Origin: Candidatus Nitrosocaldus sp.
GTDB taxonomy: Archaea > Thermoproteota > Nitrososphaeria > Nitrososphaerales > Nitrosocaldaceae
Assembly (NCBI GenBank): GCA_025054855.1
Contig: JANWZS010000013.1
Coordinates: 1 to 53,878, forward strand
Length of the DNA stretch: 53,878 nt
Reading direction: 5' to 3'
How positions within the stretch are numbered: position 1 is the first letter of the stretch; the number at the start of each line of letters is the position of its first letter. Shown one piece after another: positions 1-53,878 of the stretch. The notes under the pieces are model-generated. The model had not been told where the DNA came from. It did not search any database and saw only the letters and a list, made by a program, of their open reading frames with translations. Made by a program: the position numbers and the translations under genes.

Positions 1-627
1 CCTTCTAGGTAAAACGTAAGAAGGAGTCAAGAGTACGTCTAAGAACTTAGATAACCTATTTTTTCTTTCGCTTTCGTCTAGTTTGTCTGAAACATCACTT
101 AATCTTGATGTAGATTTGGTAAAATCTCCTATGTACTCATATATTAATATATTAAGTCTACCAATAAATTCAGCTACTTCGACTTCAAACGGTACAGGAT
201 TAGATTCTTTTTCCCCACTTCTTGGAAATCTTGCTGCAAACTCTGATTTTATAGGTGTATCTCTTAATGCTTTAAAGTAAGATATTGCAATGGGAGCATG
301 TCGTCTATAAGCTCGTCCTTTTTCATCATCTTTAGAAGTAAGCATATAACCAAATAAATCATTATCGATGTATTTATCTGGCCTGCCAGAATCAGCTAGA
401 CGTAATGAGTTTGTAGCTTTTGGTTCCTCATTTAAAGGATCAATTTCGAATCCATGGTCTTTCAAGGCTTGTCTTATAGCATATTTCACTGCTCTAGCTG
501 ATACAAAAGGTAATACCTCTCCAGTGGATGTATACATTTTCTTCAGCGTTGCTCTAGTTCCAATAACTTCATCTGCATTTACATTTCCACTTATCTTACC
601 TAAGATCGAAATCTGTATGACTTTCAT
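1..627 (-). CDS. cas7: Cas7 (Cst2/DevR-type) CRISPR Cascade backbone subunit, partial
   Basis: The reverse strand is open from an ATG at 627 to the window edge, so the 3' end is missing and about 209 residues are visible. The N-terminus reads MKVIQISILGKISGNVNADE, followed by motifs typical of the DevR/Cst2 Cas7 family: VLPFVSARAVKYAIRQAL, a DNDLFGYM segment and RRHAPIAISYFKAL. Cas7 proteins polymerise along crRNA to form the Cascade backbone. The start codon overlaps the stop of the upstream gene by one base (TAATG), showing an operon. Codons are AT-rich (TTA, AGA, GAA, GAT), unlike the AGG/GAG/CTC-rich genes elsewhere in the window, which suggests separate acquisition. Family assignment rests on motifs read by eye; the exact subtype (I-B-like) is inferred. 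Confidence 0.8.
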   Translation of the reverse strand, partial: MKVIQISILGKISGNVNADEVIGTRATLKKMYTSTGEVLPFVSARAVKYAIRQALKDHGFEIDPLNEEPKATNSLRLADSGRPDKYIDNDLFGYMLTSKDDEKGRAYRRHAPIAISYFKALRDTPIKSEFAARFPRSGEKESNPVPFEVEVAEFIGRLNILIYEYIGDFTKSTSRLSDVSDKLDESERKNRLSKFLDVLLTPSYVLPRR

Positions 628-941
628 TAACTACCACCAGTCTTCAGTGCATTTAATAAGCCAGTAAGGATGGCTGATTTTAGATAGTAAAAGCTGTCAG
701 CAAACCATTCACATTTATAAATGTCCTTATGGATAGTAATATCTAGTCCTATATTCCGGTTTGTTTTATATTCGCCTAAAGTCTGTGCTAGTCTATCTAG
801 AAATCTGCCAGGTGTTTCTTCAGCTCTTATATTAAATATTAATTTCCTAAGAAGATCTTCTCCATTACGGGCTCCCATAATAGTTCTTCCTATAGCATAA
901 CTCCATTCATAGTATATTTCGTACATTAGAAGAAGACTCAC
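627..941 (-). CDS. Cas8/Cst1-like C-terminal fragment or small Cascade subunit
   Basis: A 104-residue reading frame begins with GTG at 941 and ends one base into cas7. In type I operons the gene directly before cas7 normally encodes the large subunit Cas8 (about 450-600 residues), whose helical C-terminus acts as a small subunit. This protein is short, helical and basic-acidic mixed (WSYAIGRTIM, FLDRLAQTLGEYKTNRN), as expected for that C-terminal part. The same frame stays open upstream to 1001 with coding-like residues (DDYHSPLLLSKDILISI) but has no ATG or GTG there and then meets a stop. This fits a 5'-truncated cas8 better than an intact gene. It shares the AT-rich codon use of cas7. It could still be expressed as a free Cas11-like protein. 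Confidence 0.5.
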   Translation of the reverse strand: MSLLLMYEIYYEWSYAIGRTIMGARNGEDLLRKLIFNIRAEETPGRFLDRLAQTLGEYKTNRNIGLDITIHKDIYKCEWFADSFYYLKSAILTGLLNALKTGGS

Positions 942-1001
942 GATAGATATTAATATATCTTTCGATAAGAGTAATGGGCTATGATAATCATCTAACCATA
1001 G

Positions 1002-1372
1002 CTATCGATAACTACCGTTATAGTAGATACATTAATAACAACAATTAATAACCGTCTCGATAAACGAATATTTTCTATCTCCATCGAAGAGTATGTAAAA
1101 ATAGTAGGTAAAAGAATAGTAATATGGAGCTAAGACAGGTAAGGCTCACTAACCCTCTAGGGATGTTACAGAAGCACTTGTAGACGCTCATTCATGGGAT
1201 GTGCAATAAGTAATGTGATGGTATTGAAACAGCATTAACCTGCACATACAGATACTACTAGTGGAGTAATCTGTACAATTGTATAAGGCTAGAAATTATA
1301 TAACCATAATATCTTCCACATTACATGAACGTATTACCGTGCTGCGGTATATAGAAATTAGAGATAATTATA
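1002..1372. other. AT-rich spacer inside the cas operon
   Basis: About 370 bases separate the cas6 stop from the cas8-like fragment. On the reverse strand only a 30-codon ATG frame is visible (about 1002-1096), and it resembles no Cas8 N-terminus. The N-terminal part of cas8 is therefore not here; it appears to have been deleted rather than frameshifted in place. Confidence 0.5.
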
Positions 1373-2308
1373 CTATTCTGGTATAAGAGGTCTATGTATT
1401 ATATTCATGAACCCAAATCCTAGAGAGTTTCTCTCTCCAAACCCAGCATCCAGCGCAAACTGCAGCAGCTTCAGTATAGCATCACACCTATTATAGTTCT
1501 CAATATTGAACCAGAATGTCCATAGCGTGCCTATGACTATATGCCTATTGCCATGCATGCTTATCTCCTTTGCTACCTGCTTGATGAACCTCAACCTATT
1601 TATAAGATGGCCAGAGGCACTGTACTCCTTCACCCCCTTCCTGCCCTTCTTACTACTACTGCTACTTTTGCTCATCTCCACGGTGCCATTACCAATGTTG
1701 CATTTACCATCACCATTACCATCACTACTCCCATCATCCTCCAACTCTGCCATAACCTCATCCTCTATATCCAAACCTGTGTACTCCTTGTACTTCTTGA
1801 AGAGGTTATCCTCCAACTGCTCTATGAAGAGGTCCAAGGGATGATCCTTCCTCCAGTACAGGTACTCATAATCATGCCTTGGTCTTATGTTGAACCTCGA
1901 ATACTTATCCCTAGCTATCCTTACCACTATAGGCGTTGCAGTCACAAGTGTGAACTGCTTCATGCTCAATGGATAGTGTATCATCTTGGAACCCTTGAGC
2001 AGGAACCTCATATCCCCTATGCCTATAACATCACCAGCATGCCTATGCGCCCTAACCCTTCTATCTATATGCATGATGAGATCAGCACTAGGCGAGGAGA
2101 TGAGCAGGTTCCTCCTATCCCCCTTCTTCATCATGCTCGAGTATGGGAATATGTTGGAGAAGCAGAAGAACTTGTACCCATCCCTGTCATGGAGATGCTC
2201 GAAGCTGCTACCCCTGAGCATGTTGTATATGAAGCCCTGAACGCTGTAGTGGTAATCGAGTTGGTACTCCTGATCCCTTGCAGATTCCAACGCTAACAGC
2301 AGACGCAT
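1373..2308 (-). CDS. cas6: Cas6 pre-crRNA endoribonuclease
   Basis: A 311-residue protein with the Cas6 layout: a RAMP-fold N-terminus (MRLLLALESARDQEYQLDYH, then VQGFIYNML), a central region, and the C-terminal glycine-rich loop GFGERNSLGFGFMNI that contacts the crRNA repeat. Cas6 cuts the CRISPR transcript within repeats to release crRNAs. Codon use is host-like (AGG, ATA, CTC), in contrast to the AT-rich cas7 and cas8 fragment downstream. Residues of about 195-230 form a low-complexity insert rich in Ser, Gly and Asp, including a run of five Ser, placed between the two halves of the protein; this is unusual for Cas6. A His suitable for catalysis cannot be fixed by eye. No repeat array is present in the window for it to act on. 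Confidence 0.85.
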   Translation of the reverse strand: MRLLLALESARDQEYQLDYHYSVQGFIYNMLRGSSFEHLHDRDGYKFFCFSNIFPYSSMMKKGDRRNLLISSPSADLIMHIDRRVRAHRHAGDVIGIGDMRFLLKGSKMIHYPLSMKQFTLVTATPIVVRIARDKYSRFNIRPRHDYEYLYWRKDHPLDLFIEQLEDNLFKKYKEYTGLDIEDEVMAELEDDGSSDGNGDGKCNIGNGTVEMSKSSSSSKKGRKGVKEYSASGHLINRLRFIKQVAKEISMHGNRHIVIGTLWTFWFNIENYNRCDAILKLLQFALDAGFGERNSLGFGFMNIIHRPLIPE

Positions 2309-2551
2309 CTAATCTACTACCCATATTTACATATAAATGAGTTCAGGTGCGGGACCGTGCTCTTCAGGCTCAGTATCAGATTCAGCATATGACTCCCTCT
2401 TCCTACATTCTGTGTATGTGCATATAACACCACCATTGCCTACCTCTACAGAATCGGTCGGTTGGTGAGCGACATGCTTAGCACGATGATGGATGAGTAC
2501 AACGCTGTAGCATGCGTGATAGCCTGATCTACAGACGGTATAGGCAACTAA

Positions 2552-3286
2552 CTAGTAGATCTCATACACATCTATGAACCTCTTATACCACTCATCGAAT
2601 AACCTCCTACTAGCTAATGGAACTCCACTGGGGCAAGTGAATCCCCAAGCACCTCCTTCTTCATCACCACTGCTATCATGCTTGGAGCATCCCCCATGCT
2701 TATCCTATCCTAACTATAAGCATATCAAGGTCGCTGAGTGCATGGTAATCACCCCCAACAGCACTACCAAACACAACTATCATGGCATCCTTGTCATACA
2801 TGGTTATAAAGCGCTTAACCCTCTCCTATATCCTTACGGTTCCTTACGTAATACATCCTCTTCCCATAACCCTTGAGTGCTATATCTATAGGCTTGATAC
2901 TGTTCATGACCTTCTCCCCCGCATGTGTGTCTAGCATCATTGCTTAGCATCTCATCAACGAACCTTACAAGCCTCTGCTCTGGAGAGCGTATGGGAAGGA
3001 AGGTATCTTGATGCTATAATGCTACTTGAGATCATCTACAAGTTCGATGTTATCGGTTAGGACCTTCTGAGACCTGGTTCTTGCTAGATCGTTGATAAGC
3101 ATGGATAGATAGATGGATGGATCGTGTACCTTCGGATAATACCTATAGTTCCTGCCAGCATGTATTTTATCTTCAACTGTAGTGCCTGTTCAGCATGAAA
3201 TACTGCTAGATCATAGAATCCCTTACCAATATCATCAGTGCCTCTAGCATGAACATATCTGCCCTTTCATTGAGTATATTCTCCAT
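2552..3286 (-). pseudogene. Decayed HEPN-MNT (nucleotidyltransferase) gene
   Basis: No long frame exists, but stitching the three reverse frames gives a clear pattern. From the ATG at 3286 the order is: MENILNERADMFMLEA; after a frameshift, GKGFYDLAVFHAEQALQLKI, the classic HEPN helix pair; after another, YYPKVHDPSIYLSMLIND; and near 2745-2830, VVFGSAVGGDYHALSDLDM, the GS..(x)..SDxDxL signature of minimal nucleotidyltransferases. The end reads FDEWYKRFIDVYEIY and then stop. At least five frameshifts or stops separate these blocks. HEPN and MNT proteins normally form a toxin-antitoxin pair in archaea and bacteria; here both are dead, apparently fused in one gene. Its position beside the degraded cas locus suggests a decaying defence region. 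Confidence 0.75.
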
Positions 3287-3464
3287 TCTAGACTCTAGAA
3301 TCCCTCATATTTATCGTAGTGTGGGAGTGCATAGCGTGTATTCCCATGCCCACTACTAACATAAAGCCATCAAGCCATGCAATCCCCTAGAATCTGCAAA
3401 GATACCTACATACATTTAGGGAGTTCCCATACAGGATAATTGCTTAGCACTCACTTACCAATGG

Positions 3465-3538
3465 TGGGCCGGGAGAGATTCGAACTCTCGACCTCCGCCG
3501 TGTCAGAGCGGCATCCTAACCAGCTAGACGACCGGCCC
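3465..3538 (-). tRNA. tRNA-Val (GAC)
   Basis: On the reverse strand the acceptor GGGCCGG (3538-3532) pairs with CCGGCCC (3472-3466), with A as discriminator. The anticodon stem CCGCT...GGCGG... encloses the loop CTGACAC, giving anticodon GAC (Val). The T loop TTCGAAT is closed by GAGAG/CTCTC. No CCA and no intron are encoded. AT-rich DNA at about 3571-3600 lies between this gene and the plus-strand nitrilase gene and can hold promoters for both. Confidence 0.93.
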
Positions 3539-3624
3539 TACGCTGGTGCGATGCGCATGCATCATAATCCAAATACATAAATTAATTTGTTCTTATTTAT
3601 GCTTGGTCGTGAGGTCGTAAGGTC

Positions 3625-4521
3625 GTGAGGAGGCTGAGGGTAGCAAGTGCACAGTTCATGCTCAGGCCATACAGTAGCCTTGATGAGTTCATGTATGATG
3701 CAACAAGGATGCTAGATATGAGCAGGGGCTGTGACATGGTAGTATTTGGTGAGTGGTTCACCCTAGGGCTCCTCGCTGCTGATATGGATATAGCAAAGGC
3801 TACATACGATGATATACCACGAGTGGGAAGGTTCACAGATGATCTATGCAAGAGGTTCAACGAACTTGCAGTGCAGAGGAGGCAGTGCATAGTTGCTGGC
3901 ACTACTGTTGAGGAGCACTCTGGAAGGTACTACGACACATGCTTCATATTCATGTCAGATGGCTCGATGCATAAGCATAGAAAGACACACCTCTTCCCAC
4001 TTGAGAGGTATGAGTGGCATATGAGCGAGTATCATGATGCAATGGAGGTCTTTGAGTACAGGTTAGCGGATCATTCCAGTGTGAAGTTTGGCATATGCAT
4101 ATGCTACGAGTCGCAGATACCAGAGTGCTCTAGGGCACTGGCACTGAAGGGTGCAGAACTTATAGTATGCCCCTCGCTGACGCTAACAGAAGCAGGTTAC
4201 AACAGGATAAGGCACTCATGCGAGGCGAGATGCATAGAGAACCAATTGGTAGTGGTGCTGAGCAGTACTGTAGGTGATCTTAGCCCCTTCCTAGTCAGGG
4301 GTATAGGTAGATCCGCAGTGCTCTCGCCATGCGATGAGCCATGGCCAAGCAACGGTGTTGTGGCAGATGGCATAATGGATGTTGAGCATATAGTGGTTGC
4401 AGATGTAGATATCGATTGGGTACATATGACCAGGGAGCGTGGCGCAGCAAGGACGCACAGGGACAGGATGGATAAGATGCCCCTCTACAGTAGATGGATG
4501 GGTTATGGATGTCTGCCATGA
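3625..4521 (+). CDS. Carbon-nitrogen hydrolase (nitrilase superfamily)
   Basis: The 298-residue protein has the complete nitrilase-fold triad: Glu43 in FGEW, Lys120 in HRKTHLFPLE, and Cys160 in the nucleophile motif ICICYES. These enzymes hydrolyse non-peptide C-N bonds in amides or nitriles through a thioester; the substrate cannot be told from sequence. The length fits the family. The start is GTG at 3625; a TATA-like cttatttat at 3592-3600 lies about 25 bp before it, so the transcript is probably leaderless, and a nearby ATG at 3600 is out of frame with an early stop. The gene is followed after 23 bp by bluB in the same direction, so the two may be co-transcribed, though no shared pathway is evident. 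Confidence 0.9.
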   Translation: MRRLRVASAQFMLRPYSSLDEFMYDATRMLDMSRGCDMVVFGEWFTLGLLAADMDIAKATYDDIPRVGRFTDDLCKRFNELAVQRRQCIVAGTTVEEHSGRYYDTCFIFMSDGSMHKHRKTHLFPLERYEWHMSEYHDAMEVFEYRLADHSSVKFGICICYESQIPECSRALALKGAELIVCPSLTLTEAGYNRIRHSCEARCIENQLVVVLSSTVGDLSPFLVRGIGRSAVLSPCDEPWPSNGVVADGIMDVEHIVVADVDIDWVHMTRERGAARTHRDRMDKMPLYSRWMGYGCLP

Positions 4522-4544
4522 CGCAAAGGCAATGATTATTAGTT

Positions 4545-5255
4545 GTGGTGTTGAGGTATGCTACTATGATGATGGATGATTTTCTTCCTGAAGAGAGGAG
4601 AGGAGTCTACAAGGCTATCTACTCCAGGAGGGATGTCAGGGCACACTTCACATCAAGAGAGATAGATGATGATACACTCCTAAGGATACTGGATGCTGCA
4701 CACCATGCACCATCCGTAGGCTTCTCACAGCCATGGAACTTCATAATCATAAGGGATAGAGAGGTGAAGGCCAGGGTGAAGGAGCTCTTCATGAAGGAGC
4801 TTGAGCGCTCCTCTAGCATGCTGGAGGGGGAGAGGAGGAGGAAGTACCTCTCGCTCAAGTTGGAGGGCATAATGGAGGCACCAGTGAACATATGTGTAAC
4901 CTATGATCCTAACAGGTTCGGACCATTCGTGATAGGGAGGAGCAGTATACCAGAGACTGGGCTGTACAGTGTCTGCTGTGCCATACAGAACCTATGGCTC
5001 GCTGCAAGGGCAGAGGGTATAGGCGTTGGATGGGTGAGCATAGTGGACAATGATATGCTCAGGCAGGTATTGAGGATACCTGAGGGGATAGTGCCTGTAG
5101 CGTATCTGTGCATGGGCTACGTTACACGCTTTGAGGACATCCCTGACCTTGAGAGGGAAGGGTGGTTGAGCAGGCTACCCCTTGCTGATGTACTATACTA
5201 TGAGTACTGGGGTAACAGGTATCATGGAAGTGTTACGGATGATGCTGGCAGGTAG
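4545..5255 (+). CDS. bluB: 5,6-dimethylbenzimidazole synthase BluB
   Basis: A nitroreductase-fold flavoprotein of about 230 residues. It matches BluB rather than ordinary nitroreductases in the opening GVYKAIYSRRDVRAHF, the SVGFSQPWNF segment and APVNICVTYDPNRFG. BluB uses oxygen to break FMNH2 into 5,6-dimethylbenzimidazole, the lower ligand of cobalamin. It thus links flavin synthesis (cluster at 34.6-39.4 kb) with cobalamin synthesis (cbiE at 27.9 kb). The longest frame starts at GTG 4545; the ATG triplet run at 4566-4574 (MMMDDFLPEE) gives alternative starts that may be preferred. Distinguishing BluB from a close nitroreductase needs a profile search, but the motifs are good. Confidence 0.82.
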   Translation: MVLRYATMMMDDFLPEERRGVYKAIYSRRDVRAHFTSREIDDDTLLRILDAAHHAPSVGFSQPWNFIIIRDREVKARVKELFMKELERSSSMLEGERRRKYLSLKLEGIMEAPVNICVTYDPNRFGPFVIGRSSIPETGLYSVCCAIQNLWLAARAEGIGVGWVSIVDNDMLRQVLRIPEGIVPVAYLCMGYVTRFEDIPDLEREGWLSRLPLADVLYYEYWGNRYHGSVTDDAGR

Positions 5256-5395
5256 AGCTGGGTAGCAGGAGTACTATTAGTGGTAAGGCATCGGACGGTC
5301 CTGAATAAAGTTATAAGACCATGAATAGGGCAGATATGATGGATGCAGGGGAGTTGGCTGTGCAGGGGTATGTAGTGCAGAAGAGAGGAGGGAGC

Positions 5396-5473
5396 GGGCT
5401 CGTGGCGCAGCATGGATAGCGCGGCAGCCTCCTAAGCTGTAGGTCGTGGGATCGAAGCCCACCGAGCCCGCCA
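5396..5473 (+). tRNA. tRNA-Arg (CCT), CCA encoded
   Basis: The acceptor GGGCTCG at 5396-5402 pairs with CGAGCCC at 5463-5469; the discriminator is G5470 and CCA is encoded at 5471-5473. The anticodon loop CTCCTAA within CAGC/GCTG gives anticodon CCT, reading AGG, the dominant Arg codon of this genome. The T loop is TGGGATCGAAGCCCA-like. No intron is present. Confidence 0.92.
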
Positions 5474-5967
5474 TTCATCTATCCATACATAACCCTGCCT
5501 ATGGGGTGCATGATGAGGGTTCACTGGACCATCATTATGGTACAGTCAGTCCAGGCTAGGCTAGTTAGTTGCTCTTCTACTCGTACACTGGCTAGAATAC
5601 CTACCTGTAGCCCTCCCCAAGGAACCCAGCAGGGAGCATGACAGATCAGTATCCTGGCTAGCATGTGTACTGGCGCTCCATCCATCCCTGCTCTGAACAG
5701 TAACATGCCTGTCAGTCTAACGGTAACCTGCTATGCATAGCAGGTCATCCGTATGAGCCTCGCATAGATGGATGGCCATTGCTGCTACATGGGGAACGTA
5801 GTACAGCGGTGGTCTTACAAGCTAGCAGTTAGTTAGCATGTATGGTATCCCAATACGAATGTGAAGAGGGGTATTCCAAACTCGTATACCGCATGACTAC
5901 ATGAGTCACTCTGGTTAATGGTAATAATGGTAGTTATACGCCCGTTAGTTGGTTATTCGCTAATAAA
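5474..5967. other. Intergenic tract without a supportable gene
   Basis: About 490 bases lie between tRNA-Arg and the end of the minus-strand regulator. Open frames here are short and have no recognisable motif. The only clear structure is the perfect 20-bp palindrome at 5726-5745. Confidence 0.5.
5726..5745. repeat. Perfect 20-bp palindrome
   Basis: ACCTGCTATGCATAGCAGGT is identical to its reverse complement. It lies more than 200 bp beyond the 3' end of the regulator gene and more than 250 bp past the tRNA, so no promoter of a visible gene is close. It could be a dimeric protein-binding site or a cruciform-forming element; function unknown. Confidence 0.7.
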
Positions 5968-6819
5968 TCACTGGTGCTTCCTTGCAATACCTGCACTTGC
6001 ATACAGCGTCTCAAAGAAGCCGCTCAGTTGCGATGCTATGTACTCATTCTCAATGTAGACTCCAGCATAGAACCTGCCTGGGTTACTTGCATTGACCAGT
6101 TCTATACCAACATACCTGCCATCCAACACGACCATGCTGAATGGTATATCTGTGACCCTCCTCTCCAGCCTATCTGGGTAGAATGGATCTGTAAGCATCT
6201 TGAACCTCTCCAGTTCATGACCATGGAGACCCTTGTCAATGTCCATGTACTCTGCTATATACCTCTCAACCAGCGTTCTATCAACCAGCACCCTCACATC
6301 AACACTCTTCCTGTGCAGCTCTATGACCCTGCTTATTATATGCTCGTTGAAGTACCTAGTCGCATACCATGCCTGGCTCTTCACATCCCTCATCCTCTCC
6401 TGCAGCATGTTTATAAGCAGGTCGTAATCTGTTATGAGCCTGGCACTACCGCTCTCAACCTTTATCTGCAGCAGCCTGTATATCTCATCCATATCGAACC
6501 TGCCACTACCCTTGAGTATATCTGCCATGATCAGTTTCTTTGCATTCCTAACCTGCTCGAATATCACCTGCAAGCATCTCTCATACAGTATCCTTCCCAT
6601 GGTGGTCTGAACGTACTTGCCCTTACTCTTTGTTATCAGCCCAGCATCTATAAGCTGCTTCAACCTCGTATAGTACTGCTTCTTACTCATCCTGAGCCTC
6701 GCAGGTGTATCAGTGCTAGCATCTATGCCCTCTACACTCTCCATGAATATGGTTAGAGCATCATGCTTGGCAAGTATTGCCAGCAATCTGGAAGTTTCCT
6801 GGATTATATCATCCTGCAT
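5968..6819 (-). CDS. Winged-helix transcriptional regulator
   Basis: The 283-residue protein begins with a DNA-binding winged helix (about residues 1-95: helix-turn-helix around ARLRMSKKQYYTRLKQLID, then the wing AGLITKSKGKYVQTTMGR). A helical linker (EQVRNAKKLIMADILKG) and a C-terminal alpha/beta region (about 165-280) follow, with DVRVLVDRTLVERY and FSMVVLDGRYVGIEL. This layout resembles archaeal regulators with a PLD-like effector domain, as in FilR/TrmB-type proteins; this is inferred. The gene stands alone between two long non-coding tracts. The ligand and target genes are unknown. Confidence 0.75.
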   Translation of the reverse strand: MQDDIIQETSRLLAILAKHDALTIFMESVEGIDASTDTPARLRMSKKQYYTRLKQLIDAGLITKSKGKYVQTTMGRILYERCLQVIFEQVRNAKKLIMADILKGSGRFDMDEIYRLLQIKVESGSARLITDYDLLINMLQERMRDVKSQAWYATRYFNEHIISRVIELHRKSVDVRVLVDRTLVERYIAEYMDIDKGLHGHELERFKMLTDPFYPDRLERRVTDIPFSMVVLDGRYVGIELVNASNPGRFYAGVYIENEYIASQLSGFFETLYASAGIARKHQ

Positions 6820-8013
6820 GCCAAAATATGAGATATGAACCTTTATAAAGTTAATGTATCCAATAATATGCTGTGAGCTGGTATGCTGACCCTCTCAACT
6901 CATACCCCAAGGGTGATGTTATAGAGGTAGAGAGGATCTAATTGAGTCCAAACATACAAAATTCATACAATTATTGGACTAACATTTATCCATATTTCTC
7001 TACATTCAGTTACCTTCACATCTGCTCTATACGAGATCACTATGTATGCTTAACTGATGGTTAAGCGCCATACCCAACCTGAAGACTGGACGATCAACCA
7101 GTTAGCAAAAGTATCCCTATCCCTTATATTGGAGCCGGAGCCATCTCCCTGCTAGGGATGCCAGCAAGGAGTAAAAAGAGAGGAAGAAAGTGATATGTTG
7201 CGCATGAAGCCCCAATGGATAATCGTAGCTTTAAATACAATACAGTGCACACAGAACGATAAGTGATCTCGTACGCCTCTTCGTTAGCCATGCTATGCTA
7301 CTATCCAGTAGGTCATACAGTGATAACCTTACTTGCATGGCATCTATTCCATTACCGTGTACGGTCTCCCGTATTGCTTAACCATACCACTCTTGCCTAG
7401 TTCTATTCCTCAGATAAGTGGATCTGGATGAAACATTCACATTATATGGGCATATATTATGTGATTTTCAAGTTACTGATGACAAGATGTAACTATTCTT
7501 CTGCTCACCACATCCTAGGTTCATGTTACCACTATTACCACCACAGTTATCACTATTATCGGAGCTAATACTATACCACTTGATATAGCCACTAGCCTCT
7601 GCTAGCATGCTGTTGTGAGTGACCGATCTATCCTTGCTGGGGTGACGGTGCCATGATACCCTGTACAATCTACAGCAGTCTATTCCACAAACACTAGGGA
7701 TTATGGGAGGAGTGTTGATAAGTAAGTCGTATAAGCGTATATACCATTAACGTTGCCATCTGCATTACTGGCAGATGGTTGTGTCAACATGTGAGACATG
7801 CGATGCTTGGTCTCGCTGGATGATGTGCAGATCCATTAATATATACATACATGCGTGCGTTATGCACAATGCATGCATGTATGATGTATTTATGGATGTA
7901 CCTGCCTACAGGGCAAAATGGTATCCATCTGTAGCATGGCAGAGTTATATAACATGTGTTACATGTCTCCTGCACAGTTTACTTTATAAGCATCCTCAGC
8001 ATCATAGAGTCGG
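6820..8013. other. 1.2-kb gene-poor tract
   Basis: No frame here has protein-like composition; the longest are 60-80 codons with random residue use. A hairpin CCATCTGC/GCAGATGG with a 7-base loop lies at 7756-7778, and a weaker inverted pair (GAGTCCAA...TTGGACT) near 6944-6980. A structured RNA or decayed genes cannot be excluded, but nothing matches a family I know. Confidence 0.4.
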
Positions 8014-8295
8014 ATGGAGAGGGTGAGCATAAGCATAAACAGGGTACTGTATGAGAGGCTAAGAGAGTCTAGCCAGTCGACCGCTACATGGTTCGGTAGC
8101 GTTGATGAGTACGTTGAGCATATACTCGAAGCATTCCTTAGGGAGCATGGCATGGTCAATGGTTATGGGGAAGGAGGTGGTGATGCCATGAGCCATCGCA
8201 TGGTTGGGACGGTGGTGTTTGATGTACATGGAGCGGGTGTATCAAAGGATGAGGAGGAGATAAAGAATAGGTTGAGGGCCCTCGGCTATATATAA
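8014..8295 (+). CDS. Small CopG-like protein of unknown function
   Basis: A 93-residue protein. The N-terminus MERVSISINRVLYERLRESS followed by SVDEYVEHILEAFLREHG resembles a ribbon-helix-helix-like pattern in which a beta strand is followed by two helices. The C-terminus EEEIKNRLRALGYI is a tail common on small archaeal proteins. The middle (residues 45-60) is Gly-rich. Codon use is host-like, which argues for a real gene although it stands alone. The role is unknown; DNA binding is possible but not shown. Confidence 0.65.
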   Translation: MERVSISINRVLYERLRESSQSTATWFGSVDEYVEHILEAFLREHGMVNGYGEGGGDAMSHRMVGTVVFDVHGAGVSKDEEEIKNRLRALGYI

Positions 8296-9172
8296 GATCT
8301 CCTATGAATCGATATTGGCTGGATGGTAAGTGGCAAGATCACATTCAGTCTGTCCTGTTTTGATGGTTACTGGGGCGGACTGAACAGAGCGGTAACAATA
8401 TAGGTAACCATATTAGGTTAACAAGAACGTGCTATTCATTGTCCCCTACATACTCTCCATATTCAGATATCTAGGGGAGTTAGTTAGCAAAAGCAACAAA
8501 GCAGATAGATGCAACGTACATATAGGCATGATGAAGGCAAGATGCTGATGCTTATATCAACTCAGCTGGTGACCGTACAAGACAGCATGGGTATATAGAT
8601 GGGGCTGGATGAATCGAAATACCGTAAAGGGGATATGTTCAGTACAATAAACGTAGATAGCAGGTTACTCATCAAATAAGACTATACATGATAAAGCAGA
8701 CCTCTCTGTATCGATGGATGTATTAACGATGGAAGTCTCAAACATAACCACTATGGTAGAGTAATGATATGAATAATATATGTACTCAGACCTAGGATAT
8801 CACCTTGTTTGATAAACCCAATAGCAACCTCATACACAATCCGGTGGGGGAGATGAGGATGATAAGCGTCTACAGGAGACGGTCTAGATTACAATGTAAG
8901 AAACTAATCGAGCAGTATTCTGTCTATAGGAGTTGCTTACGTTATCATTATACTATATAGGCTGTGTATTAAAAAAGTAATTATAGGATTAGATTAACCA
9001 AAGATCCCACTCATATATGCAATAGTGCGCTGAATAACGAGAATGAAAGAACAGACAGATATGGTTAGACTAGGCATAAAGATCTGTAGTTATGATGGTC
9101 AATTAATCCTGAAGCAAACCTGAAGATGATAATATAATTCTATTAATTCAGTCGTTCTACAGTATATCAGAT
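8296..9172. other. Gene-poor tract upstream of the GH5 gene
   Basis: About 880 bases with no credible frame on either strand. The GH5 frame extends upstream only to 9113 before a stop, and I could not find the missing N-terminal part of that enzyme here in any frame. Confidence 0.4.
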
Positions 9173-10429
9173 ATGAGCATGGCAAGGGTGACTATACCTG
9201 CATCCACGCTTACGGGCTCTTCTGCCTCCGATAGACATACGCTAGATTACTATGCTGTTGATAGGACGGGCAATACCGCTGGCATACGTACATTGACTAT
9301 ATCAACAACCCCACCCATAGGCAGGTTCTTTGGCATAAATCACATGGATAAGATACTATCTGCTAATGAGAGTGGCATGAGATGGGGATTGAGGAACCAG
9401 CCCGATAAGAGGACGACACTGAGCGAGATCAAGGGCATGGGCTTCAACACGATAAGGCTACCATTATACTGGGAAGGGTTCATGTACTATAAGAGGAGGA
9501 ATGAGGTGAGCGTGTATGTGAACAGGTTGAAGGAGATAGCAGATATAGCCGATGATCTCAACATGAAAATACTCTACGATAACCATCACTGGGGCGGGAG
9601 TTCGCATCTAACTCATAATAATGCTAGAGGTATAGGCTTCCCTGCAGCGTGTATGCAGGCACTGAACATAGCGAAGGATACTGATTACCCGACAGTGGCA
9701 GCTACCTTCTGGAGCAACTTCCTGACCAACTACAGCTGCACCATAGACGGTGTAACGAAGCCAGTATGGGAGCACCAGTGGGATTACTTCCGTGTCGTGG
9801 TCGATACTACCAAGGGCAGAAGGTCAACCCTAGGGTATGAGATCATGAATGAGCCCATGACGTACTACAGCAGGTACGGTATGGATCAGATCAGGGGTCT
9901 GGGGAACTACTACACGTTCATGGCTAGAAGGATAAGATCAGTTGCCCCCAACGCAAGGTTGATAGTACAGTTCCCTCTAGGGGGGAGCGCTACCCGTGAC
10001 AGAGACTTCTCACCATATAGGAACAAGGAGGATGCAGCGTACAATGTGGCAGCACCCCTTGACTCCTCTGGCAATAGGATGGATAATGTCGTGTGGGCAT
10101 TCACGTTCTACAGCGGACATACAGTCACTGGAGGTAGTGCAAGGGAGGTTGCACAGTTCAACAACATAAAGAGCATAGCAGAGAGTACTGGTACGCCTAT
10201 CTGGGTATCAGAGTGGGATGTCAAACCAGATATAGGGGAACTCACCCCTGAGGCGGCAGTGGATTACATGCGCACATTCAAGTCTCTGGGCTGGGGGCAT
10301 ACCTTCTTCTCCTACGATCCCTCAAGGCACTCCATAAAGGATGATAACTACAACGATAGGTATAATAGCAGTAGAACGATGACATTCAAGCAGATGCTAA
10401 TAGATGCTGTTAGAACCGTATATGGCTAA
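9173..10429 (+). CDS. Glycoside hydrolase family 5 (cellulase-like), probably N-terminally truncated
   Basis: Residues of about 50-415 form a GH5 TIM barrel: FNTIRLPLYWEG, then DNHHWGG (140), the acid/base Glu227 in GYEIMNEP and the nucleophile Glu347 in IWVSEWD. Such enzymes cut beta-1,4 or mixed beta-glucans and mannans; the exact substrate is unclear. The first 45 residues (DYYAVDRTGNTAGIRTLTI) look like the last strands of an Ig/fibronectin-like domain that normally precedes the barrel. There is no signal peptide or membrane anchor. The gene therefore appears to be the 3' part of a longer secreted enzyme whose 5' end is lost, with an internal ATG at 9173 now first in frame. Codon use is host-like. 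It may be non-functional in export. Confidence 0.85.
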   Translation: MSMARVTIPASTLTGSSASDRHTLDYYAVDRTGNTAGIRTLTISTTPPIGRFFGINHMDKILSANESGMRWGLRNQPDKRTTLSEIKGMGFNTIRLPLYWEGFMYYKRRNEVSVYVNRLKEIADIADDLNMKILYDNHHWGGSSHLTHNNARGIGFPAACMQALNIAKDTDYPTVAATFWSNFLTNYSCTIDGVTKPVWEHQWDYFRVVVDTTKGRRSTLGYEIMNEPMTYYSRYGMDQIRGLGNYYTFMARRIRSVAPNARLIVQFPLGGSATRDRDFSPYRNKEDAAYNVAAPLDSSGNRMDNVVWAFTFYSGHTVTGGSAREVAQFNNIKSIAESTGTPIWVSEWDVKPDIGELTPEAAVDYMRTFKSLGWGHTFFSYDPSRHSIKDDNYNDRYNSSRTMTFKQMLIDAVRTVYG

Positions 10430-10980
10430 TCAATTAAACCACTGGTAATCATTTTATTGTCGTTGATAATTGCTCGTAACTGCACCCATATTTCTTTTCT
10501 ATCACCGCATATTCTCAATATAATATCCTGCTTCTACATTATAGTCGTATAATTTACTTGCTTACTCTTCATGTATACGATGCTTCATCCATGGCATAGA
10601 CATGTAGCTGTACTCACTCTAACAGATATAGCATGCCTACCTACCATTACTATTGTCCTACCCCTCATATAGCATCTATATACTTGCCTCTACTTGAAGA
10701 TGTTCTCTAGTATCTTCGTTGCCTCATCCATGCAATCAGTTCTAGTCGGATTAATTGCTTATCTGATAACATGATCACGTATCTCGCTGTCCGAATATCT
10801 CAACTATATCACACCCATCCACATTATGCATTAGCATGAATGGTAGAAGATCCAACTAACTACTATTTATCTCAATGCATAAAAGCAATTGGTCTCCCCT
10901 GAAATATACCAATTGCTTTACTAACTGAAGCAACATGACCACATATTAACATAGATTGGTATTGTGGTTAATCATTAAGG
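10430..10980. other. Intergenic tract with possible gene remnant
   Basis: No intact gene. On the reverse strand at about 10690-10852, two short coding-like pieces in different frames, LLPFMLMHNVDGCDIVEIFG and TDCMDEATKILENIFK followed by a stop, suggest the tail of a decayed gene of unknown family. A 12-bp hairpin lies at 10882-10919. Confidence 0.35.
10882..10919. repeat. 12-bp inverted repeat (hairpin)
   Basis: AAAGCAATTGGT at 10882-10893 and ACCAATTGCTTT at 10908-10919 are perfect reverse complements around a 14-base loop. It lies about 60 bp past the 3' end of the minus-strand purC-like gene. It could be an RNA 3'-end structure or a protein-binding site. Confidence 0.6.
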
Positions 10981-12126
10981 TTAAGATACTGTAGCGTTGC
11001 TCCTGTTGAGGTGCTCCAGTGCGTAGAGTTCTGATGCAACCTCTACTATTGGCCTAACAAGTACTCCAGTTGTATTGACTACCTCTGCCGTCTTCCCACT
11101 CCACAGGGATGCGAATGAGAGCATGCAGTCCGTGTATGCGGAGATGGCATCCCTAGGCATCATTGGGGGCGTATCTGCCCTTCCAGAGGCGTACAGTTGC
11201 CTCCATCCATTATCTATGTACCAGTTCCTCAGGAACTGCTTGCTCACATCTGCCATATGCCTGCCCCCCCTCCTGCTCCTCAGCCCATCCTTTATGGCGT
11301 TGATCTTTGCAGGATCTAGCCTCCACCTCCTCATGTAGAAGTCCAGGAACCTCTCGACCATGCTCACATCCCTTATCTCCATCATGTACCTATCCTCTTC
11401 AGGGTTCCCGAAAGTATCTGCCAGCCCAACTTCCCCGTCGGAGTCAACATAGACCTCGTACTTGCCATCGAACCTGAGCAGGCCCTTACTCTCAGCGTAA
11501 TTGCATAGTAGGGATGTGCATGCCTTTATGAGTTCATGTGCCCTGCTCCACTGCTCATCCGTGAGCCTCGACCTTGCCCTAGCCTCATCCCTGCTCAGGC
11601 TTATATCACCCCTCTTATCGTACTTGGTCGTGTAAGATATTACCAGTTCACCGCTGGCAGATGCAGGTATCAACTCCCCTCCCTCTGGCATGCTCGTGAA
11701 CCCATATGCTCTGTAGTCCCTCTTGCCCTGCCTTATATCTGAGAGGAGCGATGACCTTGGATGGAGGTAGTAGTTGAATATGAACTCCAGATCGACCATC
11801 CTGTTCCTTGCCCCTACCTCTACCATGGACTGATCTAGGGGTAGTTCCCTGCCTGGCACCCTAACCACATGCACCTTGCACCCCTGCTCTACAGCCTCTA
11901 TGAAGCATGTCCTTATCCCAGCATCTCTAGCAAGCTCGAAGCTCCTGGTTATTATGTAGCGCATCGCTAACCCCTTGTGTGGGATTGAGAATGGCCACTT
12001 GCCCCTGACCTTGTAGTCGAATATGGAGAATGTATCCTTTGGTATGAAGTAACCTATGCCCATCTCATCGCCCCTAGGCTCCCTCTCTATAAGCAGGTCC
12101 TTGGATGAGCCCTCAACCCTTATCAA
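10981..12126 (-). CDS. purC: SAICAR synthetase (PurC) homologue, long form
   Basis: PurC joins aspartate to CAIR in purine synthesis using ATP. The N-terminal 100 residues carry the family signature: KDLLIEREP, the nucleotide-binding strand FSIFDYKV and IPHKGLAMRYI. A second block, EVGLADTFGNPEEDRYM (about residues 230-250), matches the conserved Asp/Gly...D/E-x-R segment. At 381 residues it is well above the usual 230-300 residues of PurC; the extra length is in a middle insert (about 130-200) and a C-terminal helical extension (about 290-381). It is transcribed away from the winged-helix gene at 12215 across an 88-bp divergent spacer. The family call is good; whether the extensions matter is unknown. 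Confidence 0.72.
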   Translation of the reverse strand: MIRVEGSSKDLLIEREPRGDEMGIGYFIPKDTFSIFDYKVRGKWPFSIPHKGLAMRYIITRSFELARDAGIRTCFIEAVEQGCKVHVVRVPGRELPLDQSMVEVGARNRMVDLEFIFNYYLHPRSSLLSDIRQGKRDYRAYGFTSMPEGGELIPASASGELVISYTTKYDKRGDISLSRDEARARSRLTDEQWSRAHELIKACTSLLCNYAESKGLLRFDGKYEVYVDSDGEVGLADTFGNPEEDRYMMEIRDVSMVERFLDFYMRRWRLDPAKINAIKDGLRSRRGGRHMADVSKQFLRNWYIDNGWRQLYASGRADTPPMMPRDAISAYTDCMLSFASLWSGKTAEVVNTTGVLVRPIVEVASELYALEHLNRSNATVS

Positions 12127-12214
12127 CGCAGTATATTACCTGAATGGAATTAAAAACCTACTGCTCGCCTGCTTGCCTACCTGCCCGAGCATGATCAAGG
12201 TTTAATAGTGAATC

Positions 12215-12757
12215 ATGGGTAGCATGCTCATGCCCATACCTGTGGCGGAGCTGGATGAGGCAGAGGACCCAGTGCTCATAATCAAGGAGTTCCTGAAGAG
12301 GAACGGAGGTGTCGCATGGACGCAGGAGGAGATAAGCGAGAATACAGGGCTGGATATGACCACAGTATACCAGATATGCCAGATGCTCAGGGCCAGGTAT
12401 GTAGAGTCTGTGGCAAGGGATGAGTACTTCCCCATAAGGGCTGTGGAGAGGTATGGCCAGACATACTACGCCTGGAATGCCAAGAAGGTTGCAAGGGGTT
12501 ACAGGAAGGGTGCTGGTGGCGGTAGTGGTAGGGGAAGGAGGGGTGCTGGTTCAACACCTGCCCAGGTCTCTGATGCACGGGTCGATGGTGTTGGTAGTAG
12601 TAGTAGTAGTATTAGTAGTAGTAGTATTAGTAGTAGTATTAGTGGCAGCAATAGCAGTGGTGGTGGTAGTGGTGGTAGTGGTGGTGGTGCTCACATTAGT
12701 AGTATTGGTAGTGGTAATGATGTCAGTGTACAGCATGAGATGGATAACCCCCAATAA
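12215..12757 (+). CDS. Winged-helix protein with Ser/Gly low-complexity tail
   Basis: Residues of about 15-90 form a winged helix (IIKEFLKRNGGVAWTQEEIS, then TTVYQICQMLRARYVE and a wing ending FPIRAVERYGQTYYAWNAKK). Residues 90-180 are a basic, then Ser/Gly-rich tail, encoded by an imperfect AGT/GGT triplet repeat at 12593-12690. The tail has no fold of its own; its length may vary between strains by replication slippage. The winged-helix part suggests a transcription factor. It is divergent from the purC-like gene and convergent with the small minus-strand gene ending at 12787. Confidence 0.72.
   Translation: MGSMLMPIPVAELDEAEDPVLIIKEFLKRNGGVAWTQEEISENTGLDMTTVYQICQMLRARYVESVARDEYFPIRAVERYGQTYYAWNAKKVARGYRKGAGGGSGRGRRGAGSTPAQVSDARVDGVGSSSSSISSSSISSSISGSNSSGGGSGGSGGGAHISSIGSGNDVSVQHEMDNPQ
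12593..12720 (+). repeat. AGT/GGT trinucleotide repeat tract
   Basis: Runs of AGT with ATT and GGT interruptions. No frame on either strand contains a stop here, so the tract codes for Ser/Gly in the gene's frame and would read as poly-Val or poly-Thr in other frames. Confidence 0.85.
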
Positions 12758-12786
12758 CACATTCTATGCAATACAACACCGTCCAA

Positions 12787-13125
12787 TCAGTCCTCATACT
12801 CATCCCCGTACTCAACCCCAACCATGACATTCAGCCCCTCCTCCCTAAGCCTCGCCTGCAGGTAGTTGGCGAACTTGTCCAGGTATGTGTGCCCTTTGGC
12901 CCTCAATAGCCCTGGCATCACACTGCCCATATCCTCGATGAAGTAGATGTCTATGCTTATGGTGAAGAACCTCCAGCCCATGCTCTCCATCAGGTCGCTG
13001 AACTCAAGGTAACTCCTCCTGTGCAGTTTAGACTCCAGATCCATTATGATATTCTCTATCGCCCTCCTGACCCTGCTATACTCGTCTGTAGTCCTTACCC
13101 TGAATGCCTGTAACACATTGAACAA
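12787..13125 (-). CDS. Conserved-looking protein of unknown function
   Basis: A 112-residue protein with no motif I recognise. It has alternating helical and strand-like segments (TTDEYSRVRRAIENIIMDLE, then FFTISIDIYFIEDM and HTYLDKFANYLQARLREEGL) and an acidic C-terminus. Codon use is host-like, and it lies 30 bp downstream of the redoxin gene in the same direction, so the two probably share a transcript. The pattern of a basic helix and a strand pair could be a small alpha/beta domain; nothing more can be supported. Confidence 0.6.
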   Translation of the reverse strand: MFNVLQAFRVRTTDEYSRVRRAIENIIMDLESKLHRRSYLEFSDLMESMGWRFFTISIDIYFIEDMGSVMPGLLRAKGHTYLDKFANYLQARLREEGLNVMVGVEYGDEYED

Positions 13126-13155
13126 GAAAAATTGCGGTAATTTATTGCATCGCTG

Positions 13156-13701
13156 CTACTGCCTCCACTTTATAGAGCATCCAACTGAGGGGTCGAATGG
13201 CTTCTCTATCCTCTCCCCCTTCAGCACCTTCTCAACGTTCTCAGCCATTATCTGCACTGTAGGCTTTGCATCTGGGTTCATGGCATCGTTTATCCTCCCA
13301 TGGTACACTAGCCTCCTCTCCCTGTCGAAGAGGAATGGGTCTGGTGTGCATACAGCACCATAGGCCCTTGCCACTTCCTGCCTCTCATCGAAGAGGTACG
13401 GGAACTTGATGTTGAACTCCCTAGCAAACCTCTTCATATTCTCATACCCTTCTCCCTCGTAGTTAGGATCGTTGCTGTTTATCCCCACTACGTCAAGCCT
13501 AGGATGGAATCTGGTGTAGAGCATGTTTATGTCATCCATCCTTGCCCTAACGTATGGGCAGTGGTTCGCCATGAATATTATCAGTAGTGCATCAGCCTTG
13601 AAGTCCTTCAGCGAGTAGTACCTGCCATCTATGCCTAGGAGGTTGAAGTCTATGGCCTTTGCACCTATGCCCAACTTCTGTATGGAGTATGTCTTTACCA
13701 T
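13156..13701 (-). CDS. Thioredoxin-fold peroxiredoxin-like protein
   Basis: A redoxin of about 181 residues. The active-site strand ends in FMANHCPYVRARMDDINMLY, and a second Cys occurs in YGAVCTPDPFLFD, a pair characteristic of the AhpC/TSA-like 'redoxin' proteins in which two distant cysteines form the redox couple. The C-terminus carries FDPSVGCSIKWR, also typical of this group. The likely role is a cytoplasmic thiol peroxidase or reductase; there is no signal peptide. The frame extends up to an ATG at 13725, but the ATG at 13701 (MVKTYSIQKLG) fits the family better. The gene is divergent from the small zinc-ribbon gene at 13753. Confidence 0.82.
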   Translation of the reverse strand: MVKTYSIQKLGIGAKAIDFNLLGIDGRYYSLKDFKADALLIIFMANHCPYVRARMDDINMLYTRFHPRLDVVGINSNDPNYEGEGYENMKRFAREFNIKFPYLFDERQEVARAYGAVCTPDPFLFDRERRLVYHGRINDAMNPDAKPTVQIMAENVEKVLKGERIEKPFDPSVGCSIKWRQ

Positions 13702-13752
13702 ACCTAGATGCATACATGCAAACATATTAAAGTATGCCTCCCTAGATAGGGT

Positions 13753-13896
13753 ATGGGCAGCATGAGAAGGGTGTGTGCATTCTGCGACTCCACGCTAGAT
13801 GATGCGTACAACGACAGCATATGCAACTCATGTGCAGAGAGGTATGGCATAGTGATGCATGACTCTGAGGATGGGTGTGGATGCGATACCCGCTAG
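13753..13896 (+). CDS. 47-residue zinc-ribbon-like protein
   Basis: An ATG frame of 47 residues with two CxxC knuckles, VCAFCDS and ICNSCAERYG, and a Cys-rich end (DGCGCDTR). The spacing fits a small zinc-binding finger. Its start lies 51 bp from the divergent redoxin start at 13701, and it ends 41 bp before the alcohol dehydrogenase gene on the same strand. Host-like codons and the conserved Cys pattern support a real gene; function unknown. Confidence 0.6.
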   Translation: MGSMRRVCAFCDSTLDDAYNDSICNSCAERYGIVMHDSEDGCGCDTR

Positions 13897-13937
13897 AGAT
13901 GATAAAGTATTTTTAGCATGTATGCGTTTGCAATGGC

Positions 13938-14960
13938 ATGAGGGCGGCGAGGTTCCATGCTGTAGGCAGACCTCTGCAGATCGAGAGCGTAGAGAGGCCC
14001 CAGTTGAGGGCTAACGATGTGCTCATAAGGGTGAGGGCGGCAGGCATGTGCTACAGCGATATCCATGTGCTCGATGGAGTGATAGCAGCAGACCCACCAG
14101 TTACGCTAGGGCATGAGATAGCAGGGATCGTAGAGGAGGTAGGCTCAGGTGTCACAGGATTCGGCAAGGGGGATAGGGTGCTCGTGCACTTCCTCAGCCC
14201 CTGTGGTAGATGCAAGCGCTGTCTACAGGGGAAGGGTATGCAGTGCCTCAGGCTCTTCGAGAGGGAGGGTTATGGCTTCTCAGATGATGGCGGGTACGCT
14301 GAGTACTGCAGGGTTGATGCTGAGAGGCTCATCAAGCTCCCAGATGATCTGGGCATAGAGTTTGCAGCAACCTTGGGATGTGCTGGGATAACAGCATACC
14401 ATGCTGTGAAGAGCGTGGCAAGGGTGAAGATGGGTGAGAGTGTGGTGATATACGGTGCTGGTGGAGTTGGGCTATATGCGCTGCAGGCAGCAAGGCTCGC
14501 AGGGGCATACACAATAGCAGTGGCAAGGAGCGAGGCAAGGCTGAGGCTCGCTGAGAGCCTTGGTGCAGATCATGTAGTCAATGCCAAGGAGAGCAACCTG
14601 AGGAGGGAGGTGAGGAGGCTTACGGATGGTGCTGGTGCGGATGTTGTATTTGACTTTGTCATGACGGATGAGAGCATAAGGAATTCCATGGGCATGCTTG
14701 CGAGTGGAGGCAGGTTAGTGCTAGTCGGTGTAAGCAACAAGCCCATAACCATAGATCCTCAGATAACAGTGCTTAAGGAGTTCTCCCTGCTAGGCTCCCT
14801 GGTTGGTACGAAGGATGAGCTAGAAGAGCTGGTTGGGCTGGCAGCAAGCAAGAGGATAAGGAGTGTAGCGAACAGGGCATTCACGCTAGATGAGGTGAAC
14901 GAGGCATTAACGATGCTTAGAAGGGGAGAGATAGTAGGAAGGGGGTATGTAGTGCCCTAA
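13938..14960 (+). CDS. Zinc-dependent alcohol dehydrogenase (MDR family)
   Basis: A 340-residue medium-chain dehydrogenase. Catalytic zinc ligands are present: Cys38 in AGMCYSDIH and His59-Glu60 in LGHEIAG. The structural zinc lobe has Cys89, Cys92, Cys95 and Cys103. The Rossmann motif is YGAGGVGLYALQ at about 172-183. It should oxidise alcohols or reduce aldehydes with NAD(P); the substrate is unknown. Length and motifs are complete. It is followed directly by a CTAC tetranucleotide repeat. It differs from the MDR protein at 32623, which lacks the catalytic Cys. Confidence 0.9.
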   Translation: MRAARFHAVGRPLQIESVERPQLRANDVLIRVRAAGMCYSDIHVLDGVIAADPPVTLGHEIAGIVEEVGSGVTGFGKGDRVLVHFLSPCGRCKRCLQGKGMQCLRLFEREGYGFSDDGGYAEYCRVDAERLIKLPDDLGIEFAATLGCAGITAYHAVKSVARVKMGESVVIYGAGGVGLYALQAARLAGAYTIAVARSEARLRLAESLGADHVVNAKESNLRREVRRLTDGAGADVVFDFVMTDESIRNSMGMLASGGRLVLVGVSNKPITIDPQITVLKEFSLLGSLVGTKDELEELVGLAASKRIRSVANRAFTLDEVNEALTMLRRGEIVGRGYVVP

Positions 14961-15012
14961 CCTACCTACCTACCTACCTACCTACTTCCTACCTCCATCC
15001 ATCCATCCCTTC
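14961..15012 (+). repeat. CTAC and CATC tetranucleotide repeats
   Basis: Six or more CTAC units follow the alcohol dehydrogenase stop codon, then a short interruption and about four CATC units. This is a simple-sequence tract in the 3' untranslated region. Confidence 0.85.
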
Positions 15013-15216
15013 CTACCTCCTACTGTACCTGTAACGATGCTGAATGATAAGACCCGATTCTTTTTGTTCCTGGTCACCTGCCAGTGCTTACTATATGTAT
15101 CAGGTAATAACTACCATGTATTCTACTGCATCGGTTAATGATGTTACTATACTAGCCCACATCAGATGGCTCGAATATGATCGCTATTATACCTCCTGCT
15201 ATGTAAGCATATCTAC

Positions 15217-15501
15217 TCACTCTCTCCTACCCTCATCCTTGACCATCTCCCTAGCCCTAACGTTCCTTGCATGAATGAAGAGCAGGGGTGCGAATATGAA
15301 GAGCGCTACGGCTATCCCAGTAGCATCTATCAGAGTAACATATGCTACAGCGAATGCCAGAGCAGCGAGACCCTGAACTATGTGCTTCCTCCATGCAGGG
15401 ATGTTGGCGAACCTGCATGCCACTTCGATGAAGAAGAATGCTGCTGCTGGATACAACGCCAGCAGGAGATGGGTGAGCAGGTCTATATCCGTGTGGGGCA
15501 T
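15217..15501 (-). CDS. Small membrane protein
   Basis: A 94-residue protein with about three hydrophobic segments: LLTHLLLALYPAAAFFFIEV (10-30), a central IVQGLAALAFAVAYVTLI (41-58), and TGIAVALFIFAPLLFIHA (61-78). The tail is charged (RNVRAREMVKDEGRRE), which would lie in the cytoplasm by the positive-inside rule. No known family is recognised. Transcribed alone on the minus strand. Confidence 0.65.
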   Translation of the reverse strand: MPHTDIDLLTHLLLALYPAAAFFFIEVACRFANIPAWRKHIVQGLAALAFAVAYVTLIDATGIAVALFIFAPLLFIHARNVRAREMVKDEGRRE

Positions 15502-15603
15502 AGATCCTAATTCATAGGGATGATATTTTAGTCTTATCGGTTAACAGTGCTTGTATATGTGGTGCTAGTGCTACTATACTATACCGATAGTGCTACTTAC
15601 TAA

Positions 15604-16152
15604 CTAGTACTCAACCAGTGGCAGTTCTATCGCTACCCCCTTCCTCACCAACTCTATCGCATCCTGGAAGGGTACCATGGCTACATCCTCTGCCTCGAAT
15701 GGGCCGTATCTAGCATCATCCCTGCCTGTGAATGCATCCACCTGCTTTATGAACCTCACAGGTACGAGTGTGGATGCAGCCCTCTCAGCCATGGCCTCGA
15801 GCACCTTGCTCCTCCCATTCAGTATGGATGAGAGCAGTAGGCTCTGCCTGAGCCTCAACTCCCTCTCTGCCAGTGCAACGTACAGCTCCTCCCCAGTGAG
15901 CTTTGAGTAGTCTATGCTACCTGAATCCTTCAACTTCTCCAGCCTTATGCTCAGCATCAACCTTGCTATATCTGAGAGCATAGCCATGAGCGAGTCCCTT
16001 ATCTTTGCATCTATACCCTCATACCCATATCCCTTCAGCGCATTGAGCATCTCTGCTATCCTCCTGTACACCATGGGGTCCAGTTCCTGGAGTGAGCCAT
16101 TGCTAGCCTCCCTGCTCAGATACTCGTATATCTCCTTGATGGAGCCCTCCAC
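15604..16152 (-). CDS. GINS complex subunit Gins51
   Basis: A 182-residue protein with the archaeal Gins51 (Gins15) order: an N-terminal helical A domain and a C-terminal B domain containing FTGRDDARYGPFEAEDVAMV and the closing AIELVRKGVAIEL. GINS bridges the MCM helicase and other replisome parts, activating unwinding. Being in the same window as oriC and orc1/cdc6 (9 kb away) agrees with a replication role but the genes are not an operon. The spacer to glnA (56 bp to its likely start) holds one TATA-like box serving both divergent genes. Confidence 0.85.
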   Translation of the reverse strand: MEGSIKEIYEYLSREASNGSLQELDPMVYRRIAEMLNALKGYGYEGIDAKIRDSLMAMLSDIARLMLSIRLEKLKDSGSIDYSKLTGEELYVALAERELRLRQSLLLSSILNGRSKVLEAMAERAASTLVPVRFIKQVDAFTGRDDARYGPFEAEDVAMVPFQDAIELVRKGVAIELPLVEY

Positions 16153-16173
16153 ACCATCACTTGCACAGTAACG

Positions 16174-16190
16174 ATATAATTAAATAACGA
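16174..16190. promoter_or_regulatory. Shared divergent TATA region (GINS / glnA)
   Basis: The AT block atataattaaataac sits about 25 bp from the GINS start on one side and about 25 bp from ATG 16208 of glnA on the other. Archaeal TATA boxes are placed near -26, so this one region can drive both genes as leaderless transcripts. Confidence 0.55.
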
Positions 16191-16198
16191 ATGGAAGA

Positions 16199-17665
16199 AT
16201 GCAGTTCATGCCTTACAGGCTTGTGGATGGCATCATGCAGCCTGTAAGTTACACTATGGAGGAGGTCATCGATATCATAAAGAGTCAAGATGTGAGGTAT
16301 CTGGATCTTCAGTTCACAAGCCTTACAGGGAGGTTCCACCATGTTACGGTCAATGCGAAGATGCTCGATGTCGACTCTCTAAGGGAGGGGTTCCCCAAGC
16401 TTGATGGCTCATCCATAAAGGGCTTCGCCCAGATATATGAATCGGACATGATACTCAAGCCAGATCCAAACACGTTCGCAATCATACCGTGGAAGGATCA
16501 GGGCAAGACAGCAAGGATGATATGCGATGTCTACTGGGGCTACACTGGCGAGAGGCTCTCCAGGGACCCTAGGGCGGTAGCACAGAAGGCAGAGGCATCC
16601 CTGAAGGATGAGGGGTTCAAGGCATCCTACTGGGGTCCAGAGGTGGAGTTCTTCGTATTCAACAGGATCACGTGGGAGGCTATGGTACCGAGCAGGGGCA
16701 TATCGTATGCGATAGAGAGTGTAGAGGCACCATGGAGCAACGACTCATCAAGTGCGCTGAGGCTGAAGGAGGGTTACATGCCTGCTGAGCCCTATGATAC
16801 GCTAACGCACCTCAGGAATCAGTGCATGCAAGTGCTGAACGATTACTTTGGTATACCCTGCGAAGCGCACCATCATGAGGTCGCAACCGCTGGCCAGTGC
16901 GAGATAGATATGCGTTACGATACGCTAACCAACGCTGCGGATAACACCATGACGTACAAGTACGTTGTTAAGAACATTGCAAGGATGAGCAACCTCATCG
17001 CTACGATGATGCCCAAACCCCTTGCAATGGACAATGGCTCTGGCATGCATGTCAATGTGAGTTTATGGAACGATAACAATGAGTTCTATGATGCGAATGA
17101 TGAGTATGCAGAGTTGAGCCAGGTAGGTAGGTACTTCGCTGGGGGTATACTTGAGCATGCAGAGTCTCTATGTGCTATAGTTGCACCAACGACCAACTCG
17201 TACAGGAGGCTTGTGCCAGGGTACGAGGCACCTGTGTACATAGCATGGAGCAAGGGCAACAGATCTGCCATAATAAGGGTTCCAGTGTACTTCAGGGGCA
17301 GGAAGCAGGCAGCGAGCAAGAGGATAGAGTTCAGGGCAGCAGATCCATCCTCTAACCCGTATCTATGCTTCAGTGCCATACTCGCTGCTGGGCTGGATGG
17401 GATAAGGAAGAAGAGGGATGCAGGAGAACCTGTGGATGAGAACATATACCTCATGAGTGCTGAGAAGAGGAGGGCACTAGGCATCAGACAGGTGCCCCCA
17501 ACGCTGATAGATGCCGTTAATGCACTGAAGAGTGATAGCCTCTACCTGAGGTCCGTGTTCACCCAGGATGTTATAGATAAGATCATAGAGCTTGAGAGCA
17601 AGGACTACATGGAGGTAAAGTTGAGGCCACACCCACACGAGTTCTACCTGTACTTCGATGTATGA
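16199..17665 (+). CDS. glnA: Glutamine synthetase, type I
   Basis: A 488-residue GSI enzyme that makes glutamine from glutamate, ammonia and ATP, the main ammonia-assimilation step. Family motifs are in place: GSSIKGFAQI, the metal-binding EVEFFVF, the GQCEIDMRYDTL region, NGSGMHVNVS and EFRAADPSSNPYL. The loop that carries the adenylylated Tyr in bacterial enzymes is replaced by ENIYLMSAEKRR, so regulation by adenylylation is unlikely. The frame begins at ATG 16199, but the TATA-like box at 16174-16190 fits better with ATG 16208 (MPYRLVDG). serine hydroxymethyltransferase follows on the same strand under its own TATA box. Confidence 0.95.
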   Translation: MQFMPYRLVDGIMQPVSYTMEEVIDIIKSQDVRYLDLQFTSLTGRFHHVTVNAKMLDVDSLREGFPKLDGSSIKGFAQIYESDMILKPDPNTFAIIPWKDQGKTARMICDVYWGYTGERLSRDPRAVAQKAEASLKDEGFKASYWGPEVEFFVFNRITWEAMVPSRGISYAIESVEAPWSNDSSSALRLKEGYMPAEPYDTLTHLRNQCMQVLNDYFGIPCEAHHHEVATAGQCEIDMRYDTLTNAADNTMTYKYVVKNIARMSNLIATMMPKPLAMDNGSGMHVNVSLWNDNNEFYDANDEYAELSQVGRYFAGGILEHAESLCAIVAPTTNSYRRLVPGYEAPVYIAWSKGNRSAIIRVPVYFRGRKQAASKRIEFRAADPSSNPYLCFSAILAAGLDGIRKKRDAGEPVDENIYLMSAEKRRALGIRQVPPTLIDAVNALKSDSLYLRSVFTQDVIDKIIELESKDYMEVKLRPHPHEFYLYFDV

Positions 17666-17683
17666 TCCATGATCCACAGATTC

Positions 17684-17694
17684 TTTTAAATTTA
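17684..17694 (+). promoter_or_regulatory. TATA-like box of glyA
   Basis: cttttaaattt lies about 25 bp before ATG 17715. This placement makes ATG 17715, not the upstream TTG 17697, the likely start, with a leaderless transcript. Confidence 0.5.
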
Positions 17695-17714
17695 GGTTGC
17701 CCATCCCCTTAGGC

Positions 17715-19061
17715 ATGGTAAGCGATGGGGAGGGCGAGGCGTATGGGCATTACAGTAACGTGCTCAGGCTCCTCAGAGAGCATCACTCATGGTTCAACAG
17801 ATGCATACCCCTTATCGCAAGTGAGAACGTACCTAGCCCTGCTGTCAGGGAAGCGATAGCATCGGACTTTGCGAACAGGTACGCTGAGGGCTGGCCTGGA
17901 GAACGTGTCTATGCTGGATGCGTATACATAGATCAGGTGGAGTTGATATGCATAGAACTCGCAAGGAGGGTGTTCAGGGCAGAGTTCGCTGATGTGAGGC
18001 CAGTATCTGGTGTCGTTGCCAACCTCGCTGTTTACGCTGCGTTCACAGAGCCCAACGACATAATGCTTGCGCTTGCAATACCCAACGGGGGGCATATCTC
18101 CCATGGGAAGAGGGAGCACTCTGGTACTGCTGGCCTGGTGAGGGGTCTACAGGTTGAGACATTTGCATTCAACAGGGAGGAGATGAACATAGATGTTGAT
18201 TCTACCATAAAGAAGGTCGAGGAGATGAAGAGGGATGGCGGGAAGTTACCCAGGCTGGCGATGTTTGGTGCAAGCCTATTCCTCTTCCCCCATCCTGTAA
18301 GGGAACTGGCAGATTACATGCATGCTAACAACATGACCATATGCTACGATGCAGCACATGTAGCAGGGCTCATAGCAGGGAATGAGTTCCAGGACCCGTT
18401 GAGGGAGGGTGCCGATATAATGACCATGAGCACGCACAAGACGCTCTTCGGTCCACAGGGAGGCATGATACTCTCCTTCGAGAGGCATGCTGAGGGTATA
18501 AAGAAGGCTGTATTCCCAGGGAATACCAGTAGTCACCATCTCCACAACGTTGCAGGTAAGGCTATAGCCCTTGCTGAGATGCTTGCATTTGGTGGGGAGT
18601 ATGCTAGGCAGGTTGTGAGGAATGCTAGAGCGCTTGCAGAGGCACTGCATAATCTTGGCTTCGATGTACTTGGAGAGAAGCATGGGTTCACGAGATCGCA
18701 TCAGGTTGCTGTTGATATCAGCAGGTACGGTGATGGAGGGAGCATAGAGCGGGCACTTGAGAAGGCTGGGATAATATGCAATAGGCAGTTACTCCCAGGG
18801 GATATAAAGGCTGGGAGGAACTACAGGCATCCAGGGGGCATAAGGCTTGGCACTGCAGAGGTCACGAGGCTTGGCATGAGGGAGCAGGATATGGTTGAGG
18901 TAGCGAGGTTCATCAGGCGTGTGGTCGTGGATGGGGATGAGGCGAGCAGGGTAGCAGGTGATGTTGCAGAGTTCAGGAAGGGGTTCCAGAGGGTTCACTA
19001 TGCGTTCGATGATGGTATAGGTGCGTATGAGTACATCTCGCTTGTAGGAAGGAGGAAGTAG
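17715..19061 (+). CDS. glyA: Serine hydroxymethyltransferase
   Basis: A PLP enzyme of 448 residues that interconverts serine and glycine while moving a one-carbon unit to a pterin. The cofactor lysine is Lys242 in MSTHKTLFGPQGG. IPLIASENVPSP near the start, FANRYAEGWPGERVYAGC, and CYDAAHVAGLIAG are all family signatures. The archaeal carrier may be tetrahydrofolate or a methanopterin type; this cannot be read from sequence. An upstream in-frame TTG at 17697 would add six residues, but the TATA position favours ATG 17715. A T-free convergent gap of about 70 bp separates it from the surface-protein gene. Confidence 0.94.
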   Translation: MVSDGEGEAYGHYSNVLRLLREHHSWFNRCIPLIASENVPSPAVREAIASDFANRYAEGWPGERVYAGCVYIDQVELICIELARRVFRAEFADVRPVSGVVANLAVYAAFTEPNDIMLALAIPNGGHISHGKREHSGTAGLVRGLQVETFAFNREEMNIDVDSTIKKVEEMKRDGGKLPRLAMFGASLFLFPHPVRELADYMHANNMTICYDAAHVAGLIAGNEFQDPLREGADIMTMSTHKTLFGPQGGMILSFERHAEGIKKAVFPGNTSSHHLHNVAGKAIALAEMLAFGGEYARQVVRNARALAEALHNLGFDVLGEKHGFTRSHQVAVDISRYGDGGSIERALEKAGIICNRQLLPGDIKAGRNYRHPGGIRLGTAEVTRLGMREQDMVEVARFIRRVVVDGDEASRVAGDVAEFRKGFQRVHYAFDDGIGAYEYISLVGRRK

Positions 19062-19110
19062 GATCTATAGAGGATAGAGTGCAAGCGATGCGTGTGCATG
19101 CAATAAGCAA

Positions 19111-19130
19111 GTAATAAAAAAAGGGGAAGT
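19111..19130 (-). terminator. T-rich terminator of the minus-strand surface-protein gene
   Basis: Read on the reverse strand, the stretch just past the stop at 19134 contains a run of six to seven T (cttttttattac), the usual archaeal termination signal. Confidence 0.5.
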
Positions 19131-19133
19131 TGC

Positions 19134-19730
19134 TCAGTTACCCCTCCTGCCGTAGAGGAGTGCTGCTCCAAGCAGTGCACCAACTATACCTATACTTCCA
19201 AGTAAGGCCTCTGGCACGACCATGAACGACTCTACCGTGAAGTCTAGCCAGTGCATATCACCTGGACCATGTGAGTGCCCTACGCACACTAGTACACTGA
19301 GTTCGGTGCCAGGAGCGACGTTAGGGACTGTGAGTGTTGCTGTAGCATACCCTGTCAGTGTCTCGCCAACAGGCACGCTCCACCCCACATAATTAGCGAA
19401 TGGGTTGCCATCTCCATCCTTAACCTCTGCCATCACCCAATCCCCTACTATGCCATGCCCATCGTACCATGCAAAGCCTGCCTCCCTCCAGCCCCTCGGC
19501 CTGTCCCCCTCTATGAGGGTTACACTCATGCTTGCTGTTATCGTATCACCAGGCAGACCACTGCTCTCTGAAAGCGTGAGCGTCATCTCCCTATCCCTCT
19601 CTGCCTCACATGGAATCCCATTCCCCTCCTCATACCCTCCCTCATCTGCGTATGCAGGTGCATCCAAGGCACTACCCAGCAGCAGTACCAGCATAGCAGC
19701 CAATCCTATCCCTATCTTATTAGGGATCAT
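19134..19730 (-). CDS. Exported surface protein with C-terminal membrane anchor
   Basis: The 198-residue protein opens with a signal peptide (MIPNKIGIGLAAMLVLLLGS, cleavage likely near APAYA-DEG). The body, residues of about 30-165, is a beta-rich, Gly/Asp-containing domain with two Cys (GIPCEAE, VLVCVGHSH) that could bridge. The C-terminus is VVPEALLGSIGIVGALLGAA followed by LLYGRRGN: a Pro-Glu motif, a membrane helix and a basic end. This is the layout of archaeal PEF-CTERM/PEFG-like sorting tails, suggesting processing by an archaeosortase; that link is inferred. The core domain resembles an Ig-like fold with no known ligand. Confidence 0.75.
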   Translation of the reverse strand: MIPNKIGIGLAAMLVLLLGSALDAPAYADEGGYEEGNGIPCEAERDREMTLTLSESSGLPGDTITASMSVTLIEGDRPRGWREAGFAWYDGHGIVGDWVMAEVKDGDGNPFANYVGWSVPVGETLTGYATATLTVPNVAPGTELSVLVCVGHSHGPGDMHWLDFTVESFMVVPEALLGSIGIVGALLGAALLYGRRGN

Positions 19731-19843
19731 ATCATATTGTGTATAAGTATTATTAATAACTCTAGCTAAGCTTAATATTTAACTAATAAATAAATCAGCT
19801 TAGCGTAACATGATTCTCCTAAATAAGAGAAAATCTAAATAAA

Positions 19844-20029
19844 TTATACGCTGTTGTAGTGCTCGAGTTTTATCTCCTGCTTGAGGTACCTCTTTATCCC
19901 TTCCTTGTACTTATCGAGGAAGACTATGGTCAGGTTCAGGAGGCACTCATCGCATATGGGCTTGTTCCTGAAGCTTATACCCTTGCCCTTCTCAAACGCA
20001 AAGTTCATATCGCATACTATACAGCGCAC
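19844..20029 (-). CDS. Small zinc-finger protein
   Basis: A 61-residue protein with two CxxC knuckles (MRCIVCDMNF and ICDECLLNL) 18 residues apart, then a basic helix (DKYKEGIKRYLKQEIKLEHY). The arrangement resembles a LIM-like or ribbon finger. It lies 28 bp upstream... that is, downstream in transcription, of nothing: the GGGP synthase gene to the right ends at 20058 and is transcribed toward it, so both may be on one transcript. The function is unknown. Confidence 0.65.
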   Translation of the reverse strand: MRCIVCDMNFAFEKGKGISFRNKPICDECLLNLTIVFLDKYKEGIKRYLKQEIKLEHYNSV

Positions 20030-20057
20030 CCCTATGATTTGATGGATGGAGTATAAA

Positions 20058-20804
20058 TTAATTCCTGATGATACTCCTCACACCTCTTACTATCCTATCT
20101 ACAGCCTCATACCTCCCCTCCTCGAAGAGCGTGCCTATCACTATGACATCCGCACCAGCCCTTGCCAGTGAGGTTGCAACCGCCTCATCCTTTATGCCCC
20201 CTCCTACGAGTAGCAGACCGTCGAAGTTCCTCCTTACAGCACTTACCATCTCTGGCTTGACTGATGACTGCACCCCCGAACCCGCCTCGAGGTAGAGCGC
20301 TCTCATGCCCATGTACTTCGCTGCTAGAGCATGCATCACTGCTAGCTTGGGCTTATCCATTGGGACACCCCTAGCCCTGCCTATGAACCATACGGAACTA
20401 CCCTCGCCTATGACCAGGTAGCCCATAGGTATGGCTTCAAGCCCGTGCTTCTTCACGTACAGTGCACCAAGGGCCTGTGCCTGTGTTATGAAGTATGGGT
20501 TCTCAGAGTTGAGCAGTGAGCTGAAGAGTATGGCGTCTGCCTTCGCTGAGATACCTGTTATGTTACCAGGGAAGAGTATCACTGGTATCTTTGCACTCGC
20601 CTTTATGGATGCTACGACTCCATCCAACTCTATCTGATCTATAACGGATGAGCCTCCAACCAGTATGGCATCTGCGCCCAATGCCTCTGCCTTCTTGGCC
20701 ATGTTGGATGCGCTATCATACTCCAATGACTCTGAGTCTATGAGTACGAAGCATAAAGGCCTCTTCTTCGCTAGTTCAGATAACCTACTCTCTACAGGTC
20801 CCAT
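20058..20804 (-). CDS. Geranylgeranylglyceryl phosphate synthase (GGGPS)
   Basis: A 248-residue TIM-barrel prenyltransferase that forms the first ether bond of archaeal membrane lipids from sn-glycerol-1-phosphate and geranylgeranyl diphosphate. Visible signatures are FVLIDSESLEY, the glycine-rich ADAILVGGSS, IPVILFPGN, LYLEAGSG, and the phosphate-binding end LLLVGGGIKDEAVA plus GADVIVIGTLFEEG. Length is typical. It marks the organism as archaeal. The start at 20804 is about 26 bp from a TATA-like ctttatatct on the opposite strand side, shared with the divergent gene at 20865. The short zinc-finger gene follows 28 bp past its stop. Confidence 0.92.
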   Translation of the reverse strand: MGPVESRLSELAKKRPLCFVLIDSESLEYDSASNMAKKAEALGADAILVGGSSVIDQIELDGVVASIKASAKIPVILFPGNITGISAKADAILFSSLLNSENPYFITQAQALGALYVKKHGLEAIPMGYLVIGEGSSVWFIGRARGVPMDKPKLAVMHALAAKYMGMRALYLEAGSGVQSSVKPEMVSAVRRNFDGLLLVGGGIKDEAVATSLARAGADVIVIGTLFEEGRYEAVDRIVRGVRSIIRN

Positions 20805-20864
20805 TGCTGATCTATGTGCTCTACCTTTATATCTACTCTTAGCTATACATATCTGGATAGCTTA

Positions 20865-21224
20865 ATGGGTAGCGTTGATCTAAAAGATGATGAGATATTA
20901 AGGTTCTTTCTTGAGAGATCCTTATTTAGTGCCAGACAATTTGATATTATTTACAGGAGAGTGCATGGCAGGAGGGATGAGGGGATAAGCAGGGGGGCCT
21001 ACTACAGACTCCTAAAACAGAGTAGGGAGAAGGTTGAGGGGGTGGTCTACAGCATGCTCCTTCTAGCGTATATAGGTGCACTGGATAGGAGCAGGCAGGG
21101 AGTGTTGGTACGACTCCTCGAACAGGTTGATGTGATATCACAAAGTGATGCTATCGCTGGTGATGTGATCCGTGATGTGATCGATGTGATCGATAGGCTG
21201 GTAAGGAGCATGAGCAGGATCTGA
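20865..21224 (+). CDS. Helical protein of unknown function
   Basis: A 119-residue protein, mostly predicted helix, starting MGSVDLKDDEILRFFLER. The segment FSARQFDIIYRRVHGRRDEG, followed by RGAYYRLLKQSREKVEGVVY, resembles a helix-turn-helix-like core with a basic patch, so a DNA-associated role is possible. The tail has Asp/Val-rich repeats (VIRDVIDVIDRLVRS). The ATG at 20865 is preferred to GTG/ATG-like codons upstream at 20814 because the TATA region at about 20826-20842 lies in between. It is divergent from GGGP synthase. No family name can be given. Confidence 0.62.
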   Translation: MGSVDLKDDEILRFFLERSLFSARQFDIIYRRVHGRRDEGISRGAYYRLLKQSREKVEGVVYSMLLLAYIGALDRSRQGVLVRLLEQVDVISQSDAIAGDVIRDVIDVIDRLVRSMSRI

Positions 21225-21291
21225 GGTTTGATACGCTTGTCAACTATCTTTGGCTTCTCATGTGATATAAGGGGTTGGTAGGACGTGATGC

Positions 21292-22017
21292 ATGGACATA
21301 GGTATAGAGGATGTGATGCTCATACTGATCGCCTATGTTGGTGGTATGATCGTGACATCGCTCATGACCAACAGGAACTGGCAGAGGCGTACCGATGCGC
21401 ATGAGGTCTACGAGCAGATCATAGCAGATCTCATCGCCAGGATGGATGTGATCGACCTAAGGCTGAAGAGGATGGATGGCACGGTCCCGCTACACGTGGA
21501 GGGATCACAATCCAAGGAGGGTAGCAGGGATGCTAAAGGCGTTAAGCAGAGTAAGGGTGATGGTGATGGTACAACACCATCGGATGAGCGGCGGAGCATG
21601 GATGGAGGTGGTACAGTACCTACAGGTAGCAGGGATGATTGGAGGGAGGGTATGGGTACAGATGGAGCGTTGGCGATAACATCTAGTCATGGAAGCCATA
21701 CAGGTAGATCTGCGGATGGGAAGGATAAGGATGAGGGGAAGGAGGGTATGGGTATTGGTGAGTATGGTAGCGAGGGGGATGGGGAGAGTACCGTTGAGAG
21801 GGTACTGAGTATCATGCAGGAGGGGCCAAAGACATCCAGGGAGATGGAGCAGAGGCTGGGTATGAGCAGGGAGCATACTGCAAGGCTCATGAAGCGCCTG
21901 TATGAGATGGGTTACCTAACCAGGGATGAGAGTAGGAGGCCTTACAGGTATATGCTTGCTCACATGCATCAAGCCAAGAATCCAGGACCATCAGAGATAT
22001 CGATGCCTAATGCTTGA
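21292..22017 (+). CDS. Membrane-anchored winged-helix protein
   Basis: The 241-residue protein begins with a membrane segment (VMLILIAYVGGMIVTSLM, residues 8-25), then a short coiled-coil-like helix (VYEQIIADLIARMDVIDLRL), then about 100 residues of Gly/Ser/Asp/Lys-rich low complexity. The C-terminal 65 residues are a winged helix: ERVLSIMQEGPKTSREMEQR, GMSREHTARLMKRLYEMG and the wing YLTRDESRRPYRYM. A DNA-binding domain tethered to the membrane by a flexible linker is unusual. It could be a membrane-bound regulator; target unknown. Its 3' end overlaps by 11 bp the 3' end of the convergent gene at 22007. Confidence 0.72.
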   Translation: MDIGIEDVMLILIAYVGGMIVTSLMTNRNWQRRTDAHEVYEQIIADLIARMDVIDLRLKRMDGTVPLHVEGSQSKEGSRDAKGVKQSKGDGDGTTPSDERRSMDGGGTVPTGSRDDWREGMGTDGALAITSSHGSHTGRSADGKDKDEGKEGMGIGEYGSEGDGESTVERVLSIMQEGPKTSREMEQRLGMSREHTARLMKRLYEMGYLTRDESRRPYRYMLAHMHQAKNPGPSEISMPNA

Positions 22018-22390
22018 GCATAACCCTCTTGTACCTCCATTCTCTACCACTCCTGCTCCTAGCAAGCATACCCTTGTTCGTGAACCTTGCAAGATACGTC
22101 GATACTATACTCAGCTTTATGGGCTCGTTGTACCTATCCTCATACGCCTCTAGTAACTGGGAGGATGTAAAGTCCCCGTAAGGAAACTCCTCATCTATGA
22201 GGTGTATTATCCTCTCACCCAAGGAGCTGGGTTCCTGGGCATCATCATTCCCATCATCACCATCATCCAGCAGATTCATCATCTCGAATACCTTGAGGAC
22301 CTTCTCACGTGTAAGGTTGCCCTCCACTACGATGGAGTACTTGCTACCCTCACTATCCTCTAACTCTATCTTCACCCTCTTACGTGCCAC
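22007..22390 (-). CDS. Winged-helix protein of unknown role
   Basis: A 127-residue protein. The first 40 residues form strands (RVKIELEDSEGSKYSIVVEG) and a helix, then an Asp-rich linker (DDGDDGNDD). The C-terminal half is a winged helix, FTSSQLLEAYEDRYNEPIKL with the recognition helix SIVSTYLARFTNKGMLARSR. Such small proteins are frequent in ammonia-oxidising archaea and are presumed transcription regulators. The 3' end overlaps the previous gene's 3' end by 11 bp, a tight tail-to-tail arrangement. Confidence 0.68.
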   Translation of the reverse strand: MARKRVKIELEDSEGSKYSIVVEGNLTREKVLKVFEMMNLLDDGDDGNDDAQEPSSLGERIIHLIDEEFPYGDFTSSQLLEAYEDRYNEPIKLSIVSTYLARFTNKGMLARSRSGREWRYKRVMLKH

Positions 22391-22634
22391 GTATCAGGTG
22401 CACCTACACCATAGACCATACGCTGGTCAATAAACCTGATTGTTCAAATCACTAGTGAAGATGGTCTAAATCTTGAATCATGTAATATACTGGAGGGTCT
22501 ATGGCAATTGACCCTATCTAGTATCTTGCATGTAGCTGGGCCATGTCAGGTACATGCACTTGTCAAGATGATATCTCTACGGTATCAAAGAATCTTAACT
22601 CTTCAGGAATTAAACGATGGTATAAAGTATAGTC

Positions 22635-22874
22635 ATGGCTATAGTAGAGGTTGAGATACCAGATGGTGCACTGAGGTTCCTCAGAGCGATGCAGATACTC
22701 TGGCAGTACCCCAACGGTTGGGTTGAGCAGTACCTAACTAATGCTATACTGAAGAGCATAGAGAAGGATATAGATGAGGGGATAATAGATAGGGAGAGGG
22801 TAAAGGAAGCGTGTGGCATCAGCAAACTATACTCGCAGGAGTTACCATTGAACAAGGAGGCTATCCCCGTATAG
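22635..22874 (+). CDS. Small conserved-looking protein
   Basis: A 79-residue acidic-helical protein, MAIVEVEIPDGALRFLRAMQ, then YPNGWVEQYLTNAILKSIEK. The first strand and helix pair resemble small ribbon-helix-helix-like or dimerisation proteins, but no family is certain. A TATA-like block (ggtataaagtatag) lies just ahead of the ATG, and a T-rich terminator follows. It is a single-gene unit. Confidence 0.6.
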   Translation: MAIVEVEIPDGALRFLRAMQILWQYPNGWVEQYLTNAILKSIEKDIDEGIIDRERVKEACGISKLYSQELPLNKEAIPV

Positions 22875-22879
22875 CCTAC

Positions 22880-22911
22880 ATTATTTTTTATGTTCTATTT
22901 ATTTATTGTAT
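22880..22911 (+). terminator. T-rich terminator
   Basis: Past the stop of the small gene the strand reads attattttttatgttctatttatttattg, with a run of six T followed by more T clusters. This is a typical archaeal intrinsic termination signal. Confidence 0.55.
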
Positions 22912-22918
22912 CAATTGC

Positions 22919-23413
22919 CTAGCCACCTGTCAGCCTAGCAAATCTACTGCTAGCACTACTACCCCTCTCCCTGGAGTAGGCTAGATAGTCAAGGTTGGCC
23001 AGTGCTATCTCTGCTGACTCTCTGACCTCCCTGCTATCATCTCTCAACGCCATAGTCAGTGCCCATCTAGCACCCTCCGATCCTATGACCCCCAGTGCTA
23101 TGGCTGCCTCGTGCCTTACAAACTGGCTATCATCGTTGAGCATGGCATGGATGAGTGAATCTACAGCACTAGCATAACCCATCTGGCCTAGGGAGAACGC
23201 TGCCTCATGCCTGACCAGTGCGTTGGGATCGTTGAGGAGCACATCGCATATGGGCTTCACGGCATCCTCTCCCCCTATCTCTGCAAGTATGCATACAGCC
23301 CTGGTCCTTATGGCAAAGTCATCATGCTTGAGTAGTGACTTGAAGTACTCTGCATCCTTCCTGTAGAATGCCTCCTCCATCTCCTCGAGGAGTAGGTTCT
23401 TAGCCTCAGCCAT
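22919..23413 (-). CDS. HEAT-repeat protein
   Basis: A 164-residue protein built from about four HEAT/PBS-lyase-like helical repeats of 31 residues. Each repeat carries the pattern D-x-x-VR-x-x-A-x-x-LG-x-IG: FAIRTRAVCILAEIGGEDAV, ALVRHEAAFSLGQMGYASAV, FVRHEAAIALGVIGSEGA, and EVRESAEIALANL. Such proteins are scaffolds for protein contacts or, in some lineages, deoxyhypusine-type enzymes; the metal-binding His-Glu pairs of deoxyhypusine hydroxylase appear partly as RHEA in repeats two and three, but only two pairs are seen, so an enzyme role is not supported. The C-terminus is Ser-rich. Transcribed alone. Confidence 0.82.
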   Translation of the reverse strand: MAEAKNLLLEEMEEAFYRKDAEYFKSLLKHDDFAIRTRAVCILAEIGGEDAVKPICDVLLNDPNALVRHEAAFSLGQMGYASAVDSLIHAMLNDDSQFVRHEAAIALGVIGSEGARWALTMALRDDSREVRESAEIALANLDYLAYSRERGSSASSRFARLTGG

Positions 23414-23461
23414 GCCCAGATCAGGGTAGATATATGGCCAGATTCATACTTTACTCTGCTC

Positions 23462-23704
23462 ATGGGTCTGCTACTCAGGATATACCTGCTACTCTCTATG
23501 CTGGCATATGCCATCATAGTGCTGGTCAATGGTATCATGGCTATGCTATTCCCCTCCCTCCCAAACTTCCATTACACGCACTGGATACTAGGCAGATTGA
23601 CTGGGCTATGGTCCATAGACTTCATCGTCGATATGCTTCTGGTTGCACTTGGATTAGGTCTGATGCTCACCATCGCATGGATGCACCACTACAGGTACCC
23701 ATGA
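23462..23704 (+). CDS. Small membrane protein
   Basis: An 80-residue protein with two clear hydrophobic segments, LLRIYLLLSMLAYAIIVLVN (4-23) and IDFIVDMLLVALGLGLMLTI (52-71). A loop with LPNFHYTHWILGRLTG links them, and the tail is AWMHHYRYP. No family is recognised. It ends 61 bp before the DHH gene, which has its own TATA-like ctttatatag at about 23735-23745. Confidence 0.6.
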   Translation: MGLLLRIYLLLSMLAYAIIVLVNGIMAMLFPSLPNFHYTHWILGRLTGLWSIDFIVDMLLVALGLGLMLTIAWMHHYRYP

Positions 23705-23765
23705 CCATCTGTATGTGCATGACCATCCTACCGCTACTTTATATAGGAGTGAGTGAAGCAATCCC

Positions 23766-24743
23766 ATGATGGTTAGGGTATGCCTATCACACAAGGAGGA
23801 CCCAGATGGTATAGTATCAGCATCCATGATCAAGTATGCCTATGGCACCAGGGTTATGCTCGCAGATTACTCCGACCTCCTCCAGAGGCTTGAGGAGGCT
23901 GTCAGCGTGGAAGGACTTGAGCATCTCTTCATCTGCGATATGGGTCTGAGCAAGGCCAACGAGGAGAGGTTCTTCGACCTCGTTGAGCAGGCATGCAGGG
24001 GATCGAGGGTGACTTACATAGACCACCATCACCTGGAGGAGCGTAGCAAGGAGAGGCTGAGGGGTTATGGTGTGGAGCTGGTGCATGATATAGCAGAGTG
24101 TACATCCATCCTTATATACCATAGACTGTTGAATGAGCAACTCCCAAGTAGGTTCGCACTCCTCGCTGGGCTCGCTGCCATAATAGATGAGATGGGCGAT
24201 AGGGAGGTAGCAGGCAGGATACTCGGCAGTTATGACAGGCACTTCGTTGAGTTCGAGGCTACCATGCTGGCATATGCCATCTACCAGAACCAGCACAGGC
24301 AGGAGTTCCTGTTGGCCCTGGTAGATGGACTCATGCAAAGTATGCCGCATGCGGTGGATGGGGTTCTTGAATCTGCCAAGGAGTATGCAGAGAAGATAAC
24401 CAACAGTATAAGCGTGATAGAGAGTGATGCGAATAGGGATGGTGATGTAGTCTACATCCAGGCAGTAGACCTCCCAGCAAGCACCGTTGCTAACATGCTA
24501 CTAGCGATGCACAAGGGTATCAAGGTTGCCATAGCGTACAAGCAGAGGGGTGATAAGATGGTAGTATCTCTGAGGGGGTCTAGTCTGTGTAGGCTACACC
24601 TGGGCAAGGTCGCCAACGATGTTGCTAGTGAACTGGGTGGTAGTGGAGGGGGTCATGACAAGGCCTCTGGTGCGATGGTGCCTAAGGATAGCATAGATAC
24701 CTTCGTTGAGAGGATCAAGGGTTTCGTGAATGGCTCACGTTGA
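23766..24743 (+). CDS. DHH-family phosphoesterase
   Basis: The 325-residue protein has the DHH superfamily order: the N-terminal motif SHKEDPDGIVSAS (8-20), CDMGLSKAN (58-65), and the signature DHHHLEE (86-92). A DHHA1-type substrate domain at the C-terminus carries the glycine-rich GGSGGGHDKASGAMV. These manganese enzymes cleave phosphodiester bonds in DNA, oligoribonucleotides or cyclic dinucleotides. Which of RecJ-, NrnA- or pApase-like activity applies cannot be settled by eye. It lies directly next to the replication origin and may serve replication or RNA primer removal, which is inference. Start at ATG 23766, placed about 26 bp after a TATA-like box. Confidence 0.85.
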   Translation: MMVRVCLSHKEDPDGIVSASMIKYAYGTRVMLADYSDLLQRLEEAVSVEGLEHLFICDMGLSKANEERFFDLVEQACRGSRVTYIDHHHLEERSKERLRGYGVELVHDIAECTSILIYHRLLNEQLPSRFALLAGLAAIIDEMGDREVAGRILGSYDRHFVEFEATMLAYAIYQNQHRQEFLLALVDGLMQSMPHAVDGVLESAKEYAEKITNSISVIESDANRDGDVVYIQAVDLPASTVANMLLAMHKGIKVAIAYKQRGDKMVVSLRGSSLCRLHLGKVANDVASELGGSGGGHDKASGAMVPKDSIDTFVERIKGFVNGSR

Positions 24744-24873
24744 TACCTAAGCATATGCTATCTCTGTGTACATCATCCAACACCACACACATCATCCATA
24801 CCATCAACATATATCATCCATCTTGATGCTGCTGTTAACCTCGCAGCTGTTAATAGATGAGGCATGTTAACTG

Positions 24874-24901
24874 ATTAACTTCCAGTGGAAGCGATGGTGT
24901 C
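24874..24901 (+). repeat. ORB 1
   Basis: Full-length origin recognition box preceded by attaact; core ccagtggaagcgatggtgtc, with the G-rich end pointing toward orc1/cdc6. Confidence 0.85.
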
Positions 24902-24913
24902 TTGATCGGTTGC

Positions 24914-24941
24914 ATTAACTTCCAGTGGAAGCGATGGTGTC
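24914..24941 (+). repeat. ORB 2
   Basis: Identical over 28 bases to ORB 1 and 40 bp downstream of it, about four helical turns, so both would face the same side of the helix. Confidence 0.85.
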
Positions 24942-24972
24942 ATAGATCAGTCTGTTAACCGTATTAACACCG

Positions 24973-25002
24973 ATTTAACGCTCCAGTGGAAGCGATGGTG
25001 TC
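24973..25002 (+). repeat. ORB 3
   Basis: Shares the 20-base core with ORB 1 and 2; the preceding bases differ slightly (cgctccagtgg). It is 61 bp from ORB 2, about six helical turns. Confidence 0.85.
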
Positions 25003-25022
25003 ATAACGATCCTTGCATGTAT

Positions 25023-25045
25023 GTAGTTAACCCATAGTTAACTAC
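25023..25045. repeat. Inverted GTAGTTAAC repeat in oriC
   Basis: GTAGTTAAC and GTTAACTAC flank a five-base loop ccata. GTTAAC-type motifs recur through the origin (for example near 24865, 24953 and 24964). Confidence 0.6.
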
Positions 25046-25061
25046 GTGTGAATGTGAGAGA

Positions 25062-25080
25062 GACACCACTATTTCCTCTG
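25062..25080 (-). repeat. Degenerate inverted ORB
   Basis: Read on the reverse strand, cagaggaaatagtggtgtc matches the ORB core at 14 of 19 positions, including both ends. It points against ORB 1-3, giving the inverted arrangement common at archaeal origins. Confidence 0.5.
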
Positions 25081-25111
25081 TCCATGCTGTAGATGGTTAC
25101 GATGGAGCATA

Positions 25112-25178
25112 TGAACAATCAATGATTATAGATAAATTATCAATAAAAGCTGAGTTAGTAGTTTAAAAACCGATATTG
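25112..25178. other. AT-rich candidate duplex unwinding element
   Basis: An AT-rich stretch (cluster attatagataaattatcaa and tttaaaaac) between the inverted ORB and orc1/cdc6, the expected site for initial melting. It also contains a TATA-like box that could drive orc1/cdc6. Confidence 0.5.
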
Positions 25179-25241
25179 CGAGTGTGTAGGTAAGTACATT
25201 GGAAATGGTGGTGTGGGTGTGTGTAGTATGGGGTGGGTACC

Positions 25242-26432
25242 ATGGGCTATGATAGTATTATAGATGAGATATTCAACAGGGTAGTAGCATCCAAGCCACT
25301 GATAAAGGATAGGGATGTGCTCAGGTCAGATTACGTACCAGATAGGCTACTCTACAGGGATAATGAGATAAGGGCAGTCGCAGAGTCGCTCTCCCCATTA
25401 CTCAAGGGCTCAAGGGCCTCTAATCTACTCCTGTATGGTAAGCCAGGGACGGGTAAGACAGCAGTTGCAAGATACGTACTCAAGCATCTCCAGGAGAGGG
25501 CGAGGAGGTCTGATCTGAACATCGCTCTAGCCTACTCCAACATGAAGAATGCGAAGAGGGAGTATACAGCGCTTGTACAGCTTGGGGAGGCGATAGGTCT
25601 GAGGTTCCCATTCACTGGTCTAGCATCTAGCGAGGTGTTCACCAGGATAGTGAACCACATAGATGAGCATGGTATAGATACTGTATTCGTACTCGATGAG
25701 ATAGACTTCCTAGTCAAGAAGCATGGTGATGAGGTACTCTACCAGATGACCAGGGCTAACGAGCGATTGCATAGGGGCTCCCTAGGTCTAGTAGGTATAT
25801 CGAATGATCTGAACTTCAAGGACCTGCTAGATCCCAGAGTGTTGAGCAGCCTGAGTGAGGAGGAGGTGCTCTTCTCCCCATACACGGTGGAGGAGTTGAG
25901 GAATATACTCATGGATAGGGCCAGGTTGGGCTTCCATGAAGGATGCATAAGCGATGCTGCCATAAACCTCTGCGCTGCTATAGCTGGGGCGGAGCATGGC
26001 GATGCCAGGAGGGCACTCGACCTGTTGAGGGTATCTGGTGAGGTTGCTGAGAGGGAGGGGGTTGGGAGGGTTGAGGAGAGGCATGTGAGGATAGCGGAGA
26101 AGAGGATAGAGCAGGATAAGGTCAGTGAGACCCTGAGGAAGTTACCACTGCATGAGAAGCTCGTGATACTGAGCGTCATGCTCTCAGACAAGGGTTCTAC
26201 TGGGAGCGTGTATGATACGTACACATCGCTGGCGAAGAGGCTAGGCATACAGCCAGTCACACAGAGGAGGGTAGGGATGATAGTGAGTGAACTTGATATG
26301 CAAGGCCTGCTGTACGCTCCAGTTATAAATCAGGGCAGGTATGGAAGGACTAAGCGCATATCCCTAGCCATACAGGCTTCACTTGTAAGAGATGTGCTTG
26401 TAGAGGACCCTATGATAGCGATGCTACTCTAA
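25242..26432 (+). CDS. cdc6: Orc1/Cdc6 replication initiator
   Basis: An AAA+ ATPase of about 396 residues that binds ORB sites and loads the MCM helicase. Counting from the upstream GTG, Walker A is GKPGTGKT at 69-76, Walker B VFVLDEID at 151-158, a sensor-1-like LGLVGISNDL follows, and sensor 2 is near EHGDARRALDLLR. The C-terminal winged helix (YTSLAKRLGIQPVTQRRVGM) binds the DNA. The frame can also begin at GTG 25233; ATG 25242 (MGYDSIIDEIF) looks the better start. Its position beside the ORB repeats means it probably binds its own upstream region and may regulate itself. Confidence 0.95.
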   Translation: MGYDSIIDEIFNRVVASKPLIKDRDVLRSDYVPDRLLYRDNEIRAVAESLSPLLKGSRASNLLLYGKPGTGKTAVARYVLKHLQERARRSDLNIALAYSNMKNAKREYTALVQLGEAIGLRFPFTGLASSEVFTRIVNHIDEHGIDTVFVLDEIDFLVKKHGDEVLYQMTRANERLHRGSLGLVGISNDLNFKDLLDPRVLSSLSEEEVLFSPYTVEELRNILMDRARLGFHEGCISDAAINLCAAIAGAEHGDARRALDLLRVSGEVAEREGVGRVEERHVRIAEKRIEQDKVSETLRKLPLHEKLVILSVMLSDKGSTGSVYDTYTSLAKRLGIQPVTQRRVGMIVSELDMQGLLYAPVINQGRYGRTKRISLAIQASLVRDVLVEDPMIAMLL

Positions 26433-26489
26433 CCGGATAGGATGAACATCCTTCCTGATCTATCCATGTATGTATGGTAGTGATTATCT

Positions 26490-26502
26490 TGATTTAAATA
26501 AC
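26490..26502 (+). promoter_or_regulatory. TATA-like box of the SpoIIM-like gene
   Basis: gatttaaataacc sits about 25-30 bp before ATG 26523, the expected archaeal TATA position for a leaderless transcript. Confidence 0.5.
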
Positions 26503-26522
26503 CAGCAATCACTTGAATCGGT

Positions 26523-27047
26523 ATGAGTAGGAAGAGGAGGCTCATACTCCTTGCATTGGCATCCCTAGCATTCGTAGCCTTCTTCAACATAGGTGCAAAC
26601 AGCGAGATAGGTGAGCAGGAGGCCAAGAGCATCACAGAGCAGTTCAGGGAGATGGTCAAGGATATAGATGCTTATGGGATATTCCTTAACAACTTCAGGA
26701 TAGCATTAGCCATGTTCATACCCGCCTTAGGGGTTGCGATAGGCCTCTTCTCAGCATACTCCACCGGCCTGGTATTCAAGGCACTTGTAGTAACAACACC
26801 AGAGTTGGCAGGTCTACCTCCCCTGCTCGTGCTTGCTACGCCATTCGGTATAATGGAGGTCATCTCCTATGGTATCGCCATGTCACAGAGTGGTATACTC
26901 TTGCACAGCATACTCAAGAAGGAGGGCTTCAGGCCCGTGATCATCCCAACGCTCATACAGATAGGCATAGTCTCTGCGCTACTGCTTGCAGGTGCATTCA
27001 TAGAGTACTACATGATAAGGACTGCTATGGAGAGGGTGCAGTTGTAG
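26523..27047 (+). CDS. SpoIIM/DUF95-family membrane protein
   Basis: A 174-residue integral membrane protein with four hydrophobic segments: LILLALASLAFVAFF (7-21), then FLNNFRIALAMFIPALGVAI (about 54-73), VFKALVVTTPELAGLPPLLV leading to ATPFGIMEVISYGIAMSQS, and IIPTLIQIGIVSALLLAGAF (about 140-160). The NN-x-R-A/I pattern and the PFGIMEV segment (PHGIxE in relatives) are typical of the Stage II sporulation M family, found widely in archaea. Function in archaea is unknown; a membrane-remodelling or transport role is inferred for the family. Confidence 0.78.
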   Translation: MSRKRRLILLALASLAFVAFFNIGANSEIGEQEAKSITEQFREMVKDIDAYGIFLNNFRIALAMFIPALGVAIGLFSAYSTGLVFKALVVTTPELAGLPPLLVLATPFGIMEVISYGIAMSQSGILLHSILKKEGFRPVIIPTLIQIGIVSALLLAGAFIEYYMIRTAMERVQL

Positions 27048-27116
27048 TGGGAGCAGTAGCAGTAGCAGCAGTAGCAGTACAAAACATTTATCCCATCCAT
27101 CCATCCATCCATCCCT
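27048..27116 (+). repeat. AGTAGC and CCAT repeat tracts before the PAC2 gene
   Basis: An AGTAGC/AGCAGT hexamer-like run (27048-27079) is followed by a TATA-like acatttatc and five CCAT units ending just before ATG 27121. The CCAT run lies between the TATA box and the start. Confidence 0.75.
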
Positions 27117-27120
27117 AGAT

Positions 27121-27876
27121 ATGCTTGGTAGTAAGGTGCACCACTATCCAAGGTTGGAGGACCCAGTGATGGTTGCTGCCCTACCAGATATGGGCAACGT
27201 TGCTGGCCTATGCATATCGACCCTGGTCAAGGGGTTGGATGCTGAGCTCTTCGCTGAGATATACGCATACTGGCCTCCATACGTTACTTACAGGGATGGT
27301 ATCGTGGAGTATAGGCAGTCTACGTACAGGTTCTACGCATCCAAGAGAGATGATCTCGTTATATTCGGGGGAGACTTCAACCCCACAGACCCAAGGAGGC
27401 TCTACGAGGTATGCTATGAGGTGATCCATATGGCTCAGAGGTTGTGCGTGAGGAGGCTCTACACCGTAGGGGCGGCGCTCAGACCATCGGTCGGGGCAGA
27501 GCCCAGGGTCTACGCTGCAGCAAACAACACCGACCTGCTAGATACACTGAAGGAGCACAACATACACGTGCTAGAGGGCGAAGGGCAGATAACTGGATTC
27601 AATGGTCTGCTGCTTGGTATAAGCATGGAGAGAGGCATAGACGCCATATGCATACTAGGTGAGATAGACAATCCAGAGATCATACAGCCCAGAGCGGCCA
27701 AGAGTGTGCTTGAGAAGCTCTTCGAGGTTACCAAGATGAGGAGGTTCAGCCTATCGGAGCTGGATGAGGAGGAGAGGAGGAAGAGGTTCATGGAGGAGCA
27801 ACTGCGTTACATGAGCAGTATGCTCGAGAGGGATAGGGCTAGGGGCAAGGGCAGGGATATCGGTATATACTACTGA
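27121..27876 (+). CDS. PAC2-family (proteasome assembly chaperone-like) protein
   Basis: A 251-residue protein. The opening VMVAALPDMGNVAGLCISTL is the PAC2 glycine-turn signature, followed by ELFAEIYAYWPPYVTYRDGI and a later GFNGLLLGISMERGIDAICI. The C-terminal 60 residues are a charged coiled-coil-like extension (LSELDEEERRKRFMEEQLRY). In eukaryotes PAC2 helps build proteasome alpha rings; archaeal PbaA/PbaB-type relatives are proposed proteasome cofactors. A second PAC2 protein is encoded at 47312. Role here is inferred from fold only. Confidence 0.78.
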   Translation: MLGSKVHHYPRLEDPVMVAALPDMGNVAGLCISTLVKGLDAELFAEIYAYWPPYVTYRDGIVEYRQSTYRFYASKRDDLVIFGGDFNPTDPRRLYEVCYEVIHMAQRLCVRRLYTVGAALRPSVGAEPRVYAAANNTDLLDTLKEHNIHVLEGEGQITGFNGLLLGISMERGIDAICILGEIDNPEIIQPRAAKSVLEKLFEVTKMRRFSLSELDEEERRKRFMEEQLRYMSSMLERDRARGKGRDIGIYY

Positions 27877-27950
27877 TGGACCACCTGCCTCCCACCACAT
27901 CTACTCTACTACTCCCACACACCCCTACTCCATCACAACACCCAACCATA

Positions 27951-28664
27951 TCATCTACCTACTGGTCTGATGACCATAACGCACAGATCGCTATACTCCC
28001 TATCTGGGATATCAGCAAGGGTGCAGTGTGTAGCCCTCTCGCTGCTCAGCGTTAGGTTCTCGTATATATCAACTGCAAAGCCCTTCACATCAACACCCTC
28101 ATCCCTCAGGAACCTCCCTATATGCTGTGGCATAAAGTCCCATGGCCTAGGCAGGAGTATTACACTGCGCCTTGCCCTCAACGCACCAATGAGCATATCC
28201 TTCTCTCTGTCTATGCTACCTGTTATGTGGAACGTTATAAGGCTGGACCTGTCTATGGCAACCCTCGACCTTGCTGCTGCAACCTGTACAGAGCTTATCC
28301 CTGGGATTATCTCGACCCCAACACCATTATCGGTGAATAGTGATATCAGTCTATCAACGATCTCGGACTCTGAGAAGTCTGGGTCTCCGGTGAAGAGTAT
28401 GCAGCATACCCTCTCCCTACCCTTCAGATCATCCACCACCTGAGCATACACATGATCCTGAGTCTTCATGGTTATCACCCTGACATCCTTCTTACTCTCT
28501 CCATGACCCCCTCTCCCATCCATGCCATCCACGATACCCCTTACAGCATTCAGCGCATGCCTGTACCCAACTACTATATCCGCACCCTCGATTAGCCTCC
28601 TAGCGATATCGGTTATGTAACCCTCACCCCCAGGCCCAACACCAACCAGGTACACCTTGCTCAT
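27951..28664 (-). CDS. cbiE: Cobalt-precorrin-7 (C5)-methyltransferase
   Basis: A SAM-dependent tetrapyrrole methylase. VYLVGVGPGGEGYITDIARR is the family P-loop-like opening, FTGDPDFSESEIVDRL the second conserved turn, and IIPGISSVQVAAARSRVA the third, with the pattern of CbiE (C5 methylation in cobalamin corrin synthesis). The C-terminal end DYSDLCVMVI-like (REYSDLCVMVIRP) also fits. A four-codon extension to 28676 is possible, but ATG 28664 lies 26 bp from the TATA box shared with the divergent mini-gene at 28711. Other cob/cbi genes are not in the window. BluB at 4545 serves the lower-ligand side of the same pathway. Confidence 0.85.
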   Translation of the reverse strand: MSKVYLVGVGPGGEGYITDIARRLIEGADIVVGYRHALNAVRGIVDGMDGRGGHGESKKDVRVITMKTQDHVYAQVVDDLKGRERVCCILFTGDPDFSESEIVDRLISLFTDNGVGVEIIPGISSVQVAAARSRVAIDRSSLITFHITGSIDREKDMLIGALRARRSVILLPRPWDFMPQHIGRFLRDEGVDVKGFAVDIYENLTLSSERATHCTLADIPDREYSDLCVMVIRPVGR

Positions 28665-28679
28665 ACGAGAGGGCAAAAG

Positions 28680-28696
28680 GTTTAATTATATAATCC
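28680..28696. promoter_or_regulatory. Shared TATA region (cbiE / 35-residue gene)
   Basis: gtttaattatataatcc is nearly symmetric. It lies about 25 bp from the cbiE ATG on the minus strand and about 25 bp from ATG 28711 on the plus strand. Confidence 0.55.
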
Positions 28697-28710
28697 TATG
28701 CTGTCTCTGC

Positions 28711-28818
28711 ATGGTGCTGGATGAGAAGAGGGTGCCAAAGGAGATATACGACTGGCTGGTCTCAGAGTCACTCAACATAAATACTGATGAGCTGAGGAAG
28801 AGGGGAGGCAAGAAGTAG
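28711..28818 (+). CDS. 35-residue protein
   Basis: An ATG frame of 35 residues, MVLDEKRVPKEIYDWLVSES, then LNINTDELRKRGGKK. It is helical, charged and basic at the end. The TATA box placed 25 bp before it, shared with cbiE, and its coherent amphipathic pattern argue for a real gene. No family is known to me. Confidence 0.45.
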   Translation: MVLDEKRVPKEIYDWLVSESLNINTDELRKRGGKK

Positions 28819-28996
28819 TAGGAGAGGAGAGGGCAGAGTATAGCATAGCATAGTATAGTGAGAGGGAAGTAGTAGTAGTAAGTAATACAGGCCAGGCAGT
28901 AGGTAACCAGCTATATTTTGGGCGAGTGATCATATCCGAATCCCCTTAGTACTGGTAGGGTAAAATCCTTATATCCTCCGATGTTGAGAGTATGGT

Positions 28997-29338
28997 ATGC
29001 AGTTCGACTATGAGGAGTTTCAGAGTGTCGAAGAGGTGATGGCCTACCTCGTAACCATAGCACCACTCATGAAGCAGGTTATGGTCCTGCACACTTATAG
29101 GGGTTACACATTTGCACTGCTACCATTCTCCCCCCTCTCTGGGGATCACATACTCATGGTCTACTCCAAGAGGGAGATCGAGCAGGGTCTCATAGAGTTC
29201 GATATATCAACATTGAAGTACAGGAAGGTCGGTGCTGTTGAGAGGGCGGATAAGAACTACTTCATCGTAACGACTCCAAAGAGGAATACGCTGGCAGATA
29301 AGGCGATAGAGGAGTTGGAGAAGAAGGGCAGTAGTTAG
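28997..29338 (+). CDS. Conserved-looking cytoplasmic protein
   Basis: A 113-residue protein with alternating strands and helices (QVMVLHTYRGYTFALLPF, then GDHILMVYSKREIEQGLIEF, then YFIVTTPKRNTLADKAIEEL). The pattern suggests a small alpha/beta domain. No catalytic motif is visible. Start ATG 28997 follows a TATA-like ccttatatcc by about 20 bp. Function unknown. Confidence 0.6.
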   Translation: MQFDYEEFQSVEEVMAYLVTIAPLMKQVMVLHTYRGYTFALLPFSPLSGDHILMVYSKREIEQGLIEFDISTLKYRKVGAVERADKNYFIVTTPKRNTLADKAIEELEKKGSS

Positions 29339-29644
29339 TTAGTAGAATGATGATGAACGATGATAATGATAATGATGATGATGATGGCTAGTGGCATCTG
29401 CTCTACGGATAGATCGAATCTGATAGACGTTCTTGATGTGGTGCATGTATGAATGCATGCTCGATTGCAATGGTAGCATCAGTTGTAGCGAGACTCGTTC
29501 GTTACTAGTTCGTTAGTTGGTGCCTAGTAACACCGACCATTGGTCGATAGCATCCGATCGCTGGCCTCTACGTTGATACGGATCAATCCCTACTCATCAT
29601 CAGGAAGATCGGGATGGCTTCAGTCATGTCAGGGCATCCATATC
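29339..29644. other. Intergenic tract
   Basis: About 300 bases. A GAT/AAT microsatellite-like run (atgatgatgaacgatgataatgataatg) occupies 29347-29386. No credible gene or hairpin was found in the rest. Confidence 0.4.
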
Positions 29645-30304
29645 CTATGGCGTGGACCATCCATCAGCAACCTTCAAACCCTGCACGGTATCCCTCAGCG
29701 TATCTATCCTATGCTTCAAAACATGCACTAGAAGCATCTGATCCCTGTGGGAGTACCTGGCCGAGAGTATTGCACTGCTCTTACTCCACAGATACCTGCT
29801 GCCATACGCCCTTGGCTCCTCAACCATCCTCTTCCTTATGCTGGTTACCAAGAATGGGATGGAGTACCTCCCTGCATGTATGCCAAGCAACGATATGTAC
29901 GATGTTAGGAGTTGGTTGAGTGAGGTTATATTAACCCCATCGTAGAGATGGTAGAATCCATGTATAGAGTCCAGTACCACCAGCCCAGTATCGTCATCGA
30001 TGCTGGAAGAGGCATGAGCGAGTAGGTGCTCCAGCCTACCCTTATCAGGGATGAATATATCCATCCTTACACCACCATTCTCCTTCCCCCTCACATCCCT
30101 TGATCCTATCCTCATCATACCCATCATCATGCCGTGCCTTGTGTATGCAGTGAACACTGTATCCAGATCGATATACACTATTCTACCATGTTCAATCGAC
30201 CCCACGAGACTTGATACGAAGCATATCCTTGCGAGGGCATCCTCTGCCACCATAAGGTTGATCCCCTTGCCATCTAGCAGGTCAAGTAGCATCTCCCTCA
30301 CCAT
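29645..30304 (-). CDS. RecA-fold protein with a degenerate P-loop
   Basis: A 219-residue protein that threads onto the RecA/KaiC/RadB core: an N-terminal strand and loop (LLDGKGINLMVAEDALARIC), a strand IVYIDLDTVF and a Walker-B-like strand LVVLDSIHGFYHL, followed by the segment IPFLVTSIRKRM. The loop in the Walker A position reads AEDALARI instead of GxxxxGKT/S, so ATP hydrolysis is unlikely. It may be a non-catalytic paralogue, comparable to RecA-like accessory recombinases in archaea. The promoter region with a TATA at about 30328-30335 is shared with the divergent aminotransferase. Confidence 0.55.
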   Translation of the reverse strand: MVREMLLDLLDGKGINLMVAEDALARICFVSSLVGSIEHGRIVYIDLDTVFTAYTRHGMMMGMMRIGSRDVRGKENGGVRMDIFIPDKGRLEHLLAHASSSIDDDTGLVVLDSIHGFYHLYDGVNITSLNQLLTSYISLLGIHAGRYSIPFLVTSIRKRMVEEPRAYGSRYLWSKSSAILSARYSHRDQMLLVHVLKHRIDTLRDTVQGLKVADGWSTP

Positions 30305-30326
30305 ACTGGCTACCCACTCATATTCA

Positions 30327-30338
30327 TATCTTTAAATT
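30327..30338. promoter_or_regulatory. Shared TATA region (RecA-fold / aminotransferase genes)
   Basis: tctttaaattgc lies about 26 bp from the minus-strand start at 30304 and about 26 bp from ATG 30358 on the plus strand. Confidence 0.5.
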
Positions 30339-30357
30339 GCACAGGTACACATCTACG

Positions 30358-31578
30358 ATGGCCATGGCCATAGACCCAGAGTCCATAAAGAGGGACTTTC
30401 CCAGGATGAGGGGCATATACCTGAACAACGCATCCAGCGCACCCATACCATTCAGCGCAATAAAGGCAGTTACCGATCTCCTCATCTCTTACGATGAGTA
30501 TGGCCCAGACTCCAGTGCATCAGCAGCTATGCTGGATGGGATACTGAGCATGACAAGGAGGGAGGTTGCAAGGCTCATAAACTGCAGTGAGGATGAGATA
30601 GTATTCACACAGAGCACAACACATGCCATAAACATGGTTGCAAACGGTCTGACCATCAACAAGGATGATACCATAGTGATAAGGGATGGCGAGCATGAGC
30701 ATCCTGCCAACCACTACGCATGGTTGGTGTTGGGGAGGAGGGGTGCGAGGATAAGAACCCTCAGCATCAGGGATGAGGACGGAGGGATAGATGTGGAGGA
30801 GTTGAGGGAGATGGTTGATTCCCATGAAGGGGTTAGACTCGTAGCACTCAGCCATGTACTCTTCAACACTGGGCTCATACTCCCAGTGGAAGAGGTAAGC
30901 AAGATACTCAGGGAGAGGGGCATACACCTCTTCATAGATGCTGCACAGAGCGTAGGGTGCATGGATGTTGATGTCAAGAGGCTTGGATGCTCATTCATGG
31001 CATTCCCATCATCGAAGTGGCTTTGTGCACCCCCTGGTCTAGGCATACTCTACTGCAGCAGGGAGGCGTGGGATGATATAGAGCCATCGTACGTTGGTGG
31101 GGAGTCGGCATTCATCCATGAGGGTTCGCTCCATTACAGGGAGATGCCCTACAGGATGCAGGCTGGGTTTAGGGGTTATGCGTTGCTTGCTGGACTGTTA
31201 GCATCACTACAGTACATAGGCAGTATAGGGATTGCGAGGATAAGGAACTGGAACATGCATCTGGCCGAGATGGTTAGGGAGGGGCTGAAGGAGTACGATG
31301 ATGGTCAGCATATCAGACTGTATGGGCCAGAGGACTCTAGGCTGAGATCAAGCATAGTATCGTTCAGCCTCAAGAGGGGGGATGGTGATGGTAGGGGAGA
31401 TGATGGGAGCGTGAGAAGCCTGGTTAGAGAACTCGAGAAGGAGGGTATAATTGTAGCAGAGAGGGATGTCTTGAAGAAGAAAATAGTTAGGGTCTCTCCT
31501 CACTTCTTCAACAGCGAGGATGATATAGCAAGGTTCTTGACCACGCTGAGGAGGCTTCTACCATCACTCACTTCTTGA
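30358..31578 (+). CDS. Class V aminotransferase-fold PLP enzyme
   Basis: A PLP enzyme of about 406 residues with the SufS/IscS/isopenicillin-epimerase fold: GIYLNNASSAPIPFSAIKAV, the FTQSTTHAINMVANGL cofactor loop, LFIDAAQSVGCMDVDV, and the Schiff-base Lys in PSSKWLCAPPGLG. The conserved cysteine loop of cysteine desulfurases (RxGxxCA) is absent from the region around DDGSVRSLVRELEKEGIIVA, so sulfur mobilisation is doubtful; an epimerase- or lyase-type reaction is as likely. An upstream ATG at 30337 would add seven residues but overlaps the TATA region, so ATG 30358 is preferred. The 3' end overlaps the convergent RAM-domain gene by 11 bp. Confidence 0.82.
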   Translation: MAMAIDPESIKRDFPRMRGIYLNNASSAPIPFSAIKAVTDLLISYDEYGPDSSASAAMLDGILSMTRREVARLINCSEDEIVFTQSTTHAINMVANGLTINKDDTIVIRDGEHEHPANHYAWLVLGRRGARIRTLSIRDEDGGIDVEELREMVDSHEGVRLVALSHVLFNTGLILPVEEVSKILRERGIHLFIDAAQSVGCMDVDVKRLGCSFMAFPSSKWLCAPPGLGILYCSREAWDDIEPSYVGGESAFIHEGSLHYREMPYRMQAGFRGYALLAGLLASLQYIGSIGIARIRNWNMHLAEMVREGLKEYDDGQHIRLYGPEDSRLRSSIVSFSLKRGDGDGRGDDGSVRSLVRELEKEGIIVAERDVLKKKIVRVSPHFFNSEDDIARFLTTLRRLLPSLTS

Positions 31579-31822
31579 CCTGTTGCCCCTGCCCCTCTAT
31601 CACTATCATGGTGAGCGTTGACCTAACCTTGTCTATCCTCCTTATCTTCCACGTTATTATCTCCCTCAACTTGTCCATCGAGTCGGACTCTATCTTTGCA
31701 ACTATATCGTACACGCCATATACTCCAGCGACCTCTCTTGCCTCAGGGATCTTCCTTATCTCCTTTATTATCTCATCCTCTGCTCCCAGATCGCAGTTTA
31801 TCAGCACGTACGCCGTTGGCAT
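31568..31822 (-). CDS. Stand-alone Lrp/AsnC RAM domain protein
   Basis: An 84-residue protein that is only the ligand-binding and oligomerisation domain of Lrp/AsnC regulators, without a DNA-binding part. AYVLINCDLGAEDEIIKEIR, then GVYGVYDIVAKIESDSMDKL and VRSTLTMIVIEG follow the RAM beta-alpha-beta pattern. Such proteins form rings that bind amino acids and may modify full-length Lrp factors. Its stop overlaps the 3' end of the aminotransferase gene. Confidence 0.85.
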   Translation of the reverse strand: MPTAYVLINCDLGAEDEIIKEIRKIPEAREVAGVYGVYDIVAKIESDSMDKLREIITWKIRRIDKVRSTLTMIVIEGQGQQVKK

Positions 31823-31906
31823 AATCTAGCATTATTACTCCAGTATTTAACCTATTCTATCACCATTACTCGTGATAAGGGGAGATCTCGCCTGCTTGAT
31901 CACAAT

Positions 31907-32119
31907 TCAGGTGCCTCCACCCCCCCTCTCCCTCCCCTTCCTCCTGCTGCTGTACCTTATGGCCTTGAACCTGAGCGATAACCCGAATATCAGTATGCCT
32001 GTGACTATGAGCATCATCCCCCTTATGAATGCGAACTCATCCCCAGATATGAATATAGCCAGTACACCTATCACTATTATCGCTATCCCAGCACCAATAC
32101 CTATTACACCTATATTCAT
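31907..32119 (-). CDS. Small two-helix membrane protein
   Basis: A 70-residue protein with two membrane segments, VIGIGAGIAIIVIGVLAIFI (4-23) and GMMLIVTGILIFGLSL (34-49), and a strongly basic tail (FKAIRYSSRRKGRERGGGGT) that would face the cytoplasm. No known family is apparent. Confidence 0.6.
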   Translation of the reverse strand: MNIGVIGIGAGIAIIVIGVLAIFISGDEFAFIRGMMLIVTGILIFGLSLRFKAIRYSSRRKGRERGGGGT

Positions 32120-32183
32120 TGCGCTAGTATGCGACGTGCCTATTTAAAAAGATAAGAAAAATAGGATGTTCAGGGCTTGCCTA

Positions 32184-32501
32184 TCAGGACTGGGTCTGCA
32201 ACCTCTTGCATGCTGCAACAAGATCGTTGAAGGTCCCTAGGGGCACTATCTTCAATGCGTTGAACGATGCTATATCAACATCCATGGCAAACCTCTGCAG
32301 CCTATGGGCATCATCCGCATCAGCAATCCATACGAACGTATGCTCCAGCGCCGAGTGGTACATGCCTAGGAACTTCACGTTGTGCTTCTTCGCCACCTCA
32401 TCCAGGCGCTCATTTATGCTAAGCACTGCCCTCCTGCTCCTCTCATTGTATAGTGGGCAGCTCTCAACGCTATGCTCTCCGAAGAGGCCGTACAGTGACA
32501 T
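32184..32501 (-). CDS. Conserved-looking protein of unknown function
   Basis: A 105-residue protein starting MSLYGLFGEHSVESCPLYNE. A ferredoxin-like beta-alpha-beta pattern is suggested by VKFLGMYHSALEHTFVWIAD, followed by AHRLQRFAMDVDIASFNALK. One Cys and several His occur (HSALEHT) but no known metal site is clear. It may be a small dimeric stress- or ligand-binding domain protein; unassigned. It stands between the small membrane-protein gene and the divergent MDR gene. Confidence 0.6.
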   Translation of the reverse strand: MSLYGLFGEHSVESCPLYNERSRRAVLSINERLDEVAKKHNVKFLGMYHSALEHTFVWIADADDAHRLQRFAMDVDIASFNALKIVPLGTFNDLVAACKRLQTQS

Positions 32502-32587
32502 CGTGGATTGGGTGTAGATTGCTTATTTAACATTTGCTGATCTCATAGCGTTAATCCTTGCACTCTACTGGCACTCTACTGGTCATA

Positions 32588-32600
32588 AAGTATATTAATG
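32588..32600 (+). promoter_or_regulatory. TATA-like box of the MDR gene
   Basis: aaagtatattaat lies about 28 bp before ATG 32623 and supports that start over the in-frame TTG 32614. Confidence 0.5.
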
Positions 32601-32622
32601 ATCTTAACATCTCTTGCTCCTA

Positions 32623-33672
32623 ATGAAGGCAGCGGTATTCAGACAGTATAGCAAGGACCCTAGACAGGTTGTTAGGATAGAGGATATAGATGTGCCGAAG
32701 ATAAAGCCCAACGAGGTACTCATCAAGGTAGAGGCAGCAGCGTACAACTACAACGATCTCTGGGCCATATGGGGGGAGCCTATAAAGATCCCTCTGCCAC
32801 ACATATCTGGGAGCGATGCTGCTGGTACAGTTGTTGAGGTTGGAGAAGAGGTGACTAGGTTCAAGAAGGGCGATAGGGTTGTATCGCACTCAAATCTAGC
32901 ATGCAGGAAGTGCGACCTCTGCATATCTGGCAGGGAGTACGACTGCAACGATAGGCTCGTCTGGGGCTTCCAGACCGGTCCACTAGACGGTGCATACGCA
33001 GAGTACACAAAGCTGCCAGAGGTCAACCTGGTGAAGCTTCCAGATAACGTATCCTTCGTTGATGCTGCAGCGGTATCCATGGTTGGGATGACATCGTGGC
33101 ATATGCTCGTGAGTAGGGCAAAGATACAGCCAGGGCAGACTGTGCTGATAATGGGAGGTACAAGTGGTGTAGGGAGCATAGGGATACAGATAGCCAAACT
33201 CTTCAATTGCACAGTGATAGCAACTGCAGGGAGTGATGAGAAGATGGATGTATGCAGGAAGCTTGGAGCAGACTACGTGGTCAACCACAGGGAGCCAGAC
33301 TGGGCCAAGAAGGTCAGGGAGTATACCAACAAGCAGGGAGTTGATGTGATATTCGAGCATATAGGCAAGTCGGTATTCTCTGATGAGGTGAAGCTGTTGA
33401 AGATGGGAGGTACACTGGTCACTACGGGTGCAACCACGGGCTACGATGCAGCGATCGATCTGAGGTTCCTCTTCTTCAGGGGTCTCAACCTACTGGGCGC
33501 AACACAGGGTACCAGGGCAGGACTGAGCGAGGTTATATACTGGGTCTCGAAGGGCAAGATAAAGCCCTATGTGCATGACGTGCTACCATTCAGCAGGATG
33601 GTTGAGGGGCATGTCATGATGATGGAGAACAAGATAATAGGCAAGCTGGTGACCACGCCATCTAAACTATAA
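32623..33672 (+). CDS. MDR oxidoreductase without catalytic zinc cysteine (reductase-like)
   Basis: A medium-chain dehydrogenase/reductase of about 349 residues. It keeps the structural zinc lobe (Cys94, Cys97, Cys100, Cys108) and the Rossmann motif MGGTSGVGSIGIQIA, but the usual catalytic Cys is replaced (AAAYNYNDLW) and the GHE motif reads SGSDAAG. These changes are seen in reductase members such as acryloyl-CoA and crotonyl-CoA reductases and quinone reductases. The C-terminal LNLLGATQGTRAGLSEVIYW also fits that branch. A role in enoyl-CoA reduction, for example in the hydroxypropionate/hydroxybutyrate cycle, is an inference. The neighbouring gene encodes a CitE-like C-C lyase. Start: ATG 32623. 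Confidence 0.82.
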   Translation: MKAAVFRQYSKDPRQVVRIEDIDVPKIKPNEVLIKVEAAAYNYNDLWAIWGEPIKIPLPHISGSDAAGTVVEVGEEVTRFKKGDRVVSHSNLACRKCDLCISGREYDCNDRLVWGFQTGPLDGAYAEYTKLPEVNLVKLPDNVSFVDAAAVSMVGMTSWHMLVSRAKIQPGQTVLIMGGTSGVGSIGIQIAKLFNCTVIATAGSDEKMDVCRKLGADYVVNHREPDWAKKVREYTNKQGVDVIFEHIGKSVFSDEVKLLKMGGTLVTTGATTGYDAAIDLRFLFFRGLNLLGATQGTRAGLSEVIYWVSKGKIKPYVHDVLPFSRMVEGHVMMMENKIIGKLVTTPSKL

Positions 33673-33686
33673 TTCTATCTTGATCG

Positions 33687-33702
33687 ATTATTTTTATTGT
33701 CA
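33687..33702 (+). terminator. T-rich terminator after the MDR gene
   Basis: cgattatttttattgt follows the MDR stop by about 15-30 bases, with a run of five T. Confidence 0.45.
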
Positions 33703-33749
33703 TTGGTCTGAGAGTAAAGACTAAATCATCGTTGGTGATGTTATATGCC

Positions 33750-34628
33750 ATGGCTCTAGCAGGAAGGTTGCTCAGGACACTACTCTTCGTACCAGGTAAC
33801 AACCCAAGGTTCATAGAGAAGGCCAAGGGCCTCAGGGCAGATATAATCTGCCTTGATCTTGAGGACTCTGTGCCTATGAGCGAGAAGGATAAGGCAAGGG
33901 CACTTGTGAGGGATGCTTTAAGTGCAAGGAGGGAGTACGCATCTGAACTCTACGTAAGGGTCAACTCCCCAGAGTCAGGGTTGATGGATGATGATGTGAG
34001 GAGCATGGTTGCCGAGGGGCTCGATGGGATAGTTATACCCAAGGTCAATGCGCAGGAGGAGGTTGCAAGGATAGCATCCATGCTGGATGGGTTGGAGGAG
34101 AAGTATGCTATAGGCAAGAGGATAGAGTTGATGCCATCGATAGAGAGCGCAAGAGGGGTTGTCAATGCATACCATATAGCCTCTGCAAGCGATAGGGTAT
34201 CTGCCCTAGTCTTTGGCGTATTCGATTTCATGCACGATATGGGGCTGGAGTACAGTGCAGATGCCATAGGCTACAGCTATGCAAGGGCCAAGGTGCCTGT
34301 AGATGCTAGAGCAGCAGGAGTGCATGCGATAGATGGTATATGGCAGGATGTAGATGATATAGATGGGCTCATAAGGGATGCTACGATAGGGATGAGGCTG
34401 GGCTACAAGGGCAAGAGCATAATACACCCAAAGCAGATAGAGCCTGTGCACAGGGTGTTCGTGCCGAGCAGGGAGGAGGTAGAGTGGGCCAGGAAGGTGG
34501 TTGAGGCACTAGAGGAGTCGATCTCCCATGGCAGAGGGGCCATAAGGCTGGAGGGGAAGATGGTGGATGCTGTGCACTACAAGAGGGCTAAGGCACTGCT
34601 GGATGCGGTTGGTATGATGACTGGTTAG
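33750..34628 (+). CDS. HpcH/HpaI (CitE-like) aldolase/lyase
   Basis: A beta-barrel lyase of about 292 residues. Its opening RLLRTLLFVPGNNPRFIEKA and ADIICLDLEDSVP (metal- and substrate-binding) are CitE/malyl-CoA lyase signatures, followed by LYVRVNSPESGL, GIVIPKVNAQEEV, ELMPSIESARGVVNA, VFGVFDFMHDMGL and KGKSIIHPKQIEPVH. These enzymes cleave or form C-C bonds in acyl-CoA thioesters such as citryl- or malyl-CoA; the exact substrate is unknown. Two in-frame upstream starts exist (TTG 33732 and ATG 33738), but ATG 33750 (MALAGRLLR) matches the family best. It lies 22 bp before ribE, so co-transcription with the riboflavin genes is possible. Confidence 0.87.
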   Translation: MALAGRLLRTLLFVPGNNPRFIEKAKGLRADIICLDLEDSVPMSEKDKARALVRDALSARREYASELYVRVNSPESGLMDDDVRSMVAEGLDGIVIPKVNAQEEVARIASMLDGLEEKYAIGKRIELMPSIESARGVVNAYHIASASDRVSALVFGVFDFMHDMGLEYSADAIGYSYARAKVPVDARAAGVHAIDGIWQDVDDIDGLIRDATIGMRLGYKGKSIIHPKQIEPVHRVFVPSREEVEWARKVVEALEESISHGRGAIRLEGKMVDAVHYKRAKALLDAVGMMTG

Positions 34629-34650
34629 CTAGGTAGTAGCAGGTGAGGGT

Positions 34651-35271
34651 ATGTTCACGGGTATAGTGAAGTGCATGGGCAGGGTTGAGGATCTGATGCT
34701 GCATGAGAGGGAGGGTAGTGCACTGACACTCGTGGTGGATATAGGGGAGCTAGCAGGTAGAACCAGGATAGGGGATAGCATATCGGTCAACGGTGTATGC
34801 CTTACTGTAGTGGCACTCGATGGCAGTAGCGCTACATTCAACGTGATAGGGGAGACGGTGAGGAGGAGCAACATAGGGATGCTCAAGAGGGGTGAGTACG
34901 TGAATCTGGAGCCCAGCATAAGGGCCGGGGAGAGCATGGATGGGCACTTCGTCCTTGGGCATGTAGATGGCACTGGCACAATAGTGGAGAGGAATGAGGA
35001 GGGGGATCAGGTCATCATGGGTATAGAGATAGATAGAGGGCTGATGAGGTATATAGCGATGAAGGGTTCAGTGGCCGTGGATGGGGTTAGCCTAACCGTT
35101 GCTGGGGTCAGGGGTAACGTATTCTACGTAGCACTCATCCCGCATACGCTCCAGGTCACCACACTAGGCCTCAAGGGTGTAGGTGATAAGGTGAATGTAG
35201 AGGTAGATCTGCTTGCGAGGTACATAGCGAACCTCCTGGAACATACCAATATATTAGTAGATACAAAATAA
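34651..35271 (+). CDS. ribE: Riboflavin synthase, bacterial-type (alpha chain)
   Basis: The 206-residue protein has two tandem lumazine-binding domains. MFTGIVKCMGRVEDL opens the first; a second copy of the fold starts near GHFVLGHVDGTGTIVERNEE. SINGV/SVNGVCLTVV and VDGVSLTVAGV are the paired active-site loops. It dismutates two 6,7-dimethyl-8-ribityllumazine molecules into riboflavin plus a pyrimidine product. Many archaea use an unrelated pentameric riboflavin synthase, so this two-domain form is notable. Position: first of five riboflavin-pathway genes on the plus strand, 30 bp before ribB. Confidence 0.93.
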   Translation: MFTGIVKCMGRVEDLMLHEREGSALTLVVDIGELAGRTRIGDSISVNGVCLTVVALDGSSATFNVIGETVRRSNIGMLKRGEYVNLEPSIRAGESMDGHFVLGHVDGTGTIVERNEEGDQVIMGIEIDRGLMRYIAMKGSVAVDGVSLTVAGVRGNVFYVALIPHTLQVTTLGLKGVGDKVNVEVDLLARYIANLLEHTNILVDTK

Positions 35272-35301
35272 TTAGTAAGGTTTATAACGCTAACCTGTTG
35301 C

Positions 35302-36000
35302 ATGAGTGACATGGTCACGGGTTCAAGCCTGTACAGCGTGGAGGAGGCTATAGATGCCCTCAGGCAGGGCAGGTTCGTGCTCCTCCACGATGGCAAGGAT
35401 AGGGAGGATGAGGTAGATATGCTGGTTGCTGCCCAGTTCGTCACCCCCAGGCATATAGCAACCATGAGAAGGGATGCAGGGGGTCTGATATGCCTTGCAC
35501 TGGGCCATGATACAGCAAGCAGGCTAGGTCTGCTTTACATGCATGATCTCCTCATGCTTGCACTGGATGGTAAGTTGAGGGATGTGGTATCAGCACACTC
35601 TCCATATGGTGATAAGCCATCATTCTCCATAACCATAAACCACAGGGATACGTACACTGGTATAACCGACAGGGATAGAGCATTAACGATATCTGGTATG
35701 GCAAGGGTAGTGGAGAGACTGAGCAGGGGGGAGGATGGTGTAGCAGAGTTCATAGCATCGTTCAGATCACCAGGGCATGTACCATTGCTGATAGCAGCGA
35801 AGAACCTGCTGAGGGAGAGGAGGGGTCATACAGAGATGGCCATATACCTGGCAGAGAAGGCAGGACTCATCCCTGCAGTTGCAATATGCGAGATGCTAGA
35901 CTCATCGACGCATATGGCACTCTCCTTCGAGAAGGCTAGGAGGTACGCAGAGAGGCATGGTCTATGCATACTTGATGCATCAATGCTGGCAGCAGAGTGA
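35302..36000 (+). CDS. ribB: 3,4-dihydroxy-2-butanone 4-phosphate synthase
   Basis: A single-domain RibB of 232 residues, which makes the four-carbon unit of riboflavin from ribulose 5-phosphate. The acidic metal/phosphate loop GKDREDEVDMLVAAQFVTP and MRRDAGGLICLALGHD are family signatures. The active-site region FRSPGHVPLLIAAKNLLRER, then GHTEMAIYLAEKAGLIP, carries the conserved His-Thr-Glu. No GTP cyclohydrolase II domain is fused, as expected in an organism that uses GTP cyclohydrolase III. Start ATG 35302; a TATA-like tttataac precedes, so the gene might also have its own promoter. Confidence 0.93.
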   Translation: MSDMVTGSSLYSVEEAIDALRQGRFVLLHDGKDREDEVDMLVAAQFVTPRHIATMRRDAGGLICLALGHDTASRLGLLYMHDLLMLALDGKLRDVVSAHSPYGDKPSFSITINHRDTYTGITDRDRALTISGMARVVERLSRGEDGVAEFIASFRSPGHVPLLIAAKNLLRERRGHTEMAIYLAEKAGLIPAVAICEMLDSSTHMALSFEKARRYAERHGLCILDASMLAAE

Positions 36001-36036
36001 GTAGAATGAGTGGAGTAGGAGGGTGAGTAGCAGGGT

Positions 36037-36534
36037 ATGACCAGGGACGCTAACTTCACCGATCCTATCAGGCTCGGGGTAGTGGTTGCAGAGTTCAATG
36101 GCGAGATAACCTCAAGCATGCTGGATAGGGCATGCAAGCATGCCAAGGAGTTGGATGCGGAGATCAGGTACATATGCTATGCCCCAGGAACCTTCGATAT
36201 GCCCCTATTCGTAGAGGGCCTCTTGAGCAGGGATGATGTGGATGCTGTAGTAACCCTGGGTGCGGTGATCAAGGGGGAGACCATGCACGATGAGGTTGTA
36301 GCATTCAACGCATCTAGGCTTATAGCAGATCTAGCACTGAGGTACGGTAAACCAGTAGCATTGGGCATCTCTGGACCTGGGATGAGCTATGAGCAGGCAA
36401 TGGACAGGATAAACCCAGTATCGACCAGGGCTGTAAGCGCTGCTGTGAGCATGGTAAGGAGGCTCAGGATGCTCAAGGGCATAGACTCTAATATGGAGAG
36501 GGGAGAGGGAACTGGTACCATGGTGATAAGGTAG
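36037..36534 (+). CDS. ribH: 6,7-dimethyl-8-ribityllumazine synthase
   Basis: A 165-residue lumazine synthase. RLGVVVAEFNGEITSSML starts the fold, APGTFDMPLFVEGL binds the substrate ribityl chain, and VVTLGAVIKGETMHDEVV carries the catalytic His. It condenses the dihydroxybutanone phosphate with 5-amino-6-ribitylaminouracil, supplying the substrate of the upstream ribE product. The stop codon lies inside a GTAG tetranucleotide repeat (36531-36548), so slippage there could change the extreme C-terminus or the distance to gch3. Confidence 0.93.
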   Translation: MTRDANFTDPIRLGVVVAEFNGEITSSMLDRACKHAKELDAEIRYICYAPGTFDMPLFVEGLLSRDDVDAVVTLGAVIKGETMHDEVVAFNASRLIADLALRYGKPVALGISGPGMSYEQAMDRINPVSTRAVSAAVSMVRRLRMLKGIDSNMERGEGTGTMVIR

Positions 36535-36548
36535 GTAGGTAGGTAGGT
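36531..36548 (+). repeat. GTAG tetranucleotide repeat at the ribH stop
   Basis: Four and a half GTAG units overlap the ribH stop codon (TAG at 36532-36534) and end 12 bp before the gch3 start codon. Confidence 0.85.
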
Positions 36549-36560
36549 GCATGCACATAC

Positions 36561-37361
36561 ATGATCCAGATCACGCTCATTAGGCTTGAGGGCTATGGGC
36601 CATGGACGGCAACCCTTGGTAGCGATAGGGAGCATCAGCTCCAGATACTCCAGTCTAGGCTCTACAGCGATATGCAGGAGCAGTTCGCAAAGAGGAACGG
36701 GTTGGTGTTCTTCAACAGGTTCGATGAGATGTTCGCTGTGAGCAACGGGATAAGCGTGGAGGAGCACAGGAGCATACTTGATGCTGTGACCACATCCTAC
36801 GATCTGAACATAAGCATGAGGATAGGTGCTGCCGAGACTCCTTACAGGGCACACGAGAGCGCAAGGAGTGCAAGCAACACGGTGAGTAAGGGCCTGCTGG
36901 TAGCAGATGGGCTGGATGCGTATAAGGATGGTCTGGTGCAGATAATGCATATAGATGTTGATGGCTCGACCACCGATGTGAGTTCCAGGCTCACACCGTA
37001 CCAGGTGTCACTCCTGGTGATGAGGCTCCACGTGGCTATCGCTGAAGGGTTCCTGGCCAAGGGCTCGCTTACATTCTTTCTAGGCGGGGATAACTTCATG
37101 GTGGTATCTAGCAGGTTGGGCAAGGGGGAGGTTGAGGAGACCATCAAGAGGGTTATGGCAGGTACCTCGGTCAGGTTGAAGTGTGGGATAGGTATTGCTA
37201 GGGATGCAAGGAGCGCTGCTATGCTCGCTACTAGAGCACTGGATACCATAAGGGAGATGAGGAGGGGGAGGAGTGCAGGGGAGGGTAAGGGTAGGGATGG
37301 CGGTGCATATGACGAGAAGAGGTATGGAATAGATAGCGTGGTTGAGCTGAGTTGTATATAA
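36561..37361 (+). CDS. arfA: GTP cyclohydrolase III (archaeal GTP cyclohydrolase IIa)
   Basis: A 266-residue GGDEF-fold-related enzyme that opens the imidazole ring of GTP, giving a formamidopyrimidine nucleotide, as the first step of archaeal riboflavin and F420 synthesis. The opening MIQITLIRLEGYGPWT and the nucleotide/metal loops FFNRFDEMFAVSN and FFLGGDNFMVVSS are family marks, with two pseudo-symmetric halves. The C-terminal 25 residues are low in complexity and Gly-rich. The last ten bases overlap the next gene (amidohydrolase), strong evidence for translational coupling. A bacterial GTP cyclohydrolase II is absent from the window. Confidence 0.92.
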   Translation: MIQITLIRLEGYGPWTATLGSDREHQLQILQSRLYSDMQEQFAKRNGLVFFNRFDEMFAVSNGISVEEHRSILDAVTTSYDLNISMRIGAAETPYRAHESARSASNTVSKGLLVADGLDAYKDGLVQIMHIDVDGSTTDVSSRLTPYQVSLLVMRLHVAIAEGFLAKGSLTFFLGGDNFMVVSSRLGKGEVEETIKRVMAGTSVRLKCGIGIARDARSAAMLATRALDTIREMRRGRSAGEGKGRDGGAYDEKRYGIDSVVELSCI

Positions 37362-38581
37362 GGAATATCAGCATTCTATATGGCAGCGACCTAGAGTTCG
37401 TTGCTAAGGCAAGTGTCACAGTTAACGAGAGCACTGGTACGATCCAGAGGGTTGAGAGGGGTTCTACTCTACACGCTGCTGATACCAGCACAGATACCCG
37501 TACCGTGGACGGTGAAGGTCTACTCATGATACCCTCCTTCATAAACGCACACACCCACATAGCAGACTCCATAGCAAAGGACGTTGCATACAATCTGGGC
37601 TTCAATGAGAGCATACATCCAGTCTTCGGTGTGAAGAGGAAGGTTCTCAATGAGAGCAGGAGGGAGCATATAATGCACTTCATAAGATCATCAGCACTAT
37701 CCATGCTCAGCAAGGGGATAACCATGTTCATAGACTTCAGGGAGCAGGGGCTGAATGGTGTGAATATGCTCAGGGAGAGCATGAACGGTGTTGTGATGAG
37801 GTACCTTGCACTGGGCAGGGTGGAGCACTACTCAGGAGGCGAGGAGCCTCTCACACAAGAGGCATTGGAGGATGCTTTCAAGGTAGCAGATGCATCCGAT
37901 GGGTTTGGGCTGAGCGGAGCAAATGAGTATAGCAGTGCTGCATTGAAGCAGATAGCCATGGTTGCGGCGTCCAGGAATAAGCTGTTTGGTATGCATGCAT
38001 GCGAGTCTGAAGAGTCCCAGGCATACTCTATGGAGAGGTTCGGTATGAGTGAGGCGAGTAGGATACTGGGTATAGCAAGGCCAGACTTTCTCGTACATAT
38101 GACGGTAGCAAGTGACAGCGATCTCATGGTCGCAGCATCCAAGGATGTGGGCATAGTGGTATGCCCCAGGGCCAACGCTGTGCTGGGTGTGGGGATACCG
38201 AGGGTATGGGATATGCTCAGATTGGGCTGCACGGTTGCCATAGGCACGGATAATGTCATGCTCAATACCCCAGATATATTCAGGGAGATGGACTACATAT
38301 GGAAGCTCTCAAGGGTTATGTACAAGGGTGAGAGGGGTAGAGGTATAGATGCTAGGGATGTACTGAAGATGGTCACGGTCAACCCGGCAAGGATATTCAG
38401 GCTGAACAGGCTGGGGTACCTGGAAGAGGGTATGTATGCAGATGCACTCTTCATAGACAAATACAGTCTTGATATAGCACCAATGCACAATCCATACACT
38501 GCCATAGTGCATAGAGCAGGCGAGTCGAGTATAAGGGCTGTGATGCTGAATGGTAGGGTGGTTCATGGCAGGTTGGAATGA
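37352..38581 (+). CDS. Amidohydrolase-superfamily deaminase or hydrolase, candidate riboflavin-pathway step
   Basis: A 409-residue metal-dependent amidohydrolase of the cytosine-deaminase/chlorohydrolase class. The metal and catalytic ligands are in place: His67 and His69 in NAHTHIAD, His215 with Glu218 in GMHACESE, His249 in LVHMT, and Asp300 in IGTDN. Members hydrolyse C-N or C-Cl bonds on ring compounds, often deaminating purine or pyrimidine rings. It overlaps gch3 by 10 bp and precedes arfC by 83 bp, so it sits inside the riboflavin operon. In the archaeal pathway the deaminase (and in some lineages the deformylase) is not assigned, so this protein is a candidate for one of them. That function is inferred from position and fold only. 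Confidence 0.85.
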   Translation: MYIRNISILYGSDLEFVAKASVTVNESTGTIQRVERGSTLHAADTSTDTRTVDGEGLLMIPSFINAHTHIADSIAKDVAYNLGFNESIHPVFGVKRKVLNESRREHIMHFIRSSALSMLSKGITMFIDFREQGLNGVNMLRESMNGVVMRYLALGRVEHYSGGEEPLTQEALEDAFKVADASDGFGLSGANEYSSAALKQIAMVAASRNKLFGMHACESEESQAYSMERFGMSEASRILGIARPDFLVHMTVASDSDLMVAASKDVGIVVCPRANAVLGVGIPRVWDMLRLGCTVAIGTDNVMLNTPDIFREMDYIWKLSRVMYKGERGRGIDARDVLKMVTVNPARIFRLNRLGYLEEGMYADALFIDKYSLDIAPMHNPYTAIVHRAGESSIRAVMLNGRVVHGRLE

Positions 38582-38664
38582 ATGAATGCATGAGTGAGTG
38601 AGTGAGAGTAGGTTTATGCAGCAGAGGTAAGCATCGATGGATGGATTGATTGATGGATTGATGG
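38582..38664 (+). repeat. ATGA/GAGT and GATTGATG repeats
   Basis: Short tetranucleotide-like tracts (tgagtgagtgagtgag and gattgattgatggattgatgg) fill the space between the amidohydrolase stop and the arfC start. Confidence 0.75.
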
Positions 38665-39351
38665 ATGAGTGCTGATGCAGGCATGGACAGACCATACGTT
38701 ATAATCAACGCTGCTATGAGCGTAGATGGCAAGATATCCAGCATCTCTAACGACTCTAGGCTCTCATCCCAGCATGATCTTGCAAGGGTCCATAGGCTTA
38801 GGAGTATGGTAGATGCGGTCATGGTTGGGATCAACACGGTGCTCATAGACGATCCCATGCTCAACGTGAGGTATGCTGTGGGCAGTAACCCAACGAGGGT
38901 GGTGGTGGACAGCCATGCTAGGATAGGCTTAACATCCAGGATAGTAAGTACGTGTAGGAGCATACCGACCATAGTGGCGGTATCTGAGCAGGCGGATCAT
39001 GTCAGGGTGGAGCGGTTGAGGGGTATGGGGGTGAGTGTCGTTATAGCAGGCAGGGATAGGGTTGATCTACGCATGCTGCTCCATCGGTTGAGTATGATGG
39101 GTATAAGGAGGGTGTTGGTTGAGGGAGGAGGGGAGCTCAACTGGTCACTACTGAAGGAAGCACTGGTGGATGAGTTGATCGTCACCGTAGTGCCAATCGT
39201 GCTTGGTGGAAGAGCAGCAAAGACGCTGGTAGAGGGGGAGGGCTTCTCAGGTGTAGATGATGCTAGGAGGCTCTCGTTGGTAGGTATGGAGAGGGTAGAT
39301 GGCACGGATGAGGTTGTATTGCATTACAGGGTTCAGGGGTCGCAATCATGA
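38665..39351 (+). CDS. arfC: 2,5-diamino-6-ribosylaminopyrimidinone 5'-phosphate reductase
   Basis: A 228-residue RibD C-terminal-type reductase (NAD(P)H, reducing the ribosyl to ribityl side chain). PYVIINAAMSVDGKIS starts the DHFR-like fold; the substrate-binding HDLARVHRLRSMVDAVMVG, the NPTRVVVD strand, IRRVLVEGGGELNWSLL and the end VLGGRAAKTLVEGEGF are family signatures. There is no deaminase domain fused, as in archaeal ArfC. A later in-frame ATG at 38683 (MDRPYVI) is a possible start. Last gene of the riboflavin run. Confidence 0.92.
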   Translation: MSADAGMDRPYVIINAAMSVDGKISSISNDSRLSSQHDLARVHRLRSMVDAVMVGINTVLIDDPMLNVRYAVGSNPTRVVVDSHARIGLTSRIVSTCRSIPTIVAVSEQADHVRVERLRGMGVSVVIAGRDRVDLRMLLHRLSMMGIRRVLVEGGGELNWSLLKEALVDELIVTVVPIVLGGRAAKTLVEGEGFSGVDDARRLSLVGMERVDGTDEVVLHYRVQGSQS

Positions 39352-39435
39352 TGATGATGATGATTACGATGATTATATACGACAGCTCATACGCTGAGGT
39401 CAAGATGATGATTATGCAGTGTGATGCTGTATGCC

Positions 39436-39957
39436 CTACGCACTACCCTCGCCATTCTTCTGCATCTCCTTACTCAACTCATCTATCTTTGCTACTATAG
39501 CCCTCTTGAGCATAGAGTTGTCTGCCAAGTTGAGGGGAGCCTTGCACGATGGGCATCTGAAGAATGCATCAACTGCCTGCTCGAACGTGAGCCTTGGACA
39601 TGAGTAGTTGCCACAGTGGTAGAACTGGTTGCTCTCCTCATACTGCAGCCTTATTCTAAGCCTCTCCAGTATCTTGCGCTTCTGCCCATCTATGAAAGTG
39701 TCAACATTATCCCTCTTGACCCTCCACCTGTACACGAACCAGCCCTTCTTCTCATCCCTGACCCTTATCCCACTTATCAGTGCCTTGCTGAAGAGATCGT
39801 AGAGTACCTTCCTTACTGTGTTTATCTTGAGCCCTGTAGCACTGGCTATCTCCTCATCAGTAGTATCCTCATTGTTGAGCAGTGCTCTAGCAACCCTGAC
39901 GTAATCATCCCCACCAAGCAGATGGGCTATCTTCACAAACGTATCCTCATACTCCAT
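39436..39957 (-). CDS. tfe: Transcription factor E alpha subunit
   Basis: A 173-residue TFE (archaeal TFIIE alpha), which helps open promoter DNA at the RNA polymerase clamp. The N-terminal winged helix includes DDYVRVARALLNNEDTTDEE and TGLKINTVRKVLYDLFSKAL with its wing RDEKKGWFVYRWRV. The C-terminal zinc ribbon has ligands in YHCGNYSCPRL and FFRCPSCKAPL. The tail is basic-helical and ends with a short acidic stretch. The frame continues upstream to 40041, but ATG 39957 (MEYEDTFVKI) matches family starts. Spaced 221 bp from the divergent zinc-ribbon gene. Confidence 0.9.
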   Translation of the reverse strand: MEYEDTFVKIAHLLGGDDYVRVARALLNNEDTTDEEIASATGLKINTVRKVLYDLFSKALISGIRVRDEKKGWFVYRWRVKRDNVDTFIDGQKRKILERLRIRLQYEESNQFYHCGNYSCPRLTFEQAVDAFFRCPSCKAPLNLADNSMLKRAIVAKIDELSKEMQKNGEGSA

Positions 39958-40178
39958 GGTATTGTATGGTTCAGGACCATTATTATGCCTTCTGTAATGG
40001 TTATAACTTAGCAATATTGATATCCCTGATGAGGGTACCATATATATGGGTTGATAAGGTTAAAGGCTGGTGTTATATCCTACACAGAGAGCGACCCGCT
40101 CACTGGCTGCGTAGTCATGCCAGAACTACACTACTCCTACACCAAACAGCTCAGGGGGTAGCCCTAACCAAGGGCAGT

Positions 40179-40574
40179 ATGAGGATAGCGGAGATCACGA
40201 AGGTCAAGGGTGCAACACTCCCAGATGTGAGCATATGCAACAACGGCAGACCGATCTTCAGGGACCCCCGAGACAGGCTCAGGGTCATGGATGATGGGAG
40301 TGTGAAGAGGTTCGTGATCAACAGTAGGGATGTATCGATATCCATCTACATAGTCGCAAGATGGAAGCCAGAGTTTGCAGGCATCGAGTTAACTGGCAAC
40401 TGTAGGGTTGTATGCTATGCAGACGATGAGAGTGCAGTATGCCCTGTATGCGATACGCAACTCATCCATGAGGGAGGGCATGTATTCTGTCCAGTATGTG
40501 GGTATGTGAAGGGCAGGTTCTTCAGGAGGTCTAGCCCAGTACGTGATTATGATGACGGCGAGGATGAGGGTTAG
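40179..40574 (+). CDS. Zinc-ribbon protein of unknown function
   Basis: A 131-residue protein. A beta-rich N-terminal part (MRIAEITKVKGATLPDVSIC, later VKRFVINSRDVSISIYIVAR) precedes a zinc ribbon with CPVCDTQLI and FCPVCGYVK. The C-terminus is acidic (RDYDDGEDEG) and its last codons fall in the telomere-like repeat. The open frame reaches back to 39966, but the upstream part has poor coding character, and ATG 40179 is the first credible start. It is divergent from tfe, which may mean a shared transcription-related role, but nothing else shows this. Confidence 0.62.
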   Translation: MRIAEITKVKGATLPDVSICNNGRPIFRDPRDRLRVMDDGSVKRFVINSRDVSISIYIVARWKPEFAGIELTGNCRVVCYADDESAVCPVCDTQLIHEGGHVFCPVCGYVKGRFFRRSSPVRDYDDGEDEG

Positions 40575-40606
40575 GGTTAGGATTAGGATTAGGGTTAGGA
40601 GGATTA
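40567..40606 (+). repeat. Telomere-like TTAGGG/TTAGGA repeat
   Basis: The stretch reads as imperfect GGTTAG/GATTAG units (gggttagggttaggattagg and so on) overlapping the stop codon of the zinc-ribbon gene. It is a short microsatellite in a presumably circular genome. Confidence 0.75.
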
Positions 40607-40687
40607 GCATGGGAGCAGGTATGATGCATACTGACAGATGGGAGGAAGGTCAGGGCTGTAGCAGATGCATCATCATCATACATCACA

Positions 40688-41017
40688 TCACATAATCTGC
40701 CCATCAACTGCCAGCAGGAACTTGAAGAGCCTCCTCTCAGCATACATAGCACTCATATCCTCCAATCTTACCGCATCGAGCCTCCCGTACTCATCCTCCT
40801 TGACTATCCATACCTGCGAGTCCCTGAGCAGTATAGCGTGCATGTTGAATGCCTGTGCTATACCATGGATGCCCTCCATATCATGGCCTACAACTGCGGA
40901 TACCCTTCCGTTTCCTGCGAGGAAGAACCGTCCACACTCCACTATGGTATAACCATTCTCCATGAACCTGCCCTTAACCCTTGCAAGATGACCATCAGCA
41001 TCCATCAACACTACCAT
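40688..41017 (-). CDS. Conserved-looking protein of unknown function
   Basis: A 109-residue protein with strand-helix pattern: MVVLMDADGHLARVKGRFME, GYTIVECGRFFLAGNGRVSA, and AFNMHAILLRDSQVWIVKED. It suggests a small two-layer domain; no catalytic site is clear. The gene ends near 40688, where a CATCATCATC run begins, and starts 90 bp before the tRNA-Gln gene on the same strand. Real on codon use; function unknown. Confidence 0.58.
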   Translation of the reverse strand: MVVLMDADGHLARVKGRFMENGYTIVECGRFFLAGNGRVSAVVGHDMEGIHGIAQAFNMHAILLRDSQVWIVKEDEYGRLDAVRLEDMSAMYAERRLFKFLLAVDGQIM

Positions 41018-41107
41018 GACAACTCACTATATTAAGTTAGGTAGGGCTGGGCTGATACATACAGGGCATACAGGAATGCAGGTATAGATCAGGGGTATGC
41101 ATGGTGG

Positions 41108-41239
41108 TAGCCCGGCCCAGATTCGAACTGGGGTCTGGGGCTCCAAAGGCCCCCATGCTTGGCCACTACACTCGGCGAGCGGTAGACCTCATCCATTCTA
41201 CCATACCGTACTGTGCTGTACGATGCTCTCCACCGGGCT
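41108..41239 (-). tRNA. tRNA-Gln (TTG) with an intron near position 8/9
   Basis: On the reverse strand the acceptor AGCCCGG (41239-41233) pairs with CCGGGCT (41115-41109), discriminator A at 41108, and CCA is encoded just beyond (41107-41105). The anticodon loop CTTTGGA in GGGGC/GCCCC gives TTG. After T8 (41232) an extra 59 bases interrupt the gene; the D-stem GTGT/GCAT follows from A9 at 41172. The insert (41173-41231) folds into two perfect hairpins: CGTAC/GTACG and GGTAGA/TCTACC, with GAGC/GCTC closing the base. It is probably a non-canonical archaeal tRNA intron removed by the splicing endonuclease. The exact cut sites may be shifted by a base or two. Confidence 0.85.
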
Positions 41240-41330
41240 GCCGGGCCATGATTCATGCCCTTCTCTCATTAATAATCTTAATCGAGTCTATGCAAAGGCT
41301 TTATTACTCTCATACCGTAATCCTATCAGA

Positions 41331-42479
41331 TTGAAGGTCGTTGTGTATGGCCTGAGTACTGAGGGCTACAACGTAGCGAAGAGCCTATCGCTCAAGGGGC
41401 TTGATGTATCCATGGTCGATGAGTCCAAGGGTATGGCCATATCTGTGAAGGCTGAGATGGCCATGGCATACTCTAGCGTGAACGCACTGATGGAGGATGA
41501 GCAGTTGCTTGGGCTAGAGCCTGAAGGGCTGGCACTCGCCAATGCAGATCACGTCTTCTTCACACCGAAGATAAGGAAGGTTGCACATGATGCAAAGACA
41601 GAGATAGCGGGCAAGTTCAGGAGCATGGTGAAGCATATCAAGCGTGGCTCCTCCCTCGTGTACTGCATACCTGCTGGGATAGGAGGGAACAGGGAGATGA
41701 TGGATATGCTTGAGCATATCACGAACATGAAGGTCAACGATGATATCAGCTACCACTACATGCCTATAGCATCGGATAACCTGGGCCACGTCATAGGCTC
41801 AGCATCGATGAGGGAGGAGCAGGGTATATACAGGATCATGGAGTACATTGCAGACGATAGTGCGAGGATAGCGATGATGGATATACCATCTGCAGAGGTG
41901 CTCTACGCAAACAAGGTGCTCTCCCACTACATACCGTTGATAACAGCATTCGAGCTTTGCAAGGGTATAGATGATGGTACACGTGGCATGCTCAGGGAAG
42001 AGGAGGGGCTGAGGGAACTCTTCATAGACGATGTGGCCTCTAGCCTGTTCGACCTCTACATGCTGGCAAACTCAATAGAGAGCAGTACGCTGGCACACAT
42101 CATAAACAACTGCATAAGGAGCCTAGAGTCGTACTCCAAGCATCTCGTGGATGAGGTTAGGTTACTGCTCAAGAAGAGGGACCTCAGGGCGAGCAAGTGC
42201 AAGATGGCAGTTGCATGGAGCATAGATGGGAATGAGATGAGGAGCAGTAGGATGGCCATGTTCTCACTCCTCTCATCCAGGCTGAGAGATTACGTAGGTG
42301 ATGTGGAGATGCTCAAGGATTCCAGCCCGTTGGAGGTGTACGATGACAGGACCATGGTCATACTTGCATGCTCCAGATCAGATTACCAAAGGGTGAAGGA
42401 TGGGAGGGATAAGGGCAGGATTATGGGGAGGGACTCCATAGTGGTGAAGGCAAACCCTCTATGTGAGGTAATAGGTTAG
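41331..42479 (+). CDS. Rossmann-type protein of unknown function
   Basis: A 382-residue protein beginning with a dinucleotide-binding-like motif, VVVYGLSTEGYNVAKSLSLK, then DVSMVDESKGMAIS, as in NAD-binding nucleotide-sugar dehydrogenases. A middle part, HVFFTPKIRKVAHDAK to SSLVYCIPAGIGGNREMMDM, continues this. The C-terminal half is helical (DLYMLANSIESSTLAHIINN) and ends with a strand-rich portion. No catalytic Cys or Lys typical of sugar dehydrogenases can be pinned. Start: TTG 41331, about 26 bp after a TATA-like ctttattac, so it is leaderless; the longer upstream frame crosses the tRNA and is not real. Confidence 0.68.
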   Translation: MKVVVYGLSTEGYNVAKSLSLKGLDVSMVDESKGMAISVKAEMAMAYSSVNALMEDEQLLGLEPEGLALANADHVFFTPKIRKVAHDAKTEIAGKFRSMVKHIKRGSSLVYCIPAGIGGNREMMDMLEHITNMKVNDDISYHYMPIASDNLGHVIGSASMREEQGIYRIMEYIADDSARIAMMDIPSAEVLYANKVLSHYIPLITAFELCKGIDDGTRGMLREEEGLRELFIDDVASSLFDLYMLANSIESSTLAHIINNCIRSLESYSKHLVDEVRLLLKKRDLRASKCKMAVAWSIDGNEMRSSRMAMFSLLSSRLRDYVGDVEMLKDSSPLEVYDDRTMVILACSRSDYQRVKDGRDKGRIMGRDSIVVKANPLCEVIG

Positions 42480-42507
42480 CAGTGTTTTAGGTTTATAGGT
42501 TGGCGTA

Positions 42508-43068
42508 GTGGTGAGTACCATGGGTATGGGTAAGGGAGATGATGATGGTAGGAGCAGGGGTGATGGCGAGGAGGTCAGGGGCTCTGGCGAGGACCTTGAG
42601 ATGCTCAAGAGTATAGCAAAGGAGTACGAGAGCAAGTACAAGTACCTGCTCGCAGACTACGACAACTACAGGAAGAGGGTTGAGAGGGAGGCTGAGTACA
42701 GGGTGAGGCAGAGCATAGAATCGTTCGTACTCAAGCTGCTCAACCTCAGGGATGACTTTACGAGGGCCATAGACGCAGCGAAGAATGGCGCTGATAGGCG
42801 TGTGCTCGAGGGGCTTGAGGGCGTGCTCAAGAACCTGGATGGGATACTGAGGGATGCTGGTGTGGTGGAGATCCCTTCTATAGGCAAGGTATTCGACCCC
42901 AACGTGCACGAGGCGGTATCGTTCACATACAATTCAGAGTTGCCAGATCTCACAATAACTAATGAGATAAGGAAGGGTTACATGATGAATGATAGAGTAA
43001 TAAGACCCAGCCTTGTAGAGGTATCCAGGAGACCTGTAGAGGAAGGAGGTGGTGGTGCAGGTGAGTAA
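42508..43068 (+). CDS. grpE: GrpE nucleotide-exchange factor
   Basis: The 186-residue protein has a Gly/Asp-rich N-terminus, a long coiled coil ([20 protein letters not shown], then [20 protein letters not shown]) and a C-terminal beta domain ([20 protein letters not shown], then [15 protein letters not shown]). GrpE dimers release ADP from DnaK. An ATG at 42520 ([10 protein letters not shown]) is an alternative start. The stop overlaps the dnaK start by 8 bp, showing translational coupling. A GGAGGTG ribosome-binding site for dnaK lies inside its 3' end. Confidence 0.93.
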
Positions 43069-44896
43069 GATAATAGGCATAGACCTGGGTACGAGCAACT
43101 CTGCTGCTGCAGTGATAATAGGAGGCAAGCCAGTGGTGATACCCTCTGCTGAGGGTACATCGCTCTACGGCAAGTCATTCCCATCCATAGTTGCGTTCAC
43201 CAAGGATGGGCAACTGCTGGTGGGTGAGCCAGCGAGGAGGCAGATGGTCACCAATGCAGAGGGTACTGTTATGGCAGCGAAGCGCAAGATGGGCACAGAT
43301 CACAGGTTCAGGGTGTACGATAAGGAGTATACCCCCCAGCAGATCTCTGCGTTCATACTGCAGAAGATAAAGAAGGATGCAGAGGCCTTCCTGGGCGAGA
43401 AGGTTGAGAAGGCAGTGATCACCGTACCAGCGTACTTCAACGACAACCAGAGGCAGGCTACGAAGGATGCTGGTGAGATAGCAGGGCTGCAGGTGGTGAG
43501 GCTAATACCAGAGCCTACTGCTGCTGCCCTAGCATACGGACTCGACAAGGCTGAGAAGGACCTCAAGATAATGGTCTTCGATCTTGGTGGAGGTACACTG
43601 GATGTCACTATAATGGAGATGGGCGGTGGTGTGTTCGAGGTCAAGGCTACATCTGGCGATACACAGCTGGGAGGAACGGATATGGATAATACCCTAGTGG
43701 ATTACATAGTGAAGAGGTTCAGGGAGGATACTGGTATAGATCTCAGCAGGGACAGGATGGCTATGATGCGTGTCAGGGAAGCAGCAGAGAAGGCGAAGAT
43801 AGAGCTATCCTCCTTGCTCACCACAGAGATCAACCTGCCGTTCATAGCATACGATCCCAAGAGTAACGAGCCTAAACATCTGAACATGACTCTCACAAGG
43901 GCTAAGTTAGAGGAGCTGATAAGGCCTATAGTTGAGCGCTGCAGGCAGCCTATGATGCAGGCACTTGCAGATGCAAAGATGAGGCCAGAGGATATAGACA
44001 AGATCATCCTTATAGGAGGTCCAACGAGGATGCCCATGGTAAGGGAGTTCGTGAAGCAGATTATGGGCAAGGAGCCTGAGCGTGGGGTCGATCCTATGGA
44101 AGCAGTGGCTATAGGTGCTGCTATACAGGGAGCGATAATAGCAGGGGATATAGCGAGGGATATAGTGCTCCTGGATGTGACACCACTGAGTCTAGGTGTC
44201 GAGGTCCTAGGAGGATTGGCGGAGAAGATAATAGAGAGGAACACAACCATACCTTGCAAGAGGAGCAAGATATTCACCACTGCAGCGGACTACCAGACAG
44301 CAGTTACGATACACGTGGTGCAGGGCGAGCGACCCATGGCTGCGGATAACGTCTCTCTGGGCATGTTCACGCTCTCAGGCATACCCCCAGCACCCAGAGG
44401 TGTTCCACAGATAGAGGTTACATTCGACCTCGACACCAACGGTATACTCCATGTGAGTGCCAAGGATCTAGCAACTGGGAAGGAGCAGAGCATAACCATA
44501 ACCTCAACCAACAAGCTCAGCAAGGAGGAGATAGAGAGGCTCAAGAGGGAGGCGGATATGTATGCTGAGCAGGATAGGAGGAAGAAGGAGGAGGCTGAGT
44601 TGAGGAACGAGGCCGACAACCTGATATACACTGCTGATAAGATGATAAAGCAGGATCTGAAGGATAGGTTGAGCGGGGAGCAGATAGAGAGGATAAACAG
44701 GGCGATCCAGGCGTTGAAGGATGCTCTAGCAGGTAAGGATACAGCGCTGATAAAGAGCAGGCTGGATGAGTTGAAGAGCATACTAGGCGAGGTGAGCGCA
44801 CAGGTGTACAGCAAGGTAGGTGCTGGTAGTGGTGCTGGTGCTTCATCCTCATCTTCATCATCATCCTCATCTGCAGCAGGCTCAGGCAGTAGGTGA
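43061..44896 (+). CDS. dnaK: Hsp70 chaperone DnaK
   Basis: A full-length Hsp70 of about 611 residues: the ATPase domain with [34 protein letters not shown] and [12 protein letters not shown], the linker and substrate domain with [14 protein letters not shown], and a helical lid ending in a low-complexity GAGAS and ten-Ser run. Hsp70 is patchily present in archaea and thought to be of bacterial origin. The start used here is GTG 43061 ([10 protein letters not shown]): its spacing after the GGAGGTG site is about 8 bp. Upstream GTG codons at 43049-43057 lie within or just next to that site. The Ser tail comes from TCA/TCC/TCT repeats at 44842-44875. Confidence 0.96.
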
Positions 44897-44962
44897 ACCA
44901 CCTAGCATCAATCAGATTAAATAAACGGTTCTACCCATTATTTTTCCTGTTGATGATGGTGT

Positions 44963-46135
44963 ATGGGTAACGGGGGCAAGCCAGACTACTATGAGGTACT
45001 TGGGGTATCTAGGAATGCAAGCAAGGAGGAGATAAAGCAGGCATACAGAAGACTAGCATTGAAGTACCATCCAGACAGGAACAAGAGCCCAGATGCTGAG
45101 GAGAAGTTCAAGCTTATATCTGAAGCGTATGCTGTGCTGAGCGATGATGAGAAGCGCAGGCTCTACGACGCATATGGCCATGCTGGACTAGAGGGTAGGT
45201 ATACAAGCGAGGAGATATTCAAGGGCGCAAGGATAGATATAGATGAGATACTCAGGGACCTAGGCTTCGGCATGGACTTCGATAGGATATTCGAGAGGTT
45301 GTTTGGGTTCAGGATGGGGTCACCGTTCTTCTGGCAGGAGGGCACGGGCGCTGGTAGTGGTAGGGCTAGGGAGCCTATACTGGTAGATGTGGCCATAGAA
45401 CTTGAGGATGTACTCCATGGCAAGAGGGTTCAGGTTGAGGTCCCAACTGTTGCCCAGTGTAGTGCATGCAAGGGTACTGGGGCAGCGGATGGTAGGGTAA
45501 GGGCATGCACTGCATGCAAGGGTTCAGGACAGGTCAAGAGGGTGATAGAGCAGTCCAGGTTCAGCACATTCGTGAGCATAGAGCCATGTATGGAGTGTAA
45601 TGGTAAGGGGAGGGTGGTTGAGAGGCCATGTAACACATGCGATGGCACAGGCAGGGTGAGGAGGATAGAGAGGGTAGATGTGATGATACCGCCAGGACTT
45701 GAGGATGGTGTTATGCTGAGACTGGATGGGTATGGAAGAGGAGGAGGAGGAGGAAGGGGCAGTGGCAGGAGGGAGAGGGATTTGATGGATGAGGAGGGGG
45801 AGGTGTACGTGAGGGTCAGGGTCAAGCCCCACCCCCTATTCAGGCGCTCAGATAGCGATATAGTGTATGATGCTAGGGTGAGCTTCACAAGGCTTGTACT
45901 TGGTGGAGACGTAAGGGTACCACTCCTGGATGGAGGCTACTACACACTCAGGATACCTGCTGGCACACAACCTGATACGGTATTCACGATAAAGGGCAAG
46001 GGCCTCCCTAGGCATGATGGATATGGGAGAGGAGACCAACTCGTCAGGATAGGTGTGAAGGTACCATCCCCATCCAGCCTGAATGAGAGGCAGAGGCATC
46101 TGCTTGAGGAGCTGGATAGGGAGTTCAGGGAGTAG
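44963..46135 (+). CDS. dnaJ: Hsp40 co-chaperone DnaJ
   Basis: A type I DnaJ of 390 residues: the J domain ([20 protein letters not shown]) with HPD at 36-38, a short Gly/Phe stretch, and four zinc-binding repeats [24 protein letters not shown] and CNTCDGTG between about residues 165 and 225. A C-terminal substrate-binding region follows ([16 protein letters not shown] and [18 protein letters not shown]). A Gly-rich insert ([15 protein letters not shown]) sits in the middle. It delivers substrates to DnaK and stimulates its ATPase. The 66-bp gap from dnaK carries its own TATA-like ttaaataa, so it may be transcribed separately. Confidence 0.95.
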
Positions 46136-46296
46136 AGTAGAGATCATCATGCACCAAAATGTCACTTACTTAGTTTGGCCCAGCATTATACGGTAATGAG
46201 TTAGCCTCCATCCCTATCAACAACTGGCACAAGATCCCCAACGCCTGTGATACCATCAACCATACAGCTAGTTAGCAGTTCATCCAGTGCAGGATT

Positions 46297-46623
46297 CTAG
46301 TAGAGATACTCCAGCACCATACCTACCATACCCCAGAATCCTGTGGATGTGAAGAGGTATATCTGTGGTACCCTACATATCCATGGCACGGTATGATGGG
46401 CATCTGGGCTTGATGGATCGCCTATATGCCTTGTAGAGTAACTGTAGATCACATCACCTATGAGTAGTGGGACCGTATTGATCACGTACATGGGGTCCCA
46501 TGGACGAACCCGAATAGATACCAGACCTATAACCACCCCATACACTATGAAGACCAGCATAAGCAGCATGCTATGGCACCTATCTATAGGCAATATGAAT
46601 GTAGATAAAAGCAGTAGTATCAT
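46297..46623 (-). CDS. Possible small membrane protein
   Basis: A 108-residue frame with three or four hydrophobic segments (MILLLLSTFILPI, MLLMLVFIVYGVVIGLVSIR, YVINTVPLLIGDVIYSY, GFWGMVGMVLEYLY). The hydrophobic spacing looks real, but the codon pattern is less clear than for neighbours and no TATA is obvious, so it may be chance. No family is recognised. Confidence 0.4.
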   Translation of the reverse strand: MILLLLSTFILPIDRCHSMLLMLVFIVYGVVIGLVSIRVRPWDPMYVINTVPLLIGDVIYSYSTRHIGDPSSPDAHHTVPWICRVPQIYLFTSTGFWGMVGMVLEYLY

Positions 46624-46727
46624 GTCATAAGTGGTGCCTCATAACCTACATCATTGCATAGCAACAAGACTACCATATAAGATAATCGTAAAAAGATTTT
46701 TATCTCATGGTATGCTAGGTATGTGGT

Positions 46728-47315
46728 ATGTCATGGGAGGAGTGGTTCGGGAGGAGGAGAAGGCCATTCGCATTCTGGCAGGAGATAGAGGAGATGATGC
46801 GTGAGATGGAGAAGGAGATGGAGAGGATGTTCGAGAGGAGCATGAAGGAGCTTGAAGAGATCGTGCCCAAGGACCTGGTCAGGGAGTACAAGCTGCCAGA
46901 TGGCAGGATAAGGAGGGAGTGGGGCCCGTTCGTATACGGCTACTCACTGACCATAGGACCAGATGGGAAGCCGGTGATAAGGGAGTTTGGGAATGTGAGG
47001 CCATCATTCGCAGGAGGCAGGATAGCACTGAAGGAGGAGAGGGAACCCCTTGTAGATGTGATCAGCAGTGATGGTGAGTTGAAGGTGATAGTGGAACTCC
47101 CAGGTATAAACAAGGAGGATATCAGGGTCACAGCAACGGAGAAGAGCGTCAGCATAAGGGCTGAGAACCCTGAGAGGAAGTACAGCAAGAGCATAGATCT
47201 CCCAGAGGAGGTCGACCCTGCCACTGCAAAGTCAACCTACAAGAACGGGATGCTTGAGATAACCTTCAAGAAGAAGGGCACAAAACAGGAAGGGTTCACG
47301 ATAAAGGTCGAGTGA
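46728..47315 (+). CDS. Small heat-shock protein (Hsp20)
   Basis: A 195-residue protein whose last 95 residues are an alpha-crystallin domain: PLVDVISSDGELKVIVELPG, INKEDIRVTATEKSVSIRAE, and KNGMLEITFKKK, closed by the IKV (I-x-V) anchoring motif at the end. The first 100 residues include a Met/Glu/Arg-rich helix (EIEEMMREMEKEMERMFERS) that is longer than in most relatives. sHSPs hold unfolding proteins for DnaK to refold. It is the first of three linked genes (sHSP, PAC2, sHSP). The AT block agatttttatctcat before the start can serve as promoter. Confidence 0.9.
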   Translation: MSWEEWFGRRRRPFAFWQEIEEMMREMEKEMERMFERSMKELEEIVPKDLVREYKLPDGRIRREWGPFVYGYSLTIGPDGKPVIREFGNVRPSFAGGRIALKEEREPLVDVISSDGELKVIVELPGINKEDIRVTATEKSVSIRAENPERKYSKSIDLPEEVDPATAKSTYKNGMLEITFKKKGTKQEGFTIKVE

Positions 47316-48088
47316 GAGCCTTGCTGGTTGGGGAGAAGAGGAGGAGCGATGCAGGTATGAAGGTTGTGGAGTACGATGGGATGAAGATCAGATCCCCCTA
47401 TATTTTTGTGGGGCTGCCAGACGTTGGGCTGGTCGGTAGCATAGCCGTCTCCTACATGATAGACAGGGTGAAGATGGCTGAGATAGGGCATGTAGAGTCG
47501 GATCTTCTACCTCCTATACTGCTGGTGAGGAATGGTGAGGTCAAGAATCCTATAAGACTCTACTCCAACGCGAGCAGTATGATAGCACTGATATCGGAGA
47601 TGCCCATACACCCCTCTATACTCCAGGAGTTTGTAGGTAGCATAGCAGAGTGGTTCAGGAGGATGGATCCTAGGCTTGTGATAAGCATAACAGGGGTACC
47701 AGTGCAGAACAGGCTCAACATAGATAGGCCGAAGGTATTCTACATATCAACGGATGAGCAGGCATCATCACTCATGAGATCAACCCAGGCGATGGTATTC
47801 GAGGAAGGGATAATATTTGGGGCATACGCAGCCATACTCAAGGCATGCATTAGCAGGAGCATACCAACGCTGACGCTCTTCGCACAGTCACACCTGAACT
47901 TCCCAGACCCATTCGCATCCATAGAAGCGCTAGATGTGCTGAACAAGGCACTGAACGTGGGCATAGACCTCAACGAGTTGAGGGAGGAGGCTGAGATGAT
48001 AAGGATAAGGAGCAGAGAGTTGATGAAGCAGACCGAGAGCATGCTCACAGAGCCTAGGCTGAAGACCGCACCAACATTCTATGGCTGA
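47312..48088 (+). CDS. PAC2-family protein between two sHSP genes
   Basis: A 258-residue PAC2-fold protein (SPYIFVGLPDVGLVGSIAVS, NPIRLYSNASSMIALISEM, FGAYAAILKACISRSIP, LNFPDPFASIEALDVL). It begins at GTG 47312, which overlaps the sHSP stop by 4 bp (GTGA), or at ATG 47357 (MKVVEYDGMKIRSPYI). The C-terminus is a coiled-coil-like helix (LREEAEMIRIRSRELMKQTE). Archaeal PAC2 proteins are proposed proteasome assembly factors or gates. Its fixed place between two sHSP genes suggests a link to protein quality control; that is inference. Confidence 0.82.
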   Translation: MRALLVGEKRRSDAGMKVVEYDGMKIRSPYIFVGLPDVGLVGSIAVSYMIDRVKMAEIGHVESDLLPPILLVRNGEVKNPIRLYSNASSMIALISEMPIHPSILQEFVGSIAEWFRRMDPRLVISITGVPVQNRLNIDRPKVFYISTDEQASSLMRSTQAMVFEEGIIFGAYAAILKACISRSIPTLTLFAQSHLNFPDPFASIEALDVLNKALNVGIDLNELREEAEMIRIRSRELMKQTESMLTEPRLKTAPTFYG

Positions 48089-48106
48089 TGGTGGGTGGTG
48101 ATTGCA

Positions 48107-48541
48107 ATGAGCGATGAGAGGGATGCACGTGATATATTCGATGTGATAGAGGAGATGGATAAGAGGATGAGGAGGATCATGGAGAGGGCATTCTCAAGCC
48201 TCAGCATGGATATTGATGAGCAGCTGTACGATATGGAGAGGAGGGAACTCAAGCCACTGACACAGATAAGCGAGACGGATGATGAGGTTATAGTCACACT
48301 GGATATACCATGTGCAAGCAAGGAGAGCATAGAGGTGAAGGCTACCGAGGATACGCTCTTCATAAGGGCAAGGATGGACAGGTGTGTGACGTTCAGCAAC
48401 GTTGAGTTCGAGAACTACAGCAAGAGCGTGAGACTTCCAGCAAGAGTTGAGCCCAAGAGCGCTAGGGCATCGTTCAGGAATGGCGTGCTTCAGGTCAGGC
48501 TACCAAAGAAGTTCGAGGGTAGTGAGATAAGCGTAGAGTAA
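48107..48541 (+). CDS. Small heat-shock protein (Hsp20), second copy
   Basis: A protein of about 144 residues with a short N-terminal helix (RDIFDVIEEMDKRMRRIMER) and an alpha-crystallin domain: LTQISETDDEVIVTLDIPCA, IEVKATEDTLFIRARMD, FRNGVLQVRLPKK and the closing ISV anchor. It is shorter and diverged from the first copy, with a different N-terminal region, so the two are likely not redundant. An upstream start at 48095 (MVIAMSDERD) is possible; ATG 48107 is chosen because it opens the conserved part. Confidence 0.9.
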   Translation: MSDERDARDIFDVIEEMDKRMRRIMERAFSSLSMDIDEQLYDMERRELKPLTQISETDDEVIVTLDIPCASKESIEVKATEDTLFIRARMDRCVTFSNVEFENYSKSVRLPARVEPKSARASFRNGVLQVRLPKKFEGSEISVE

Positions 48542-48576
48542 AAAGTTTATTATCATTATTTCTGTTATAACTCCAG

Positions 48577-49152
48577 TTGAGGCTGAGGATAGCTGTAGAT
48601 GTTGATGGTGTGCTGGCAGATATAATCAGTGTATGGCTCGCTCACTACAACAGGAGGAACAACTCTTCCCTAACCAAGGAGCAGATAGAGAGGTGGGACT
48701 TTTGGAAGAGTATAGGGTACAGTGCGGATGAGTTCTATGCCGAACTTGCCGTATGCTGGAACGAGTGGCTCAACGTCCCTGTGATGGAGAGGGGTATGGC
48801 AGGGTCTATCGCTATGCTTAGGAGGCTCGGCAGAGTAGATATAGTAAGTGCACAGATTGCTAGTGATCAGGTCAAGAGATGGCTTGAGTATAACAACATA
48901 CCGTACGATGATTACGTTAGTGTTGCAAGGGGAGCAGATAAGGCAGATCTAGAGTACGATGCATTCATAGACGACTCACCAACCAACGCTAAGAGGATAT
49001 CAGCCATGGGCAAGCTCGTGCTCCTCTACGATCAGCCATGGAATAGGTACATCAAGGATGATGGTAGGTACATAGTGAGGGTCAAGAGTATGGATGAGGC
49101 GAAGAGGGTACTCATCGATAGATTGATGGGCAGTAAGAGCAACGGCTTATAG
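48577..49152 (+). CDS. HAD-superfamily phosphatase (5'-nucleotidase-like)
   Basis: A 191-residue HAD phosphatase. The nucleophile motif is AVDVDGVLAD with Asp8 and Asp10, and the far acidic motif is YDAFIDDSPTNAKR. Motif II is probably in RVDIVSAQIASDQVKRWLEY. The cap helix (RWDFWKSIGYSADEFYAELA) and overall size resemble the deoxyribonucleotidase (NT5C) group, which removes 5'-phosphates; the substrate is not certain. It starts with TTG 48577, about 26 bp after a TATA-like gtttatta, so it appears leaderless. Confidence 0.82.
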   Translation: MRLRIAVDVDGVLADIISVWLAHYNRRNNSSLTKEQIERWDFWKSIGYSADEFYAELAVCWNEWLNVPVMERGMAGSIAMLRRLGRVDIVSAQIASDQVKRWLEYNNIPYDDYVSVARGADKADLEYDAFIDDSPTNAKRISAMGKLVLLYDQPWNRYIKDDGRYIVRVKSMDEAKRVLIDRLMGSKSNGL

Positions 49153-49255
49153 TGCACATAGCATAGTATGCATGCATGCATGCATGATGGCATAGCATCT
49201 GCACATTAATGCGTGCAACAACCAAAATATACAGCACCATCATCATATCGTGCAT

Positions 49256-49340
49256 GCGGGGGTCGCCAAGCCTGGTCAAAGGCGCTAGGCTCAGAACCTA
49301 GTCCCTCAGGGGTTCGTGGGTTCAAATCCCACCCCCCGCA
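49256..49340 (+). tRNA. tRNA-Leu (CAG)
   Basis: The acceptor GCGGGGG at 49256-49262 pairs with CCCCCGC at 49333-49339; discriminator A49340. The anticodon loop CTCAGAA in CTAGG/CCTAG gives CAG. A class II long variable arm (TCCCTCAGGGGTTC-type) and T loop TTCAAAT are present. No CCA and no intron are encoded. Confidence 0.93.
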
Positions 49341-49619
49341 CTTGCTGTATGTGCTACGTGCTAATGAGCCGTTGGGCATTATGAGGTTCCTGCAGGAGTC
49401 GAATCTAGTCAAACCGAACAAGTCATCAATCAAGCACATGACATATCGATTGATGGGATATATAGCAGGTGTATATATGATATGAGTGCCATCTGGACAC
49501 ACGATGCTCAACATACGTTATGCTGAAGACGATTAGAAGGAGAGGTATCCCTGCTCATGGTCGCTAGCAGGATGAGTAGCAGAATAGATCCATCCACCTA
49601 CGGTATAACCCATCCTAAA

Positions 49620-50180
49620 CTACGATCCCTGATCATCATAATCATAACCACCAGCCCTCTGCTCCAGTTCATCAAGCATCGACAGGATGAGCCTTAGCCT
49701 ATCATCCCCCATCCTCTCTCGCCTTATGGTATCGAATGCATCCATGATCTTGCTCTGCTCCTGCTCCTGCACCATGGCATCGTATGAGGCGAAGAACCTC
49801 TCCTCCCTATCCATGTGCACATACAGGTATTCGGCATAGGCCTTGAGCATCCTTGCCACTGGCTCGCTACCCTGCTCCCTGAGCCAAGCATCAAGATTCA
49901 TGTTGAGCATCCTCGCTATCCTCCTGCCAAGTTCATGCTCCACCATCAGCGCCCTTGCCTCATCCTCGAGCATGCTACCCTTCACGGCAGGGAAGTATGA
50001 GCACTCCTCCTTGAAGTGGTGATACGCATCTATGAACATCTCTACAAGGATGAGGATCTTCTTCACATCCTCGACTGGCACATAACCACTGCCATATATA
50101 ATCTCCGAGTACCTCCTCACCATCCTGTGTATCCTCCTCACCATCCTATGATCCTCCCTTAGGTTGGATGTTGCGCTCAT
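49620..50180 (-). CDS. Hemerythrin-like HHE-domain protein
   Basis: A 186-residue four-helix protein with the His/Glu positions of the hemerythrin-like (HHE) fold: His11 in REDHRM and His18, His54 or His55 with Glu58/Glu59 in DAYHHFKEEC, Glu81/His82 in VEHELGRR, and His122 with Glu126/Glu127 in VHMDREERFF. These would hold a non-heme di-iron centre for oxygen, nitric oxide or redox sensing; the exact gas is unknown. Tail residues 155-186 are acidic and Tyr/Asp-rich. It is followed on the minus strand 15 bp away... in genome order by the small membrane protein at 50195, which lies upstream and could share a transcript. Confidence 0.85.
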   Translation of the reverse strand: MSATSNLREDHRMVRRIHRMVRRYSEIIYGSGYVPVEDVKKILILVEMFIDAYHHFKEECSYFPAVKGSMLEDEARALMVEHELGRRIARMLNMNLDAWLREQGSEPVARMLKAYAEYLYVHMDREERFFASYDAMVQEQEQSKIMDAFDTIRRERMGDDRLRLILSMLDELEQRAGGYDYDDQGS

Positions 50181-50194
50181 CCCCCACCCCTCCC

Positions 50195-50389
50195 CTATCT
50201 ACTATCCTTTCTGCCAGTGGAGCGACCCCTAGCATAGTATGCAATGAAGATGATCCCAAGCACTATATTTATTACTGCTAGATAGAGGATGAACGATGAG
50301 CCAGTAACACTGCTTACCCATGCGCCCCAGCCTCCGGCGACGAAGAACATTATGGCTATATGCATAGCCCTCCTCCCCTTCATTATCAT
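50195..50389 (-). CDS. Small membrane protein
   Basis: A 64-residue protein with two membrane segments (HIAIMFFVAGGWGAWVSS, and FILYLAVINIVLGIIFIAYY) and a basic end (RGRSTGRKDSR). ATG 50389 (MIMKGRR) is chosen because a TATA-like cttttatatc lies about 26 bp upstream; a longer frame to 50488 has poor coding character. The hemerythrin-like gene follows 14 bp downstream, so they likely share a transcript. Confidence 0.62.
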   Translation of the reverse strand: MIMKGRRAMHIAIMFFVAGGWGAWVSSVTGSSFILYLAVINIVLGIIFIAYYARGRSTGRKDSR

Positions 50390-50723
50390 ACCGATGGTAT
50401 TTAGGAGCGGGTGATATAAAAGAGGATTGAGTGGATATGGGCCAATAATGTGATTTTTGTTGGTATCGCATCTCTCGTATAGATGCAAAATCTTATTAAA
50501 ATATATAGAACATATAAAACTGTTTGATAATCATATGGTTGATTATGTATACCAATACGCTCATCATGGCATATGCTTATCACGTAACCTATAGTGCCTT
50601 ACTTGCACCTACCTATGTGTGGTGGATGATCTGCTCGTTCAACACCTAAACCTCAGCAGTGTAGTATGATAAAAGCAGGGAGAAGAAGAAGGATGGTCAC
50701 TGTGCTAAACGGCAAACCAACTA
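50390..50723. other. AT-rich intergenic region
   Basis: About 330 bases containing the TATA region of the small membrane-protein gene (about 50413-50420) and an AT-rich stretch at 50490-50530 of unknown role. It ends at the 3' end of the sugar dehydrogenase gene. No credible gene is present. Confidence 0.4.
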
Positions 50724-52253
50724 CTATGCAGTTAAGTTGAATCGTTTGATTGGCGTAGTCCTGCCCAACACCACTATAGTTATCATGATGAAAGCTAACA
50801 TAAATGCCAATGTGAACTGAGGGAATTCTGGTATTACATGAACATTGAAAGAGATGGCATCAAGTTGGGGATCAAAGTCAGGCAGGCCTATACCTCTAAT
50901 CTGCAGGGTCACACTCCCCTCTTCGAGGCGATAGGAATGTAGGCCAGTTCCATCTACGGTTTTACCTACCTCCGAGAAGATGATACTATTATCCCTAATT
51001 ATTAAGAGCTCATAAGATACATCCTTGATAACTTGACCGTCTTGGTCTATGAATCTTATAGCAAATGAAGCAGGGTGAGTATCCTTTGGTTGGGTAAATG
51101 ATAACTGGACCCTTACTCCCTTGATGGTATCTTCTAGCGTAGCCTCTACCTGAACCAATCTCCATATGGTCTTGAAATCCGATACATAGATGTATCCATC
51201 AGGACCCTGCTCGATATCAGTCACAGAGCCTATTCCACGGGAAGGCAATCTATATTCTTTAATGGACTTTACAACATCATAGTTAGGCCCCTCCAGTTCA
51301 ATATGGAGTAATGAACGCAGATTATATGATAGGAGGAGTAAGTCATTCTCAAACCCTGCATACTTGCTACCAGTGTAAAATATCATCTCTGTAGGCGCTA
51401 TAGCTCCTTCCCATGAATATATTCCGCCTCCTCCAAGCAGGGTAGGCCAGCCGTAATCATTGCCTGGATAAAGTATATTTAGTTCGTCCCCAGTCTCTGG
51501 TCCATTCTCTGATACATACGCCCTACCAGTTATGGGATGGAATGCTATACCAAATACATTCCTATGTCCTAGCGTGTAAATTGGGGAACCTGGAAAAGGA
51601 TTATCCTCAGGTATACTTCCATCTTTATTGATTCGGAGTATCTTGCCCGCTAAAGAATCGGTATCCTGTGCCAGTGATCTCCTCCTAAACTCAGCAGCAT
51701 CGCCCCCTGTCACATATAACTTGCCATCGGGACCAAACTCTAGGGGACCGCCGTTATGCTGCCATGAAGCGGGCAATCTATCCAACAGGACCTGCATATC
51801 TGTTAATCTATCATCCCTTAATGTGAATCTGCTCACCTGTCTATAAGATGTTTGGTCTTCCTCGTCCCAGTATGTCCAGTGCAGATATACATAGTTGTTA
51901 CTGATAAACTCTGGGTCAACTTCTAACCCTATCAGACCCCTCTCGTCAAATTGCCCACTAGGTTTTGTGGAGTGGTATACATCTAACCTTATTAATTCTA
52001 CTGGTGAGCCAGAACCAGGTTTAATCAACTGTACCTTTCCGCTTTTAAGCCCTCCACATATTATGCTGCCATCTGGAAGAAATTCAAATGTTACACCACA
52101 GTCTTCGAGATTTGAGGCTATTATTTGAAATTCGAACCTACTCTCTGATATATTTTGTGCAGTCGCTTCATATACCACAACGATAATACTACATAAAAAT
52201 ATAACTATAGCCGTATATATAACTAAGATTTTTATAGATTTAGGATTATTCAT
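50724..52253 (-). CDS. PQQ-type sugar (glucose/sorbosone) dehydrogenase, surface-anchored
   Basis: A 509-residue protein. An N-terminal membrane segment (IKILVIYTAIVIFLCSIIVV) is followed by a six-bladed propeller of the soluble glucose dehydrogenase type: GLIGLEVDPEFISNNYVYLH, WQHNGGPLEFGPDGKLYVTG, TLGHRNVFGIAFHPITGRAY, ENGPETGDELN and PGNDYGWPTLLGG. A beta-sandwich domain (about 385-470) and a C-terminal VIPEFPQFTLAFMLAFIMIT helix with basic tail follow; IPEF is the PEF-type anchor motif. Homologues oxidise aldose sugars with PQQ. Codons are AAA-, GAA-, CAA- and TTA-rich, unlike most of the window, suggesting horizontal acquisition. Confidence 0.88.
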   Translation of the reverse strand: MNNPKSIKILVIYTAIVIFLCSIIVVVYEATAQNISESRFEFQIIASNLEDCGVTFEFLPDGSIICGGLKSGKVQLIKPGSGSPVELIRLDVYHSTKPSGQFDERGLIGLEVDPEFISNNYVYLHWTYWDEEDQTSYRQVSRFTLRDDRLTDMQVLLDRLPASWQHNGGPLEFGPDGKLYVTGGDAAEFRRRSLAQDTDSLAGKILRINKDGSIPEDNPFPGSPIYTLGHRNVFGIAFHPITGRAYVSENGPETGDELNILYPGNDYGWPTLLGGGGIYSWEGAIAPTEMIFYTGSKYAGFENDLLLLSYNLRSLLHIELEGPNYDVVKSIKEYRLPSRGIGSVTDIEQGPDGYIYVSDFKTIWRLVQVEATLEDTIKGVRVQLSFTQPKDTHPASFAIRFIDQDGQVIKDVSYELLIIRDNSIIFSEVGKTVDGTGLHSYRLEEGSVTLQIRGIGLPDFDPQLDAISFNVHVIPEFPQFTLAFMLAFIMITIVVLGRTTPIKRFNLTA

Positions 52254-53362
52254 TCCTCATCCTTATAAAGACCTTTCTACTCTTATTTAATCCTAACGTA
52301 ATGCAACTGGTCTCAGCAATATCAAGTTGTATCAGCATGAAGAATTATGCATCTATCGATACCTGCTTGCTTACATGCTGGTATAGAATTGCTCCAGCAT
52401 GAACTCAGCATACGGAGCCATTTCTCCATTTATATATGCTGTTACTATCCATGACCCTCATATTGGCTGTTTCTGCTCGTACCATTCAGTACTTACAAGT
52501 GGCTTATCTGTACCTTACTCCAGCGCTTCAGTATCATGGACATCAATAACAAGGCATCTCCTGTAGCCATTGCTGCAATATACCATTAACCATACTAATA
52601 GTTGACGCTTGCCTGTCGCTCCATCTCACCCACTCCTGCTGTTATGCATCATCTCCTGTACATAGCTCCTGTACATAGCAGGTACTCTACGTACCTGCCT
52701 TATGGTGTACATAACCTGATAGACATGCGAGAAGTTATCTATCCTGATGGATACCCTGCCATATGCTAGAAGATGATATAGCAATTCTGCTGTAACCTTA
52801 ACATTGTATGGTAGAGTTACGCTATGCTATGCCCTTACCATTGCCATCATCCCATCTCCCATGAGTAGATAATAGAGATATTTATGGCAAGGAGGATTGG
52901 CAGTAAGATGCCCATTATATGAGCGCTCTGGACGGAGATCGTACTTGAGCCAGTACCGTAGCAATTACATCGATACAAGTCAGTACTAGAGAGCCAAGTA
53001 TAAGGGAGGGGAGTGTGTATAAACGGCTTTGATACTCAAAGCGTTAACACAATTAGTAACCCATGTAGCTCGTGCACAGGATCGAGACCATTTTGGTGTA
53101 TTTGCGTATGATATATAACAAGGGGGTTATGTTGTGGCATCCGTTAGATACATAGGCTCTATACTATATAGCTTTCTTAACTTTTTTATAAAATTAGTAT
53201 AGATTCATCATGTGGATAGATTAATTTAATCAAGTTCATATTCTACTATCCGTCTTTGTGATCTTCATCTTATACGATGATCCCAATCTACCATTACTAC
53301 TATAACTCCAATTATATAACATTCATTATGGTACTCAAACAACATAATATTAATATCATTGC
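52254..53362. other. 1.1-kb gene-poor tract with a possible gene remnant
   Basis: No intact gene. On the reverse strand at about 52625-52826 there is an open stretch of about 60 codons without a start, reading (in part) VKVTAELLYHLLAYGRVSIR and IDNFSHVYQVMYTIRQVRRV, which looks like protein and may be the tail of a decayed gene. The 53150-53360 part is very AT-rich and likely holds the promoter for the gene at 53363. Direct repeats ctcctgtacatag and an inverted gcaggta/tacctgc pair lie near 52647-52690. Confidence 0.4.
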
Positions 53363-53794
53363 ATGGGTGTAGAGAACGTGATGCACACTCACGATGATGT
53401 AAACCTTGTATCCATGCTATCCATGCTCAAGAGCAGGGCCATTAGGAGCAGGGTATGGTACAGGGCATTGAGCATACATGAGAGGGTACTCGTGGGCCTG
53501 GTAGGCAGGTACATACAGGATGTGAGGAACAGGCAGTTGGCAATAGTACTGGCCAGGATAGCCATGAAGTTGAGCATAGCAGTAAACCAGTTCATAAGGG
53601 CTGAGCAGCACGGCTTTGCAAAGGCATACGCATGGCTCAAGGGAGTAATGCATGCAGGCATGGGTGTTAGGGATGCAGGCATGTGCACGTGTATGAGCAT
53701 GAACAGCCTATCGATCATGCTCCCTAGCAGGGGCATCATCGAATGGTTCACCATGCTTGAGATGAGTATGGTAACGGGGAGATGGCACTACTAG
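53363..53794 (+). CDS. Helical protein of unknown function
   Basis: A 143-residue, mostly helical protein. SRAIRSRVWYRALSIHERVL followed by VGRYIQDVRNRQLAIVLARI and MKLSIAVNQFIRAEQHGFAK is a pattern of basic amphipathic helices that I associate with a small conserved archaeal protein family of unknown role. The C-terminal 45 residues are Met/Gly-rich and irregular. The upstream AT-rich tract can provide a promoter. Coding is supported by host-like codons only. Confidence 0.62.
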   Translation: MGVENVMHTHDDVNLVSMLSMLKSRAIRSRVWYRALSIHERVLVGLVGRYIQDVRNRQLAIVLARIAMKLSIAVNQFIRAEQHGFAKAYAWLKGVMHAGMGVRDAGMCTCMSMNSLSIMLPSRGIIEWFTMLEMSMVTGRWHY

Positions 53795-53878
53795 TTGTTT
53801 GTGGTACAGTAACACAGCAGTATAGCAGTATGATAAATAAGAGCGATAGTGGTGGTACTAGGTAATGAGTAGTAGCAG

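Follow-up and report, generated by a model that had tools for sequence, protein, structure and literature searches.

A PRK07213-type amidohydrolase in the riboflavin operon of Candidatus Nitrosocaldus as a candidate for the archaeal pyrimidine deaminase

Which enzyme removes the 2-amino group from the pyrimidine intermediate of archaeal riboflavin synthesis? The same chemistry is carried out by the N-terminal domain of bacterial RibD and by fungal Rib2, both of which have the CDA fold (PF00383). The question is raised by a stretch of 53,878 nucleotides from Candidatus Nitrosocaldus sp. (contig JANWZS010000013.1, hereafter the window), in which an amidohydrolase gene, whose product has a fold unrelated to that of RibD and Rib2, is inserted between the genes for GTP cyclohydrolase III and the ArfC reductase. 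The initial annotation held that the deaminase is not assigned in archaea and that this amidohydrolase could supply deaminase or deformylase activity.

The amidohydrolase and its operon

The riboflavin genes of the window are the following:

34651..35271, + strand: riboflavin synthase, bacterial two-domain lumazine-binding type (TIGR00187 and PF00677, two domains)
35302..36000, + strand: ribB (TIGR00506)
36037..36534, + strand: 6,7-dimethyl-8-ribityllumazine synthase, ribH (TIGR00114)
36561..37361, + strand: GTP cyclohydrolase III, arfA/gch3 (PF05165, E 1.5e-62)
37352..38581, + strand: PRK07213-type amidohydrolase (AHS), proposed 2,5-diamino-6-ribitylamino-4(3H)-pyrimidinone 5'-phosphate deaminase (profiles, residues, gene order, signature, tree)
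38665..39351, + strand: ArfC, archaeal 2,5-diamino-6-(ribosylamino)-4(3H)-pyrimidinone 5'-phosphate reductase (TIGR01508, 227 bits, above cut-off)

The start of the AHS gene overlaps gch3 by 10 bp and arfC is next downstream, an arrangement described in the initial annotation and borne out by the PF05165 and TIGR01508 matches. Upstream of gch3, in the same orientation, are the genes for riboflavin synthase, ribB and ribH. The two-domain riboflavin synthase, bacterial in type although the operon is archaeal, is kept across ammonia oxidisers. At the other end, a TFE-alpha-like gene (39436-40041, minus strand) is convergent with arfC, and this neighbor is retained in many ammonia oxidisers.

The AHS open reading frame is intact and full length, starts with TTG and encodes 409 aa. 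The protein matches Amidohydro_1 with an E value of 1.8e-45 in a Pfam-type profile search and scores 324.5 bits on NCBIfam PRK07213 (NF005552), above the curated threshold of 294; the name of that family, "chlorohydrolase", is a legacy label. AHS is a metal-dependent amidohydrolase of subtype III. None of the six residues first named for it, His67, His69, His215, Glu218, His249 and Asp300 (HxH, H, HxxE, H, D), varies among 17 diverse relatives that share 22-78% identity, and its description as a complete amidohydrolase holds. The same profile search returned only Amidohydro_1 and Amidohydro_3 matches, with no PF00383 domain of the RibD/Rib2 type and no creatininase fold (PF02633; NF033501) in the protein. 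The AlphaFold2 model is confident (pLDDT 92.8, pTM 0.93), and its nearest neighbors among solved structures comprise deaminases of nucleobases and nucleosides as well as triazine hydrolases. At 74-76% identity, the closest relatives of AHS among the 80 loci kept in a narrow-alignment pattern scan belong to Candidatus Nitrosocaldus and further Nitrososphaerales, so that the host is an ammonia oxidiser of the thermophilic type; by title, all 80 loci were ammonia-oxidiser relatives or archaea, with no methanogen among them.

The source genome (1.56 Mb, 98.9% complete) was also searched for other deaminases. Genome-wide, profile searches detected no CDA-fold deaminase (PF00383 or PF14437), which disposes of a hidden enzyme of this fold and of a separate RibD-type deaminase elsewhere in the genome. 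The initial observation that neither a RibD deaminase nor an ArfB is visible is right for the window; at the scale of the whole genome it stands for the RibD type and fails for ArfB, as one creatininase-family candidate is present on another contig. No second amidohydrolase of the same deaminase type was found in the source genome, where the two other Amidohydro_1 proteins are the urease alpha subunit and a dihydropyrimidinase/dihydroorotase-like protein. PF00383 is likewise absent from the congener G197, it has no credible match in 12 genomes that encode ArfA and ArfC, and it has no match in the control genomes of M. jannaschii and S. acidocaldarius. Other ammonia-oxidising archaea have one PF00383 protein of ~185 aa, which is probably a dCMP deaminase.

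Distribution, gene order and family signature

The order gch3-AHS-arfC was found in all 31 genomes sampled from the order Nitrososphaerales, and a constancy of 31 out of 31 indicates that the arrangement is not due to chance. Named loci from the pattern scan show the same order on every contig of sufficient length, with a gap now and then between AHS and arfC. Outside the order, 20 of the 41 strong family members in the phylum sample adjoin gch3 or arfC; the remaining half are apart from both, and nearly all of their genomes have the pathway genes. The clusters take several forms. Genomes of family f20, which we guess to be Sulfolobaceae-like, have ribB-ribH-gch3-AHS, and in further families AHS adjoins arfC. 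The initial annotation had suggested looking in relatives for such linkage, which is indeed kept across the phylum with gch3, arfC or both.

Another association emerged in the deep lineages L034, L036, L038, L175 and L176, where the AHS-arfC pair adjoins cofG and cofH, the genes for F420/FO synthase; in L040, cofG/cofH are a few kb away. The substrate of CofH is 5-amino-6-(D-ribitylamino)uracil, i.e., the dephosphorylated product of the proposed deamination. This neighborhood suggests a tie between the candidate deaminase and F420 synthesis.

Co-occurrence was evaluated in 200 genomes of the phylum. Each of the 70 genomes with both ArfA and ArfC has a family match, strong (>140 bits) in 67 and weak in three (G018, G074 and G141, 87-115 bits). 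By comparison, only 4 of the 129 genomes without ArfA contain a strong member; three of these have ArfC and the fourth is 76% complete. The family is almost absent where ArfA/ArfC are missing, with a Fisher p of ~2e-44 for the co-occurrence, a value that ignores shared ancestry. The list of strong members above 140 bits was curated manually to exclude longer ATZ/TRZ paralogs that score 140-170 bits, and it is backed by the signature and the tree described below for the fetched members, which are part of the total. Strong PRK07213 members also occur in M. jannaschii, H. volcanii and M. acetivorans, and M. jannaschii has an ArfC match as well.

Some genomes deviate from this pattern. In L175 (G109), L176 (G019) and L151 (G103), ArfC and the amidohydrolase are present with no match to GTP cyclohydrolase III. 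ArfC-like reductases with neither GTP cyclohydrolase III nor AHS occur in G050, G093 and G159 (family f23), in G080, G094, G130 and G148 (family f3), and in G115 and G160; these genomes may use another route, or the reductase may be misassigned.

An alignment of family members with ATZ/TRZ paralogs from the same phylum revealed five positions that mark the riboflavin type, namely Lys95, Glu131, Arg273, Asn301 and Arg388, a signature defined within the present analysis. Asn301 lies in the context GTDN, as opposed to GTDG/S in the paralogs. The signature is present in the window protein and in nearly all members, and is absent as a set from the paralogs. The exceptions within the family are L050, with Trp at 273; L044, with Asp at 388; and the divergent L146, which lacks the residues at both 273 and 388. 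The sole member in G074, which encodes ArfA and ArfC, is a divergent one of this kind, lacking Arg273 and Arg388. In the tree, a branch with a support of 100/100 sets the 18 paralogs apart from the rest.

The proposed reaction and its alternatives

Taken with the predicted fold and the lack of a CDA-fold rival, the gene order, the co-occurrence and the conserved residues make it very probable that AHS is the pyrimidine deaminase of the archaeal riboflavin route and, where present, of the F420 route, with its substrate deduced from the logic of the pathway. The strong members located away from gch3 and arfC and the divergent protein of G074 weigh somewhat against this reading. By pathway logic, AHS would act on the product of ArfC, 2,5-diamino-6-ribitylamino-4(3H)-pyrimidinone 5'-phosphate, and hydrolyze its 2-amino group to yield 5-amino-6-ribitylamino-2,4(1H,3H)-pyrimidinedione 5'-phosphate and ammonia. 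A mononuclear metal held by His67, His69, His215 and Asp300 would activate the water molecule, while Glu218 and His249 would manage the protons at C2. Three basic residues specific to the family, Lys95, Arg273 and Arg388, may grip the 5'-phosphate or the ribityl chain.

Because ArfC yields a substituted isocytosine, the removal of the 2-amino group from it is the same type of reaction as that of isocytosine deaminase. An enzyme specific for isocytosine, Vcz (7ww2, 8is4), has the same amidohydrolase deaminase fold as AHS (TM 0.85, ~20% identity), and its substrate corresponds to the ring of the one proposed for AHS. Vcz acts on the free base, so that residues for a phosphorylated substrate are presumably not needed in it.

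Deamination might instead precede reduction, as in the bacterial order, with AHS acting on the ribosyl compound. The position of AHS ahead of arfC in the operon would agree with this order, and ribosyl and ribityl substrates are inseparable by sequence, but in archaea reduction comes first and deamination second according to papers that cite Graupner 2002 and Romisch-Margl 2008, which leaves the bacterial order with very little probability.

It is similarly improbable that AHS is a deformylase with the function of ArfB, acting on the product of GTP cyclohydrolase III while the deaminase resides elsewhere. The gene does lie directly 3' of gch3, amide cleavage is known for some amidohydrolases, and the creatininase-family protein of the source genome (G000:C33:70800-71501, L001) falls well short of the curated ArfB model, at 42 bits where 180 are required. 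Because of this weak match the protein is a candidate only, although a likely one, for the ArfB of the source genome. Against the deformylase role, creatininase-family proteins are present in 70 of the 71 genomes with ArfA, and their gene adjoins AHS-arfC in L034, arfA (gch3) in L177 and, within an arfC-arfA-ribB-ribH cluster, AHS in L051; the two enzymes therefore coexist. Furthermore, M. jannaschii has a strong PRK07213 member as well as an ArfB that, according to PMC9478397, citing Grochowski 2009, is biochemically known. Finally, the Glu218/His249 pattern and the fold neighbors of AHS are deaminase-like. Of the two activities first suggested for AHS, deaminase is thus retained and deformylase rejected, given that nearly every ArfA genome has a creatininase-type ArfB candidate, at times adjacent to AHS.

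The remaining alternative, an ordinary ATZ/TRZ nucleoside deaminase (e.g., for 5'-deoxyadenosine/SAH/MTA or guanine) that merely happens to be located in the operon, was discarded on the basis of scores, signature and tree and has hardly any likelihood: AHS shares its fold and metal ligands with TM0936 and the other MTA-SAH-5'-deoxyadenosine deaminases of this group, gives weaker profile matches to 5'-deoxyadenosine, SAH/MTA and 8-oxoguanine deaminases, and is accompanied by no other member of the group in the source genome, yet it passes PRK07213 and misses the curated models of the group by hundreds of bits (NF005557, 95.7 against 522; NF012037, 55.2 against 779). In addition, the phylum paralogs of the TM0936/ATZ-TRZ group occur together with the riboflavin type in a number of genomes, do not have Lys95/Glu131/Arg273/Asn301 and are separate in the tree, and the presence of the AHS family follows ArfA/ArfC rather than general nucleoside metabolism.

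Earlier predictions and significance

The assignment of AHS as a deaminase has a precedent. According to PMC8305020, riboflavin synthesis in haloarchaea has three gaps left, two of which have candidates from Rodionova et al. 2017, and its list includes HVO_1235, a candidate for arfB, and HVO_2483, which is 34% identical to MJ0699 and for which the function is "also predicted for MJ0699". In that list HVO_2483 is placed between arfC and the missing phosphatase, and on our reading must therefore be the deaminase candidate. The strong PRK07213 members of M. jannaschii and H. volcanii are presumably MJ0699 and HVO_2483. A search of the literature with the locus tags HVO_1235, HVO_2483 and MJ0699 retrieved no paper besides PMC8305020, and experimental proof of an archaeal deaminase activity was not found in it; the relevant passages of a 2026 review place reduction before deamination in archaea and name no archaeal deaminase.

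On this basis, AHS belongs with good support to a predicted family, and the idea is not new, the same candidate family having been proposed in 2017. Since these predictions exist, with no further paper and no enzyme named in those passages of the review, the activity of AHS is a predicted one and the initial annotation amounts to an independent rediscovery. Its statement that the deaminase is unassigned in archaea overlooked the earlier prediction of HVO_2483 and MJ0699.

Few steps of this essential cofactor pathway still await proof, and the archaeal flavin/F420 deaminase is one of them; a gene within the operon, combined with a family signature and with genomes that have no detectable CDA-fold deaminase, provides a clean candidate for it, which the cofG/cofH linkage extends to F420. 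From the gch3-AHS-arfC and AHS-arfC-cofG-cofH clusters, it appears likely that archaea in general rely on an amidohydrolase in place of a CDA-fold enzyme for the deamination in riboflavin and F420 synthesis. If so, the deamination step would represent a complete non-orthologous replacement between archaea on one side and bacteria and fungi on the other.
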